From Actinomycetospora chiangmaiensis DSM 45062 (GTDB lineage: Bacteria > Actinomycetota > Actinomycetes > Mycobacteriales > Pseudonocardiaceae), in contig NZ_KB903240.1 of assembly GCF_000379625.1 (NCBI RefSeq), positions 186,195-250,194 on the forward strand: 64,000 nucleotides of DNA, written 5' to 3'. The position numbers and the translations under genes were made by a program. Positions 1 to 64,000 of the stretch are shown here, piece after piece (position 1 is the first letter of the stretch; each line of letters opens with the position of its first letter). The notes under the pieces were generated by a model, which saw only the letters and a program-made list of their open reading frames with translations, had not been told where the DNA came from and did no database searches.

Positions 1-1053
1 CTGCCCACCCACCTCGTCGGGCCGGGCTACGACCTGCTCGGCACCCCGTTGCTGCGCGCCGCGATCGCCGAGCGGCTCACGGCGCAGGGACTGCCGACCG
101 CGCCGGACGAGGTCATGGTGACCGCGGGCGCCCAGCACGCGCACTCCCTCGCCGTGCGGGCCCTCGTGCGGCCCGGGGACCGCGTCCTCATCGAGCAGCC
201 GACCTACCCCGGCGCGGTCGACCTCGTGCGCCACACGTCGGCGCGCCCCGTCCCGATGGCGCTCGACCGCGACCCGCACGGGCGCACCCGCTGGGACGTC
301 GGCGCGTTCGCCACGAGCCTGCGCGAGTCGGCCCCGGCGCTCGCCTACCTGGTGCCCGACCACCACAACCCGACGGGCGCGGTGATGGACGCCGAGACGC
401 GCGGTGCGGTCGTCGCGGCCGCCCGCCGCCACGGCGTGCCCCTCGTGGTCGACGACTGCCTGCGCGAGATGTGGCTCGACGAGCCCGTCCCGCCACCGCT
501 CGGCGCGTGGGCGACGACCGCGGGCGAGGCCCCGGTGCTCACCATCGGCTCGATGAGCAAGACCGTGTGGGGCGGCCTGCGGATGGGCTGGATGCGCGGG
601 CCGCGCGCGGTGCTGCGCCGCATCGCCACGAGCCGGGCCTCCGACGACATCGCCTCGCCCGTCCTCGAACAGCTGGTCGCGACGGCGCTGCTCGCCCGCC
701 TCGACGACCTCCTCCCCCAGCGTCGGGCGGCCACCGCCGCGCAGCGCGACCACCTCGTGGCCGCCCTGCGGCGCACCTTCCCGGAGTGGGCGGTGCCCAG
801 CCCCACTGGTGGGCTCTCGACGTGGATCGACCTGGGGGCGGCTCGATCCAGCGCCCTCGTCGACGCCGCCGCCCGCCAGGGGCTGCACCTCGCCGCCGGC
901 CCGCGCTTCGGCATCGGCGGTGCCTTCGAGGGGTTCCTGCGCGTGCCCTACACCCACCGGGTGGACGTGCTCGACGACGCCGTGGAACGGCTGGCCGCCG
1001 CGTGGGCGTCGCTGGGCTCCGGCCCGGTCGCCGCGCTCACCACCGTCGTCTGA
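1..1053 (+). CDS. MocR/GntR-type PLP-dependent aminotransferase domain protein, 5'-truncated by the window edge
   Basis: The reading frame is already open at base 1, so the N-terminus, which in this family usually carries a GntR winged helix, lies outside the window. The visible 350 residues form a fold-type I aminotransferase domain. They contain the substrate/PLP segment PDHHNPTG, the Asp pair VVDDC that contacts the pyridine ring, and the Schiff-base lysine in GSMSKTVWGG at about visible residue 187. A lone aminotransferase is possible, but the spacing and the MSKTVWGGLRMGW style fit the C-terminal effector domain of MocR regulators. These sense PLP or amino compounds and act as transcription factors. 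A short GC hairpin follows the stop. The target genes are not visible. Confidence 0.8.
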   Translation: MPTHLVGPGYDLLGTPLLRAAIAERLTAQGLPTAPDEVMVTAGAQHAHSLAVRALVRPGDRVLIEQPTYPGAVDLVRHTSARPVPMALDRDPHGRTRWDVGAFATSLRESAPALAYLVPDHHNPTGAVMDAETRGAVVAAARRHGVPLVVDDCLREMWLDEPVPPPLGAWATTAGEAPVLTIGSMSKTVWGGLRMGWMRGPRAVLRRIATSRASDDIASPVLEQLVATALLARLDDLLPQRRAATAAQRDHLVAALRRTFPEWAVPSPTGGLSTWIDLGAARSSALVDAAARQGLHLAAGPRFGIGGAFEGFLRVPYTHRVDVLDDAVERLAAAWASLGSGPVAALTTVV

Positions 1054-1060
1054 GACGTCA

Positions 1061-1080
1061 CCGGGGCGCTCGAACCCCGG
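1061..1080 (+). terminator. Short GC hairpin after the MocR-type gene
   Basis: A perfect CCGGGG/CCCCGG stem with an 8-base loop starts 8 bases after the stop codon. There is no U-tract, as is usual for actinobacterial hairpin terminators. The role is inferred from position. Confidence 0.4.
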
Positions 1081-1159
1081 ATCGCACGCGGCTCCACCGT
1101 GCCCGCGGTGATCAAGACCTCGTCCGTCGAGCCGCGCCCCGCCGGGATCGGCGGCGAGG

Positions 1160-1933
1160 ATGGGCGCCGTGACCCACGCGGCACGGGCGGTCTGGGACCG
1201 CGGCGACTACGGACCCCTCGCCGACCTGCTCGCGCCGGGCGCGACGGTGCTCGCCGACACCGCCGCCCCCACGCGGGCGGACCGGGTCCTCGACCTCGCC
1301 GCGGGGCACGGTGCGGTCGCGGAGATCGTCGCCCGGCGCGGCACTCCGGTCACCGCGGTCGACGTCTCCCCCGTGATGGTGGCCGCCGGGCGGGCGCGGA
1401 CCGCCGACCTGCCCGTCACCTGGCTCGAGGCCGACCTGGCCGCCGTCCCGCTGGACGACGACGCCGCCGACGTCGCGCTCTCCAACTTCGGGCTGATCTT
1501 CACCGTCGAGGCGGCGCCCGCCCTCGCCGAGGTCCGCCGCCTGCTCCGTCCGGGCGGCACGCTCGCCTACACGGCCTGGGACCCCGAGGGCGTGGTCGGC
1601 CGGATGGGCGCGGTGATGGCCGAGTTCATGCCCGCCCCGCCCGACGGCGCCCCGAAGCGCTTCCACGGGTCGGTGTGGACGACCGGAGAGGCGCTCCGGG
1701 ACGCGGGGTTCACCGACGTGACGGTCACCGGGCGGACCCTGCCCTGGCGGTTCGACTCCCCCGCCGACCTCACGACGTTCTTCCGCCACCACTCCCCCGC
1801 CCACATGGCCTCCGAGGTGGCCGCGGGCGAGCGGGCGGCCGACATGTTCGCCGCGATCGGGCGGGTGTTCGCGCCCGACGGCGGGGCGGTCGACGTCGAG
1901 GCGTCGTACGTCGTGGTGACCGCACGCGCCTGA
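1160..1933 (+). CDS. Class I SAM-dependent methyltransferase
   Basis: This 257-residue protein has a Rossmann methyltransferase core. Motif I is VLDLAAGHG (residues 43-51). An acidic ribose-binding residue sits in AVDVSP about 20 residues later. Motif III lies in LSNFGLIF, followed by LLRPGG. It resembles the UbiE/Methyltransf_11 family, which methylates small molecules. The substrate cannot be told from sequence. ATG 1160 was chosen; GTG 1169 (VTHAARAVWD) is a possible alternative start three codons in. The gene is monocistronic on the plus strand and converges on trpB2, with 28 bases between the two stops. Confidence 0.8.
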   Translation: MGAVTHAARAVWDRGDYGPLADLLAPGATVLADTAAPTRADRVLDLAAGHGAVAEIVARRGTPVTAVDVSPVMVAAGRARTADLPVTWLEADLAAVPLDDDAADVALSNFGLIFTVEAAPALAEVRRLLRPGGTLAYTAWDPEGVVGRMGAVMAEFMPAPPDGAPKRFHGSVWTTGEALRDAGFTDVTVTGRTLPWRFDSPADLTTFFRHHSPAHMASEVAAGERAADMFAAIGRVFAPDGGAVDVEASYVVVTARA

Positions 1934-1961
1934 GCCGACCGCACCCGGCGTCGGGACGGGG

Positions 1962-3242
1962 TCAGTCCTCGGGCTCCTCGCCGAGGTCGCCCGCGAGGTA
2001 GTCCTCGTAGGCCTTGAGGTCGAGCAGGCCGTGCCCGCAGTAGTTGAAGAGGATGACGCGCTCCTCGTTCTTCGCGGCCGCGTCCTTCGCCTCGGCGATC
2101 GCGGAGGCGATGCCGTGGCCGGCCTCGGGCGCGGGCAGCTTGCCCTCGACGCGGGCGAACAGCACGTTCGCCTCGAACACGGCCTGCTGGCGGTGCGCCA
2201 CGGCCTCCATCCGGCCCTCGTGGACCAGCTTGGAGATGATCGGCGAGTCGCCGTGGTAGCGCAGCCCGCCGGCGTGGATGCCGGGCGGCATGAAGTCGTG
2301 GCCCAGCGTGTACATGTTCATCATCGGCGTGAGGCCCTGCGTGTCGCCGAAGTCGTACTCGTAGGTGCCCCGCGTGAGGGTCGGGCACGACGCCGGCTCC
2401 GCGGCCAGCAGCCGGACCGCGGGGTCGGGCAGGAACGGCAGGGCGAGGCCGCCGAGGTTCGACCCGCCACCGCAGGGCGCGATCACGACGTCGGGTCGGG
2501 TCTCGCCCGCGAGCGCGAGCTGCTGCTGCGCCTCGAGCCCGATGACGGTCTGGTGCAGCAGCACGTGGTTGAGCACGGAGCCGAGCGCGTAGTGGGTGTC
2601 GTCGCGGCCCACCGCGTCGCGGACCGCGTCGGAGATCGCGGAGCCGAGCGACCCGGCGTTCGAGGGGTCGTCGATCGGCGACGGCACGACCGACCCGCCC
2701 CAGGTCTCCATGATGACCTTGCGGTACGGCTTCTGCTCGAAGCTCTTCCGCACCATGTAGACCGCGCACTCGAGGTCGTACTGCGCGCAGGCGAAGGAGA
2801 GGGCGGTCCCCCACTGGCCGGCGCCGGTCTCGGTGGCGAGGCGCCTGATGCCCTCGCGGGCGTTGTAGAACGCCTGCGGCACCGCCGAGTTCGGCTTGTG
2901 CGAGCCCGCGGGCGACACCGACTCGTCCTTGAAGTAGATCCGCGCCGGGGTGCCGAGGGCCGCCTCCAGCCGACGGGCCCGGATCAGCGGCGTCGGCCGC
3001 CACAACCGCAGGACGTCGAGCACCTCACCGGGGATGTCGATCCACGGGTCGGCCGACATCTCCTGGCCGATGAGCTCGCCCGCGAACAGCGGCGCGAGGT
3101 CGTCCGGCCCGACGGGCTCGCGCGTCACGGGGTGCAACGGCGGGTCGAGCGGGCTCGACAGGTGCGGGGCGACGTTGAACCAGGCCGAGGGGATCTCGGC
3201 CTGGCTCAACGAGAAGCGGGTGTCGGTGATCTCTGCGGTCAC
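1962..3242 (-). CDS. trpB2: TrpB2-type tryptophan synthase beta-like PLP enzyme
   Basis: This 426-residue fold-type II PLP enzyme belongs to the long TrpB2 class. That class condenses indole with serine (or O-phosphoserine) and typically works without a classical TrpA partner. The PLP lysine is K116 in the segment [10 protein letters not shown], and the phosphate-binding loop is CGGGSN at residues 257-262. The roughly 75-residue N-terminal extension and the inserted segment around [12 protein letters not shown] separate TrpB2 from TrpB1. Start is GTG 3242. No trpA, trpC or trpD is nearby, so this copy lies outside a trp operon. It lies 20 bases downstream of rbpA on the same strand and may be cotranscribed with it. 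Its physiological role (indole salvage or tryptophan supply) is inferred. Confidence 0.88.
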
Positions 3243-3262
3243 CCGGACACCCTGTCAGAGGA

Positions 3263-3607
3263 TCAGTTCTCCCCGCGACGTGCGCGCAGCTTGGCGAGCG
3301 CCTCCTCGAGGAGCGCCTCGCCGTCGGCGTCGCTGCGACGCTCCTTCACGTACGCGAGGTGCGTCTTGTACGGCTCGGTGCGCCGCGCGGGCGGCGGGTT
3401 CTTCATGTCCGTGTTCGCGGGCAGTCCGCAGCGCGGGCAGTCCCACGTGACGGGCAGCTCGGCGTCGTGGGCGAAGGACGGCCGGGTCTCGTGCCCGTTG
3501 GAGCACCAGAACGAGACGACGACGCGAGCCGCGCTCTCTCCCCGCTCCGACTCCCCCATCGGGCCCGAGCCGACCCGAGTGCCCCGGATCGCGTTGCCAG
3601 CGGCCAT
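3263..3607 (-). CDS. rbpA: RNA polymerase-binding protein RbpA
   Basis: This small 114-residue protein is restricted to actinobacteria. It binds RNA polymerase and the primary sigma factor and stabilises open promoter complexes. The recognisable parts are the N-terminal IRGTRVGSGP tail, the CSNGHETRPSF...CPRCG core with its Cys-rich zinc-ribbon-like loop (C, H, C, C), and the C-terminal sigma-interaction helix ending in LAKLRARRG. Length is normal for the family. Start is ATG 3607, preceded by a GGAGG-like sequence (from GGTAACGCC upstream of the codon). It sits between secG and trpB2, all on the minus strand. Confidence 0.95.
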   Translation of the reverse strand: MAAGNAIRGTRVGSGPMGESERGESAARVVVSFWCSNGHETRPSFAHDAELPVTWDCPRCGLPANTDMKNPPPARRTEPYKTHLAYVKERRSDADGEALLEEALAKLRARRGEN

Positions 3608-3654
3608 GTCGGCGTTACCTCCGCATCGTCACCCGGCAGCGAGCTCCGGGGCTG

Positions 3655-3891
3655 TCAGCCTTCGATCTTGATGAGCAGGCCCGTCCCGACGATCGCGATC
3701 AACCAGATCGCGCCGACGAACAGGGTGAGCCGGTCGAGGTTCTTCTCGACCACGCTGGAGCCGGCGAGGCTCGACTGCACGCCGCCGCCGAACAGCGACG
3801 AGAGACCACCGCCCCGGCCGCGGTGCAGCAGCACGAGCAGCACCAGCAGCACGCTGGACACGATGAGCAGGATCTCCAGGAACAGTCGCAT
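3655..3891 (-). CDS. secG: SecG subunit of the Sec translocon
   Basis: This 78-residue membrane protein has two transmembrane helices, at about residues 3-21 and 52-72. A Gly-rich cytoplasmic loop (HRGRGGGLSSLFGGG) separates them. That is the SecG signature. SecG forms the SecYEG channel and stimulates SecA-driven export. In actinobacteria secG normally follows gap-pgk-tpiA. Here a remnant pseudogene and two hairpins lie between tpiA and secG, so secG must use its own promoter in the spacer at 3892-4100. Confidence 0.93.
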   Translation of the reverse strand: MRLFLEILLIVSSVLLVLLVLLHRGRGGGLSSLFGGGVQSSLAGSSVVEKNLDRLTLFVGAIWLIAIVGTGLLIKIEG

Positions 3892-4103
3892 CGCGGGCTC
3901 CGTGACCTCCAGGTCTCCATCCGCCCCGGATGCGGGACGGGCGTTCGTGCGTCACACTACCCGGCCCCCGTCGGGGGGATTCCGGTGGTCACACCGTCGG
4001 TGGGCCGACCGCACACCGTGAACGACGAGATCGCGTCGGAGGTTGCGGTTCCCGACGGCGGGTGGTTCCGGTCGCGCACCATCGGAACGACACCGTCCGG
4101 AGG

Positions 4104-4642
4104 ACGTGCGCGGATCGCATCGCCGACATCTGGGGCACCCATACGCCCCACGCCCGCGACACCCCGTGGCCGGTGCGGGTGGACCTGCACCTCGACGACG
4201 GGCTCTCCGTCGACGACGTCGAGCGCTGGGTCCCCAGCGCCTGCGTGCTCTGCAGCAACGGCTGCGGCGCCGAAATCGCCGTGCGCGACGGCCGGATGGT
4301 CGGCATCCGCGGCCGCGCGGACGACGTCGCCAACCACGGCCGCCTCGGTCCGAAGGGCCTGTACGGGTCGACCCGCGCGCTGCACTCGCCCGACCGCCTC
4401 ACCCGCCCGCTGGTCCGTGACGAGCACGGTGCGCCGGTGAGACCGACTGGGAGACCGCGATGGGCCGCGTCGTCGCCCGGTCACGCCGGTCCCTCGCGGA
4501 GTCCGGCCGGGCCGCGGCGGCCCTGCGCGACCGGGACCTCGTCGACCTCGCCGCCACCGGTTCGCGCGACGCCGCCCGCATGGTGCGGTGGCTCCGCAGC
4601 CGCACCGAACTCGCGGCCGCGCAGGCGCTGGTGGTGGGCTGA
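4104..4642 (+). pseudogene. Remnant of a bis-MGD molybdopterin oxidoreductase (nitrate reductase/formate dehydrogenase type), frameshifted and truncated
   Basis: The reading frame from about 4104 gives the N-terminus of an assimilatory nitrate reductase-like molybdopterin enzyme. It begins DRIADIWG, includes the Fe4S4 cluster region SACVLCSNGCG, then GRLGPKGLYG and HSPDRLTRPL. No ATG or GTG is in frame where the start belongs; ACG 4104 occupies that place. At about 4437-4441 a single missing G shifts the frame. The expected continuation ETDWETAMGRVVARSR is read in another frame from 4439 and stops at 4642. After roughly 110 residues the homology ends, and a short tail (LRDRDLVDLAA...QALVVG) that does not belong to the molybdopterin domain follows. 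This points to a large internal deletion. A full enzyme has about 700 residues, so this is a dead gene. Confidence 0.75.
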
Positions 4643-4671
4643 CCGCGCCCGACCCGTCGTTGTTCGGAAGC

Positions 4672-4718
4672 GTGAGGGGAACCCTCGAGCGTTCTCTGCG
4701 CCCGAGGGTCCCCGTCAC
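4672..4718. repeat. Hairpin repeat element with the GTGAGGGGAACCCTC core
   Basis: The arms GTGAGGGGAACCCTCG (4672-4687) and CGAGGGTCCCCGTCAC (4703-4718) pair almost perfectly around a 15-base loop. The same core recurs at 43751 and, inverted, at about 43850. It follows the pseudogene and may act as a terminator, but the shared sequence also marks it as a dispersed repeat. Confidence 0.6.
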
Positions 4719-4735
4719 GCCCGGAGATGAGCGAT

Positions 4736-4772
4736 GGGCCCCTTACGTCGGACAGACCGACGCCAGGGGCCC
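4736..4772 (-). terminator. Strong hairpin downstream of tpiA
   Basis: GGGCCCCTTACGTCGG (4736-4751) faces CCGACGCCAGGGGCCC (4757-4772) across a 5-base loop: a 16-bp stem with two mismatches. It starts 20 bases after the tpiA stop and probably terminates the gap-pgk-tpiA transcript. It could also act on the plus strand. Confidence 0.6.
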
Positions 4773-4792
4773 TTCGCCCGGAACGGGGTGGG

Positions 4793-5575
4793 CTACAGCG
4801 GGCCGCCCGCCGCGAGGGCGCACAGCTCCGCGAAGCCCTCGGGGTCGAGGGAGGCCCCGCCGACGAGCGCGCCGTCGACGTCGGCCTGCCCGACGATCTC
4901 CTTGACGTTGCCGGCCTTCACCGAGCCGCCGTAGAGGATGCGCACCGCCTCGGCGACCGCGCCACCGTGCTGCTCGCGCAGGCGCGCCCGCAGGGCACGG
5001 CAGACCTCCTGCGCGTCCTGGGCCGTCGCGGTCTTGCCGGTCCCGATCGCCCAGACCGGCTCGTAGGCGATGACCACGCGGCCGACCTGCTCCGACGAGA
5101 GGCCCTTGAGCGACCCGTCGAGCTGGGCGGTGCAGTACGACACGTGGTCGCCCGCCTCGCGCACGTCCTCCCCCTCGCCGAGGCAGAGAATCGGCGTGAG
5201 GCCGTGCTCGAGCGCCTTGGTGACCTTGCGGGCCACCAGGGCGTCGTCCTCGCCGTGGATCGTGCGGCGCTCGGAGTGCCCGAGCACCACCCACGTGCAC
5301 CCGAGCTTGGCGAGCATCGCCGCGGAGACGTCGCCGGTGAACGCACCGGACTCCTCGGGCGAGCAGTCCTGCCCGCCGTAGGTGATCGGCATGGAGTCCG
5401 CGTCGATCACCGTCTGCACGCTGCGCAGGTCGGTGAACGGCGGGCACACGGCCACGTCGACGTGGTCGTAGTACTTCGTCGGCAACCCGAAGTAGAGCTT
5501 CTGGACGACCCCGATGGCCTCGAGATGGTTCAGGTTCATCTTCCAGTTGCCGGCGATGAGCGGCGTGCGTGCCAC
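4793..5575 (-). CDS. tpiA: Triosephosphate isomerase
   Basis: This 260-residue TIM barrel interconverts dihydroxyacetone phosphate and glyceraldehyde 3-phosphate in the cytoplasm. All active-site residues are present: K12 in GNWKMN, H100 in LGHSERR, and the catalytic glutamate E172 in [11 protein letters not shown]. The C-terminal phosphate loop is YGGSVK. Start is GTG 5575, directly after the pgk stop (TAG-GTG, zero spacing), so translation is likely coupled. It is the last gene of gap-pgk-tpiA. A strong hairpin follows. Confidence 0.97.
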
Positions 5576-6820
5576 CTAGGAGCCCTCCTCGTTCGACGGT
5601 CGAGCTCCGCTGCGCTGCGTCTCCTCGAGCACGGCGATACCCGGGAGGTCCTTACCCTCGAGGAACTCCAGGGACGCGCCGCCGCCGGTCGAGATGTGCC
5701 CGAAGCGCTCCTCGTCGAGCCCGGCGGCCCGGATCGCCGACGCGGAGTCGCCGCCGCCGATCACCGAGAACGACGGCGAGTCGGCGACCGCCTCCGCGAC
5801 CCCGGTGGTGCCGGCCGCGAACGGCTCCATCTCGAACACGCCCATCGGGCCGTTCCAGAACACGGTCGCGGCGTCGGCGAGCTTCTCGCCGAAGAGCCGC
5901 ACCGTCTCCGGCCCGACGTCGAGCCCCATCCAGCCCTCGGGGATCTCGGTGACCGGCACGGTGCGGGTGTTCGCGTCCGCCGCGAACGCGTCGGCGACGA
6001 CCACGTCGACCGGCAGCACCAGCGTGTCGGAGTACCGCGACAGCAGGTCCTTGCAGGTGTCGATCTGCTCGGCCTCGAGCTTCGACCCGCCGACGTCGTG
6101 CCCCTCGGCCGCGAGGAACGTGAAGCACATCGCCCCGCCGACGAGCAGCGTGTCGACCTTCGGCAGCAGGTTCTGCAGCACCGCGAGCTTGTCGGAGACC
6201 TTCGACCCGCCGAGGATCACCACGTACGGGCGGGCCGGATCGCCGGTCAGGCGACGCAGCACCTCGGTCTCGCGGGCCACCAGGTCGCCGCCGTAGGCCG
6301 GGAGCTTCCGCGCGATCTCGTACACCGAGGCCTGCTCGCGGTGCACCACGCCGAAGCCGTCGGAGACGAACGCCCCGCCCGGCACGAGCTCGGCGAGCTC
6401 GGTGGCCAGGGCGTCGCGCTCCGAGCCCGTCCCGGTCTCGCGCGGTTCGCACCGCACGTTCGCGAGCATCGCGACCCCGCCGGCGGTCAGGGTGCCGGCC
6501 ACGTCCCGCGCCGACTGCCCGACGACGTCCTCGGCCAGCGACACGCGCTGGTCGAGCAGCTGCCCGAGCCGGCCGGCGACCGGGGCCAGGCTGGACCGCT
6601 TGTCGCGGCCCAGCGGCTCCGGGTCCTTGATCCGGCCCAGGTGCGCCATGACCAGGAGCTTCGCGCCCGCCCCGACGAGCTTCGTGATCGTCGGGAGAGC
6701 CGCGCGGATGCGGCCGTCGTCGGTGATCGAGTAGCCGTCGAGCGGGACGTTGAAGTCCGCCCGCAGGAGGACGTAGCGGTCCTGCACGCCCTCCGCGATG
6801 AGGTCGTCGACGGTCTTCAT
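5576..6820 (-). CDS. pgk: Phosphoglycerate kinase
   Basis: This 414-residue enzyme transfers phosphate from 1,3-bisphosphoglycerate to ADP. RADFNVPLDG (residues about 19-28) binds the phosphoglycerate. VVILGGSKVSDK and the C-lobe GGGDSAS loop bind nucleotide. Family members normally end near the motif LPGIAVLEE. Here a further tail, [15 protein letters not shown], is encoded by a copy of the dispersed 27-bp element (5598-5624). Start is ATG 6820, 37 bases after gap; another degenerate copy of the element fills that spacer. Confidence 0.97.
   Translation of the reverse strand: MKTVDDLIAEGVQDRYVLLRADFNVPLDGYSITDDGRIRAALPTITKLVGAGAKLLVMAHLGRIKDPEPLGRDKRSSLAPVAGRLGQLLDQRVSLAEDVVGQSARDVAGTLTAGGVAMLANVRCEPRETGTGSERDALATELAELVPGGAFVSDGFGVVHREQASVYEIARKLPAYGGDLVARETEVLRRLTGDPARPYVVILGGSKVSDKLAVLQNLLPKVDTLLVGGAMCFTFLAAEGHDVGGSKLEAEQIDTCKDLLSRYSDTLVLPVDVVVADAFAADANTRTVPVTEIPEGWMGLDVGPETVRLFGEKLADAATVFWNGPMGVFEMEPFAAGTTGVAEAVADSPSFSVIGGGDSASAIRAAGLDEERFGHISTGGGASLEFLEGKDLPGIAVLEETQRSGARPSNEEGS
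5598..5624. repeat. Dispersed 27-bp junction element, copy 1
   Basis: The sequence begins GGTCGAGCTCCGCTGCGCTG and ends CGTCTCC. It is identical over all 27 bases to the copy at 61866-61892. It lies inside the 3' end of pgk and encodes part of the extra C-terminal tail. Confidence 0.7.
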
Positions 6821-6826
6821 CAGATG

Positions 6827-6853
6827 GTCCAGCTCCGCTTCGCTGCGTGTCCC
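6827..6853. repeat. Dispersed 27-bp junction element, copy 2 (24/27)
   Basis: GGTCCAGCTCCGCTTCGCTG followed by CGTGTCC differs from the identical pair at three positions. It fills most of the spacer between gap and pgk, immediately upstream of the pgk start codon, where the ribosome binding site should be. Confidence 0.6.
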
Positions 6854-6857
6854 GGCA

Positions 6858-7919
<1,062 letters not shown>

Positions 7920-8000
7920 CTAACGAAGGCGGCGCGGGGCACGCATCGTCGCGAAGGCCTCACCTGCGGGCGCTGACCAGCAGATCCGGTGACGGACGGC

Positions 8001-9008
8001 TCAGTGCTCACGCCCCGCGGGGACCTCGACCATGTCGTCCTCCAGGTCCTCGGCGGAGACCGCCGCGGAGGTGTCGGGCACCCGCATGTCCTTGGCCTTC
8101 TTGTCGGCCATGGCGAGCAGGCGCCGGATGCGGCCGGCGACCGCGTCCTTCGTCATGGGCGGGTCGGCGAGCTGGCCGAGCTCCTCCAGCGACGCCTGCT
8201 CGTGCTGCACCCGCAGCCGGCCGGCGGTGATCAGGTGGTCGGGCACCTCGTCGCCGAGGAGTTCGAGCGCGCGGTTCACCCGGGCGGAGGCGGTGACGGC
8301 GGCCTTGACCGAGCGGCGCAGGTTCGCGTCGTCGAAGTTCGCGAGCCGGTTCGCCGTCGCCCGCACCTCGCGGCGCATCCGGCGCTCCTCCCACTGGAGG
8401 ACCGAGGAGTGGGCGCCGATGCGGGTCAGCAGCGCGCCGATGGCGTCGCCGTCGCGCACCACGACCCGGTCGGCCCCGCGCACCTCGCGCGCCTTCGCGG
8501 CCACACCCAACCGGCGGGCGGCGCCGACGAGTGCCATCGCCGCCTCCATGCCGGGGCAGGTGATCTCGAGCGCGGACGAGCGGCCGGGCTCGGTCAGCGA
8601 GCCGTGCGCGAGGAACGCGCCGCGCCACGCCGCCTCGGCGTCGCACACCCCACCGGAGACGACCTGCGGCGGCAGGCCCCGGACCGGGCGGCCGCGCGGG
8701 TCGAGCAGCCCGGTCTGGCGCGCCAGGGAGTCCCCGTCGGTCGCGACACGCACCACGTACCGCGTGCCCTTGCGGAGGTTGCCCTGCGAGAGCACGTGCA
8801 CCTCGGGCTGGTGCCCGTACAGCTCGTGGATCTCCCGGCGCAGGCGACGGGCGGCGTTGCCGGTGTCGAGCTCGGCCTCCACCACGACGCGCCCGTTGAC
8901 GATGTGCAGCCCACCCCCGAAGCGGAGCAGGGCGGACACCTCGGCCCGCCGGCAGCAGGTCTTCGTGACGGCGAGTCGGCTCAGCTCGTCCTTCACCGCA
9001 GCGGTCAT
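8001..9008 (-). CDS. whiA: Sporulation/cell-division regulator WhiA
   Basis: This 335-residue protein has a degenerate LAGLIDADG homing-endonuclease-like N-domain (from [12 protein letters not shown] through the [11 protein letters not shown] segment) and a C-terminal helix-turn-helix ([25 protein letters not shown]). In Streptomyces WhiA works with WhiB to activate ftsZ and other sporulation-septation genes. In non-sporulating actinobacteria it affects division. ATG 9008 was chosen because it overlaps the yvcK stop by four bases (ATGA), the junction type seen throughout this operon. It is the terminal gene of uvrC-rapZ-yvcK-whiA. Confidence 0.95.
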
Positions 9009-10156
9009 GGCCACCGTAGGTCCTCCTCGTCGTGGCGGTAGGCGCCGTCGGTGGGCGTGAAGAACACGTCCGCACCGAGGCGGCGCCGTGCCGCTCTCCC
9101 CCAGGTCTCGACACGCGCGTCCCACTCGTCGTCGGGCACGCGTTCGCGCGAGGCGGCACTGCCCGCCGCCTCGCGCAGGGCCCCGGCCAGTGCCACGGCA
9201 TCGTGGCGCGGGGCGCCGTCGGGTTCGCCGACGGCGGTGAACAGGGTGGTCGCGCCGAACGCCTCCGCGCCGCGGCGGAGCCGGTCGGGCTCCGGCGTCG
9301 CGTCGGGGTCGGCGATCACGACGTCGAGCCGCAGCCGCGGGGCGTGCTCGGCCAGCGCGTCGAGGTGCTGCTCGGGCGAGAAGCCCGCGGTCTCCCCGGG
9401 CTGCGGGGCCAGGTTCAGCACGAGGACGCGCCGCGCCTCGGTCTCGCACAGGGCGGTGAAGAGCTCCGGGACCAGCAGGTGCGGCATGACGCTGGTGAAC
9501 CACGAGCCCGGCCCGAGGGTCACGAGGTCGGCCGACCGGATCGCCGCCACCGCGTCGGCGCACGCCTTCGGGCGGCGCGGGACGAGCCGGACCTGCCGGA
9601 CGTGCCCCGGGGTCGTCGCGACCGCGACCTGCCCGCGGATCCGGTGCGCCACGTCGTCGTCGCGGGCCGCCGAGGAGGAGATGCCGAGCCCGGTGACGTC
9701 GGCCTCGATGTCCACCGGCATCGGGCTCATCGGCAGCACCCGGCCGCGGACCCCGAGCAGCCGGCAGGCCTCGTCGAGGGCGGCCACGGGGTCGCCGAGC
9801 ACGTCGAGCAGGCCGGCGAGCACGAGGTTGCCCACGGCGTGCCCGGCGAGCGCGCCCGAGCCGCCGAAGCGGTGCTCGAACAGGCGCCGCCACGCGGCCA
9901 CGTCGGTGGGCCCGGCGTGGTCCCGCTCGGCGAGCGCGTCCAGGGCCATCCGCAGGTCGCCCAGCGGGAGGATGTCGAGCTCGCGGCGGATGCGGCCGGA
10001 GGACCCGCCGTCGTCCCCGACGGTCACCACGGCGGTGACGTCGTCGGTGAGCCGCCGCAGCGCCCGCAGAGTGGCGTGCAGGCCGTGCCCGCCGCCGAGG
10101 GCGGTCGCGCGGAACGGGGATCCGGGCGCCTCGCCGTGGCCGTTCGGGCTGCTCAT
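9005..10156 (-). CDS. yvcK: YvcK/CofD-like gluconeogenesis factor family protein
   Basis: This 383-residue member of the CofD-like family binds UDP-sugars. It is linked in Bacillus and mycobacteria to growth on gluconeogenic carbon sources and to cell-wall synthesis. The N-terminal [13 protein letters not shown] loop (about residues 22-34) and [15 protein letters not shown] are the diagnostic nucleotide-binding motifs. NLVLAGLL and [16 protein letters not shown] are also conserved. Start is ATG 10156. It overlaps rapZ and whiA by four bases each, so translation is probably coupled along the operon. Confidence 0.93.
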
Positions 10157-11034
10157 TCGCGGCCCACGTCCCGGTGCGAGACGGTGACCCGCACCCCGTC
10201 CTCACCGGCCATCCGACGGGCGATCTCCTCGGCGATGGCGACACTGCGGTGCTTGCCGCCGGTGCAGCCGACCGCGACGGTGAGGTAGCGCTTGCCCTCG
10301 CGGCGGTAGCCCACGCCCACGATGCGGAGCAGCTCGAGGTAGCGGTCGACGAACTCCGCGGCGCCCTCCTGGGAGAGAACGTAGTCGCTGACCACCGCCT
10401 CGCGCCCGTCGTGCTCGCGCAGCTCGGGGATCCAGTGCGGGTTGGGCAGGAAGCGCACGTCGACGACGAGGTCGGCGTCCTGCGGCAGGCCGTGCTTGTA
10501 GCCGAAGGAGAGCACCGTGACGCTGGACGTGACCTCGGCGGCGCTCTCGTGGAACGCCTGCTCGATGGCCGTGCGGAGCTCGTGGACCGACCGGTTCGAG
10601 GTGTCGACGACGAGGTCGGCGAGGTCGCGCAGCGGCGCGAGCAGCTCCCGCTCGGCGTCGATGCCGTCGACGAGCCGGCCGTCGCCCTGCAGCGGGTGCG
10701 AGCGGCGGTTGGACTCGAACCGCCGGATCAGCACGCTGTCGTCGGCGTCGAGGAACACCACGCGCGGGCGGGCCCCGCGGGTGTCCAGCTCCTTGATGGC
10801 CGCGCCGAGGTCCGCGGTGAACGCCCGGCTCCGCACGTCCATGACGACCGCGATCCGGGTGACCTGCCCCTGCGAGCGCGCGCCGAGGTCGACGACGGTC
10901 TCGAGCAGCTCGGGCGGCAGGTTGTCGACGACGAACCACCCCAGGTCCTCGAGGACCTTCGCCGCCGTGCTCCGCCCCGCACCCGAGACCCCCGTGACGA
11001 TGGCGACCTCGACCCCGCCGTCACTGTCACTCAC
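10153..11034 (-). CDS. rapZ: RapZ-like nucleotide-binding protein
   Basis: This 293-residue RapZ/YvcJ-family protein has an N-terminal P-loop ATPase fold. Its C-terminal domain ends with [16 protein letters not shown], the most conserved segment of the family. In enterobacteria RapZ adapts sRNA GlmZ to RNase E. The actinobacterial role is unknown. The Walker A motif reads GVSGAGRST (about residues 15-23), with Arg replacing the usual Lys. The same substitution is known in mycobacterial homologues. Start is GTG 11034, overlapping the uvrC stop as GTGA. Confidence 0.92.
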
Positions 11035-13085
11035 GACGCCTCCCCCTTGTCGATGGTCGAGCTCGGCTGCGCTGCGTCGCCGGCGTTCAGTGCGTCGAGC
11101 ACCGCCTCTGCGGTGCGCTTCCCGACGCCGGGCACCTCGGTGATCTCCTCGACGGTCGCCGCCCGCAGCTTCTTCACCGACCCGAAGTGCTTGATGAGCG
11201 CGGTCTTGCGCGTCGCGCCGAGCCCGGGCACGCCGTCGAGCTCCGAGGTCGTCATGCGCGCCGAGCGCTTCTGCCGGTGGTAGGTGATGGCGAAGCGGTG
11301 CGCCTCGTCTCGCACGCGCTGGAGCAGGTAGAGCGCCTCGGAGGTGCGCGGCAGGATCGCCGGCATCTCGTCGCCAGGCAGCCAGACCTCCTCGAGGCGC
11401 TTCGCGAGCCCGCACACCGCGACGTCGGTGATGCCGAGCTCCGAGAGCACCTCCTGCGCGGCCGCGACCTGCGGGGCGCCACCGTCGACGACGAGCAGGT
11501 TCGGCGCGTAGGCGAACTTGCGCGGGCGTCCCGTCGTCGGATCGATTCCGGGCAGCGGGCCGTCGATCGCGGCCGGGTCGATCTCGCCCGAGGCGGGCGA
11601 GCCGTCGTCGGTCTCGCCGGAGCACGACGTCGTCGTCGGGTCGTGCTCGGCGTCGGCCGCGGTCTCGCGCAGGTAGCGCTGGAAGCGACGGCGCACCACC
11701 TCGGCGATCGCCGCGACGTCGCCGCCCTCCGCGCCGCCGCGGATCGCGAACCGGCGGTAGTCCGACTTCTTCGGCAGGCCGTCCTCGAACACCACGAGGC
11801 TCGCGACGACGTCGGAGCCCTGCACGTGGCTGACGTCCGTGCACTCGATGCGCAGCGGCGCGGAGTCGAGCTCCAGGTACTCCTGGATCTCCTCCAGGGC
11901 CGCGCTGCGCGCCGTGAGGTCGCCCGCCCGCTTGAGCTTGTGCTGGGTGAGCGCTTCCTTCGCGTTGCGTTCGACGGTCTCGGCGAGGGTGCGCTTGTCG
12001 CCACGCTGCGCCACCCGGAGGCTCACCCGGCTCCCGCGCAGCTCGGTCAGCCACTGCGCCAGGGCCACGTGGTCCTCGGGCAGGGCCGGCACGAGGACCT
12101 CGCGCGGGACCGGCTGCACCGCGTCGTCGGCCGAGCCCGCGAGGGCCGCCTGCTCGCCGTAGAACTGCGAGAGGAACTGGCCGGTGAGGACCTCGAGCGT
12201 GTCCTCCTCGCCGCGTTCCACCACCCAGCCCCGCTGCCCGCGCACCCGGCCGCCGCGGACGTGGAAGATCTGGACCGCCGCCTCCAGCGGATCGAGCGCG
12301 AACGCGACGACGTCGGCGTCGGTCCCGTCGCCGAGCACCACGGCCTGCTTCTCGACGACCCGCTTGAGCGCCCCCGCGTCGTCGCGCAGCCGTGCGGCGC
12401 GCTCGAAGTCCATCTCGGCCGACGCGACCTGCATCTCCTTCTCGATGCGGGTGATCAGCTGGTCGGTGTGGCCGGCGAGGAAGTCGCAGAAGTCCAGCAC
12501 GATCTGCCGGTGCTCCTCGGCGGAGACCCGCCCCACGCACGGCGCGGCGCACTTGCCGATGTAGCCGAACATGCACGGCCGGCCGATCTGGCCGTGGCGC
12601 TTGAAGACCCCGGGCGAGCACACCCGGGCCGGGAACACGCGGGTCAGCAGCTTCAGCGTTTCGCGGATCGCCCACGCGTGGGCGTACGGCCCGAAGTAGC
12701 GCACACCCTTGCGACGGGGCCCGCGGTACACCTTGAGCTGCGGGTACTCCTCGTTCAGCGTCACTGCGAGGACCGGGTAGGTCTTGTCGTCGCGGTACCG
12801 GACGTTGAACTGCGGGTCGTACTCCTTGATCCAGTTGTACTCGAGCTGGAGGGCCTCGACCTCGGTGCCCACCACGGTCCACTGCACCGCCGCCGCGGTG
12901 GTGACCATCCGGCGGGTGCGGGGGTGCAGCCCCGACAGGTCGGCGAAGTAGGAGTTGAGGCGGCTGCGCAGGCTCTTGGCCTTGCCGACGTAGATGACGC
13001 GACCGCTCGCGTCGGAGAACCGGTAGACGCCAGGAGCCTCCGGGATGGTTCCCGGGGCGGGGCGGTAGGTGCTCGGATCGGCCAT
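11031..13085 (-). CDS. uvrC: Excinuclease ABC subunit C
   Basis: This 684-residue UvrC makes both incisions during nucleotide excision repair with UvrA and UvrB. The domain order is complete. An N-terminal GIY-YIG nuclease comes first (GVYRFSD ... [14 protein letters not shown], residues about 19-45). Next come a Cys-rich segment (CSPGVF ... [13 protein letters not shown]) and a UVR domain ([14 protein letters not shown]). An RNase H-like nuclease domain has [13 protein letters not shown] and LLVVDGG. Tandem helix-hairpin-helix motifs end the protein ([31 protein letters not shown]). An acidic insertion of about 45 residues precedes the LLVVDGG block. The last residues ([12 protein letters not shown]) are encoded by a copy of the dispersed 27-bp element. 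It is the first gene of the operon. Confidence 0.97.
11055..11081. repeat. Dispersed 27-bp junction element, copy 3 (25/27)
   Basis: GGTCGAGCTCGGCTGCGCTG followed by CGTCGCC differs from the identical pair at 5598 and 61866 at two positions. It lies in the 3' end of uvrC, in a different reading frame relative to the gene than in pgk, just before the rapZ junction. Confidence 0.65.
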
Positions 13086-13219
13086 GGCGAGTACCAGCGT
13101 AGGCGTGTCTCCTCAGCGTGTCGGCGTGCACCCAAGCGGGTGGAGTCGGCGTGTCGTTCGGCGTGTCCCGGCCCGAGACACTTGCGCTCCGGTGTGTCGG
13201 CTCGTGCCGGCCGAGGCCG

Positions 13220-13780
13220 TCAGCGTTCAGCGTGGGGCGTGCGCTGACGCTCCTGCCACCGGCGGTACCGGTTCTCCTGCCACCGCTGCTCGGCCTGGTC
13301 CCGCGCCGAGCGCATCACGCGGTCGGTGACCTGGACCAGGGCCCGCAGCATGGCGACCCGACGCTCCGGGGCCATGTCCCCGGCCACCACGGCGAGGTCG
13401 TGCCGGACGCGTGCCCGGGCGTTCTGCAGCAGGGCCCGGGTGTCCGGGGACAGGAAGACGAGCCACCCCCGGCCGTCGTGGGGGTCGTGGTTCCGGGCGA
13501 CGTGGTCCCGGTCCTCCAGCCGTCCGACCGCCCGCGCGGTCGCGGCGTGGCTGAGCGAGACCCGTCCCGCGAGCGCGGAGATCGACAACGGGTCGACGGC
13601 CCGCAGGACCTCCAGGATGGCGAGCTCCGTCGGATCGAGCCCGAGCCGGGCGGCGTCGGCGCGGAACATCTGCACGACCGCCGGCACGAGCCGGTCGAGC
13701 ACCGACGACGCGAACTCGGCGTTCTCCGCCACGAGCTCGGCACCCCAGGGCGGCATCCTCGGCGGGAGTTCGTCGGCCAC
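13220..13780 (-). CDS. MarR-family transcriptional regulator
   Basis: This winged-helix protein of about 186 residues has the MarR layout. Helices around LDRLVPAVVQMFRADAARLG lead into the HTH (PTELAILEVLRA ... ISALAGRVSLSHAATARAVG). The wing follows (LEDRDHVARNHDPHDGRG, the DxRG-type tip), and a long C-terminal dimerisation helix ends in basic residues. GTG 13780 was chosen. ATG 13756 (MPPWGAEL) is an equally possible start, and neither has a convincing ribosome binding site. The frame stays open upstream to 14089, but that stretch is tandem repeat rather than coding. The ligand and targets are unknown; the neighbours do not suggest a substrate. Confidence 0.82.
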   Translation of the reverse strand: MADELPPRMPPWGAELVAENAEFASSVLDRLVPAVVQMFRADAARLGLDPTELAILEVLRAVDPLSISALAGRVSLSHAATARAVGRLEDRDHVARNHDPHDGRGWLVFLSPDTRALLQNARARVRHDLAVVAGDMAPERRVAMLRALVQVTDRVMRSARDQAEQRWQENRYRRWQERQRTPHAER

Positions 13781-13895
13781 GGGACGAACGATAGGTGGAG
13801 CGCCGACGCGCCAGGGGCGGTTCGGGGACATTGCCGCCGCCGCGGTCCCTGACGCAGGACTCGGGACGCGCACGGGCAGTGGCCGCGTCCGGCCG

Positions 13896-14083
13896 CACCA
13901 CCTCGGGGCGAGGCGACTCCTGCGCGGGGCGCACACACTCCGGGGTGCGGGACGAGAAGGTCCGCCGACCCCTACGCGCGACGCACACACTCCGAGGCGC
14001 GAGAGGAGAAGGTCCACCAACCCCAGCGCGCGACACACACTCCGAGGCGCGAGATCAGACAGTCCCACCGACTCCCGCGCGAG
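13896..14083. repeat. Left arm of the inverted repeat array, about 52-bp period
   Basis: Units begin with GCACACACTC-like cores at 13931, 13983 and 14033 (a fourth core at 14086 lies in the central stem). The spacings are 52, 50 and 53 bases. A degenerate partial unit precedes them from about 13896. The approximate consensus continues CGAGGCGCGAGAGGAGAAG, then GTCCACCGACCCC, then CGCGCGA. No gene is recognised here. Frames read across it are not credible because the period is not a multiple of three. Together with the centre and right arm it fills the 751-bp gap between the MarR gene and the PIG-L gene. Confidence 0.85.
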
Positions 14084-14121
14084 ACGCACACATGCGATCG
14101 GGTGGTCGCGCGTGTATGCGT
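14084..14121. repeat. Central stem-loop joining the two repeat arms
   Basis: ACGCACACATGCG (14084-14096) faces CGCGTGTATGCGT (14109-14121). Eleven of 13 positions form Watson-Crick pairs, one is a G-T wobble and one a mismatch, around a 12-base loop. It is the point where the ACGCACAC core switches strand orientation. Confidence 0.6.
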
Positions 14122-14122
14122 G

Positions 14123-14484
14123 GCGCGTCGAGGTCCCGCGGGTTTCCCGCCGGGTCGGCGAGTGTGTGCGTAGCGCGTCGAGGTCCCGCGGGTTTCCCGC
14201 CGAGCCGGCCAGAGTGTGTGCGGGTCACGTCGAAGTCCCGCGGGTTTCCCACCGAGCCGGCCAGGGTGTGTGTGCGTAGCGCGTCGAGGTCTCGCGGGTT
14301 TCCCGCCGGGTCGGCCAGAGTGTGTGCGGGACGCGTCGGGGTTCCGCGAGTTTCTTGCCGGGCCAGCCAGAGTGTGTGCGAGACGCGCTGAAGTCCCGCG
14401 AATTTCCCGCCCGGCCGGAGGAAGTGGGTGTGGGACGCGTCGGGTCCCAGGGGTTCCCTGGCTGAGCCGACGACCGTGCGCGGG
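14123..14484. repeat. Right arm of the inverted repeat array, seven units of about 52 bp, each with a hairpin
   Basis: Units start at 14123, 14173, 14225, 14279, 14331, 14383 and 14435. The best units read GCGCGTCGAGGTCCCGCGGG, then TTTCCCGCCGGGTCGGCCAG, then AGTGTGTGCGGG. Each contains a hairpin with the stem GCGGG/CCCGC and a TTT loop, extended by a CCC/GGG stem across a bulged C. The GAGTGTGTGCG core is the reverse complement of the left-arm core. Later units diverge but largely keep the stem, as described in the findings. No protein-coding potential is seen. Confidence 0.85.
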
Positions 14485-14531
14485 ACGCGCGGGACGCAGC
14501 GCGCCCGCGCCGACCCGTCGTCGGGAACCCG

Positions 14532-15263
14532 CTACTTGGTGTCGAGGACGAGGAAACCCTCGGCGTAGCGGCGCTCGTCGGCGGGGGTGCCGTCGGTGCA
14601 CCAGCCGGCGGCCTTGGCCTGGGCGTAGCCCCACATCTGCATGCGCTCGGCGAGGTCGGTCATGTGGGCGGTCTGCGACTCGTGGGCGCGCAGGGCCTCG
14701 ATCTTGCGGTCGAGGGTGTCGGTGATGTCGACGTAGAGGTCGGCGCCCTCGCCGGGGTTGGCGATCCAGGTCTCGGCCACGGTCCAGGCCTCGAGACCCT
14801 CGTCGGCGAGGAGCTCGGGGTGGGCGAATGGATTGCGGGCGTCGGGGTAGATGGCGCACATCGAGGCCTCGCCGGCGGCGATGTGGTCGGGGTGGCTGCC
14901 GTAGGTGCTGCGCAGGTTGCGGGTGGGCGAGGGGACGACGCAGCGGTCGGGGCGGCGCTGCCGGATGACGCGCGAGAGGTCGCGGCGGAGCTCGTGGGTG
15001 ACGTAGAGCCGACCGTCGGGGTAGCCGAGCCAGTCGATCTCGTTCACGCCGTACACGTCGGCGGCGGCGCGCTGCTCCTTGCGGCGCAGCTCGGCCATCT
15101 CCACGCGACCCACGGCCTCGTCGAACCCGCCCGCGTCGCCGTCGGTGACGATGCAGTAGTCGACGGTGTCGCCCTCGGCCACCCACCGGGCCACCGAGCC
15201 GCCGCTGCCGAAGTCGATGTCGTCGGGGTGCGCGACGATCATGAGGATGCGAGCCACGCGCAC
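14532..15263 (-). CDS. PIG-L family deacetylase
   Basis: This 243-residue zinc-dependent N-acetyl-hydrolase belongs to the LmbE/PIG-L family. The metal-binding motif AHPDD is at residues 11-15 and the second motif, HPDH, at 124-127. Family members deacetylate GlcNAc-containing small molecules. They include MshB and Mca of mycothiol metabolism, but the sequence around AHPDDIDFGSGG is that of the general PIG-L group rather than MshB. Start is ATG or GTG at 15263. A repeat array lies immediately downstream. It is separated from the SWIM gene by 12 bases and may be the last gene of that minus-strand group. Confidence 0.88.
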   Translation of the reverse strand: MRVARILMIVAHPDDIDFGSGGSVARWVAEGDTVDYCIVTDGDAGGFDEAVGRVEMAELRRKEQRAAADVYGVNEIDWLGYPDGRLYVTHELRRDLSRVIRQRRPDRCVVPSPTRNLRSTYGSHPDHIAAGEASMCAIYPDARNPFAHPELLADEGLEAWTVAETWIANPGEGADLYVDITDTLDRKIEALRAHESQTAHMTDLAERMQMWGYAQAKAAGWCTDGTPADERRYAEGFLVLDTK

Positions 15264-15275
15264 CGTTCTACCGGC

Positions 15276-16124
15276 TCACGCCCCGAAACGCCGGTACAGG
15301 GGCCGGAGGGCCTCGCGGGCGTCGACGCCGTCGACGGTCACCCCGAGCGGCGGCATCTGGTCGAGCAGCTCCTCGGAGTTGCCCGTCACCGGCCGCCCGA
15401 CCTCCGGGAGCGGGCCGCCCGCGGCCCAGAAGCGGTCGACCACCCGGGCGAGCGGGGTGACGGCGGGGCCGTCGTCGTCGCGCCGGTCGCGGATGCCCGC
15501 CAGCAGGGTGGCCCGGTCCCGGCCGCGCCAGCGCAGGATGAGGAAGGGGTCGTCGTCGAACCGCTCCGCCACGAGGTACGCCACGGCCGCCAGGTGCTTG
15601 CAGGGCACGGACCAGTCGGGGCAGGAGCAGTCCATGGGCATCTCGCGGGCCCCCGTCGGGAAGAGCGAGAGACCGACGCGGCCGAAGACGTCCTCGAGGT
15701 CGTCGGGCACGGTCCCGCCGAGCAGCGAGGCGGCGTACCAGGAGTCGGCCGCGAAGGCGTCCTCGACGGCCTCCCAGGCCTCGTCGGCGAACGTCGTGAT
15801 GCCGATCCGCGCGCGGTAGGGCTCCGCTCGGGAGCCCTGCACCGTGGCGACGATCTCGCCCGGCTCGATCGCGAGGTCGATCACCTGGCCGGCGCGGGCG
15901 TAGGTCTTCCCCCGGTCGAGCCGCCCGCCGACCCCGAGCTTCTGCAGCACGGCGAGGAACCGGCCCGACCACCACGACTCCCCGATCGCCCCGCGCCGGC
16001 TTCTCGCGGCGATCCCGTCCTCGACGGCGATGCGGCGGCCGTACTCGGGGCGGCCGCCGGCGCGCCCGGGCTCGTCGAACTTCTCGTGGAACGGCTCCGT
16101 CGGGCGGCGACGTCTAGGCGGCAT
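15276..16124 (-). CDS. SWIM zinc-finger protein partnered with the SNF2 helicase
   Basis: This 282-residue protein carries a SWIM finger with the C-x-C...C-x-H pattern at C166, C168, C175 and H177 (segment MDCSCPDWSVPCKHLAAV). SWIM domains bind nucleic acid or protein and often accompany SWI2/SNF2 ATPases. The N-terminus is basic. Its start (ATG 16124) overlaps the end of the SNF2 helicase gene by 11 bases, so the two products are probably made together and may act as one complex. The cellular function is not established. Confidence 0.88.
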   Translation of the reverse strand: MPPRRRRPTEPFHEKFDEPGRAGGRPEYGRRIAVEDGIAARSRRGAIGESWWSGRFLAVLQKLGVGGRLDRGKTYARAGQVIDLAIEPGEIVATVQGSRAEPYRARIGITTFADEAWEAVEDAFAADSWYAASLLGGTVPDDLEDVFGRVGLSLFPTGAREMPMDCSCPDWSVPCKHLAAVAYLVAERFDDDPFLILRWRGRDRATLLAGIRDRRDDDGPAVTPLARVVDRFWAAGGPLPEVGRPVTGNSEELLDQMPPLGVTVDGVDAREALRPLYRRFGA

Positions 16125-19100
16125 CGTCGTCGTCCTCCAGGTCGCGCTCGTCCTCGGTGTCGTCCGTCCCGGCCGTGGCGTCGGCCCCGAGCGACACCAT
16201 CCGGCGCAGCTCGTCCGTGGACAGGCCGGTCAGCCAGTCGGGGTCGTCCCCGCCATCGCCGATGACCTGGCCCGCGAGGGTGCGCTTGCCCTCGATGAGG
16301 TCGTCGATCCGCTCCTCGACGGTGCCGCCGCAGACCAGCTTGCGGACCTGCACGGTGCGCTTCTGCCCGATGCGGAACGCCCGGTCGGTGGCCTGGTCCT
16401 CGACCGCCGGGTTCCACCACCGGTCGAGGTGGATCACGTGCTGGGCGGCGGTGAGGGTCAGCCCGGTCCCGCCGGCCTTGAGGGACAGCAGGAACAACGG
16501 CGGGCCGTCGGGGCCCTGGAACGCCTCGACCATCCGGTCGCGGGCCGTGCGGGAGGTCCCGCCGTGCAGCCACAGCACCTCGACCCCGAACCGGCGCGCG
16601 AGGTGCGGGGCGAGCGCGTCGCCGAACTCGGCGAACTGCGTGAACAGCAGCGCCTTCTCCCCCGCTGCCAGGATCTCCGCGACGATCTCCTCGACGCGCG
16701 CGAGCTTGCCGGAGCGCCGCGCGAGCGGGGACCCGTCGTGCAGCAGCAGCGCGGGGTGGTCGCAGACCTGCTTGAGCTTGGTGAGCGCGGCCAGGACCTT
16801 CCCGCGCCGCTCGATGCCCTCCCGGCCCGCCGTCTCCAACCCGGACAGCGTCTCGGTCATCTCGTCGACGACCACCTGGTACAGCGACGCCTGCTCGGCC
16901 GTCAGGCCGCACCGCTCGACGGTCTCGATCTTGTCGGGGAGGTCGTCGACGACGGTCCGGTCGGTCTTCACCCGCCGCAGCAGGAACGGGCGGACGGCGG
17001 CCTGGAGCCGCTTCGCCACGTCACCGCGGCCGTGCCGCTCGATGGGCACGGCGTACCGGTCCCGGAACGCCGTGACGGTGCCGAGCAGCCCCGGGTTCAC
17101 GGCGTCCATGATCGACCAGAGCTCGGCGAGCCGGTTCTCGACCGGCGTCCCGGTGAGCGCCAGCCGGTGCTCCGCGTCGACGGTGCGCACGGCCCGGGCG
17201 GCCCGTGAGCGGTTGTTCTTCACCAGCTGGGCCTCGTCGAGCACGAGCCGGTGCCAGGAGTGGCGCGACAGCTCCGCGACGTCGCGGGTCAGCGTGCCGT
17301 AGGAGGTGACGACGAGGTCGGCGGCCGCGAGCATCTCGCCGAGGTCCCCCGTCGTCCGGCCGGCGCCGTGGTGCACGACGACGCGCAGCCCGGGTGTGAA
17401 GCGCGCCGCCTCCCGCTGCCAGTTCCCGACGACGGAGGTGGGCGCGACGAGCAGCGTGGGTCGCCCCGGCGCCCCGGACCGGTCGTCGGGACCGCCCCGC
17501 TCGTGGGCCTCCAGGGCGAGCACCTGGAGCGTCTTGCCGAGCCCCATGTCGTCGGCGAGCACGCCCCCGACGCGGAGCCCGGCCAGGAACGCGAGCCACG
17601 ACACCCCGCGTCGCTGGTAGGGCCGCAACGTGGCCTCGAGGGCGGGCGGGTCGTCGAGCAGTTCGAGGTGGGCGTCGGCCGCCCCGGAGAGGAGGGCGCC
17701 GAGCGACCCGGCGGCCGTGACGTCCTCGACGGGGAGCGGTGCGGCCCACTCGGGCGGCAGGTCGTCGTGATACGCCGAGTGCAGGGCGATGACGTCGCCC
17801 ACGGTGCCCTCGGCCGGGGCGCGGTCGAGGAAGGCGAGGCCGGCCCGCAGCCGGTCGGGGTCGACGGCCACCCACCGGCCGCGCAGGAACACCAGGGGCG
17901 CCTTCGCGTGCACCAGGGCGCGCATCTCGTCGTCGGAGAGCGTCTCGCCGTCGACCGCGAGCTTCCAGGAGAACTCGACGAGCTCCTCCTTGCGCAGCCG
18001 CCCGCGGAGCGCGACGACGCCCTCGGGCCCCGCGCCGCCGGTCGCGTTGGCGGTGATGCCCAGCCGGGAGGGCTCGGACCACCAGCTGGGCAGCAGCACA
18101 CCGAACCCGGCCCGGTCGAGCGGCGCGGCGACGTGGAGCAGGAAGTGGTGCGTGCCCTCGCGGTCGAGCTCCATCCCCGTCGGGCGGGGCACCCGCAGGG
18201 CGTCGGTCAGCTCCGGGTAGATGGTGGCCGCGCGCCCGAGCTCGGCGAGCAGCATCTCGCTGGGGTCGTCCAACCAGCGCCGCAGCGACCCGGCGTCGCG
18301 CCAGATCGACTCCGCGGTGACGCGCAGGCTCGCGTCCTGCGAGGACTGCAGCGAGAACTCCAGCCAGAACCGCGGCTCGCCATCGACGGCGTGCCCCAGG
18401 TCGTCGACCGCGATCTCGGTGAGCCGGAACGTGCCGCGGGCCGGACCGGCGTGCGGGGCGCCGACGACCTCCCAGCGGGCGAGCCCCGGGTCCAGCTCCC
18501 CGTCCGCGGCGGCCCGCTGCAGGGCCGGCGGGGCCGGTTCGTCGCGGAGCCGGTGGCGGGCCTCGGCGTCGACCAGCGCGGTCAGCGCCTCCGTGACGAG
18601 CTCCGCGGGGTCCGGGCCCACGCCGTCCGCCACGGGCCGGCCGTCGAGGGCCTCGGCGCGGACGGCGGGCGGCAGGGCCGCGGCGAAGGCGTCGGCGGCG
18701 ACGAGGTCACGGCCCTGGAGGACCGGGTGCCAGCCGAGCGGGTCCTCGTGCTCGGGTGCCGGCGCGGGGAGGACCCGGCCCTGCGCGACGAGGTCGGCCG
18801 CGAGCCGGCCGAGCGCCCGCAGCACCGCGAACTCCTCGCCCTCCCCCGGCAGCGGCTCGGAGCGGAGCAGGACGTCGGGGTCGAGCTCCAGCACCGGGAC
18901 CGTCCACGGCGCGAGCGCGGCGGCCGTCGTGGCGGCCTCGGAGGGCACCGGCTCGCGCGTCGACCCGGTCGGCCCGGCCGTGGACGGCAGGTGCAGGACG
19001 GCCTGGCCCTCACCGCCCGTCGCGCCGAGCGCCGCCGCGACCGCCCGGAGCTGCTCGTGGTCGGCGGCGAAGGGGTGCGGCCGCGCACCCCGGGCCCGGC

Positions 19101-19191
19101 TGCGCGCCGCACCGGTCGCGCGGCGCGCCGGGTCCTCGGCCCAGAGGCAGAGCCCCCGACCCGGCGACCACGCGGCGTGCAGCGCGAGCAT
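16114..19191 (-). CDS. SWI2/SNF2-family DEAD/DEAH-box ATPase (HepA/RapA-like)
   Basis: This 1025-residue protein has two halves. The N-terminal half (about residues 1-480) is a bacterial SNF2 accessory region with the conserved segment FSWKLAVDGETLSDDE. The C-terminal half is a complete SF2 ATPase. Motif I is DDMGLGKT near residue 548. The DEAH-like box VLDEAQ is near 650. Motif III is LTGTPVENR. The helicase C domain ends with motif VI, QATDRAFRIGQKR. SNF2 proteins translocate on duplex DNA and remodel bound proteins. The paired SWIM gene overlaps its 3' end, a widespread bacterial arrangement. Start is ATG 19191, 16 bases after the Rieske gene. Confidence 0.93.
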   Translation of the reverse strand: MLALHAAWSPGRGLCLWAEDPARRATGAARSRARGARPHPFAADHEQLRAVAAALGATGGEGQAVLHLPSTAGPTGSTREPVPSEAATTAAALAPWTVPVLELDPDVLLRSEPLPGEGEEFAVLRALGRLAADLVAQGRVLPAPAPEHEDPLGWHPVLQGRDLVAADAFAAALPPAVRAEALDGRPVADGVGPDPAELVTEALTALVDAEARHRLRDEPAPPALQRAAADGELDPGLARWEVVGAPHAGPARGTFRLTEIAVDDLGHAVDGEPRFWLEFSLQSSQDASLRVTAESIWRDAGSLRRWLDDPSEMLLAELGRAATIYPELTDALRVPRPTGMELDREGTHHFLLHVAAPLDRAGFGVLLPSWWSEPSRLGITANATGGAGPEGVVALRGRLRKEELVEFSWKLAVDGETLSDDEMRALVHAKAPLVFLRGRWVAVDPDRLRAGLAFLDRAPAEGTVGDVIALHSAYHDDLPPEWAAPLPVEDVTAAGSLGALLSGAADAHLELLDDPPALEATLRPYQRRGVSWLAFLAGLRVGGVLADDMGLGKTLQVLALEAHERGGPDDRSGAPGRPTLLVAPTSVVGNWQREAARFTPGLRVVVHHGAGRTTGDLGEMLAAADLVVTSYGTLTRDVAELSRHSWHRLVLDEAQLVKNNRSRAARAVRTVDAEHRLALTGTPVENRLAELWSIMDAVNPGLLGTVTAFRDRYAVPIERHGRGDVAKRLQAAVRPFLLRRVKTDRTVVDDLPDKIETVERCGLTAEQASLYQVVVDEMTETLSGLETAGREGIERRGKVLAALTKLKQVCDHPALLLHDGSPLARRSGKLARVEEIVAEILAAGEKALLFTQFAEFGDALAPHLARRFGVEVLWLHGGTSRTARDRMVEAFQGPDGPPLFLLSLKAGGTGLTLTAAQHVIHLDRWWNPAVEDQATDRAFRIGQKRTVQVRKLVCGGTVEERIDDLIEGKRTLAGQVIGDGGDDPDWLTGLSTDELRRMVSLGADATAGTDDTEDERDLEDDDDAA

Positions 19192-19207
19192 GCGACCGTC
19201 CTGCCGG

Positions 19208-19681
19208 CTAGACGAACTGCACCTGCCCGTTCACGACGGTCGTCGCGACGGGGGTCAACCCACTCTGCGCCGGGCCCTTCTTGAGCGCGCCGGACGTGGC
19301 GTCGAACTGGCTGCCGTGGTTCGGGCAGGTGATCGTGCCACCCTCGGGCGGGTCGACCGTCGTGCCCTGGTGCGGGCAGGTCGCGTCGAAGGCCTTGATG
19401 ACGCCGGCCCGGGGCTGGGTCAGCACGACGGGTCCCTTCGGGCCGTTCACGACGAGGCCGCCCCCGACCGGCACCTGCGCGACCGGCGTCCCGCTCGCGG
19501 CGGGGGTGGTGGTCGCGCCGCCGGTGGCGGGGCCGGAGCCACCGTTGCCGGCGGCCGGAGGCGCCTCGCCGCCGGACGAGCAGGCGGCGAGGGCCGCGGG
19601 CGCGGCGAGGGCGACGACGAGACCGCACAGGGCACGACGACGGGTGAGTCCGGTCGGGGTGGCGGACGGCTCGGTGGTCAC
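19208..19681 (-). CDS. Tat-exported Rieske [2Fe-2S] lipoprotein
   Basis: This 157-residue protein has a twin-arginine signal (TRRRALCGLVVALAAPAALAAC, residues 13-34) that ends in a lipobox with Cys34. A Gly/Ala/Thr/Pro-rich linker to about residue 62 follows. The Rieske domain ligands are C102-x-H104 and C119-x2-H122 (CPHQG ... CPNHGSQF). The disulfide cysteines of bc1-type Rieske proteins are absent, as in ferredoxin-type Rieske domains. The domain is therefore expected to fold in the cytoplasm, be exported through Tat and remain anchored outside. The redox partner is unknown. Start is GTG 19681. It is upstream of, and close to, the SNF2 gene. Confidence 0.88.
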   Translation of the reverse strand: MTTEPSATPTGLTRRRALCGLVVALAAPAALAACSSGGEAPPAAGNGGSGPATGGATTTPAASGTPVAQVPVGGGLVVNGPKGPVVLTQPRAGVIKAFDATCPHQGTTVDPPEGGTITCPNHGSQFDATSGALKKGPAQSGLTPVATTVVNGQVQFV

Positions 19682-19744
19682 GGGTGGGGCCTCCGTCGGG
19701 GTCGCGGTGGTGCTCGCGGCTGGTCGTCGAACGTACCGGGACCG

Positions 19745-20437
19745 CTACTCGGGCAGGGCGAGCAGTCCGGCGACGACGTCGTCGAGGGTCTCGGCCACCA
19801 CGTGCGGCCGGAGTACGGCGTCGGCGACCCGGCCCTCGAGGCGCTCGCAGTAACCCCCGAGCAGGCCCGCCGACACCGCGCCGTGGACGTCCCACGAGTG
19901 CACCGCGACCAGCGCCGTCCGGGCGGGCTCGCCCCCGACGCGCTGCACGGCGAAGTCGTACACCCGTCGCGGCGGCTTGAACGAGGCGATCTCCTCGCAG
20001 GAGAACACGTCCTCGAGCAGGTCGCGCACGCCGGCGTTCTCCAGGGCCGCGCTCGCCGTCGCGGCGGAGCCGTGCGTGAAGCCGTAGGCGGGGACGCCGG
20101 CGTCGCGGAGCAGGGTGAACGCCGCGCGGACGTCCTCGTGGGCCGGCAGCTCGCGGAACCCGTCCAGCACGGAGGCGACCTGGTCGTCGTCGAGGTCCCG
20201 CCCGCTCGTGCGGCGCAGCATGTCGGTGGCGACGGTCCGGAACGCCGGTGCCTCCCCCGCCAGCGTCATCGCCATGCCCTGGTGCAGCAGCCGGGCGAAG
20301 AACAGCTCCAGCTCGTGCTCCGGGCGGCCCAGCGCGACGAAACGCGGCCGCAGGCCCTCGAGCTGCAGGCAGGTCTCGAAGAGGTCGAACAGCACGACCT
20401 TCGGACGACGGGCGGGCGCGGGCTGCGGGGCGGTCAC
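19745..20437 (-). CDS. HAD-superfamily hydrolase, haloacid dehalogenase-like
   Basis: This 230-residue HAD protein has the nucleophile motif [11 protein letters not shown] near the N-terminus (Asp at about residue 18), motif II in YGFTHGS, the lysine of motif III in [12 protein letters not shown], and a C-terminal acidic motif in [11 protein letters not shown]. The His/Ser-Trp-Asp block and the cap position match type II haloacid dehalogenases. Position +3 after the nucleophile is Glu where dehalogenases have Gly (D-x-[YF]-G-T), so the true substrate is uncertain. Start is GTG 20437; a nearby ATG is out of frame. It lies 49 bases after pyrD. Confidence 0.85.
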
Positions 20438-20486
20438 GGGCGCCCATCGTGCCGGGCGCGCCGGAGGTCGGCGCGCCGACCCGTCG

Positions 20487-21503
20487 TCAGGAACGCGCGA
20501 GCTCGGCGTTGACGCGGGCCGGCCAGGCGGGCCCGCCGTAGACGAAGCCGGTGTAGGACTGCACGAGGGTCGCGCCCATCTCGAGGCGGCGGCGGGCCTC
20601 GGCGGCGTCGGCGATGCCGCCGACGGAGACGATCGTGAGCTTCCCGCCCACACGCGCCACGAGGCGGCCGAGGACGGCGCGGGCCGGCTCGACGAGCGGG
20701 GCCCCGGAGAGGCCCCCGGGGCCCGCGGCCTCGACGACGGCGGGGTCGGTGACGAGGCCGGAGCGGGAGACCGTCGTGTTCGTGGCGACGAGGCCGTCGA
20801 GGCCGGCGCCGACGGCGAGGTCGGCCACCGCGTCCACCCCGTCGTCGTCGAGGTCGGCCGTGATCTTGACCAGCAGCGGCGTCGGGCCGATCTCCTCGCG
20901 CACGGCGGCGAGCAGCGGTTCGAGGGCGTCGACGCCCTGCAGGTCGCGCAGGCCGGGGGTGTTGGGCGAGGACACGTTGACGACGACGTAGTCGGCGTGG
21001 GGGCCGAGCACGCGGGCGGAGTACCGGTAGTCGGCCACCCTCTGCTCCGGGCCGGTCGCGGCCTTGGACTTGCCGATGTTGACCCCGAGCACAGTGCCCA
21101 GCGGGCCGCCGGCGCGCAGTGCGGCGAGGCGCTCCGCCACCGCGTCGGCCCCGGCGTTGTTGAAGCCCATGCGGTTGACGAGGGCGCGGTCGTCGGGCAG
21201 CCGGAACAGCCGCGGGCGCGGGTTGCCCGGCTGGGGTCGCGCCGTGACGGTGCCGATCTCCACGGCGCCGAAGCCGAGGCGGGCGAGGCCGCGGATCCCC
21301 TCGGCGTCCTTGTCGTAGCCGGCGGCGACGCCGAGCGGCGACGGGAACGTCAGCCCCATCGCCGTCACGGCGAGCGCGGGATCCGGGGTCCGCGGCGGGA
21401 TGACGGGCGTCGCCGCGGCGAGGGCCCGCAGCCCGATGCGGTGGGTCCGCTCGGCCGGGACGCGCACCGCGACGTGGCGGAACAGGTTCTCGTAGAGGGT
21501 CAT
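20487..21503 (-). CDS. pyrD: Quinone-dependent (class 2) dihydroorotate dehydrogenase
   Basis: This 338-residue membrane-associated flavoenzyme oxidises dihydroorotate to orotate with quinone. The N-terminal helical extension of class 2 enzymes is present ([20 protein letters not shown]). It is followed by [10 protein letters not shown], the [10 protein letters not shown] segment, the catalytic serine region [11 protein letters not shown], and the FMN phosphate loop SVGGI. It sits apart from the main pyr operon (34.6-42.9 kb), as in other actinobacteria. ATG 21503 overlaps the upstream PH-domain gene by four bases, so the two are coupled. Confidence 0.96.
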
Positions 21504-21982
21504 CCGTCGTACTTCGCGCGCAGCTCCCGCAGTCGCCGGACCGCCTGCACGGCGTGCTCCCGGTCCACCGCCTGGATCGCGGAGACCACGAGGTACTCGT
21601 CGTCGGGCAGGTCGAGGCGGGCGAACTGGGTGCCGTCGGGGAAGCTGATGCCGACGACGTCGGCCCACGCCACGCGCCGGGTGAGGATCGTCGCGCGAAC
21701 CTCGACCCCGCCGGACCCGGCCCGGAGGCGGGGGCGGGTGAACAGGAGCGCGCAGCCCGCGAGGATCAGGCCGAGGAGCACCATCGCGACCTGGTCGGCC
21801 GGGCGGAAGTTGAAGCCCGCCGACTTGACGTAGACCAGCAGCGCGCCGGTGGCGAAGAACGCGAACAGCAGGATCGCCAGCACCCAGGCGACCCAGCGGA
21901 TCCGCCGCGGCCGGACCTCGAGCTCGACCGGGCCGAGCTCGAGACCCTCGGGCGGGACGACCACCGGGGAGTCGGCACTCAT
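21500..21982 (-). CDS. PH-domain-containing membrane protein
   Basis: This 160-residue protein has two predicted transmembrane helices, at about residues 28-50 and 65-82. A bacterial pleckstrin-homology-like domain follows ([19 protein letters not shown] through [20 protein letters not shown]). Homologues sit next to ribH in mycobacteria (the Rv1417 position), so the synteny is conserved. The function is unknown. It overlaps ribH upstream and pyrD downstream by four bases each. The tight packing implies co-translation with riboflavin genes but does not prove a shared pathway. Confidence 0.85.
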
Positions 21983-22485
21983 CGCGCGAACCCGACCGGT
22001 GCACGGTGCGTGCCGTCGCGCAGGCTCTGCAGTGTGATCGCGGCGTCGAGCGCGGCGACGACGGCCTCGAACCCCTTGTCCTCGGTGGACTGCGGGGTTC
22101 CGGCACGCTCCCAGGCCTGGTCGAGGTTCTCCGTCGTCAGGACCCCGTTGCCGACCGGGGTGCGCTCGTCGAGCCCCACCCGCAGCAGCCCCGCCGTGAC
22201 CGCGTCGCAGACGTAGTCGAAGTGCGGCGTCGCGCCGCGGATGACGACGCCGAGGCCGACGACCGCGTCGTGTCCGGCCGCGAGACCCTGACAGACGACC
22301 GGCAGTTCCATCGCGCCGGCGACGCGGACCACCGTCGGGTGCTCCACGTTCCCGCGCTCGGCGGCGAGCAGGGCGCGCTCGAGCATCGTCTCGACGATCT
22401 CGGCGTTCCAGCGCGTGGCCGCGATCCCGAGGCGCAGACCGGTCGCGTCGGGGACCGCGATGTCGGGACGTCCCTGGGTGCTCAT
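21979..22485 (-). CDS. ribH: 6,7-dimethyl-8-ribityllumazine synthase
   Basis: This 168-residue enzyme condenses the pyrimidinedione from the RibD step with dihydroxybutanone phosphate, the penultimate step of riboflavin synthesis. Family motifs are present: the substrate-binding [32 protein letters not shown] (with the conserved active-site His) and [12 protein letters not shown]. Start is ATG 22485. It overlaps ribBA and the PH-domain gene by four bases each. Confidence 0.96.
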
Positions 22486-23747
22486 GCGCCCGACTCGCTG
22501 CTCGCGAGGCCGGCCTCGTAGACGTCGAGGCCCTCCAGGTCGTGGCCCATGCGGTCCCGTTTCGTGCGCAGGTAGCGCAGGTTCTCCGGGGTGGCCCGCA
22601 GCGGCAGGGCGACGCGGTCGAGGATCTTCAGGCCGTAGCCCTCGAGGCCCGCGCGCTTCTCCGGGTTGTTCGTCAGCAGCCGCATGCTCCGGATGCCGAG
22701 GTCGGCGAGGATCTGCGCGCCGGTGCCGTAGTCCCGGGCGTCGGCGGGCATGCCGAGCGCGAGGTTCGCGTCGACGGTGTCGGCCCCGGCGTCCTGCAGC
22801 TGGTAGGCCTGCAGCTTGTGGATCAGGCCGATCCCCCGACCCTCGTGGCCGCGCACGTAGAGGACGACCCCGCGGCCCTCCTCGGCGACCGCGGCCATGG
22901 CGGCGTCGAGCTGCGGGCCGCAGTCGCAGCGGCGCGAGCCCAGCACGTCGCCGGTGAGGCACTCGGAGTGCACGCGGACGAGGACGTCCTCGCCGTCGCC
23001 GAGGTCGCCGTAGACCAGGGCGAGGTGCTCGATGCCGTCGAGCAGCGAGTCGTAGCCGTAGGCCTCGAACTCGCCGTGGATCGTCGGGAGGTGCGCGTGG
23101 GCGACCTGGGCGACCTGCTTCTCCGAGCGGCGCCGGTAGGCGATGAGGTCCTTGATGGTGATGAGCGCCAGGTCGTGCTCGTCGGCGAAGACCGCGAGCT
23201 CCTCGTAGCGCGCCATCTCGCCGTCGTCCTTCTGCGAGACGATCTCGCAGATCGCGCCGGCGGGCTCGAGCCCGGCGAGGCGGGCGAGGTCGACCGCGGC
23301 CTCGGTGTGCCCGGGCCGGCGCAGGACCCCGCCGTCGCGGGCCCGCAGCGGCACGACGTGGCCGGGGCGGGAGAGGTCGGTCGCGGCCGACGACGGGTCG
23401 GCGAGGACCTTGATCGTGCGGGCGCGGTCGGCGCCGGAGATGCCGGTGCCGATGCCCTCGCGGGCGTCGACGGACACGGTGTAGGCGGTGCCGTGCCGGT
23501 CCTGGTTGATGGAGTGCGCCGGCGGGAGGTCGAGGCGGTCGCACGCGTCGCCGGTCAGCGGCACGCAGATGTAGCCCGAGGTGTAGCGCACCATGAACGA
23601 GACCAGCTCCGGCGTCGCCATCTGCGCGGCGAAGATCAGGTCGCCCTCGTTCTCGCGGTCCTCGTCGTCGACCACGACGACGGCCTTGCCCGCGGCGATG
23701 TCCTCGATGGCCCGCTCGATGTGCTCGAAGCCGTCCACGTGGTTCAT
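22482..23747 (-). CDS. ribBA: Bifunctional 3,4-dihydroxy-2-butanone-4-phosphate synthase / GTP cyclohydrolase II
   Basis: This 421-residue fusion enzyme catalyses both entry reactions of riboflavin synthesis. The RibB half (about residues 1-205) has [13 protein letters not shown] at 28-40 and [11 protein letters not shown]. The RibA half has the three-cysteine zinc site in [18 protein letters not shown] (about 265-283), the GTP-binding [10 protein letters not shown], and the C-terminal [13 protein letters not shown]. Both active sites look intact. Start is ATG 23747, overlapping ribE by four bases. The C-terminal LASSESGA lies at the ribH junction. Confidence 0.97.
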
Positions 23748-24388
23748 GCTCCCGACTCCGTTCGCTCCGACCGCTGCAGCGACCCCGCCCCGAGCAGTCG
23801 TTCGACGTACTTGGCCACCACGTCGACCTCCAGGTTCACGGTCGCGCCGACCTCGCGCGACCCGAGCGTCGTCTCGGCGAGGGTGGTGGGGATCAGCCCG
23901 ACGGCGAACCCGTCGTCGTCGACCTCCGTGACGGTGAGGCTCACGCCGTCCACGGCGATCGAGCCCTTCTCGACGATGTACCGGGCGATGCCGACCCCGC
24001 CGTCGGCCGCGCGCGGGGTGCTGAAGCGGACCGCCGTCCAGTGCTCGGAGGCCTCGATCCCGGCGACCGTGGCGGTCCCGTCGACGTGGCCCTGCACGAT
24101 GTGTCCGCCGAGGCGGGCCCCCGCCGCCAGGGCGCGCTCCAGGTTCACCGGCGTACCGGCGGCCGCGTCGGCCAGGCTGGAGCGGCGCAGCGTCTCGCCC
24201 ATGACGTCCACGGCGAACGAGTCCGGCGCCGGGTCGACCACGGTGAGGCACACGCCGTTGACGGCGATCGAGTCGCCGGGCCGGGCGTCGGACACGACCA
24301 GTGGACCGCGGATGCGCAGCCGCGCGGCATCCGCCTGCGGGGTGACGTCGACGATCTCGCCGACCTCCTCCACGATCCCCGTGAACAC
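23744..24388 (-). CDS. ribE: Riboflavin synthase alpha subunit
   Basis: This 214-residue enzyme dismutates two lumazine molecules into riboflavin. It has two tandem lumazine-binding barrels, starting with [12 protein letters not shown] and with [15 protein letters not shown]. The latter contains the conserved GHVDG turn. The C-terminus ([11 protein letters not shown]) is GC-rich low-complexity sequence at the ribBA junction. Start is GTG 24388, with AGGGGAG six bases upstream. No FMN riboswitch pattern was found in the 122 bases upstream. ribD is absent from this rib cluster. Confidence 0.95.
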
Positions 24389-24471
24389 TCGCGGCTCCCC
24401 TGCCCGTCGACTCCGGCCGTCGTGACGTCAACGACCGTCGATGCCTGCATCATCCTCGTGCGGCCCACGCC

Positions 24472-24491
24472 CACCGGGTCGGTTCCCGGTG
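24472..24491 (-). terminator. Hairpin downstream of rpe
   Basis: A perfect 7-bp stem, CACCGGG (24472-24478) against CCCGGTG (24485-24491), lies about 20 bases past the rpe stop. It separates rpe from ribE. Confidence 0.5.
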
Positions 24492-24510
24492 ACAACCGCC
24501 ACTGCCCAGG

Positions 24511-25200
24511 TTACTCGCGGGTAGTCAGCGAACGGTGCGGTGAGACGGCCGCCGCCTGCTCCCGCAGCGCCGCGACCGCGCGCGCCGGATCCTCCGCGCC
24601 GTAGACCGCGCTGCCGGCCACGAAGCAGTCGACGCCCGCCTCGGCGGCCTGCTCCACGGTGTCGGCGCTGATCCCGCCGTCGATCTCGACGAGCACCCGC
24701 AGGTGGCCGGTGTCGACGAGCCGCCGCGCCGTGCGCACCTTGTCCAGGACGCGCGGCATGAAGCTCTGGCCGCCGAACCCGGGCTCCACGCTCATGATCA
24801 GCAGCGTGTCGTAGTCGGCGAGGACCTCGATCCAGTCCTCGAGCGGGGTGTCCGGCTTGACCGACAGGCCCGCGAGCGCCCCCGCCGCGCGGAGGTCCCG
24901 GGCGATCCTGCGGGGGTCGTGCGCGGCCTCGGCGTGCACCGTCACGTTGTGGGCGCCGGCCTCGGCGTAGGGCGGCGCCCAGCGGTCCGGATCCTCGATC
25001 ATGAGGTGGCAGTCGAGGGGGATGTCGGTGGCCCTGAGCAGGCTCTCCACGACCGGCAGGCCCAGCGTCAGGTTCGGCACGAAGTGTGCGTCCATGACGT
25101 CGACGTGCAGCCAGTCGGACCCGTGCACCGCGGCGGCCTCGTCGGCGAGCCGCGCGAAGTCCGCGGACAGGATGCTGGGCGCGATGAGCGGGGCGGGCAC
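24511..25200 (-). CDS. rpe: Ribulose-phosphate 3-epimerase
   Basis: This 229-residue TIM-barrel enzyme interconverts ribulose 5-phosphate and xylulose 5-phosphate. Motifs: [12 protein letters not shown] at the N-terminus, the metal-binding [12 protein letters not shown] and [23 protein letters not shown], and EIDGGIS with the catalytic aspartate. GTG 25200 ([11 protein letters not shown]) was chosen because GGGAG sits nine bases upstream and it matches the family N-terminus. GTG 25218 would add six residues. It is the last gene after rsmB; a hairpin follows. Confidence 0.95.
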
Positions 25201-25224
25201 GTCCCCAGTCTCCCGCACCCGTGA

Positions 25225-26685
25225 TCAGGCGCCGCGCCGCAGGGTGGCGCAGTACATGGCGTCGGTCCCGTGCCGGTGCGGCCAGAGCTGCACGCCGGGA
25301 CCCTTCCCGACGTCGGATCCGGTCAGCTCGGGCAGGCTGCCGGCGGTGTCGAGCAGCTCGGCACCGGTGGCCTCGACGACCGCCCGCACGACGTCGACCG
25401 TCTCCTCCGGGTGCGGCGAGCACGTCGCGTAGGTGACGACCCCGCCGGGACGCACCCGCTCCAGGGCGTGGGTGAGCAGGTCGCGCTGCAGGGCGGTGAG
25501 GTCGGCGACGTCCTCGGGCCGGCGCCGCCACCGGGCCTCAGGCCGGCGGCGCAGCGCCCCCAGGCCGGTGCACGGGGCGTCGACGAGCACGCGGTCGTAG
25601 GCCGCCTCGGGCAGCGCGATCTCACGCGCGTCGCCGGTGTGCACGCGCACGGGCAGTCCCGCGGTGGCCTTCGCCACGAGCGCGGCCCGGTGGGGGGCGC
25701 GGTCGACGGCGTCGAGGGTCGCGCCGCTGATGGCCGCCAGCGCGCCGAGCAGCGCCGCCTTCCCGCCCGGCCCGGCGCAGAGGTCGAGCCAGAACTCGTC
25801 GCGCCCGTCGAGCGGGGCGCGGGCGGCGGCGAGGGCGACCAGTTGGCTGCCCTCGTCCTGCACCGCGGCCAGGCCCTCGCGGACCGGCTCGAGGTCGCCC
25901 GGGTCGCCGCCCTCGGTGAGCAGCACCCCGTAGGGCGAGTACGGCGCCTCGTCGCCCCCGGTGATCGCGGCGAGCTCCTCGGCGCTGATCTCGCCGGGGC
26001 GTGCCGCCAGGTGCACGGCGGGCCGGGCGTCGTCGGCGGCGAGCGCCGCGTCGAGCTCCGCCTCCGGCAGCACCTCGGCGAAGACCTCGGCGATCCAGCG
26101 CGGGTGGGCGTGGCGGAAGGCGAGGTGCCCGACCGAATCGGTGGTGGCGTCGGGTGCGAGCTCGTCGATCCAGCCGGCCTCGTCGCGCTCGGCGACCCGG
26201 CGCAGGACGGCGTTGACGAACCCGGTGGGCTTCGACCCCGCCCGCGAGCGCACCAGCTCGACGGTGGCGCCCACGGCGGCGTGGGCCGGGATCCGGGTGC
26301 GGAGCAGCTGCTGTGCGCCGAGGCGCAGGGCGTCGAGGACGACGCCGTCGAGCCGGTCGAGCGGACGGTCCACGCAGGCGCCGAGGACGGCGTCGAGGAG
26401 GCCCTGCGCGCGGCACGCCCCGTAGGCGAGGTCGGTGGCGAGCGCGGCGTCGCGGCCGGTGACCCGGCGCTCGCGCAGCAGCTTCGGCAACGTCAGGTTG
26501 GCGTACGCGTCGTCCTCGCGGACCGCGCGCAGGGTGTCGAGGGCGGCCTCGCGGGCGGCGTCGCCCTGCGGCGGCCGGTTCGGGCCGGAGCGGCCGCGCG
26601 GCGGGCCCGACCGGCGCGGGCGGTCGGGACGGCGCGGCCCCCGCCCGGAGCGGTGGCCGCCGGGCGGCACGGAGCTGTCGGTCAT
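25225..26685 (-). CDS. rsmB: 16S rRNA m5C967-type methyltransferase (RsmB/NOL1/NOP2 family)
   Basis: This 486-residue enzyme has three parts. A disordered Arg/Gly/Pro-rich N-terminus (residues 1-45) comes first. A NusB-like RNA-binding domain follows (about 48-180; [12 protein letters not shown] ... [13 protein letters not shown]). The SAM-dependent catalytic domain comes last. Motif I is [14 protein letters not shown]. The two cysteines typical of m5C RNA methyltransferases are in [17 protein letters not shown] and ATCSPHPEE. Start is ATG or GTG at 26685, overlapping fmt by four bases. It belongs to the conserved def-fmt-rsmB-rpe group. Confidence 0.95.
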
Positions 26686-27638
26686 CGCGCTCCAGCCTCC
26701 CCCGCCGTGTCCGCGTCGAACCGCTCCCCCGCCGTCGGCTGCGCCCCGCGGCTCCAGTCGACGGCGGGCATGGCGGGCCTCCCCGCCGGCTGCACGGTGC
26801 CGAGGACGACCGGGGCCGCGGCGGTGCCCACCAGGACCCGCTTGCGCTCGACGACGATCTCACCGGGGGCCAGGTCGTCGAAACCCGTCGTCGTGACCGG
26901 CCCGATCTTGATCCGTGCGCCGCGGAACTCCGTCCACGCGCCGGGGGCGGGCGTCACGGAGCGGATGTGCCGGTCGACGGCGAGCGGCGGATCGGTCCAG
27001 CGGACGCGGGCGTCGTCGACGGTGACCTTCGGCGCCACCGAGACGCCTTCGGCGGGCTGCGGCACGGGCTGCAGCGAGCCGTCGGCGATGCCGTCGAGGG
27101 TGGCGGCCAGCAGCCCCGCGCCGCTGTGGCTCAGGCGGTCGAGGAGAGCGCCCGCGGTGTCGTCGTCGGCGATCTTCTCGGTGACGGTGCCGAACACCGG
27201 GCCGGTGTCCATGCCCGCCTCGAGCCGGAAGGTGCTCGCCCCCGTGATCTCGTCGCCGGCGCGGATCGCCGCCTGCACCGGCGCGGCGCCCCGCCAGGCG
27301 GGCAGCAGCGAGAAGTGCAGGTTGACCCATCCGTGGACCGGGATCGCGAGAGCGGCCGGACGCAGCAGGTTCCCGTAGGCGACGACGGGGGCGCAGTCCG
27401 GCGCGAGCGCGGCGAGGCGCGCGAGGAACTCCGGGTCGGAGGCCTTGGCGGGGGTGAGGACCTCGATCCCGGCCTCGTCGGCCAGCTGCCCGACCGGCGA
27501 GCGCTGGAGTCGACGCTTCCGTCCGGCGGGGGCGTCGGGCCGGGTGACCACGGCGACGACCTCGTGCGCGCTGCCCTCGAGCAGGCGACGCAGCGACGGG
27601 ACGGCGGGTTCCGGGGTGCCGGCGAAGACGAGCCGCAT
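26682..27638 (-). CDS. fmt: Methionyl-tRNA formyltransferase
   Basis: This 318-residue enzyme formylates initiator Met-tRNA using 10-formyltetrahydrofolate. The N-terminal GART domain starts [20 protein letters not shown]. It has the folate/catalytic segment [20 protein letters not shown] (Asn and His) and the aspartate in [10 protein letters not shown]. The C-terminal OB-like domain binds the tRNA acceptor stem. Start is ATG 27638, directly abutting the def stop. It functions together with def, next upstream. Confidence 0.96.
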
Positions 27639-28217
27639 CTAGCGGACGCCCCCGAACAACGGGTTGACCTTCTGCGACGGGTCCACGTGCGGGTTCTGCT
27701 TGATGCGCGGCGGCGCCGTGGGGTCGAACCACTCGGCCTGCCGGATCGCCGCCATCGCCTCCTTGCGCGTGGCCGCGTCGAGCCGGTCGAGGAAGAGCAC
27801 GCCGTCGAGGTGGTCGGTCTCGTGCTGGATCGCGCGCGCCAGCATGGCCGTCCCCTCGATCCGCAGCGGCTCGCCGTGCATGTCCCACCCGGTGGCGACG
27901 ACGTGGTCGTAGCGCGTGCAGTCCCACCGGAACCCGGGGATCGACAGGCAGCCCTCCGGCCCGGTCTGCTCGGTGTCGTCGAGGACGGTCCAGGTCGGGT
28001 TGACCAGGTGGCCGTGCATGTCCTCCCCGGTGCGGAAGGTGAAGACGCGCAGCCCGACCCCGATCTGCGGCGCCGCCAGCCCCGCGCCGCCCTGCTCGCG
28101 CATCGTCTCGTCGAGGTCGGCGACCAGCGCGCGCAGTTCCTTGTCGAACGTGGTCACCTCGACGGCGCGCTCCCGCAGGACGGGGTCGCCGAAGTAGCGG
28201 ACGGGCTGGACGGTCAC
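27639..28217 (-). CDS. def: Peptide deformylase
   Basis: This 192-residue metalloprotease removes N-formyl groups from nascent proteins. All three motifs are present: GGAGLAAPQIG, EGCLSIPG with the metal-binding Cys, and QHETDHLDG with the two His ligands and the catalytic Glu. GTG 28217 (VTVQPVRYFGDPVL) was chosen because family members start shortly before the RxxGDPVL motif. The open frame continues upstream to 28334, but that part is not conserved. It abuts fmt with no gap. Confidence 0.95.
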   Translation of the reverse strand: MTVQPVRYFGDPVLRERAVEVTTFDKELRALVADLDETMREQGGAGLAAPQIGVGLRVFTFRTGEDMHGHLVNPTWTVLDDTEQTGPEGCLSIPGFRWDCTRYDHVVATGWDMHGEPLRIEGTAMLARAIQHETDHLDGVLFLDRLDAATRKEAMAAIRQAEWFDPTAPPRIKQNPHVDPSQKVNPLFGGVR

Positions 28218-28275
28218 GGTCGTCCAGTCTAGGCGCGTGTCCGGTCCGGGCGGATCGGTGCGGGGTGCTCGGCGA

Positions 28276-30381
28276 TCAGAGCGGGTCGTGCGGGTCGAGC
28301 AGCACGCGGACCGGCTCGCGCTCGCGGCGCGCACCGCGGATCGACTGGGCCTCCTGCAGCGCCCGCGCGAGGTCGCGGCCGGCGGGACGCGGCACCCGGA
28401 CGAGCGTGCGCTCGGCCCGTTCGGTGCGCTCCTCGGCCCCGGGGAGCCGGGTCCCGGGCGGTAGCTCGACCGGGCCCAGGACGTCGGCGGTGTCGGGCAG
28501 GCGGGCGGTCTCGACGAGGTCGCGCAGCGCGGCGGGCTCGCCGTCGAGGGCCGCCATCCGGACGGCGGGCGGCAGGCCCAGCTCGGTGCGCGCGTCGAGC
28601 TCCGCGCCGGCGTGCCCGGCCGGATCCCAGCGCACGAGCGCCTGCACGGCGGGGAGGTTCGACTCGGCGACCACCACGACGCGGCCGCCGTCCGGGCCGG
28701 GGCGCACGAGGCTCGCGGCGGCGAACCAGCGACGCACCGTGTCCTCGGCGGCGCGCAGCTCGGGCCGGGCGAGCAGGGCCGCGCCGTCGAGCAGCAGGGC
28801 GGCGCCGTACCCGCCGGCGGCCGCGGGCTCCGCGCCCGGGGTGGCGACGACGACGGCCGGGGCCGCGTCGACGGTCTCCAGGATCGTGGCGCCGCCGCCC
28901 GAGCTGCGCACCACCGTCTGCGGGAACGCCCGGCCGAGCTCCTCGGCGGTCCGCCCGGCGCCCACCACCGTCGCCCGCAGGCGGGGCGAGGCGCACGCCG
29001 GGCAGCGGTAGTTCGTCGCGGGCCGCCCGCACCAGCGGCAGGTCGGCGGGGCGGGCGCGTCCCCGGTGCCGGCCGGGATGCCCAGCGGCCCGTGGCAGTG
29101 GCGGCACCGGGCGGGTTCCCGGCACTGCGCGCAGGCGATCGCCGGGAGGTAGCCGCGGCGGGGCACCTGGACCAGCACCGGCCGGCCGGCGCCCAGTGCG
29201 GCGCGGGCGGCCTCGAACGCGACGGAGGGGATCCGCGCCGCCCGGGCCGTCGGGTCGCGCAGCAGCTGCCGCTCGTCCTCGCCGAGGGCGGTGACCCGCG
29301 GCGCGCGCTCGCGGACCGTGGTGCGCTCCGCGACCACCGGGTGGGCCCAGCCGCTGCGCACGAGCACCTCGGCCTCGGCGGTGCGCGTGATGCCGGCGAC
29401 GAGCAGCGCGGCCCCGCTGGTGTGGGCGCGGGCGACGAGGACGTCGCGGGTGTGCGGGTAGGGCGCCCGGGGCTCGGTGTGCGAGTCGTCCCCGTCGTCC
29501 CACACGACGAGCAGGCCGGGATCGGGCACCGGCGCGAACGCCGCCGCCCGCGTCCCGATCGCGAGCCGGCGCCGACCGCGGGACACCGCGAGCCAGCGGC
29601 GGTACCGCTCGGCCGGGCCCAGGTCCGCGGCCAGCGCGGCGACGTGCTCCTCCCCCACGACCTCCCGGCACGCCGCGTCCAGCCGGTCGAGATCGCGGCG
29701 GTCGGGCACGACGATCACCGCGCCCCGCCCGGCCGCGAGCGTGGCCCGCGCGGCCTCGGCCAGGCGCCGCGCCCAGTCCTCGCCGGGCAACGCCTGCCAC
29801 ACCGCGTGGGCCGGGCGCTGCCCGCTCAGCGCCTCCAGGAACGCGGGGCCGCGCGGGTAGGCGGCCCACCCCGGGCCTCCGTCGGGAGCCGCCGCCGGGA
29901 CCGGCACCGACCCGGCGTCGGGACGGGGCTCCTTCTCCACGCGCGCGTGGCGCGGCGGCAGGGCGAGGCGCAGGACGTCAGCCAGCGTGCCGGCGTAGCG
30001 GTCGGCCACCGTGCGGCACAGGGCGGCGAGCTCGGGCGAGAGCACCGGCTCGGGCGAGACGACCTTCTCCAGCCATTGCAGCCGGCCGTCGTGCTCGGTG
30101 GTGTCGGAGCGGGCGAGGACGTAGCCGTCGACCACCCGGCCGGCGAAGCGCACCCGCACCCGCGCACCCACGACGGCGGTCTCGTCGAGCTGCACCGGCA
30201 CGCGGTAGTCGAACGGCCGGTCGAGGTGCGGGAGCGGGACGTCGACCGCGACCGACGCGACGGAGTCCCGCTCCGCCGGCAGGCGCTCGTTGTGCTTCGG
30301 GGCCTTCTCGACGACGGGCCGGGCGGGGGTGGGCATGCCGGGCAGCGCCAGCAGCGCCTCGTCCCCCGGTGATCCGCCCAC
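28276..30381 (-). CDS. priA: Actinobacterial PriA-like primosomal protein N' (helicase-degenerate)
   Basis: This protein of about 701 residues has the PriA layout. The N-terminal 3' DNA-binding domain contains VDVPLPHLDRPFDYRVP. The helicase-like core follows. The zinc-binding region has paired cysteines (CAQCREPARCRHC ... CRWCG ... CPAC). The C-terminal domain starts ARTELGLPPAVRMAAL. The core lacks a Walker A GxGKT: the equivalent reads GAVIVVPDRRDLDRL. The DEAH box position reads VVWDDGDD. Loss of helicase motifs is typical of actinobacterial PriA, so it probably keeps only the replisome-loading role. GTG 30381 is preferred; TTG 30450 would extend it by 23 residues. Confidence 0.88.
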   Translation of the reverse strand: MGGSPGDEALLALPGMPTPARPVVEKAPKHNERLPAERDSVASVAVDVPLPHLDRPFDYRVPVQLDETAVVGARVRVRFAGRVVDGYVLARSDTTEHDGRLQWLEKVVSPEPVLSPELAALCRTVADRYAGTLADVLRLALPPRHARVEKEPRPDAGSVPVPAAAPDGGPGWAAYPRGPAFLEALSGQRPAHAVWQALPGEDWARRLAEAARATLAAGRGAVIVVPDRRDLDRLDAACREVVGEEHVAALAADLGPAERYRRWLAVSRGRRRLAIGTRAAAFAPVPDPGLLVVWDDGDDSHTEPRAPYPHTRDVLVARAHTSGAALLVAGITRTAEAEVLVRSGWAHPVVAERTTVRERAPRVTALGEDERQLLRDPTARAARIPSVAFEAARAALGAGRPVLVQVPRRGYLPAIACAQCREPARCRHCHGPLGIPAGTGDAPAPPTCRWCGRPATNYRCPACASPRLRATVVGAGRTAEELGRAFPQTVVRSSGGGATILETVDAAPAVVVATPGAEPAAAGGYGAALLLDGAALLARPELRAAEDTVRRWFAAASLVRPGPDGGRVVVVAESNLPAVQALVRWDPAGHAGAELDARTELGLPPAVRMAALDGEPAALRDLVETARLPDTADVLGPVELPPGTRLPGAEERTERAERTLVRVPRPAGRDLARALQEAQSIRGARREREPVRVLLDPHDPL

Positions 30382-30483
30382 GGGCGCCGGTCTACCAGAG
30401 CGGTCCGACCGCGCGGACCACGATGCCGGATTTCCTGGCACTGGGTGCAAGCGGTGACGCGTTGCTTGCAGCTGGGGACGACG

Positions 30484-30519
30484 ACGGCCCGGCCACCCCG
30501 TGGGGGGCGACCGGGCCGT
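30484..30519 (-). terminator. Strong hairpin after metK
   Basis: ACGGCCCGG (30484-30492) pairs with CCGGGCCGT (30511-30519). The loop can fold further (CCCC-GT-GGGG). It begins 16 bases beyond the metK stop on the minus strand and separates metK from priA. Confidence 0.65.
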
Positions 30520-30534
30520 GGCGTCGGACGAGCG

Positions 30535-31728
<1,194 letters not shown>

Positions 31729-31899
31729 AATTTCTCCCTGCCTCGACAGTGGGACCCGCCAACAGTAACGGCATCCGGCGCAACTGGCAGGCCCCTGACC
31801 GGCCGGTTTGCGCAGCGCGTCACATCGCGGTTGTGCAGCGTGACCAGGTGTGGCATTGGCTTTCGACCGTGGGCCCCGACACGCTCCGTGGCCGGATCG

Positions 31900-33117
31900 T
31901 TACGCCAAGCGAGCGGCCACCGTGTCCCAGACGCGCGCGGCGAGTGCCGCCTTCGACCCCATCGGCAGCTGCACGGACGAGCCGTCGGCGCCGAGCAGCC
32001 AGCCCTCGTTGTCGGCGCCCTCGAAGGCGTTGTGCCCGGTGGAGCCGCCGACCGCATTGACGACGAGGTAGTCGCAGCCCTTGCGCTCGAGCTTCGCGCG
32101 ACCGAAGGAGAGGACGTCGTGGTCGGCGTCCCCGGTCTCGGCGGCGAACCCGAGCACGAGCCGCCCGGGCACCTGCTCGGCCACCAGTTCGGCGAGGATG
32201 TCGGGGTTGCGTGTGAGAGGGATCGCGTCCGGCTCGCCGGGACCCTTCTTGATCTTGAACCCGGCGACGGTCGCGGGCCGGAAGTCGGCCACCGCGGCGG
32301 CCATGACGACGGCCTCGGCCGCCTTCCCGGCGTCGAGGACGGCCGTCCGCATCTCCTCGGTGGTGCGCACGCGCACGAGGTCGACGGCGGCGGGCGGTTC
32401 GAGGTCGGCGGTGGTCCCGGCGACGAGCGTGACGTGGGCGCCGCGCTGGGCGGCCACCCGCGCCAGCGCGTAGCCCTGGCGCCCGGACGAGCGGTTGCCG
32501 AGCGTGCGGACCGGGTCGAGCGGCTCGGCGGTGCCGCCGGCCGACACCACGACGTGGCGTCCCTCGAGGTCGCGCGGCAGCGCGTGCGGCGCCTCGAGCA
32601 GGAGGCGGACGAACTCCGCGATCTCGACGGGCTCCGGCAGCCGGCCGGGCCCGGAGTCGGCACCGGTGAGCCGGCCGGAGGCGGGCTCGAGGACGACGAT
32701 GCCGCGGCGGCGGAGGGTGGCGACGTTCTCGACGGTCGCCGGGTGGTCCCACATCTCGGTGTGCATCGCGGGGGCGGCGAGCACGGGACATCGCGCGGTG
32801 AGCAACGTCGAGGTCAGGAGGTCGTCCGCGCGACCCGCCGCCATCCGCGCGAGCAGGTCGGCGGTGGCGGGGGCGCAGACGACGAGGTCGGCCCGCCGCC
32901 CGAGCGCCACGTGCGTGACGTCGGGGACGTGCTCGAAGACCTCGGTGAGGACCTCACGGCCGGAGAGCGCCTCGAAGGTGGCGGCCCCGACGAAGCGCAG
33001 GGCGTTCGGGGTGGCCACCACCTGCACCTGGTGCCCGGCCTCACGCAGCCGACGGAGCAGTTCGCACGCCTTGTAGGCGGCGATGCCGCCCGCGACGCCG
33101 AGCACGATCTCAGCCAT
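31900..33117 (-). CDS. coaBC: Bifunctional phosphopantothenoylcysteine decarboxylase / phosphopantothenate-cysteine ligase
   Basis: This 405-residue flavoprotein carries out two steps of coenzyme A synthesis. The CoaC half (about residues 1-185) starts EIVLGVAGGIAAYKACELL. It contains the Cys-bearing flap TARCPVLAAPAMHTEMW, where the usual Asn of PAMN is His, as in mycobacterial homologues. The CoaB half starts VSAGGTAEPLDPVR and has the CTP-binding NRSSGRQGYALA. A Lys at IKKGPGEPDAIPL fits the dimer/catalytic lysine region. ATG 33117 is the start. It lies between rpoZ and metK. Confidence 0.95.
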   Translation of the reverse strand: MAEIVLGVAGGIAAYKACELLRRLREAGHQVQVVATPNALRFVGAATFEALSGREVLTEVFEHVPDVTHVALGRRADLVVCAPATADLLARMAAGRADDLLTSTLLTARCPVLAAPAMHTEMWDHPATVENVATLRRRGIVVLEPASGRLTGADSGPGRLPEPVEIAEFVRLLLEAPHALPRDLEGRHVVVSAGGTAEPLDPVRTLGNRSSGRQGYALARVAAQRGAHVTLVAGTTADLEPPAAVDLVRVRTTEEMRTAVLDAGKAAEAVVMAAAVADFRPATVAGFKIKKGPGEPDAIPLTRNPDILAELVAEQVPGRLVLGFAAETGDADHDVLSFGRAKLERKGCDYLVVNAVGGSTGHNAFEGADNEGWLLGADGSSVQLPMGSKAALAARVWDTVAARLA

Positions 33118-33158
33118 GGTGGCGTGTTGCCCGATCCGTCGGAGGAGCTACCGCGGTG

Positions 33159-33443
33159 CTACTCGCCCTCGGTGTGCTCGAGCAGGTGCGAGTGGATCTC
33201 GCGCATGGCGATCGACAGCGGCTTCTCGCGCGGGCCCGGCTCCACGAGCGGGCCGACGTACTCGAGCAGGCCCTCGCCGAGCTGGGCGTAGTAGTCGTTG
33301 ATCTGCCGCGCCCGCTTGGCCGCGTAGATCACCAGCGCGTACTTCGAGCTGACCGTCTCCAGCAGCTCGTCGATCGGCGGGTTGGTGATGCCCTCGGGCA
33401 CGTCGTGGAAGCCACCGGTGACGCGACTGGTGGAGATGCTCAT
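33159..33443 (-). CDS. rpoZ: RNA polymerase omega subunit
   Basis: This 94-residue omega subunit assists assembly of beta' into RNA polymerase. The conserved core is [29 protein letters not shown] (shown here only by its ends: NPPIDELLE ... AAKRARQIN, residues about 21-49), followed by GPLVEP and [10 protein letters not shown]. Start is ATG 33443. It overlaps gmk by four bases. The order gmk-rpoZ-coaBC-metK is standard for actinobacteria. Confidence 0.95.
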
Positions 33444-34096
33444 TCACTGGCTCCTGCGGGATCGTGGGTCCGTGTGACTGCAGCTGTGCCCGCGTTCTTG
33501 CAGGCAGCGGCGTCCACGGGGTGGGCCAAGTCTACCAACCGCCGTGCGGTCTCCCGGACGTCGTGGTTCACGAGCCCCACGTCGAACTCACGGCGGGCGT
33601 CGAGCTCGATCCGGGCGGTGGCGAGCCGCCGGTCGATCACGTCCTGCGGCTCGGTGCCGCGGCCGGTGAGCCGGTCCACGAGGACCTCCCACGACGGCGG
33701 CTCCAGGAACACGAGCAGCGCGTCCGGCCGGCGCGACCGGACGGCCCGGGCACCCGCGAGGTCGAGCTCGAGCAGCACCGGCTCCCCCGCGGCGAGGTGG
33801 GCCTCGACCGGGGCGGCCGGGGTGCCCGACCGGTGCAGACCGCGGTGGATCGAGGCCCACTCCAGCATCTCGCCGTCGGCGACCATGCGGTCGAAGTCGG
33901 CGTCGGACACGAAGTGGTACTCGCGGCCGTCCTCCTCGCCCGGACGCGCAGCCCGGGTGGTGGCCGAGACGCTGAACCACAGCGGTGCGGCCATCCGGCG
34001 CAGCTCGGCCACGACGGTGCTCTTGCCGACGCCGGACGGCCCGGCGAGGACGAGCAGACGTCCCCGCCCGCCCGTCGCTCCCGCGTCGTGCGTCAC
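33440..34096 (-). CDS. gmk: Guanylate kinase
   Basis: This 218-residue enzyme phosphorylates GMP to GDP. The P-loop is [13 protein letters not shown] near residues 16-28. The GMP-binding region reads [22 protein letters not shown]. The lid follows ([19 protein letters not shown]). The first dozen residues are variable and Gly-rich. Start is GTG or ATG at 34096, overlapping mihF by four bases, so the two are probably co-translated. Confidence 0.95.
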
Positions 34097-34410
34097 TCCC
34101 CGTCGAACTCCGCGAGCAGCGCCTTGCGCTGGCGCTCGCCGAGGCCACGCAGGCGGCGGCTGGGGGCGATCTCCAGCCGCTCCATGATCTGCTGGGCGCG
34201 AACCTTGCCGACGCCCGGGAGGGCCTCGAGGAGCGCCGAGACCTTCATCTTGCCGAGCACCTCGTCGGAGTCGGCCTGCTCGAGCACGTCACCGAGGGTG
34301 GTGCCGCCGCGCTTGAGCCGCTCCTTGAGCTCGGCCCGGGCGCGGCGGGCAGCGGCGGCCTTCTCCAGCGCGGCCGCCCGCTGCTCCTCGGTCAGCTCGG
34401 GAAGTGCCAC
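34093..34410 (-). CDS. mihF: Actinobacterial integration host factor (mIHF)
   Basis: This 105-residue nucleoid-associated protein is restricted to actinobacteria and unrelated to HU/IHF. It binds and compacts DNA. An N-terminal helix (LTEEQRAAALEKAAAARRARA) leads to a helix-two-turn-helix of the H2TH type with VSALLEALPGVGKVRAQQIM. The ending LRGLGERQRKALLAEF is highly conserved. GTG 34410 was chosen for the GGAGGAGA ribosome binding site just upstream; the open frame extends 14 codons further without support. The upstream 193 bases contain pyrF terminators and probably the mihF promoter. Confidence 0.95.
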   Translation of the reverse strand: MALPELTEEQRAAALEKAAAARRARAELKERLKRGGTTLGDVLEQADSDEVLGKMKVSALLEALPGVGKVRAQQIMERLEIAPSRRLRGLGERQRKALLAEFDGE

Positions 34411-34514
34411 GGTCTCCTCCGATATCTGTGGATGGGGTCTCCGGGCCCCCACTCATCTCGCGGGCGCCCTCGTCGCTGGCGAACGTACCGTCTGGGGTGC
34501 GAGTCCACAGTCCT

Positions 34515-34580
34515 CGGGTGTCCGGGGTGTGAACGGTCTCGCCGTGCGCGGACACCCGACGCGCTCCGCGTCCGGAGCGC
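34515..34580 (-). terminator. Two tandem hairpins downstream of pyrF
   Basis: GCGCTCCG/CGGAGCGC (34561-34580, 4-base loop) lies 24 bases after the pyrF stop. A second perfect 10-bp stem follows, CGGGTGTCCG (34515-34524) with CGGACACCCG (34549-34558). Together they probably end the pyr operon before mihF. Confidence 0.6.
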
Positions 34581-34603
34581 CCGGACCGGACGGTCGGCGG
34601 CTG

Positions 34604-35544
34604 CTACGCGCCGATCGGTCCGGCGGGCAGCGCCAGCCCGCGCAGGGCGCCGTTCAACGCGAGACACGCGTCGCGCAGCGCCTCCGGGTCGGGGCCGGCG
34701 GCGAGGATCTCCCGCGAGCTCGACGGGACGACGGGTCCGGTCCCGTCGGCGAACGCACGGGCCAGGTCCTCCGGGGTGGCGCCCTGGGCCCCGAGGCCCG
34801 GCACCAGCACCGGCCCGTGCAGGCGCGTGAGGTCCAACCCGTGCGCCCGGCCGGTGGTGCCGCCCGTGGCGCCCACGACCACGCCCACGGGCCCGCTGCG
34901 GCCCTCCCCGGCCCGCACCGCGTTCGCGGCCCCGCAGGCGTCCACGACGCCCTGCGCGACCTCCCGCATCCCCGGGCTCGACGGGTCGGACAGCGCGGTC
35001 CACGACTGCGCGGACTGCACCGTCGCCGCCTCCGCGTTCGAGGTCCGGGCGAGGACGAACACCCCACGGCCGGTCTCGGCGGCGAGGTCGAGGGCCGGTG
35101 TCAGCGACCCGACCCCGAGGTAGGGCGAGAGCGTCACCGCGTCGGCCGCGAGCGGCGAGGTGTCGGCGAGCCACGCGCGGGCATACGCGGTCATCGTCGA
35201 GCCGATGTCGCCCCGCTTGGCGTCGGCGATCGTCAGCAGCCCGGCGTCGCGGGCGTCGGCGAGCACCCGTTCCAGGGCCCGCACCCCCCCGCTGCCGTGC
35301 ACCTCGAACAGCGCGACCTGCGGCTTGACGACGGCGACGTGGCCCGCGAGCGCGGCGACCGCGTCGCGCCCGAAGCGCTCCACGCCCGCCGCGTCGTCCT
35401 CGTGGCCCCACCGGGCGAGCAGACCCGGGTGCGGGTCGATCCCCACGCAGAGCGGGCCGTGGGTCGCCACGGCCCCGCTCAGCTTGTCGGTGAAGGGCAC
35501 CCGGGCCCCGCTCCGCTCCCCCGTCGCCCCGCTCGCCGGGCCGG

Positions 35545-35548
<4 letters not shown>
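34604..35548 (-). CDS. pyrF: Orotidine 5'-phosphate decarboxylase (type 2)
   Basis: This 314-residue enzyme converts OMP to UMP. It is the longer type 2 form found in actinobacteria. The catalytic Lys-Asp network is in [26 protein letters not shown] and [15 protein letters not shown] are family motifs. GTG 35548 was chosen because it overlaps the carB stop as GTGA. This start adds a low-complexity lead [13 protein letters not shown] before the conserved FTDKL; a GTG right before FTDKL is an alternative. It is the last gene of pyrR-pyrB-pyrC-carA-carB-pyrF and is followed by two hairpins. Confidence 0.94.
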
Positions 35549-38907
<3,359 letters not shown>

Positions 38908-38911
38908 GTCC

Positions 38912-40042
38912 TCAGCGCCCTCCCATCAGGGCAGCGAAACGGTCGAAGAGGTCTGCGGCGTCGTGCGGGCCGGCGGCCGCCTCGGGGTGGTACTGCACGG
39001 AGAACGCGGGGACCGAGGCACAGGTCACGCCCTCGACCGTGTCGTCGTTGGGACACCCGTGCGACAGGTGCACCCTGCCGAACGGCGAGTCGACGTGGTC
39101 ACCGGGGGTCCCGGTGATCGCGAAGCCGTGGTTCTGGCTGGTGATGGCCACGGTCCCGGTGAGGTGGTCGTACACCGGGACGTTGATCCCGCGGTGGCCG
39201 TAGCGCAGCTTGTAGGTCCCCATCCCGAGGGCGCGCCCCAGGATCTGGTTGCCGAAGCAGATGCCGAAGAGCGGGACGCCGCGCTCCAGGACGCCGCGGG
39301 TGAGCGCGACGGCGTGGTCGGCGGTGGCCGGGTCACCCGGCCCGTTGGACAGGAACACCCCGTCGGGGGACCCGTCGAGCAGCTCGTCGAGGGAGGCGGT
39401 GCTCGGCAGCACCCGCGTCTCGATGCCGCGCTGGGCCAGCATCCGCGGGGTGTTCGCCTTGATGCCGAGGTCGAGCGCGGCGACGGAGAACCGCCGGGTG
39501 CCCTCGGCGGCGACGACGTAGGGCTCCGCGGTGGTCACCGCGCCCGCGAGGTCGGCGCCCGCCATCTCCGGGCTGTCGCGGACCACGTCGAGCATCTCGC
39601 GCTCTCCTGCCAGCCCGTCGCCGGAGAACACGCCGGCGCGCATGGAGCCGTGCTCACGCAGCCGCCGCGTCACCGCCCGGGTGTCGACACCGGCCAGCCC
39701 GACGACGCCCTGGCGCTCCAGCTCGTCGTCGAGGGAGCGCCGCGAGCGCCAGTTCGACGGCGTCCGCGCCGGGTCCCGCACGACGTACCCGGCGACGTGG
39801 ATGCGCGTGGACTCGTCGTCCTCGTCGTTCCAGCCGGTGTTGCCGATGTGCGGCGCGGTCGCGACGACGATCTGCCGGTGGTAGCTCGGGTCGGTCAGCG
39901 TCTCCTGGTAGCCGGTCATCCCGGTGGTGAAGACGGCCTCCCCGAGGGTGCGGCCGGTCGCCCCGAAGGACTCCCCGCGATGGACGGTGCCGTCCTCCAG
40001 CACCAGCAACGCCTCAGTGGGTCTCGTGTCCGACCTGCTCAC
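38912..40042 (-). CDS. carA: Carbamoyl-phosphate synthase small (glutaminase) subunit
   Basis: This 376-residue glutamine amidotransferase supplies ammonia to CarB. The nucleophile Cys is in [13 protein letters not shown]. The catalytic His-Glu pair is in [10 protein letters not shown]. The N-terminal domain begins [21 protein letters not shown] 40042 was chosen because it overlaps the pyrC stop as GTGA. The four bases between the carA stop and the carB ATG keep the pair tightly coupled. Confidence 0.97.
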
Positions 40043-41330
40043 CCTGCAACCTTCCCGTCCTGCACGGTCCAGCGTCCCCGCAGCATGGTGTGCACCACGG
40101 AGACTCCGAGTTCCATCCCCTCGTAGGGGGTGTTGTCGGCGATGCTCGCCAGGTCCGCCCCGCGCACCGTCCACCGGGCGTCGGGGTCGACCAGGACGAG
40201 GTTCGCCGGTTCGCCGACGGCGAGCGGGCGGCCCTGGTCGGGCAGCCCGGCGATCGCGGCCGGCACCTCACTGCAGACCCGCGCCACGCCGCGCCAGTCG
40301 AGCAGACCCGTCGTCACCATGGTGGACGCGACCACCGACAGCGCGGTCTGCAACCCCAGCATGCCGGGCCGGGCCTGCGACCACTCGCAGTCCTTGGCCT
40401 CGACCGCGTGCGGCGCGTGGTCGGTGGCGACGCAGTCGATCACGCCCTCGGCGAGCGCCCGGCGCAGCGCGAGGGTGTCGGCCTCGGGTCGCAGCGGCGG
40501 GTTCACCTTGTGCACCGGGTCGTAGTCCTCGGCCGCGGTGTCGGTGAGCAGCAGGTGGTGGGGCGTGACCTCCGCGCTCACCGCGGCCGACGTCCCGGGC
40601 AGCAGGGTGGCGCGGGCCCACCGCAGCACCTCGACCGACCCCGCCGTCGAGACGTGGCAGACGTGCAGCCGCGCCCCGGCGGCCGCCGCCAGCATCGCGT
40701 CGCGGGCGATGATCGACTCCTCGGCGCTCGCGGGCCAGCCGGTGAGGCCGAGCCGCGCCGCGACCGGGCCCTCGTGCGCCTGGGCGCCGACGGTGAGCCG
40801 GTGGTCCTCGGCGTGCTGGGCCACCACCGCGTCCAGCGAGCGCGCGTACTCCAGGGCGCGGCGCATGAGCAGCGGGTCGTTCACGCACCGGCCGTCGTCG
40901 GAGAACATCCGGACGCCGGCCGCGGAGGCCGCCATCATGCCCATCTCGGCGAGGCGCTCCCCGCCGAGGGCGACGGTGACCGCCCCCACGGGGTGCACGT
41001 CGACCAGGCCGACCTCGCGCCCGCGCCGCCAGACGTGCTCGACGACGACCGGGGAGTCCTGCGTCGGGTTCGTGTTCGGCATCGCGAACACGGCGGTGTA
41101 GCCGCCCAACGCCGCGGCCGCCGAGCCCGTCGCGACCGTCTCGGCCTCCTCGCCGCCCGGCTCGCGCAGGTGGGTGTGCAGGTCGACCAGGCCCGGCAGG
41201 GCGATCAGGCCGTCGGCGTCGACCGTCGCGTCGGGCTCGTCGACGGGCGCGACCAGCACCCCGTCGCGGACGTAGAGGTCGGTCGGGTCCTCGCCGTAGG
41301 GGCGGGCGTTCGCGATCCTCGTGGTGGTGG

Positions 41331-41334
<4 letters not shown>
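40039..41334 (-). CDS. pyrC: Dihydroorotase
   Basis: This 431-residue amidohydrolase cyclises carbamoyl-aspartate to dihydroorotate. Metal ligands are seen in [13 protein letters not shown] (HxH), in AQHAEDHRL, in HVCHVST and in [10 protein letters not shown] (the catalytic Asp). The C-terminus ([17 protein letters not shown]) is the amidohydrolase end domain. ATG 41334 overlaps pyrB by four bases. Many actinobacteria place an extra small gene between pyrC and carA; here they overlap directly. Confidence 0.97.
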
Positions 41335-43246
<1,912 letters not shown>

Positions 43247-43735
43247 ATGGGCGACTACGCGAAGGCGCTCGGCGCCAAGCTTCGGGGGATTCGCCAGCAG
43301 CAGGGGCTCTCGCTGCACGGCGTCGAGCAGAAGTCGGGCGGACGGTGGAAGGCGGTCGTCGTCGGCTCCTACGAGCGCGGCGACCGGGCGGTGACGGTGC
43401 AGAAGCTCGCCGAGCTGGCGGACTTCTACGGCGTCCCGGTGGCCGAGCTGCTGCCGGAGGGCCGGATCCCGTCGGGCTCCGAGCCGGCGGCCAAGATCGT
43501 GATCAACCTGGAGCGGCTCCAGCAGCTGCCCGCGGACAAGGCCGGGCCGCTCGCCCGCTACGCCGCGGCCATCCAGAGCCAGCGCGGCGACTACAACGGC
43601 AAGGTCCTCTCGATCCGCAACGAGGACCTGCGCTCGCTCGCGATCATCTACGACATGACGCCGGGCGACCTGTCCGACCAGCTCGTCGAGTGGGGCGTGC
43701 TCCCCCCCGAGGCGCGGCTGTCGCGCGAGGACTGA
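43247..43735 (+). CDS. bldD: Developmental master regulator BldD
   Basis: This 162-residue protein is very close to Streptomyces BldD throughout. The N-terminal Xre-type HTH contains LGAKLRGIRQQQGLSLHGVE and the nearly invariant WKAVVVGSYERGDRAVTVQ. The C-terminal domain has QRGDYNGKVLSIRNEDL and the Arg/Asp cluster that binds tetrameric c-di-GMP in Streptomyces (RGD near Q-S-Q-R-G-D). BldD represses developmental genes as a c-di-GMP-driven dimer. ATG 43247 (MGDYAKALG) was chosen over an in-frame upstream codon because it matches the family start. It is divergent from pyrR and monocistronic. Confidence 0.96.
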   Translation: MGDYAKALGAKLRGIRQQQGLSLHGVEQKSGGRWKAVVVGSYERGDRAVTVQKLAELADFYGVPVAELLPEGRIPSGSEPAAKIVINLERLQQLPADKAGPLARYAAAIQSQRGDYNGKVLSIRNEDLRSLAIIYDMTPGDLSDQLVEWGVLPPEARLSRED

Positions 43736-43750
43736 GCCCGACCCACCCCG

Positions 43751-43831
43751 GCGTGAGGGGAACCCTCACGCCGCAAGAGCGCTCGAATCCTCCCCTCACG
43801 ATCGGTGGCGCCCGGTCGTGAGGGGAGGATT
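43751..43831. terminator. Bidirectional terminator between bldD and nusB, two perfect hairpins
   Basis: Hairpin A is GCGTGAGGG-GAA-CCCTCACGC (43751-43771). Hairpin B pairs AATCCTCCCCTCACGA (43786-43801) with TCGTGAGGGGAGGATT (43816-43831), a perfect 16-bp stem. A T-rich tract follows on the plus strand. It serves convergent bldD and nusB. Hairpin A carries the same GTGAGGGGAACCCTC core as the element at 4672. Confidence 0.8.
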
Positions 43832-43839
43832 TCGTCGTT

Positions 43840-44391
43840 CTAGCGGTCCGAGGGTTCCCCTCGCGCCTCGTCGGACTCGTCGGACGCCTCGTCGGAGGCA
43901 TCGCCGGGCCCCGCCGGCTCGGCGTCCGGGGGCAGCTCGACCCGCTCGCGGGCCGGGGCCGCGACCGGCACGCGTTCACCGGCGGCCAGGGCGGCGAGGA
44001 CGCCGTTGACGAAGCGGGGCGAGTCGTCGGTGGAGAGTTCCCGGGCCAGGCTGATCGCCTCGTCGATGGCCACGGCGTCGTCCACGTCCTCGGTGAAGAG
44101 GATCTCGAACGCCCCGATCCGCAGGATCGCGCGGTCGACGGCGGCCATGCGCTCCACCGACCAGCCGCGGGCCAGTTTACCCAGCGAGACGTCGATGTGG
44201 TCGCGGTGCGCCACGACCCCCTCGACGAGCGTCGCCGCGAAGTCCGAGACCGGCGGCGCGTCCGACCCGGCGATCCGACGGCGGAGCACCTCGAGCGGGT
44301 CCTCGGCGCGGGCCTCGGACTCGAAGAGGATGTCCAGGGCCCGTTTCCGGGCCTTCGACCGGGATCCCCGGCGGACGGCGTGCTGCGGCAC
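43840..44391 (-). CDS. nusB: Transcription antitermination factor NusB
   Basis: This 183-residue all-helical RNA-binding protein acts in the rRNA antitermination complex with NusE, NusG and NusA. The conserved core is SRSKARKRALDILFESEAR and AILRIGAFEILF, then VAIDEAISLARELSTDDSPRFVNGVL. Homologues stop soon after FVNGVL. Here an acidic tail of about 40 residues follows (DASDEASDESDEARGEPSDR), and its last codons contain an inverted copy of the GAGGGGAACCCTC element. GTG 44391 overlaps the efp stop (TAGTG). Confidence 0.94.
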   Translation of the reverse strand: MPQHAVRRGSRSKARKRALDILFESEARAEDPLEVLRRRIAGSDAPPVSDFAATLVEGVVAHRDHIDVSLGKLARGWSVERMAAVDRAILRIGAFEILFTEDVDDAVAIDEAISLARELSTDDSPRFVNGVLAALAAGERVPVAAPARERVELPPDAEPAGPGDASDEASDESDEARGEPSDR

Positions 44392-44954
44392 TAGTTCGAC
44401 ACGCGGCCGAGGTACCGACCGTCGCGGGTGTCGACCTTGACGATCGTCCCGGTCTCCAGGAACAGCGGCACCTGGATCTCGGCGCCGGTGGAGACCGTGG
44501 CGGGCTTGGTGCCGCCGGTCGAGCGGTCGCCCTGCAGGCCCGGGTCGGTGTGCGTGATCTCCAGCTCGACCGAGGCCGGCAGCTCGATGAACAGCGGCAC
44601 GCCGTCGTTGAAGGAGACCTGCACCTCCTGGTTCTCCAGCAGGAAGCGCGCATTGTCGCCCACGGTCCCCGCCGGCACCGGGATCTGCTCGTAGTCGTTC
44701 GAGTCCATGAAGACGAAGTCGTCGCCGTCGCGGTAGAGGAAGGTCATGTCGCGGCGGTCGACGTTCGCCGTCTCGACCTTCGTGCCCGCGTTGAAGGTCC
44801 GGTCGACGACCTTCCCGGTGAGGACGTTCTTCAGGGTGGTGCGGACGAAGGCGCCGCCCTTGCCCGGCTTGACGTGCTGGAACTCGGTGACCGACCAGAG
44901 GTTGCCGTCGATCCGCAGCACCAGGCCGTTCTTCAGGTCGTTCGTCGTCGCCAC
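44391..44954 (-). CDS. efp: Translation elongation factor P
   Basis: This 187-residue three-domain EF-P relieves ribosome stalling at polyproline. Domain I carries the tip loop [12 protein letters not shown] with the lysine at about residue 32. Actinobacteria often leave it unmodified. The C-terminal OB domain ends [16 protein letters not shown] 44954 ([13 protein letters not shown]) was chosen to match the family length; AGGAG lies about 11 bases upstream. It is part of pepQ-efp-nusB. Confidence 0.96.
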
Positions 44955-45005
44955 TGCCGCGTCGTCTCCTGCGCTCGTGATCGTGTGTGATGGCCCGGGC
45001 ACCCG

Positions 45006-46133
45006 TCAGCCCAGGACCACCAGATCCCGCGTCGACGCGGTCAGCGGTTCGGCGCCGGAATCGGTGACGACCAGCGTGTCCTCGATCCGAACACCGCCGC
45101 GACCGGGGAGGTACACGCCCGGCTCGACGGTGACCGTCATGCCCGCCTCCAGGGTAGCGGTCGCCGTCGACGACATCGCCGGAGCCTCGTGGATGACCAG
45201 CCCGACCCCGTGCCCGACGGGGTGGACGAACCGCTCCCCGTACCCCGCCGCGGTCACGACCTCCCGGGCCGCCGCGTCGATCGCGCTGGTGGCGACGCCG
45301 GGTCGCAGCGCCGACCGCCCGGCCGCGGCGGCCGCGTCCACCAGCCCGTAGATCTCGCGCTGCCAGTCCGCCACGGGGCCGAGCAGCACGGTCCGGGTCA
45401 TGTCGGAGTGGTAGCCGTCGACCAGCGCGCCGAAGTCCATGGTGACGAGGTCGCCCGCGGCCAGCGGCGCGTCGGAGGGCCGGTGGTGCGGGATCGCGGA
45501 GTTCGCGCCGGCCGCGACGATCGTCTCGAAGCTCGGCCCGGTGGCACCCGCGGCCACCATCCGCTCCTCGAGTTCGTGCGCCACGTCCCGCTCGGTGCGC
45601 CCCGGGGCGAGCACGCCGTCGGCGATCGCCCCCGCCAGCGCCGCGTCCCCCGCCGCGCACGCCAGGCGCAGCGCGTCGATCTCGGCGTCGTCCTTCACCG
45701 CGCGGAGCCGCTCGACGAGGCCGGGCGCGCGGACGAGCTCGCCCCGGGCGGCCGCGAGGAGGACGTCGTGGGCGTCCACGGTCACCTGGGCGCTGTCGAA
45801 GCCGACCCGACCCGCCGTCGTGACCGCGAGCAGCTCTGGCGCGCACTGCCGCTCGACGAGCAGCCGCAGGTCGGGGCTCTCCGCCGCGGCCTGGGTGGTG
45901 TAGCGGCCGTCGGTGGCGAGCACCGTGCGGTCCTCGGCGTCGGCGGTGTCCTCGGCATGCACCAGGAGCGCGGCGTTCGAGCCGGTGAACCCGGTCAGGT
46001 AGCGCACGTTGACGAGGTCCGTGACCAGCAGCGCCTCGACGCCGGTCTCCCGCAGCACCGCCCGCAGCGCGTCCCGACGACGGGTGCCCGCCGGGTGGGG
46101 GCGGGGCCGGGCCGTCGTGTGGGGGGCACTCAC
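45006..46133 (-). CDS. pepQ: M24-family Xaa-Pro peptidase
   Basis: This 375-residue metallopeptidase cleaves N-terminal residues before proline. The five metal ligands are present: two Asp in MDFGALVDGYHSDMTRT, His in HPVGHGVGLVIHE, and two Glu in TVEPGVYLPG and VRIEDTLVV. The N-terminal creatinase-like domain starts near RRDALRAVLRETG. GTG 46133 was chosen (VSAPHTT); the frame continues upstream without conservation and would run into the promoter of the divergent membrane-protein gene. It lies 51 bases upstream of efp, the usual actinobacterial order. Confidence 0.93.
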   Translation of the reverse strand: MSAPHTTARPRPHPAGTRRRDALRAVLRETGVEALLVTDLVNVRYLTGFTGSNAALLVHAEDTADAEDRTVLATDGRYTTQAAAESPDLRLLVERQCAPELLAVTTAGRVGFDSAQVTVDAHDVLLAAARGELVRAPGLVERLRAVKDDAEIDALRLACAAGDAALAGAIADGVLAPGRTERDVAHELEERMVAAGATGPSFETIVAAGANSAIPHHRPSDAPLAAGDLVTMDFGALVDGYHSDMTRTVLLGPVADWQREIYGLVDAAAAAGRSALRPGVATSAIDAAAREVVTAAGYGERFVHPVGHGVGLVIHEAPAMSSTATATLEAGMTVTVEPGVYLPGRGGVRIEDTLVVTDSGAEPLTASTRDLVVLG

Positions 46134-46185
46134 CGGCCCGAGGGTAGTGCGGGGGCGTGACCTGCCGCACCGTACGGTGGCAGCC

Positions 46186-47019
46186 GTGCGACGGCTTAGC
46201 CCCTGGGTCCTGCGTGCCGTGATCATGACCGTGCTCTACGGCGTGGGCCAGACCGCCTTCGTCGCGCTGTCGTCGCGGTTCGTGTCCCTCTCGCTGCTGT
46301 GGACCCTCCTGCTGCTCGGCGTCCTCCTGCTCGTCGGCCTCGTGTGGGGCGGCGCGGAGGTGATCGCGGACCGCATCCCCCCGGAGTGGACGTGGCTGAA
46401 GGCCTCGCTCGTCGCCGGGCCGGCCGCCGGGCTCCTGACGTGGGTGCTGCTGGCCTCCTTCGTCGACGCCACCGGCGTGGAGGACCTCGGCTCGGCGCTG
46501 GTGGGGCGCGCGTCGTTCACGATCCTGCTGGTCCTGGCCTCGGTCACCCTCGGGGCGCGCTTCGGGTGGCTCTCGCTGCGCCGCGCCGACGACCCGCGGG
46601 CCGACGACGACCCGGGCGCCGACGTCGACCTCCCCGCCGAGGACGCCCCGGACCTCCCCGCGACGGCGTCCGGCGAGCCCGCGGCGCCGCCCGTGCTGCC
46701 CGGGTCGACGACCGAGAAGGTCGCCGCGCGGCGCGCCCGACGGGGGGTCGCGCCGGAGCCCGTCCCCACCTCGCCCGGGCCGCAGCGCGCGGAGCCGACC
46801 CGCACCCGGCGCGTTCCCGACGACGAGCCGACGCGGCTGCCGTTCGGCACCGGGCCCTTCGCGGAGCGTTCCGGCTCCTACTCCCCCGTCGTCGCCGTGC
46901 TGCCGCCGGTCACCCCGCTGCCGGAGACGGTGCGCCCGGCGCCCGACGAGCCCGACGAGGAGCGCCCGTCGGGTCGCCGCCGCTTCGGGCTGCGCCGCCC
47001 CAGCGACGACGAGGCCTGA
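46186..47019 (+). CDS. B-4DMT-like integral membrane protein with a long charged tail
   Basis: This 277-residue protein has four hydrophobic segments at about residues 6-24, 29-49, 70-90 and 103-122. A hydrophilic Pro/Asp/Arg-rich tail of about 150 residues follows. Homologues beside pepQ in corynebacteria and mycobacteria are annotated as B-4DMT family transporters. The substrate and activity are unknown. GTG 46186 was chosen as the first codon of the hydrophobic part (VRRLSPWVLRAVIMTVLYG). It is divergent from pepQ, with 52 bases between starts, and converges on the LysR gene three bases away. Confidence 0.8.
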   Translation: MRRLSPWVLRAVIMTVLYGVGQTAFVALSSRFVSLSLLWTLLLLGVLLLVGLVWGGAEVIADRIPPEWTWLKASLVAGPAAGLLTWVLLASFVDATGVEDLGSALVGRASFTILLVLASVTLGARFGWLSLRRADDPRADDDPGADVDLPAEDAPDLPATASGEPAAPPVLPGSTTEKVAARRARRGVAPEPVPTSPGPQRAEPTRTRRVPDDEPTRLPFGTGPFAERSGSYSPVVAVLPPVTPLPETVRPAPDEPDEERPSGRRRFGLRRPSDDEA

Positions 47020-47022
47020 GGC

Positions 47023-47910
47023 TCACCGCAGCGCGCGGAGCACCGCGGCGAGCGGCGGCCAGGACTCCCGTCCCCGCCGCACCACCGGACGGCACCGCAA
47101 CCGCACCGGCGGGTCGGGCAGGTCGAGGACCCGGACCCCGGCGCGCGGCGGCCGGTCGCGGGGCAGCAGCCCCACGCCGAGCCCGGCCACGATCAGGTCG
47201 TCGACGAGGTCGAGGCTGTCGGCCTCGTGGGTGATGCGCAGGTCGAAGCCCGCCCGCGACGCGAGCAGCCGCAGCACCTCCTCGTCGGCGGTGTTGCGGG
47301 AGTCGCCGATCCACGCGTGGTCGGCGTAGGCGGCGAGGACCTCGGCCGAGGTCGTCCCGACGACCGGCCCCGTCCCGTCGTCGGGAACACCGAGGCCCCA
47401 GCGCACCTCCCACAGCCCGCGGCCCGCCCGCAGCGCGGCCGGGAGTGGCGGCGCGGGCGCGAGGTCGTAGTCGTAGACGAGCGCGAGGTCGGCGGCGTCG
47501 GCCTCGAGGAGCGCGAGCGCCTCGGCGGGCTGCTGCTCGAGGAAGGTCAGGCGCAGCGCGGGATGGCGGGCCGCGAGATCGGCGACGATCGGCATGAGCG
47601 AGCGGCGGATCGCGGTGGCGAACCCGGCGACCCGCACCGTGCCCGTCGGCTCCGCGGCGGGGTCGAGGTCGGCGCAGGCGGCGTCGACGGCGGCGAGGAT
47701 GCCGCGGCCGTGCTCGGCCAGGCGCCGACCGGCCGGGGTGAGCCGCACCCGGCGCCCGTCCGGCTCGACGAGCGTGGCCCCGACCTCCCGGGCGAGGGCC
47801 GCGATCTGCTGGGAGACGACCGACGACGACGTGCCGAGCGTCTCCGCGACGGCGCGCATGGAGCCGAGCCGGTCCAGTTCGACCAGGTGGGGCAGGCGGC
47901 GGGTGTCCAC
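47023..47910 (-). CDS. LysR-family transcriptional regulator
   Basis: This 295-residue regulator has an N-terminal winged HTH (residues 1-60: [20 protein letters not shown], then [14 protein letters not shown]). A periplasmic-binding-protein-like effector domain follows ([21 protein letters not shown] onward). It is transcribed divergently from an EamA exporter with only 76 bases between them. This is the classical layout for a LysR protein controlling its neighbour and itself. A dyad in the spacer is a candidate operator. The effector is unknown but is probably a metabolite exported by the EamA protein. Confidence 0.9.
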
Positions 47911-47934
47911 CGTCGCGATCCTACGGACGGATCG

Positions 47935-47953
47935 TCCACGATTCTCACGTGGA
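47935..47953. promoter_or_regulatory. Inverted repeat, candidate LysR operator
   Basis: TCCACG-ATTCTCA-CGTGGA is a perfect 6-bp dyad with a 7-base spacer, in the 76-bp region between divergent LysR and EamA genes. Position and symmetry support an operator. Binding is inferred. Confidence 0.45.
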
Positions 47954-47986
47954 CGCGGACGGTCGGGTCACGTTCACTCGGCGACC

Positions 47987-48877
47987 GTGACCACGCCCCG
48001 CGCCCGCTCGGGTGCCCTGCTCGCCCTCGGCTCGATGTCCTGCGTCCAGCTCGGACTCGCCGCGTCCGTCGGCCTGTTCGCCGTCGTCCCGCCCGAGGGC
48101 GTCGCCGCGCTGCGACTGGGCTGGGCGGGCCTGCTGCTCCTCGTGATCGCCCGACCCCGGCCCTCGTCGTTCACGCGCGCCTCGTTCGGCGCCGCGGTGC
48201 TGCTCGGGGTGGTCACGGCCGGCCTGACGATGCTGTTCATGGCCGCCGTCGCCCGGATCCCGCTCGGGACGGCGGCCGCGATCGAGTTCCTGGGTCCGCT
48301 CGGGGTGGCGGTGTTCCGGGGCCGGGGCCGCGCGCTCGTCTGGCCGGTCCTGGCGGGCGGCGGCGTGGTGCTGCTGACCGAGCCGTGGCAGGGCGCCACC
48401 GACCCGGTCGGTGTGGCGTTCGCGCTCGGGGCCGCCCTCTGCTGGGCGGGCTACATCCTGCTCACGCAGCGGGTCGGCGACGCCGTCACCGGCCTGCAGG
48501 GGCTCGCGGTGTCGATGCTCGTCGCCGGGGTGGTCGGCGTCGGGGTGGCGTCGGCCCTGGTGCCCGACCTCGGCGCGTCGCTCACGGGGCCGGTGCTGCT
48601 CCTCGGCCTCGCCCTCGCGCTGCTGCTCCCCGTCGTGCCCTTCGCCCTGGAGATGCTCGCGCTGCGCCGCCTCGCCGCAGGCGCCTTCGGCACGCTGATG
48701 GCGCTCGAACCGGCGATCGCCCTGCTGGTCGGGGCGGTCGTCCTCGGGCAGCTGCCCCCGGTCCTCGCGGTGGTCGGCATCGTCCTCGTCGTCACGGCGG
48801 GGGTCGGCGCGGCCCGGACCGGGGAACGCCTTCCCGACGACGGGGCCCGGGTCGCCCGGGAGCCGTCCCCGGTCTAG
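47987..48877 (+). CDS. EamA/DMT-family transporter (RhtA-like)
   Basis: This 296-residue protein has about ten hydrophobic helices arranged as two EamA repeats (first to about residue 140, second from [17 protein letters not shown]). Conserved features include [15 protein letters not shown], the GWAGYI-type helix start and [16 protein letters not shown], all typical of RhtA-type amino-acid or metabolite exporters. GTG 47987 is chosen; translation upstream would enter the LysR promoter. The stop codon overlaps that of the next, convergent gene in the palindrome CTAG. Confidence 0.88.
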
Positions 48878-49581
48878 CCGCCCGAGCCGACGCTCGCGAC
48901 GACGTCGTCGATCCGCGCGGCCAGGGCGAGGTCGACCTCGGTGACCACCGCGAGGCTCTCGGTGCGCGCCCGCAGCGTCAGCGAGGTCGGGGTCCGCTCG
49001 AGGACCCGGGCCCGCTGGCCGACCTCGCGCTCCACCCCGTGGACGCGGTCCAGCACGAGGTCGAGCCGCTCGGCGGGCAGGACGATCGTGCGGACGATCC
49101 CGGTGACGTCGCCCTCCCAGTCGGTCAGCCGACGCAGCGCCCGGGCCACGGTGTCCTCGTCGACCGGCTGGGGCCGTCCCTCCGCGCCTGCCGCCGGGGC
49201 GTCGGGCGGGAGCGCCGGGCCACCGGTGGGCCGCAGGTCGTAGGGCAGCGCGCGTCGCAACCGGTCCCGCAGGTCGGTGTCCTCGGCCGCCAGCTCCTCG
49301 ACGACGGCCACGAGGACGTAGCGGGCGCGCTCGGGCGGCCAGCCGGTGCGGCGCGCGACGGTCTCCACCGGCGAGCCGGTCGTGGCGGGCGGAGGGCCGC
49401 CGTCGAGGCCCGCCTCGCGGGCGAGCAGGGTCGGGAGGGCGTCGGCGAGGGCGCCCCGATCGTCGGTGGGCAGGTGGTCGGCGAGGGCGGCCAGCGCGGC
49501 GGTGGCGCCCTCGCGGGCGTCGTCGGTGCGCTCGAGTCCGGCGCGGAGGGCCACGCCGCCGAGGAACTCCTGGTGTCGCAT
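48874..49581 (-). CDS. DUF2267 domain fused to a degenerate pterin-4a-carbinolamine dehydratase domain
   Basis: This 235-residue protein has two parts. Residues 1-130 resemble DUF2267 ([19 protein letters not shown], then [10 protein letters not shown], and [15 protein letters not shown]). Residues about 148-235 follow the pterin dehydratase (PCD/DCoH) pattern: [22 protein letters not shown] and [17 protein letters not shown]. The HHP motif that performs dehydration is missing; the equivalent reads GQRARV. It is therefore unlikely to be an active dehydratase and may be structural or regulatory. ATG 49581 is chosen as the DUF2267 start. It precedes nothing on its own strand, and the neighbour upstream is a PCMT-like gene 16 bases away. 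Confidence 0.72.
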
Positions 49582-49597
49582 GGCCCGGCCTACCCGG

Positions 49598-50167
49598 TCA
49601 GCGACCGGCAGCACGCGTCGGGTCGGCGGCCCCGTCGAAGACGGCGTCGAGGGCCCGGCCCGGGTGCAGGGAGCCGTCGCGCGGGTCGCGGCGGTGGACG
49701 ACGACGCGTCCCGAGCCGCGCAGCGGGACCACGAGCAGTCCGCCGGGGCGGACCGCGGCGGCCCAGCCGGGCGGGACCGTGGACCCGACCGAGACGAACG
49801 CGACGAGCCGGTCCACGGGTTCGTCGAGCCCGAGGGCCCGCAGCGCGTCGGCCGTCGTCAGCCGCACTGCAGCGCGCCCGTCGGCGGCGAGGAGTCGCCG
49901 TGCCCGCGCCGTGACGGCCGGGTCGACGTCCACGGAGTGCACGGTGCCGCCGGGGCCGACGGCCCGGTCCAGCACCGCGGTGGCGAAGCCCGACCCGGTC
50001 CCGATCTCGAGGACGTGGGCGCCGCGCGGCAGGTCGAGCAGCCGCAGCATCGCGAGCACGACGTCGGGGCGGGTGCTGTGCCGGTAGCGGCTCCCGTCGG
50101 GGTCGCGCTGATAGTGCTCCGGATCGGTGCGGGTGAACGCCGTCGCGACGTCGGCGCGGGGCCGCAT
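49598..50167 (-). CDS. PCMT-like (protein-L-isoaspartate O-methyltransferase family) SAM methyltransferase
   Basis: This 189-residue protein has motif I VLEIGTGSGFATAVL (about residues 52-66), the acidic motif VHSVDVDP, and the late LRPGG-type segment AVRPGGLLVVPL. That set matches the PCMT family. It is shorter than canonical PCMT (about 210 residues), so the activity is tentative. Start is ATG 50167. It lies 31 bases after aroB and may be the distal part of the aroC-aroK-aroB transcript, together with the DUF2267 gene. Confidence 0.78.
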   Translation of the reverse strand: MRPRADVATAFTRTDPEHYQRDPDGSRYRHSTRPDVVLAMLRLLDLPRGAHVLEIGTGSGFATAVLDRAVGPGGTVHSVDVDPAVTARARRLLAADGRAAVRLTTADALRALGLDEPVDRLVAFVSVGSTVPPGWAAAVRPGGLLVVPLRGSGRVVVHRRDPRDGSLHPGRALDAVFDGAADPTRAAGR

Positions 50168-50198
50168 CCTCCTCCCGTCGCTCCGCCCGCCCGCCGCC

Positions 50199-51806
<1,608 letters not shown>

Positions 51807-51810
<4 letters not shown>

Positions 51811-53042
51811 CGGTCGACGACCCGCAGCGGGTCGATCCCGGACCGGTAGGCGGCGGCGTTGCGGGCCGTCTCGGCCAGCGAGTCGCCGCCGAACTTCTCC
51901 AGCGCGGCGTCGGCGAGCACCAGCGCGACCAGCGCCTCGGCCACCACGCCCGCGGCGGGCACGGCGCACACGTCCGAGCGCTGGTGGTGGGCGGTCGCCG
52001 CCTCACCGGTGGCCAGGTCGACGGTGCGCAGCGCGCGCGGCACCGTGGAGATCGGCTTCATCGCGACCCGGGCGCGCAGCGGCTCGCCGTTCGTCATACC
52101 GCCCTCGATGCCGCCCGCCCGGTTCGAGGCCCGGTCGATCCCGGATCCGCGGCCCGCTCCCCCGTCGCTGCACTCGCCCCGGGCCGGGTCGATCTCGTCG
52201 TGCGCGGCCGATCCCCGGCGCCGGGCCGTGGCGAACCCGTCCCCGATCTCGACGCCCTTCATGGCCTGGATCCCCATGAGCGCCGCGGCGAGGCGCGCGT
52301 CGAGGCGACGGTCGGCCTGCACGTAGGACCCGAGCCCGACCGGCAGGCCGTGCACGACGACCTCGACGACCCCGCCGAGCGTGTCGCCCTCCTCCTTCGC
52401 GGCGTCGACCTCCGCGACCATGCGGGCGGTCGAGGCCTCGTCGACCGCACGCGTCGGGGAGGCGTCGATGCGCTCGCCGTCACCGGGCATCGGGATGACG
52501 TCGGGCGTGGCGTCGGCGGTGCCCAGCGAGATCACGTGGGACAGCACCTCGACCCCGAGGGCCTGGGACAGGAACGCCTTGGCGACCGCACCGAGGGCCA
52601 CCTTCGCGGCGGTCTCCCGCGCCGAGGCCCGCTCGAGCACCGGGCGGGACTCGTCGAACCCGTACTTCGTCATCCCCGCCAGGTCGGCGTGGCCGGGGCG
52701 GGGACGGGTCAGCGGCGCGTTGCGGGCGCGGCCCTCGAGCAGCGCCGGGTCGACCGGGTCGGCGGCCATGACCGTCTCCCACTTCGGCCACTCCGTGTTG
52801 CCGATGCGCACGGCGACCGGCCCTCCCTGGGTCAGGCCGTGCCGGACCCCGCCGAGGATCTCCAGCTCGTCGGCCTCGAAGCTCATCCGGGCGCCGCGTC
52901 CGTAGCCCAGGCGACGCCGCGCCAGCTCCGCCGAGATCTCCTTCGACGACACCGACACGCCCGCGACCATGCCCTCGAGCACCGCCATCAGGGCCGGACC
53001 GTGCGACTCACCAGCCGTCAACCACCGCAACACGCGCGCCAT
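51807..53042 (-). CDS. aroC: Chorismate synthase
   Basis: This 411-residue FMN-dependent enzyme forms chorismate from EPSP. Conserved blocks: [43 protein letters not shown] and [16 protein letters not shown], then AHDEI, then [14 protein letters not shown]. Between AHDEI and NRAGG there is an insertion of about 20 residues ([13 protein letters not shown]) not found in the standard enzyme. Start is ATG 53042. It heads aroC-aroK-aroB, 25 bases after the prepilin peptidase gene. Confidence 0.96.
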
Positions 53043-53067
53043 CGTCCCATGTCCCGTCCGCCGCCCC

Positions 53068-53682
53068 TCAGCCTGCGGCCAGAAGGACGATCCAGCTCAC
53101 CCCGAGCAACGGCGGGCCGAGCGGCAGCGCGCGGCGACCCCGCAGCAGCGCCGACCCCGCCAGCAGGACGGCGGCACCGACCGGGACCAGACCGACGGCC
53201 CACCACCCGGCGGCCGCGAGGGGCCCGCCGAGCCCGGCCGCCAGCTTCACGTCGCCGCCGCCGGTCGACCCGGGGGCGAGGACCGCCACCAGGACGTGGA
53301 GCCCGCCGAGCACCAGGGTGCCCGCGATCCCGGCGAGCACCGCCCGGCCGCCCAGGGGCACGAGCGCGGCCCACCCGAGCGGGATCGCCGGCAGTGTGAG
53401 GACGTCGGGCAGCCGGCCCGCGGTCAGATCGGTCGCGCACCCGGCCACGGCGACGACGGACACGACGAGCAGCACCGGGACCCACGCCGCGCCGACCAGG
53501 CCGACCACGCCCGCCGTCATGACCGTCGCCCAGGCGCAGCCCACGCCCGCCTCGCACCACCCCCGTCCGACGACGATGCCGCGCCGCACGGCCGCCAGCC
53601 CGCGCCGGACCCCGGCGCCGACCACCGCACCCGCCCCGAGGGGCACCAGCACTCCGAGCACCACGTCCACCCACATCGCCAC
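53068..53682 (-). CDS. A24-family prepilin peptidase (short form)
   Basis: This polytopic protein of about 204 residues has six hydrophobic segments. The two catalytic aspartates of type IV prepilin peptidases are in [12 protein letters not shown] and [15 protein letters not shown] (GxGDxK). The N-terminal methyltransferase domain of PilD is absent, as in actinobacterial and TadV-type enzymes. No pilus or Tad genes are in the window, so its substrates must be encoded elsewhere. GTG 53682 and an ATG two codons later are both possible starts. It sits between aroE and aroC, which is also its place in mycobacteria. Confidence 0.88.
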
Positions 53683-53721
53683 GCGCTCGAGGGTCGGCGT
53701 GCGGCCCCGGAGCTGTCACGA

Positions 53722-53756
53722 CCGGCCGCTGGGCCTGGGGACAACCCGGTGGCCGG
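53722..53756 (-). terminator. Hairpin after aroE
   Basis: CCGGCCGCTGGG (53722-53733) and CCCGGTGGCCGG (53745-53756) pair with one wobble and one mismatch. The hairpin lies 20 bases past the aroE stop on the minus strand. Confidence 0.45.
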
Positions 53757-53776
53757 GTGCCGGTGGGGACGGAGCG

Positions 53777-54637
53777 TTACGGCGGACGGACGTCGAAGCC
53801 GGTCGCCCGGACCAGCGCACGGTGCATCTCCCGGCGGGGTGCGCTGCACCCCGTGAACTGCTCGACCTGCCCGAAGGCCTGGTGCAGCAGCATGTCCAGC
53901 CCCGTCGCGACGGCGAGGCCCCGCCGTCCGGCCGCGGCGGCGAGCGGCGTCGGCCACGGGTGGTAGACGGCGTCGAGGACCACGGCGTCCCCCGGCAGCC
54001 CGCCGGCCAGCCGGTCGGCCGCCCCGGCGTCGACGGCGCCGGCGGGCGTGGTGTTCACCAGCGCGGTCGCGTGCGACAGGTCGACGTCGTCGAGGCCGTC
54101 GAAGGTCCGCACCCGGCCGCGCATCCCGTACGCGTCGACCACGGCCGTCGTCTCCGCCGCCCGCGCCGGGTCCCGCACCACCAGCTGGACGTCCGTGGTG
54201 CCGAGGTCGGCGAGCGCGCCCACCGCGGCGGACGCCGTCGCCCCCGCGCCGAGCACCACCACGTCGTGCCGGCCCGCGTGCTCGACGATCCCGGCGCCCC
54301 GCAGGGCCCCGACGACCCCGTCGACGTCCGTGCAGTCCGCCGTCCAGCCCGCGTCGGAGCGGACCAGCGTGTTCGCCACCCCGAGCCGGCGCGCCCTGGC
54401 CGACGCCGAGGTCGCGAACGCGAGCGCGGCCTTCTTCCCGGGCATCGTCACCGACAGCCCCACCCAGGCCTCGTCCAGGGCGCCGACCAGCCCGGGCAGC
54501 TCCTCGGCGGTGCACTCCCGCCGCTCGTAGGTCCACCCGGACAGGCCGAGCGCGGTGTAGGCGGCGCCGTGCAGCACCGGGGAGAGCGAGTGCGCCACCG
54601 GCGAGCCGAGGACCGCGGCGCGGCGCGGTCCGGCCAT
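53777..54637 (-). CDS. aroE: Shikimate dehydrogenase
   Basis: This 286-residue NADPH enzyme reduces 3-dehydroshikimate. The substrate site is LGSPVAHSLSPVLHGAAY, and the catalytic Lys/Asp are in VTMPGKKAAL and CTDVDG. The Rossmann loop is VVLGAGATASAAVGAL. The final helix carries ATGLDMLLHQAFGQ. ATG 54637 overlaps the mltG stop by one base (TGATG). It is separated from the other aro genes only by the prepilin peptidase gene. Confidence 0.94.
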   Translation of the reverse strand: MAGPRRAAVLGSPVAHSLSPVLHGAAYTALGLSGWTYERRECTAEELPGLVGALDEAWVGLSVTMPGKKAALAFATSASARARRLGVANTLVRSDAGWTADCTDVDGVVGALRGAGIVEHAGRHDVVVLGAGATASAAVGALADLGTTDVQLVVRDPARAAETTAVVDAYGMRGRVRTFDGLDDVDLSHATALVNTTPAGAVDAGAADRLAGGLPGDAVVLDAVYHPWPTPLAAAAGRRGLAVATGLDMLLHQAFGQVEQFTGCSAPRREMHRALVRATGFDVRPP

Positions 54638-56283
54638 CAGTAGACCCCGCGGGCCTGGGCGAGCCGGCGGTTCGCGTCGTGCTCCTCGGGTGCCACGGCG
54701 AAGCAGGACGAGCCGTCCTTCTCGCACTTGACGAAGTACACCCACGCCCCCACGTCGGGGGTCAGCGCCGCGGTCAGCGCCGGGGTCGACACCGCGCCGA
54801 GCGGCGTCGGCGGCAGCCCGAAGTTCAGGTAGGTGTTGTACGGGCCGGGTGTGGCCCGGTCGACCGGCGTCGTCAGCAGCGTCTGCCGGTCCAGCGGGTA
54901 GTTGATCGTCGAGTCCATCTGCAGGCGCATCGGGATCGGCAGCCGGTTGTAGACCACGCGCGTGATCCGGGGGAAGTCCGACTCGATGCCCTCCCGCTCG
55001 GCGATCGACCCGACGATCAGCGCCTGGTACGGGGTGACGTTGTTCGCCGCGGCCTTCGTCACCACCCCGGCCGACTCCAGCGTCGCCGCCGAGGTCCGCA
55101 CGACCGTCGCCAGCGCCGACACGGCGTCCGAGCCGGGCCGCACGTCGTAGTTCCCCGGGGCCACGAGCCCCTCGAGGCGCCGCTCGACCGGCGCGCGGCG
55201 GACGCCGTCGAGCGCCCAGTCGGGGACGCCGAGCTGCGCGGGGTCCGTGCCGACCATGGCGCGACGCAGGTCGTCGACCGACACGCACCGTCGCTGCCCC
55301 GAGTCGTCGACCACGCAGGTCGCCGCGGAGATCAGCGACAGCACGCCGGGCACCCGCGCGTTCCCCACGCCCGCGGTGTCGTCGAGCTGCGTGCCGCCCC
55401 GCACCTCGAGCCGGCCGAGGCGCGCCGCCGGGTCGAGCATGCGGGTCACGGCCTCGGCCGCCGACATCTGCCGCGCCATGTCGTAGAAACCGGGCTGGAT
55501 GCCACGCCCGCGTGGGTCGTCCTCCGCGGCCTGCCCGAAGCCGCGGGCCGACGCGACGACCCCCGCCGACACGAGGGACGCGCCGATGTCGCGGGTCGAG
55601 TCGCCGTCGGCGACCTGCACGACGACGTGCCCGGAGCCGGGCCCGGAGAAGTCGGGCGGGAACACCACGCCCCACAGGTCGCGCGCGAAGAAGGCACCGC
55701 CGGCCAGGGCGAGGACCAGGACCGCGGCCACGACCGGCCACACCAGCCGGCGCCGCCGCGCGGGCGGCGGCTCGTCACGCGCGGCGTCCGACGCCGGGAC
55801 GAGGCCGCCGAGCACGTCCAGGTCGCCCGCACCGGTCTCCCGGTCCCGGTCCCGGCCGTCGCTCGTGGGGGTCGGTGCCGTCGGCGCGGCGGGGGCCCAT
55901 GCCGCGCGCGCGGGCGACGCGGGCACGGGGTGCGTGCGCTGCTCCCGGGGGCCCTCGGGGCGCCGGACGGGCCCGGAGGGATGCGGGAGCGCGACCCGCG
56001 AGGGGACCTCGGGGGCGTGCCCGCGGCGCATCGTGTCGGTGACCGCCTCGTCCTCGCCGTCGGGCGCGGCCAGCGCGGTGGTCGGTGCCTCCCAGTCCCG
56101 ACGCCGGGTCGCGGGGCCGTCGCCCGTCGCCTCCCCCGGGCGGCGCAGGCCGCGGCTGCGCCGCGGGATCCGCACGTCGGCGTCGGTGCCGGCCCCACCG
56201 GTCGTCGGGGAGTCCCGTCGGTGCTCGGACCCGGCCGAGGACGACATGGGGACCAGCCGCGGCCGTCCGACGTCCCGGCTCAC
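54637..56283 (-). CDS. mltG: Endolytic murein transglycosylase MltG
   Basis: This 548-residue single-pass membrane protein has a long disordered cytoplasmic N-terminus (residues 1-178, rich in Pro, Arg and Thr). One transmembrane helix follows at about 182-202. The extracellular YceG/MltG domain has the catalytic Glu in VGSIAEREGI, then MRLQMDSTINY and TPGPYNTYLNFGLPPTPL. MltG cleaves nascent glycan strands and sets their length. The 178-residue cytoplasmic tail is longer than in enterobacteria but common in actinobacteria. GTG 56283 overlaps ruvX as GTGA. The order ruvX-mltG-aroE is conserved. Confidence 0.94.
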   Translation of the reverse strand: MSRDVGRPRLVPMSSSAGSEHRRDSPTTGGAGTDADVRIPRRSRGLRRPGEATGDGPATRRRDWEAPTTALAAPDGEDEAVTDTMRRGHAPEVPSRVALPHPSGPVRRPEGPREQRTHPVPASPARAAWAPAAPTAPTPTSDGRDRDRETGAGDLDVLGGLVPASDAARDEPPPARRRRLVWPVVAAVLVLALAGGAFFARDLWGVVFPPDFSGPGSGHVVVQVADGDSTRDIGASLVSAGVVASARGFGQAAEDDPRGRGIQPGFYDMARQMSAAEAVTRMLDPAARLGRLEVRGGTQLDDTAGVGNARVPGVLSLISAATCVVDDSGQRRCVSVDDLRRAMVGTDPAQLGVPDWALDGVRRAPVERRLEGLVAPGNYDVRPGSDAVSALATVVRTSAATLESAGVVTKAAANNVTPYQALIVGSIAEREGIESDFPRITRVVYNRLPIPMRLQMDSTINYPLDRQTLLTTPVDRATPGPYNTYLNFGLPPTPLGAVSTPALTAALTPDVGAWVYFVKCEKDGSSCFAVAPEEHDANRRLAQARGVY

Positions 56284-56729
56284 GGGGCCGTCCCGCGCCG
56301 CGCGTCCAGCCAGGTCTGCAGGATCGCGACCGCCGCGGCCTGGTCGATCACGCGCCGCTGCGCCCGACCCTTCACCCCGCGGTCGGAGAGCATGCGCCCC
56401 GCCGTCACCGTGGAGAGCCGCTCGTCGGCCATGGTCACCGGTACCCCCGACACCCCGCGCTCGTCGAACACCTCACGGAGGTCGTCGGCGTACCCGAGCG
56501 CCGCCCGGGCGGCCGGACCCTCACGCCCGGCCAGGGTGCGCGGCAGGCCCACGACCACCTCCACCACCTCGTGCTCCGCGACGAGATCGGCGAGCTGGTC
56601 CAGGTCGGACCACGTCGTCTCGTCGCGATCGAGCGTAACGAGCGGTGTGGCGAGCACTCCGGCGGGATCGGAGAGAGCGACGCCGACGCGCACCGCGCCG
56701 ACGTCGACCCCGAGCACGCGGCCGGTCAC
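56280..56729 (-). CDS. ruvX: RuvX/YqgF-family Holliday junction resolvase-like protein
   Basis: This 149-residue RNase H-fold protein belongs to the YqgF family, linked to 16S rRNA 5' processing and to junction resolution. LGVDVGAVRVGVALSD contains the first catalytic Asp. VVGLPRTLAGREGPAAR and ADERLSTVTAGRML follow, and the C-terminal IDQAAAVAILQTWLD holds the last Asp. Start is ATG or GTG at 56729, two bases after alaS. It is part of the conserved alaS-ruvX-mltG-aroE series. Confidence 0.93.
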   Translation of the reverse strand: MTGRVLGVDVGAVRVGVALSDPAGVLATPLVTLDRDETTWSDLDQLADLVAEHEVVEVVVGLPRTLAGREGPAARAALGYADDLREVFDERGVSGVPVTMADERLSTVTAGRMLSDRGVKGRAQRRVIDQAAAVAILQTWLDARRGTAP

Positions 56730-56731
56730 CG

Positions 56732-59458
56732 TCAGCGACCTGCGCCCCGGCTGCCCGTCGCTCCGCTCGCCGGGTTCGTCGCCACCTGCGCCCGCAGCGC
56801 GTCGATGGCGGCCCCGATCCCGGCGTCCATCCCGGCCGGACCGCCCGACGGTGAGCCGCCGCCCTGCGCGAGGTCGGCCTTGCCCCCGCCCCGGCCCCCG
56901 ACGGCGGGTGCGAACGCCCTGACCAGGTCGCCGGCGGCGAGCCCGCGGTCGCGACCCGCGGCGGTCGTCGCCACGACGAAGGACAGCTTCTCTCCGTCCG
57001 GGGCGAACAGTGCGACGACGCCGGGCCGGTCGCCGAGGCGCCCGCGGACGTCGGAGGCGAGGGTGCGCAGGTCGTTGCCGCCGACGCCGTCGGGCGTGCG
57101 GGCGGCGACGAGCGCGACACCGGCGACGTCGTCGGCCCCGTCGGCCAGCGCGCCCGCCGAGGAGAGGACCTCCTTCGCGCGGACGGCCTCCAGCTCCTTC
57201 TCGGCGGCGCGGAGGCGGTCGACGATGCCCGAGATGCGCTCCGGGAGCTCCTCGGGCTGGGCGCGGAACTGCTCGGCGAGCTGGTTGACCAGCACGTGCT
57301 CGCGGGCGAGGAACCGGAAGGCGTCGATGCCCACGAGGGCCTCGACGCGCCGCACCCCGGAGCCGACCGACCCCTCACCCAGCAGCTTCACCAGGCCCAG
57401 CTGACCCGCCCGGCCCACGTGCGTGCCACCGCAGAGCTCGCGGGAGTAGTCCCCCACCTCGACGATGCGCACCGCGTCGCCGTACTTCTCGCCGAACAGC
57501 GCGATGGCCCCGAGCTTGCGGGCCTCGTCCATGCTCGTGACGAAGGCGCGGACCTCGTCGTCACCGAGCAGCACCGAGTTGACCTCGTCCTCGACGTCGG
57601 CGAGGACCGAGGTCGGGACGGCGCCCTCGGGCGAGGTGAAGTCGAAGCGCAACCGGCCCGGGGCGTTGAGCGAGCCCGCCTGGGCGGCGGAGTCGCCGAG
57701 CGCCTTGCGCATGCCGGCGTGCACGAGGTGGGTCGCGGTGTGCGAGCGGGAGATCGCCGCGCGCCGCTCCATGTCGATCTGGGCGGAGACGGCGGCGTCG
57801 CGGGTGACCTCGCCGTGCACCACCCGGCCCCGGTGCACGCTGAGGCCTGGAACGGGGGTCTGCACGTCGGTGACCTCGACGGTGAAGCCCTCGCCGAACA
57901 GGCGTCCGGTGTCGGCCTGCTGGCCGCCGCCCTCGGCGTAGAACGGCGTGCGGTCCAGCATGACCTCGACCTGGTCGCCCTCGACGGCGGCGGGCACGCC
58001 CACGCCGTCCACGACGAGGCCGACCACGGTCGCGTCGGCCCGCTGGTCGGTGTAGCCGAGGAAGCTCGTGAGCCCGGCGCGCTCGAGGACCTCGCGGTAG
58101 GCGCTGGCGTCGGCCCCGCCGTGCTTGCGCGCGGCGGCGTCGGCCTTGGCCCGGGCACGCTGCTCGTCCATGAGGAGGCGGAAGGCGCCCTCGTCGACCG
58201 CGAGCCCCGCCTCGGCGGCCATCTCCAGCGTGAGGTCGATCGGGAAGCCGTAGGTGTCGTGCAGTGCGAAGGCCGACTCGCCGGGCAGCGTCGTCGCGCC
58301 GCTCGCACGGGTCTCGGCGACCGCGGACTCGAAGATGCGCGACCCGGTGGCGAGGGTGGCGAGGAAGGCCTCCTCCTCGCGGCGCACCACGGCGGCGATG
58401 CGCTCGAACCCGGTCTCCAGCTCGGGGTAGGACGGCGCCATGGCGTCGCGCACGATGCCGACGAGATCCACCAGCACCGGCTCCGTGATGCCGAGCAGCC
58501 GGGCGTTGCGGATCACGCGGCGCAGCAGGCGGCGGAGCACGTACCCACGGCCCTCGTTGCCGGGGACGACGCCGTCGCCGATGAGCATCGTGCCGGTGCG
58601 GACGTGGTCGGCGATCACGCGGAAGCGGACGCCGTCCTCCTCGGACCCGTCGTCGTAGGAGCGGCCGGAGAGCTCCTGGACGCGGTCGATCACCGGACGG
58701 ACGAGGTCGGTCTCGTAGACGTTGTCGACGCCCTGCAGGAGGAACGCGACGCGCTCGACGCCCATGCCGGTGTCGATGTTCTTCCGGGGCAGCTCGCCGA
58801 TCGGGGCGGCCCCGTACTTCGGGCTCTGCTCTCCCCGGACGTCCTGCATGAACACGAGGTTCCAGATCTCGAGGTAGCGGTCCTCGTCGGCGACCGGCCC
58901 GCCCTCGATGCCGAACTCGGGGCCGCGGTCGTAGTAGATCTCCGAGCACGGTCCGCCGGGGCCGGGGATGCCCATGTCCCAGTAGTTGTCGCGGCCGTCG
59001 CGACGCTGGATGCGCTCGCTCGGCAGCCCGATGACGTCGTGCCAGATGCGCTCGGCCTCGTCGTCGTTCTCGTAGACCGTGACCCAGATGCGCCTCGGGT
59101 CGAAGCCGTACCCGCCCTCGTCCTGGGAGCCGGTGACCAGCGCCCAGGCGTGCCGGATGGCGCCTTCCTTGAAGTAGTCGCCGAACGAGAAGTTGCCCGC
59201 CATCTGGAAGAACGTGTTGTGGCGGGTGGTGTGCCCGACGTTCTCGATGTCGCCGGTGCGCACGCACTTCTGGATGGAGGTCGCCGTCCGGTACGGCGGC
59301 GGGGCCTCGCCGAGGAAGTACGGCTTGAACTGCACCATCCCCGCGTTGACGAACAGCAGCGTGGGGTCGTCCAGGATCAGCGAGGCGCTGGGGACGGGGG
59401 TGTGACCGGCGTTCTCGAAGTGCGCGAGGAACCGCCGACGGATTTCGTGGGTCTGCAC
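56732..59458 (-). CDS. alaS: Alanyl-tRNA synthetase
   Basis: This 908-residue class II synthetase is full length. The catalytic core (residues 1-240) has the class II motif 2 region with [18 protein letters not shown] and the [14 protein letters not shown] segment. The tRNA-recognition helices follow. The editing domain has the zinc site [11 protein letters not shown] (HxxxH) and [10 protein letters not shown] (CxxxH). The C-terminal C-Ala domain follows a coiled coil. GTG 59458 ([11 protein letters not shown]) was chosen with AGGA six bases upstream. The last codons ([14 protein letters not shown]) are low-complexity sequence at the ruvX junction. Confidence 0.97.
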
Positions 59459-59506
59459 GTCAGTCCTGCTCGTCGTCAGTGGGGCGGGCAGCACCCATCA
59501 TTCCGC

Positions 59507-59553
59507 GTGCCCGACGGGCACCGGCGGGTGCCACCCTCCCGGGGGTGGGTGGC
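59507..59553 (-). terminator. Two small hairpins between the DUF6167-like gene and alaS
   Basis: GCCACCC/GGGTGGC (59530-59553) and GTGCCC-GAC-GGGCAC (59507-59521) lie 30-80 bases past the stop of the upstream gene. They are candidate terminators or attenuation structures before alaS. Confidence 0.4.
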
Positions 59554-59584
59554 TCGGGGTGCGGGACTTCCCGACGACGGGCGC

Positions 59585-59899
59585 TCAGCGCCCGGCGGGT
59601 CCCCGCCGGGACGCTCGCGCGTGGCGGCCGCTCGGCGTCGGCTCGACGTAGGCCGGCGCGGGACGGACCGGGATCTCGGTGGTGTCCTCGACGAGCGCGT
59701 AGAGCTCCTGCTCACGCTCGTTCATGCCGGCGCGCACCTCGGCGCCGAACGCACCGAGACCCGCCCCGAGCTCGCGCAGCCCCTCACCGAGGCTCGCGCC
59801 CATGCCGGCGGGCGTGGCCCGCTGCGTGACCTGGTTGACCTTGCGGGTGGCGCTGACGCCGATCGCGACGCCGACTCCCACCCAGAACAGACGCTTCAT
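59585..59899 (-). CDS. Small membrane-anchored protein, DUF6167-like
   Basis: This 104-residue protein has one hydrophobic N-terminal helix (MKRLFWVGVGVAIGVSATRK). A Gly/Ala-rich amphipathic part and an acidic-to-basic tail ending RHARASRRGPAGR follow. Homologues lie between a DUF948 protein and alaS in most actinobacteria, and the function is unknown. ATG 59899 overlaps the DUF948 gene by four bases, so both are made together. An envelope role is inferred from the anchor. Confidence 0.75.
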   Translation of the reverse strand: MKRLFWVGVGVAIGVSATRKVNQVTQRATPAGMGASLGEGLRELGAGLGAFGAEVRAGMNEREQELYALVEDTTEIPVRPAPAYVEPTPSGRHARASRRGPAGR

Positions 59900-60306
59900 G
59901 CGCGGGCACTCCGCTTGCTCCTGGTGGACCGCTTCGAAGGCGGTGCGTTCTTCAGCCTGCGCGCCTGGCTGGCCTTGCGCAGGCCGTAGGACAGGGCGGC
60001 GGCCTTGACGAGCGGGCCGCCGAGGGTGGCGGTGAACAGCGAGCTCAGCGCCCGGGTGTTCGCGGCCACCGCCTGGGCGCTGGCCGTGACGCCGTCGACG
60101 CGCTCCAGCTGCGTGTTCACCGTGGTGAGCGTGACCTGGGCGTCGTCGAGCAGCGGGGCGGAGCCCTCGTGCGCCTTGCGGATGGCGATCGTCGCCTCGT
60201 CCAGGGTGCGTCCCAGCTTGATCAGGGGCACGGCCAGCAACAGCACCAGGATCACGAACGCCACCGCGGCGATGATGGCCGCGATCTGCCCGACCGACAC
60301 GGTCAT
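59896..60306 (-). CDS. DUF948-domain membrane protein
   Basis: This 136-residue protein has an N-terminal transmembrane helix (QIAAIIAAVAFVILVLLLA, residues about 7-25). A coiled-coil-like DUF948 region follows (LIKLGRTLDEATIAIRKA through VAANTRALSSLF), and the C-terminus is very basic (KNAPPSKRSTRSKRSARA). The topology resembles actinobacterial and firmicute DUF948 proteins of unknown, possibly envelope-stress, function. ATG 60306 has GGGGA just upstream. The frame upstream (to 60501) is not conserved. Confidence 0.8.
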   Translation of the reverse strand: MTVSVGQIAAIIAAVAFVILVLLLAVPLIKLGRTLDEATIAIRKAHEGSAPLLDDAQVTLTTVNTQLERVDGVTASAQAVAANTRALSSLFTATLGGPLVKAAALSYGLRKASQARRLKNAPPSKRSTRSKRSARA

Positions 60307-60501
60307 TCCCCATTCGCTGGTGGTCGTGTAACCGATCTCGGCGCGCGGGCCGAACGGTGGCGGAAGGCTACCGGTAGCCCCGGGCCGGTGCGTCCGGTGG
60401 CCACGGGGTGAGTCGGTCGACGCCGCCCGCGGCGTCCCGTGATCGGCCCGGTGGTCGTCGACCGCGCCCGGAGGTCGGCGCGGCGAACCGTGGTCGATCA
60501 T

Positions 60502-60520
60502 CCGGGTCGGCGCGACCCGG
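60502..60520 (-). terminator. Perfect hairpin after rarA
   Basis: CCGGGTCG-GCG-CGACCCGG is an 8-bp perfect stem with a 3-base loop, 40 bases past the rarA stop. It separates rarA from the DUF948 pair. Nothing else is seen in the 253-base spacer. Confidence 0.6.
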
Positions 60521-60559
60521 TTCGTCCCGCGGGAGTCCCGACACCGACCGGCTCGCGAC

Positions 60560-61993
60560 CTAACGCCCGCGGACGACCTCGCGGAGCCGGGCGAGCCGCT
60601 CGCCGATCGCCCGCTCCTCGCCGCGCCCGGACGGGGCGTAGTAGTCGCGGCCCACCAGTTCGTCGGGCGGGTACTGCTGGGCGACGACGGCCGAGCGCTC
60701 GTCGTGCGGGTACCGGTAGCCGACGGCGTTGCCGAGCTTCTGGGCGCCCGCGTAGTGCCCGTCGCGCAGGTGCGGCGGCACCGGGCCCGCGGCGCCGGAG
60801 CGCACGTCGGACATCGCGGCGTCGATCGCGGTGATCACGGCGTTCGACTTGGGCGCCGTCGCCAGGTGGATCGTCGCCTGGGCGAGCGCGATCCGGCACT
60901 CCGGCAGGCCGATCGACTGCACGGCCTGCGCCGCGGCGGTGGCGGCCTGGAGCGCGGTCGGGTCGGCGAGCCCGACGTCCTCGCTCGCGTGCACCACGAG
61001 GCGCCGCGCGATGAACCGTGGGTCCTCCCCCGCGACGAGCATGCGGGCCAGGTAGTGCAGGGCGGCGTCGGGGTCCGAGCCGCGGATCGACTTGATGAAC
61101 GCCGAGATGACGTCGTAGTGCTGGTCGCCAGCCCGGTCGTAGCGGACGGCGACCTCGTCCACGACCTGCTCCACGACGGCGAGGTCGATCGTGCCGCCCT
61201 CGCCCACCGCGTCGGCCGCCGCCTCCAGGGCGGTCAGCGACCGGCGCCCGTCACCGGCCGCGAGCCGCACCAGGTGGGCCCGGGCCTCGTCGGTGAGGGT
61301 GACGGTGCCGGCGAGGCCGCGCTCGTCGGCGACCGCCCGGTCGAGCAGCGTCGCGACGGCGTCGTCCTCCAGCGCGTGGAGCCCGAGGACGAGCGAGCGC
61401 GAGAGCAGCGGGGCGACGACGGAGAAGCTGGGGTTCTCCGTGGTGGCGCCGACGAGCAGGACGACCCGGTCCTCCACCGCCCCGAGCAGCGCGTCCTGCT
61501 GGGTCCGGCTGAACCGGTGGATCTCGTCGATGAACAGGACCGTGCGCCGGGGTTCGCTGGCCGCCAGCCGACGGCGGGCCACCTCGATGACCCCGCGGAC
61601 CTCCTTCACCCCGGCCGACAGCGCCGACAACGCCTCGAACGCGCGCCCGGTGGCCTGCGAGATGAGGCGGGCGAGCGTGGTCTTCCCCGTGCCGGGCGGG
61701 CCGTGGAGCAGCACCGACGCGGGCGCGGCGCCCTCGACGAGCCGCCGCAGCGGAGCGCCCGGGGCCAGCAGGTGGTCCTGGCCGACGACCTCGTCGAGCG
61801 AGGCGGGCCGCATCCGCACCGCGAGCGGCGGGCGGACGTCGTTGCCGGACGGCACGGTCTCAGCGGGTCGAGCTCCGCTGCGCTGCGTCTCCCACCGGTC
61901 CTCCACGACGCCGCGCGTCACCGGCCGCAGGTCCTCGACGGCGGGCCGCTCGGGCTCCGGCGGCGCCACGTCGAACAGCCCTTCCTCGCTCAC
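60560..61993 (-). CDS. rarA: Replication-associated recombination protein RarA (MgsA)
   Basis: This 477-residue AAA+ clamp-loader-like ATPase acts at stalled replication forks. The conserved core starts [20 protein letters not shown] (about residue 56). Walker A is [11 protein letters not shown], Walker B is LFIDEIHRF, and sensor 1 lies in GATTENPSF. The C-terminal tetramerisation domain contains [20 protein letters not shown] and GYRYPHD. The first 50 residues are an unconserved extension containing ETQRSGARP, encoded by a 27-bp element identical to that in pgk. GTG 61993 is the chosen start. Some homologues begin much nearer to RMRPASL. Confidence 0.95.
61866..61892. repeat. Dispersed 27-bp junction element, copy 4
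   Basis: Identical over 27 bases to the copy at 5598-5624 in pgk. It lies in the non-conserved N-terminal extension of rarA and, in the gene's frame, encodes ETQRSGARP, the same peptide as in the Pgk tail. Confidence 0.7.
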
Positions 61994-62099
61994 CCGTCCG
62001 ACGCTACTGCCCACCCCCGACGGTCCGGCGACCCTTCCTGCCACTCCCCCGGAACCGCCAGCCACGGTGGCGGCGGAGGCCCCACTAGGGTCGGACACC

Positions 62100-62579
62100 A
62101 TGCGGGAGATCCTCACCGTGCTGGAGTCCGACGCGCACGCGAGCGCCGAGCGCATCGCGACGCTCACCGGGATCGACGAGGCGACGGTGCGCGAGCACAT
62201 CGCCGCGTGGGAGGCGTCCGGGGTGATCCGGCGCTACAAGGCGGTGGTCGACTGGGACCGCTTCGGCGACGAGCGCGTCACCGCCTTCGTCGACGTGACC
62301 GTCGCCCCCGAGCGTGGGCGCGGGTTCGACGACGTCGCCGAGCGCATCGCGCGGTTCCGCGAGATCCGGGCGGTGCACCTCGTCAGCGGGGCGCAGGACC
62401 TGCGCGTCGAGGTCGAGGGCGCGTCGATGAAGGAGGTCGCCGACTTCGTCGCGCAGAAGCTCTCGGGCATCGACCGCGTCACCGCGACCACCACGCACTT
62501 CCTGCTGCGCCGCTACAAGGACGACGGTCAACTGCTGACCGACCCCGAGCCCGACCAGCGGCTGTCGGTGACGCCCTGA
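62100..62579 (+). CDS. Lrp/AsnC-family transcriptional regulator
   Basis: This 159-residue regulator has an N-terminal HTH ([20 protein letters not shown], then [16 protein letters not shown]). A RAM ligand-binding domain follows ([27 protein letters not shown] ... shown by [17 protein letters not shown]). ATG 62100 is the first codon after a GC-rich spacer from rarA (divergent). Its stop overlaps the aminotransferase start as TGATG. The regulator therefore probably senses the substrate or product of that aminotransferase. Confidence 0.92.
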
Positions 62580-63769
62580 TGGGCGCACCGGACGGGCAGC
62601 GCGACGGCGCCGGAGGGTCGACGCCGCAGCGGCCCTTCTCCCGCACCGTCGCGGCGATCCCGCCGTCGGGCATCCGGAAGTTCTTCGACCTCGCCCAGAG
62701 CATGCAGGGCGTCATCTCGCTCGGCGTCGGCGAGCCGGACTTCCCGACGCCGTGGAGCGCCCGCGAGGCCGCCATCCACGCCCTCGAGCACGGCGCGACC
62801 ACCTACACCTCCAACAGCGGGCTGCTGCCGCTGCGCGAGGCGATCACCGACGACCTCGCCGACCGCTACGGGGTGCGCTACCGGGCCGAGGACGAGTGCC
62901 TCGTCACCAGCGGGGTGTCCGAGGGGCTCGACCTCACGCTGCGGGCGCTGCTCAACCCCGGCGACGAGGTGATCGTCCCCGAGCCCTGCTACGTCGCCTA
63001 CCAGCCGTGCGTGGCGTTCGCGGGCGGTATCCCGGTGCCGGTGGCACTCGATCCGGGCGACGCCTACCGCCTCGACCCCGCCATCATCGGCGCGGCGGTC
63101 ACGGAGAACACGAAGGCGATCCTCTTCGGCTCGCCCTCGAACCCCACCGGCAGCGCCCAGAGCGCCGGCGACCTCGAGGCGCTGGCGGCCCTCGCCCGCG
63201 AGCACGACCTGTGGTTGCTCTCCGACGAGATCTACGACCGGCTGACCTACCACGGGATCCACACCCCGGTCGCGGCGTCGGCGCCCGAGCGGACGGTGAC
63301 CCTCGGCGGGTTCTCGAAGTCGTACGCGATGACGGGCTGGCGGGTCGGCTACGTCTGTGCGCCGGAGCCCCTCGCGCAGCTCATGCACCGCATCCACCAG
63401 TACACGATGCTCTGCGCGCCGCACATGTCCCAGATCGCGGCGCTCGAAGCGATGCGCACCGCGCAGGACGACGTCGAGGAGATGGTCGCCGACTACGACC
63501 GCCGCCGGCGCCTGTTCTCCAAGGGACTCGACGAGCTCGGCCTGACGTGCCCCGTCCCGGGCGGCGCCTTCTACGTCTTCCCGTCGATCGCGTCGACCGG
63601 CATGACCTCGGAGGAGTTCGCCGAGGGCCTGCTCACGCAGGAGAAGGTCGCCGTGGTGCCGGGCAACGTCTTCGGTCCCTCGGGTGAGGGGCACGTGCGC
63701 TGCTCCTACGCCACGGCCCTCTCCCAGCTCGAGCAGGCGCTCGAGCGCATCGCCCGCTTCATCGCCTGA
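62579..63769 (+). CDS. Class I/II PLP-dependent aminotransferase
   Basis: This 396-residue aminotransferase belongs to the aspartate/aromatic aminotransferase-like group (Ib-gamma). Features: SLGVGEPDFPTP at the N-terminus, GSPSNPTGSAQSAGDL, the Asp of SDEIYDRLTYHG, and the Schiff-base Lys in TLGGFSKSYAMTGWRVGY. The substrate-carboxylate Arg is in EGHVRCSYATA. The substrate is not predictable from these motifs. The start at 62579 is translationally coupled to the Lrp gene. Archaeal and bacterial Lrp-aminotransferase pairs of this kind usually act in amino-acid catabolism. Confidence 0.92.
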   Translation: MGAPDGQRDGAGGSTPQRPFSRTVAAIPPSGIRKFFDLAQSMQGVISLGVGEPDFPTPWSAREAAIHALEHGATTYTSNSGLLPLREAITDDLADRYGVRYRAEDECLVTSGVSEGLDLTLRALLNPGDEVIVPEPCYVAYQPCVAFAGGIPVPVALDPGDAYRLDPAIIGAAVTENTKAILFGSPSNPTGSAQSAGDLEALAALAREHDLWLLSDEIYDRLTYHGIHTPVAASAPERTVTLGGFSKSYAMTGWRVGYVCAPEPLAQLMHRIHQYTMLCAPHMSQIAALEAMRTAQDDVEEMVADYDRRRRLFSKGLDELGLTCPVPGGAFYVFPSIASTGMTSEEFAEGLLTQEKVAVVPGNVFGPSGEGHVRCSYATALSQLEQALERIARFIA

Positions 63770-63780
63770 CGGCGGGTCGA

Positions 63781-64000
63781 TCAGCGGCGCGCGAAGGCCG
63801 CGAACGACGGCAGGGGGCAGCTGCCGCCGTACGGGGCGAGGGCGCCGACGACGGCCTCGGCGAGGTCGAGCACGGCCTGCTCCCGCTGGCGGGCGGCGTC
63901 GGTGGCGAGGCGCTGCCAGTACCCGGAGAGCACCGCGGCGGCCCGCTCGGGCGGGCGTCCGACGACGACCTGTTCCGGGACCGAGCCGTCCCCGACGACG
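63781..64000 (-). CDS. C-terminal part of an unrecognised gene, cut by the window end
   Basis: A minus-strand frame is open from the window edge to a TGA at 63781-63783 and gives about 72 residues. Readable parts are PEQVVVGRPPERAAAVLSGY, then WQRLATDAARQREQAVLDLA, then GGSCPLPSFAAFARR. Codon bias is strongly GC3, as in real genes here. No family was recognised. The ending in a beta-strand-like FAAFARR resembles some SAM methyltransferases, but this is only a guess. It converges on the aminotransferase gene. Confidence 0.55.
   Translation of the reverse strand, partial: VVGDGSVPEQVVVGRPPERAAAVLSGYWQRLATDAARQREQAVLDLAEAVVGALAPYGGSCPLPSFAAFARR

Follow-up and report, generated by a model that had tools for sequence, protein, structure and literature searches.

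Facing tandem repeats in intergenic gaps of an Actinomycetospora clade: putative binding-site arrays with two core types

What is a block of facing tandem repeats doing between a MarR-family regulator gene and a PIG-L deacetylase gene in Actinomycetospora chiangmaiensis? The block lies in a stretch of 64,000 nucleotides, analysed as a whole and termed the window, which belongs to a genome of 5.86 Mb in 31 contigs. A first-pass annotation of the window had described a two-armed inverted array with a period of about 52 bp, and had offered a structural RNA, a nucleoid or recombination site and a family-specific intergenic repeat as readings. Here, we compare the block with related loci in the same genome, in the genus and beyond, and weigh an array of protein-binding sites against a mobile element, a device acting on RNA and a neutral satellite.

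The window element and its family

The two-armed array in a non-coding gap is confirmed by TRF, by a core scan and by ORF calling. The gap runs for 775 bp from the start of the MarR gene (13756) to the stop of the PIG-L gene (14532), and in it the gene caller finds no coding ORF of at least 150 bases. Four plus-strand and eight minus-strand cores, 50–54 bp apart, meet head-on between the two genes across a centre of 20 bp (table 1). TRF reports 3.5 copies of period 52 on the left (score 209) and 6.6 copies of period 52 on the right (score 376, with longer periods of up to 436 on the same array), while the next-best tandem array of the 64-kb window scores 72. The core scan, which allowed up to two mismatches to CGCGnnnCGCACACA, gives 14 matches in the block, a count that includes two shifted copies of the same core, and 9 elsewhere in the window; the last two right-arm cores carry two mismatches each. 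All left-arm cores listed by the first-pass annotation are present, the third as ACACACACTC and the central one as GCACACATGC, both slightly off consensus. The right arm, where it had counted seven units, is indeed an array, and is revised to eight cores because the scan places eight on the minus strand.

Table 1. Features of the window element, in window positions, and of Nitrospirae elements with a similar core.
Feature	Position	Strand	Evidence or remark
MarR-family regulator gene, left flank	13220..13756	-	Pfam MarR_2, E 8.4e-11; coding score
Left arm, tandem array, period 52, cores CGCGnnnCGCACACA at 13923, 13975, 14027, 14078	13914..14092	+	TRF, core scan
Centre, meeting place of both arms	14093..14112	.	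sequence, core scan
Right arm, tandem array, spacing 50-54, minus-strand cores	14113..14489	-	TRF 14112-14455, core scan
Right-arm cores	14113, 14163, 14215, 14269, 14321, 14373, 14425, 14475	-	
Short motif ACCCGTCGTCGGGAA past PIG-L stop	14513..14527	.	not array-specific; similar stretches across many genomes of the genus
PIG-L deacetylase gene, right flank, 3' end toward array	14532..15263	-	Pfam PIG-L, E 1.9e-28
Nitrospirae elements	L135:869-940, L142:201-270, L154:7517-7645		

Other repeats lie close by. Matches to window positions 14501–14527 and their neighbours are short and come from many genomes, and the ACCCGTCGTCGGGAA motif recurs at the gap between proB and proA. Upstream of uvrC, window positions 13100–13210 hold repeated GGCGTGTC motifs, as judged by eye; CGGCGTGTCG-like repeats were reported by TRF in the related loci L089 and L090, and a 158-bp unit is present four times in G010 (L088:2583-3214) near the array orthologous to that of the window.

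Copies elsewhere in the genome, for which the first-pass annotation had proposed a search, are readily found. With TGCGCGNNNCGCACACA at no more than one mismatch, the source genome (G000, window included) gives 59 matches, most of them in clusters at about 12 loci, whereas the reversed pattern gives 4. At these loci plus units precede minus units, with weak extra matches on the other strand.

Such arrays occur in 7 of 18 Actinomycetospora genomes, all within one clade, and come with either of two cores. Type A (CGCACACA) is dominant in four genomes and type B (CGCACACGG) in three; the commonest spacing is 52 bp in the type A genomes (G000, G001, G010 and G016), and 48, 49 and 50 bp in the type B genomes G007, G003 and G015, respectively. 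Counted at up to one mismatch, type A matches number 59 in G000, 67 in G001, 75 in G010 and 58 in G016, and 4–13 in the other 14 genomes; exact matches to the type B pattern TGCGNNNCGCACACGG number 213 in G007, 21 in G015 and 17 in G003, and 0–3 in the other 15. Thus, one core type dominates per genome and the two exclude each other across the 18 genomes. Both are near background in 11 of the 18, including G014 (59% complete), and any function of the arrays is therefore not essential to the genus.

Beyond the genus, a two-unit type A pattern matched 36 stretches among 84,980 species genomes (the source genome's own record was possibly left out): 31 in Actinomycetospora (NBRC 106378, TBRC 11914 and A. 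soli SF1), three in Nitrospirae MAGs and two others. A looser pattern, two CGCACAC words 36–64 bp apart, was run with controls on 299 genomes and gave 26–132 matches in six of the seven array genomes and 10 in G003, against 0–4 for the controls. It also exceeded its control in the family (G221, 22 versus 4; G044, 20 versus 6; G130, 16 versus 2; G133, 13 versus 0) and in the order (G089, 29 versus 1; G242, 15 versus 3), and comparable arrays may be present in these genomes outside the genus. In other families of the order, CGCACAC words form tandem repeats of 63 and 54 bp (G231:C12:556901-557096 and G116:C1:735016-735130). The Nitrospirae MAGs contain interspersed elements whose core (GCGCRTCGCGCACACA) is very similar, with a distance of 54–55 bp between two cores; the likeness is perhaps convergence. 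A phage origin was rejected, given no similar sequence among phage records and no hit of the two-unit type A pattern in viral_contigs, and a plasmid search matched the PIG-L side and nothing of the array. Among the first-pass readings it is thus the family-specific intergenic repeat that has been borne out, in the form of interspersed repeats belonging to one clade of Actinomycetospora.

Unit anatomy, shared loci and possible mobility

To 91 fetched stretches the window locus was added, giving 92 loci, of which 91 have a usable cluster; those of G007 and G001 are samples of the arrays in these genomes, and core matches standing alone in G000, G010 and G016 were left out. At the fetched loci the core is GCG-NNN-CGC-ACAC with a free triplet, its consensus being CGCGnnnCGCACACA or TTGCGnnnCGCACACGG, and the tail is ACACACTC in type A and ACACGG in type B. 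Uniformity of the core is favoured by the use of each genome's own pattern to find its loci; the letter just past the search pattern, which the pattern does not fix, is identical between loci at 90% in G000, G007 and G016, 91% in G001, 100% in G003 and G015, and 44% in G010. Identity at NNN is 22–53% per position between loci (seven genomes), and between adjacent units the triplet turns over like the spacer (0.753 in 297 pairs; 0.766 in 130 pairs). The difference in spacing between 48 and 52 bp looks in part like a type A core about 4 nt longer, as the consensus reads. Core matches with neither tail number 23/114 in G000, 26/152 in G007, 9/34 in G003, 24/56 in G015, 17/95 in G016, 47/145 in G010 and 16/83 in G001, and tails of the opposite type number 3–6 in each of the seven genomes.

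Spacers are alike within an arm and little beyond it. Within-arm identity is 0.51–0.70 in the six genomes where it could be measured, and identity between loci is 0.34–0.43 in register versus 0.31–0.34 when shifted, an excess of only 0.03–0.10 in which a weak in-register signal remains. Opposite arms of one locus share 0.27–0.48 of their spacer positions, which is not above the between-locus value in six of seven genomes; the exception is G003, with 0.48 versus 0.37 (five arms). Both arms are present at 77 of the 91 loci, and of the 600 core matches there a plus-left/minus-right orientation accounts for 548, the split having been chosen for best fit and the near-palindromic cores matching the other strand too; by the same criterion the remaining 14 loci have one orientation only. 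The centres hold no shared motif, the commonest 8-mer being present in 13 loci where shuffles reach 10–16. Helical phasing over five turns was set aside, since sister species have spacings of 48, 49 and 50 bp, and Z-DNA from alternating CG/CA was considered only, the free NNN breaking the alternation.

Comparison of both flanks places 49 of the 91 loci in 18 groups of orthologous loci, and 8 of the 18 hold both core types. The window locus is among these mixed groups, with type A in G000, G001, G010 and G016, type B in G015 and a 48-bp array in G007; five species besides the source thus have an array at the same place, the absence of which from sister strains the first-pass annotation had named as evidence against a functional reading. 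In G003, where the MarR gene is missing, the locus has a single unit. The group of L118 occupies a gap common to six species, in which the first core match lies 11 bp past the stop of the left gene in G000 and G001 (type A) and also in G003 (type B). Between L118 (A) and L182 (B), the centres share a 55-bp alignment scoring 60, where the best of seven non-orthologous loci scores 45 and shuffles 21, and those of L182 (B) and L194 (A) score 67 versus 31 for 14 others.

Convincing homology of centres across core types is confined to these two pairs of the L118 group, and elsewhere an independent insertion at the same gap may therefore account for the shared position. Across the orthologous pairs, the interior matches better than that of any other partner locus in 11 of 25 A–A, 6 of 22 A–B and 1 of 6 B–B pairs, and at least two of the six A–B cases are matches of coding flank: the L176–L204 pair is coding flank, the intervals of L237–L191 reach into genes, L118–L191 is doubtful as its intervals do the same, and L237–L174 is marginal (55 versus 53 for a non-orthologous locus).

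A tree was built from eight segments at three genomic places in 12 genomes. The clade resolves as ((((G000,(G001,G003)),G016),G007),((G010,G014),G015)), with support of 83 for G001 with G003, of 94 where G000 joins them and of 100 at the other nodes of the clade. The type B genome G003 thus sits inside the type A genomes G000, G001 and G016, and G010 (A) sits beside G015 (B). Core type does not follow the tree, and by our count at least three switches between A and B are therefore implied.

These loci bear on a strong rival to binding-site arrays, namely that the elements are non-autonomous, foldback-like miniature transposons, their arms made of tandem transposase or recombinase sites and mobilised by a trans-acting enzyme that varies from one species to the next; the shared loci would be old insertions or hot spots. 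A pair of facing tandem-repeat arms enclosing a variable centre would suit such an element, as would match numbers that vary between species and array-free sites. G010 and G014 have no array in the L118 gap, where 43 bp and 3 bp, respectively, separate their called genes. Between proB and proA, an array is present in G000 and G001 only; there is no core match in G003, G016, G007, G010 or G015, and outside the clade, where 8 of 10 genomes were tried and 7 were readable, none has cores. As the site is empty in five members of the clade, a history with one or more gains within it is the simpler, which counts for mobility; gain at new sites is implied, as would also be expected of a mobile element. 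In G000 and G001 the array is flanked on both sides by a motif of about 18 bp (CCCACCCGCCGTCGGGAA; one G000 copy has two mismatches) that is present once in G003 and G016. Such a pattern results either from an insertion that duplicated its target or from deletion between the direct repeats, the latter fitting equally because motifs of this 18-bp type are common across the genus.

Against mobility stand the L118 group, which keeps its flanks and centre while the core type differs, and the searches for an enzyme. The genome-wide search covered the Y1_Tnp family (PF01797, the RAYT domain) and found it in none of the 18 genomes at E≤0.001, a positive control having been found in 5 of 14 named genomes. 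Among 32 flanking proteins (2 of the window, 20 of 22 from the other G000 loci and 10 of G007) there is no transposase match: 5 are without a Pfam match and the rest belong to commonplace families of metabolism, transport and regulation, and to one DUF. On balance we consider mobile elements possible, while leaning away from them. The two readings could be compatible in part, if the protein reading the arrays were itself a transposase or recombinase.

The proB/proA gap is repeat-rich in other ways. In G000 it holds further repeats that G003 is without, and L119 and its orthologues in G003, G016, G010 and G015 contain different hairpin or tandem repeats, for example GTCAGCGGTGGCCCACGGCTGAC. Hairpin-like repeats were also seen by eye in array-free gaps of G010 (L262) and G014 (L086). 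The intergenic DNA of the clade seems to hold several repeat families.

Gene setting and RNA folding

At the 82 of 91 loci whose two flanking genes lie within 400 bp, the arrays lie in 32 convergent, 42 co-directional and 8 divergent gaps, compared with 58, 272 and 85, respectively, among the 415 other adjacent gene pairs of the same stretches. Fisher tests give p = 9e-7 for the convergent excess and 0.02 for the divergent deficit, values that are too small because orthologous loci were counted separately. Array ends lie a median of 42 bp from gene 3' ends (n = 111) versus 107 bp from 5' starts (n = 61). Such a position can mean promoter avoidance or a boundary role.

A gene for a GntR/FCD regulator (L113:2187-2879) adjoins an array common to G000 and G001, and binding sites of GntR/FadR proteins have a 3-nt centre; this regulator is only a lead as a candidate binding factor. 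The local MarR was rejected in that role, G003 having no MarR called at the window locus and yet type B arrays elsewhere.

Proximity to 3' ends also suits a device acting on RNA, in which hairpin units would terminate transcription or protect mRNA ends from either side, in the manner of a bidirectional terminator. The bias to 3' ends and convergent pairs is what this account would predict, and the minus strand of 13896–14500, folded as RNA, is better than all of 20 shuffles (z -6.1; 0/20 as good). Central stems lend some weight too: a score of at least 12 is reached in 7 of 44 centres of 60–330 nt versus 0 of 220 shuffles, so that a stem-loop is present in some elements and is not required. 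The plus strand, however, folds in an ordinary way (z -0.6; 4/20 shuffles as good), and core hairpins differ from shuffles by a mean of +0.3 to -2.6 kcal/mol according to genome and strand (G015 is strongest), that is, they are on average at most 2.6 kcal/mol better. A Rho-type signal was rejected, oriented spacers having a GC skew of -0.07 to +0.10 in place of a C-rich, G-poor one; a single terminator-like site was found in 13000–15500 versus 0.3 in shuffles; and the arms face each other at divergent and co-directional sites as well. An RNA-level device is hence improbable. The structural RNA of the first-pass annotation likewise finds poor support, with no Rfam match at the gathering score in the window, weak core hairpins and opposite-arm spacers that, in six of seven genomes, resemble each other no more than those of different loci do.

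Long stems were seen in the centres of L112, L164, L169, L192, L199, L210, L212 and L228. Many centre stems have GATC near their ends, and that of L112 is 36 bp.

Putative binding-site arrays and known repeat systems

The explanation that we prefer, with confidence somewhat short of even, is that the block is one locus of dispersed binding-site arrays for a putative clade-specific DNA-binding factor. Each unit would be one directional site, consisting of an imperfect dyad (GCG-NNN-CGC), suggestive of dimeric binding, and a one-sided tail. Local tandem duplication would multiply the units and thereby homogenise spacers within an arm only; the putative factor would recognise its own core only, so that within a genome the cores would stay alike from locus to locus and the spacers would drift. 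After a change in the factor, the arrays would come to carry the new core. A shared trans-acting reader is suggested because the core is constant across loci, spacers randomise and the core differs in step between species, and gene conversion between loci is disfavoured because spacers should then travel along, which is not seen. With two arms facing each other beside gene 3' ends, the likeliest role would be that of a symmetric boundary between transcription units, acting in anchoring, termination or silencing. The nucleoid or recombination site of the first-pass annotation survives in this form: a protein-binding or nucleoid site fits best, as a putative assignment. A neutral satellite, multiplied by slippage and drifting without a trans-acting factor, would account for within-arm homogenisation, locus-specific spacers and the 11 of 18 genomes with both core types near background, but has little chance of being right, as drift would neither preserve one core at unrelated loci amid randomising spacers nor alter it in step.

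The in-step switching of the core is the surprising part of the family. A bolder form of the binding-site reading, which we hold to be unlikely, is that these are dispersed, two-armed satellites read by one fast-evolving putative protein, whose target was switched genome-wide at least three times within the clade, resident arrays being rewritten in place to the new core and spacing. If true, they would parallel, in bacteria, the co-evolution of satellites with the proteins that bind them. The architecture seen here is bipartite, many loci are common to species, and core and spacing differ in step genome-wide. These in-step differences make the idea testable, as a protein reading A versus B cores should have changed too; confirmation would give a clean bacterial case of repeat–protein coevolution, and possibly a chromosome boundary element.

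Several known systems resemble the arrays in part. CRISPR was rejected because spacers are repeated within an arm and are not unique. Eukaryotic foldback transposons have inverted arms of tandem direct repeats and a variable middle. The arrays share this plan, and differ in being bacterial and smaller, in arms that have little in common beyond the core, their spacers being too dissimilar for homology along the full length, and in that no enzyme was found by the searches described above.

REP and BIME repeats are intergenic, lie mostly in convergent or co-directional gaps near 3' ends and, in BIMEs, are regularly spaced (PMC2817692, PMC3733652). The same kinds of gap and nearness to 3' ends are favoured by the arrays here. 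Their distribution may reflect promoter avoidance (PMC3733652), and for RAYTs a coevolution of repeat and enzyme is reported (PMC2817692, PMC3733652, PMC3116915). Unlike REPs, the units here are not GTAG- or CGTC-tagged palindromes of 20–40 bp, the tags being judged from the consensus, but carry a short dyad, and unlike BIMEs each arm is a run of one orientation and does not alternate. With no Y1_Tnp in any of the 18 genomes, a REP/RAYT system was rejected; CGTC-type REPs are also described without a dedicated transposase (PMC3733652). Membership fails for REP/BIMEs and STAR elements alike.

Among the matches listed in a search of the PMC literature there was no title about such arrays in Actinomycetospora, and the STAR elements of Staphylococcus are the nearest published system found. 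They have 14-bp cores with the consensus T(G/A/T)TGTTG(G/T)GGCCC(C/A), separated by locus-specific spacers of 40–44 bp, and are reported without known function or spreading mechanism (PMC3532100). The STAR consensus is not matched by the cores described here (CGCGnnnCGCACACA or TTGCGnnnCGCACACGG); STAR elements are described as direct repeats, whereas here two facing arms surround a centre; their loci differ between species, whereas here the orthologous groups cover more than half of the loci and it is the core type that differs; and spacing here is nearly constant within a species. Core, orientation and species-specific loci thus set the two apart. What they have in common is a short GC-rich core about every 50 nt, intergenic, at many loci and in variable repeat number, with spacers that are locus-specific, near-constant in length and alike within a locus (here 0.51–0.70 versus 0.34–0.43).
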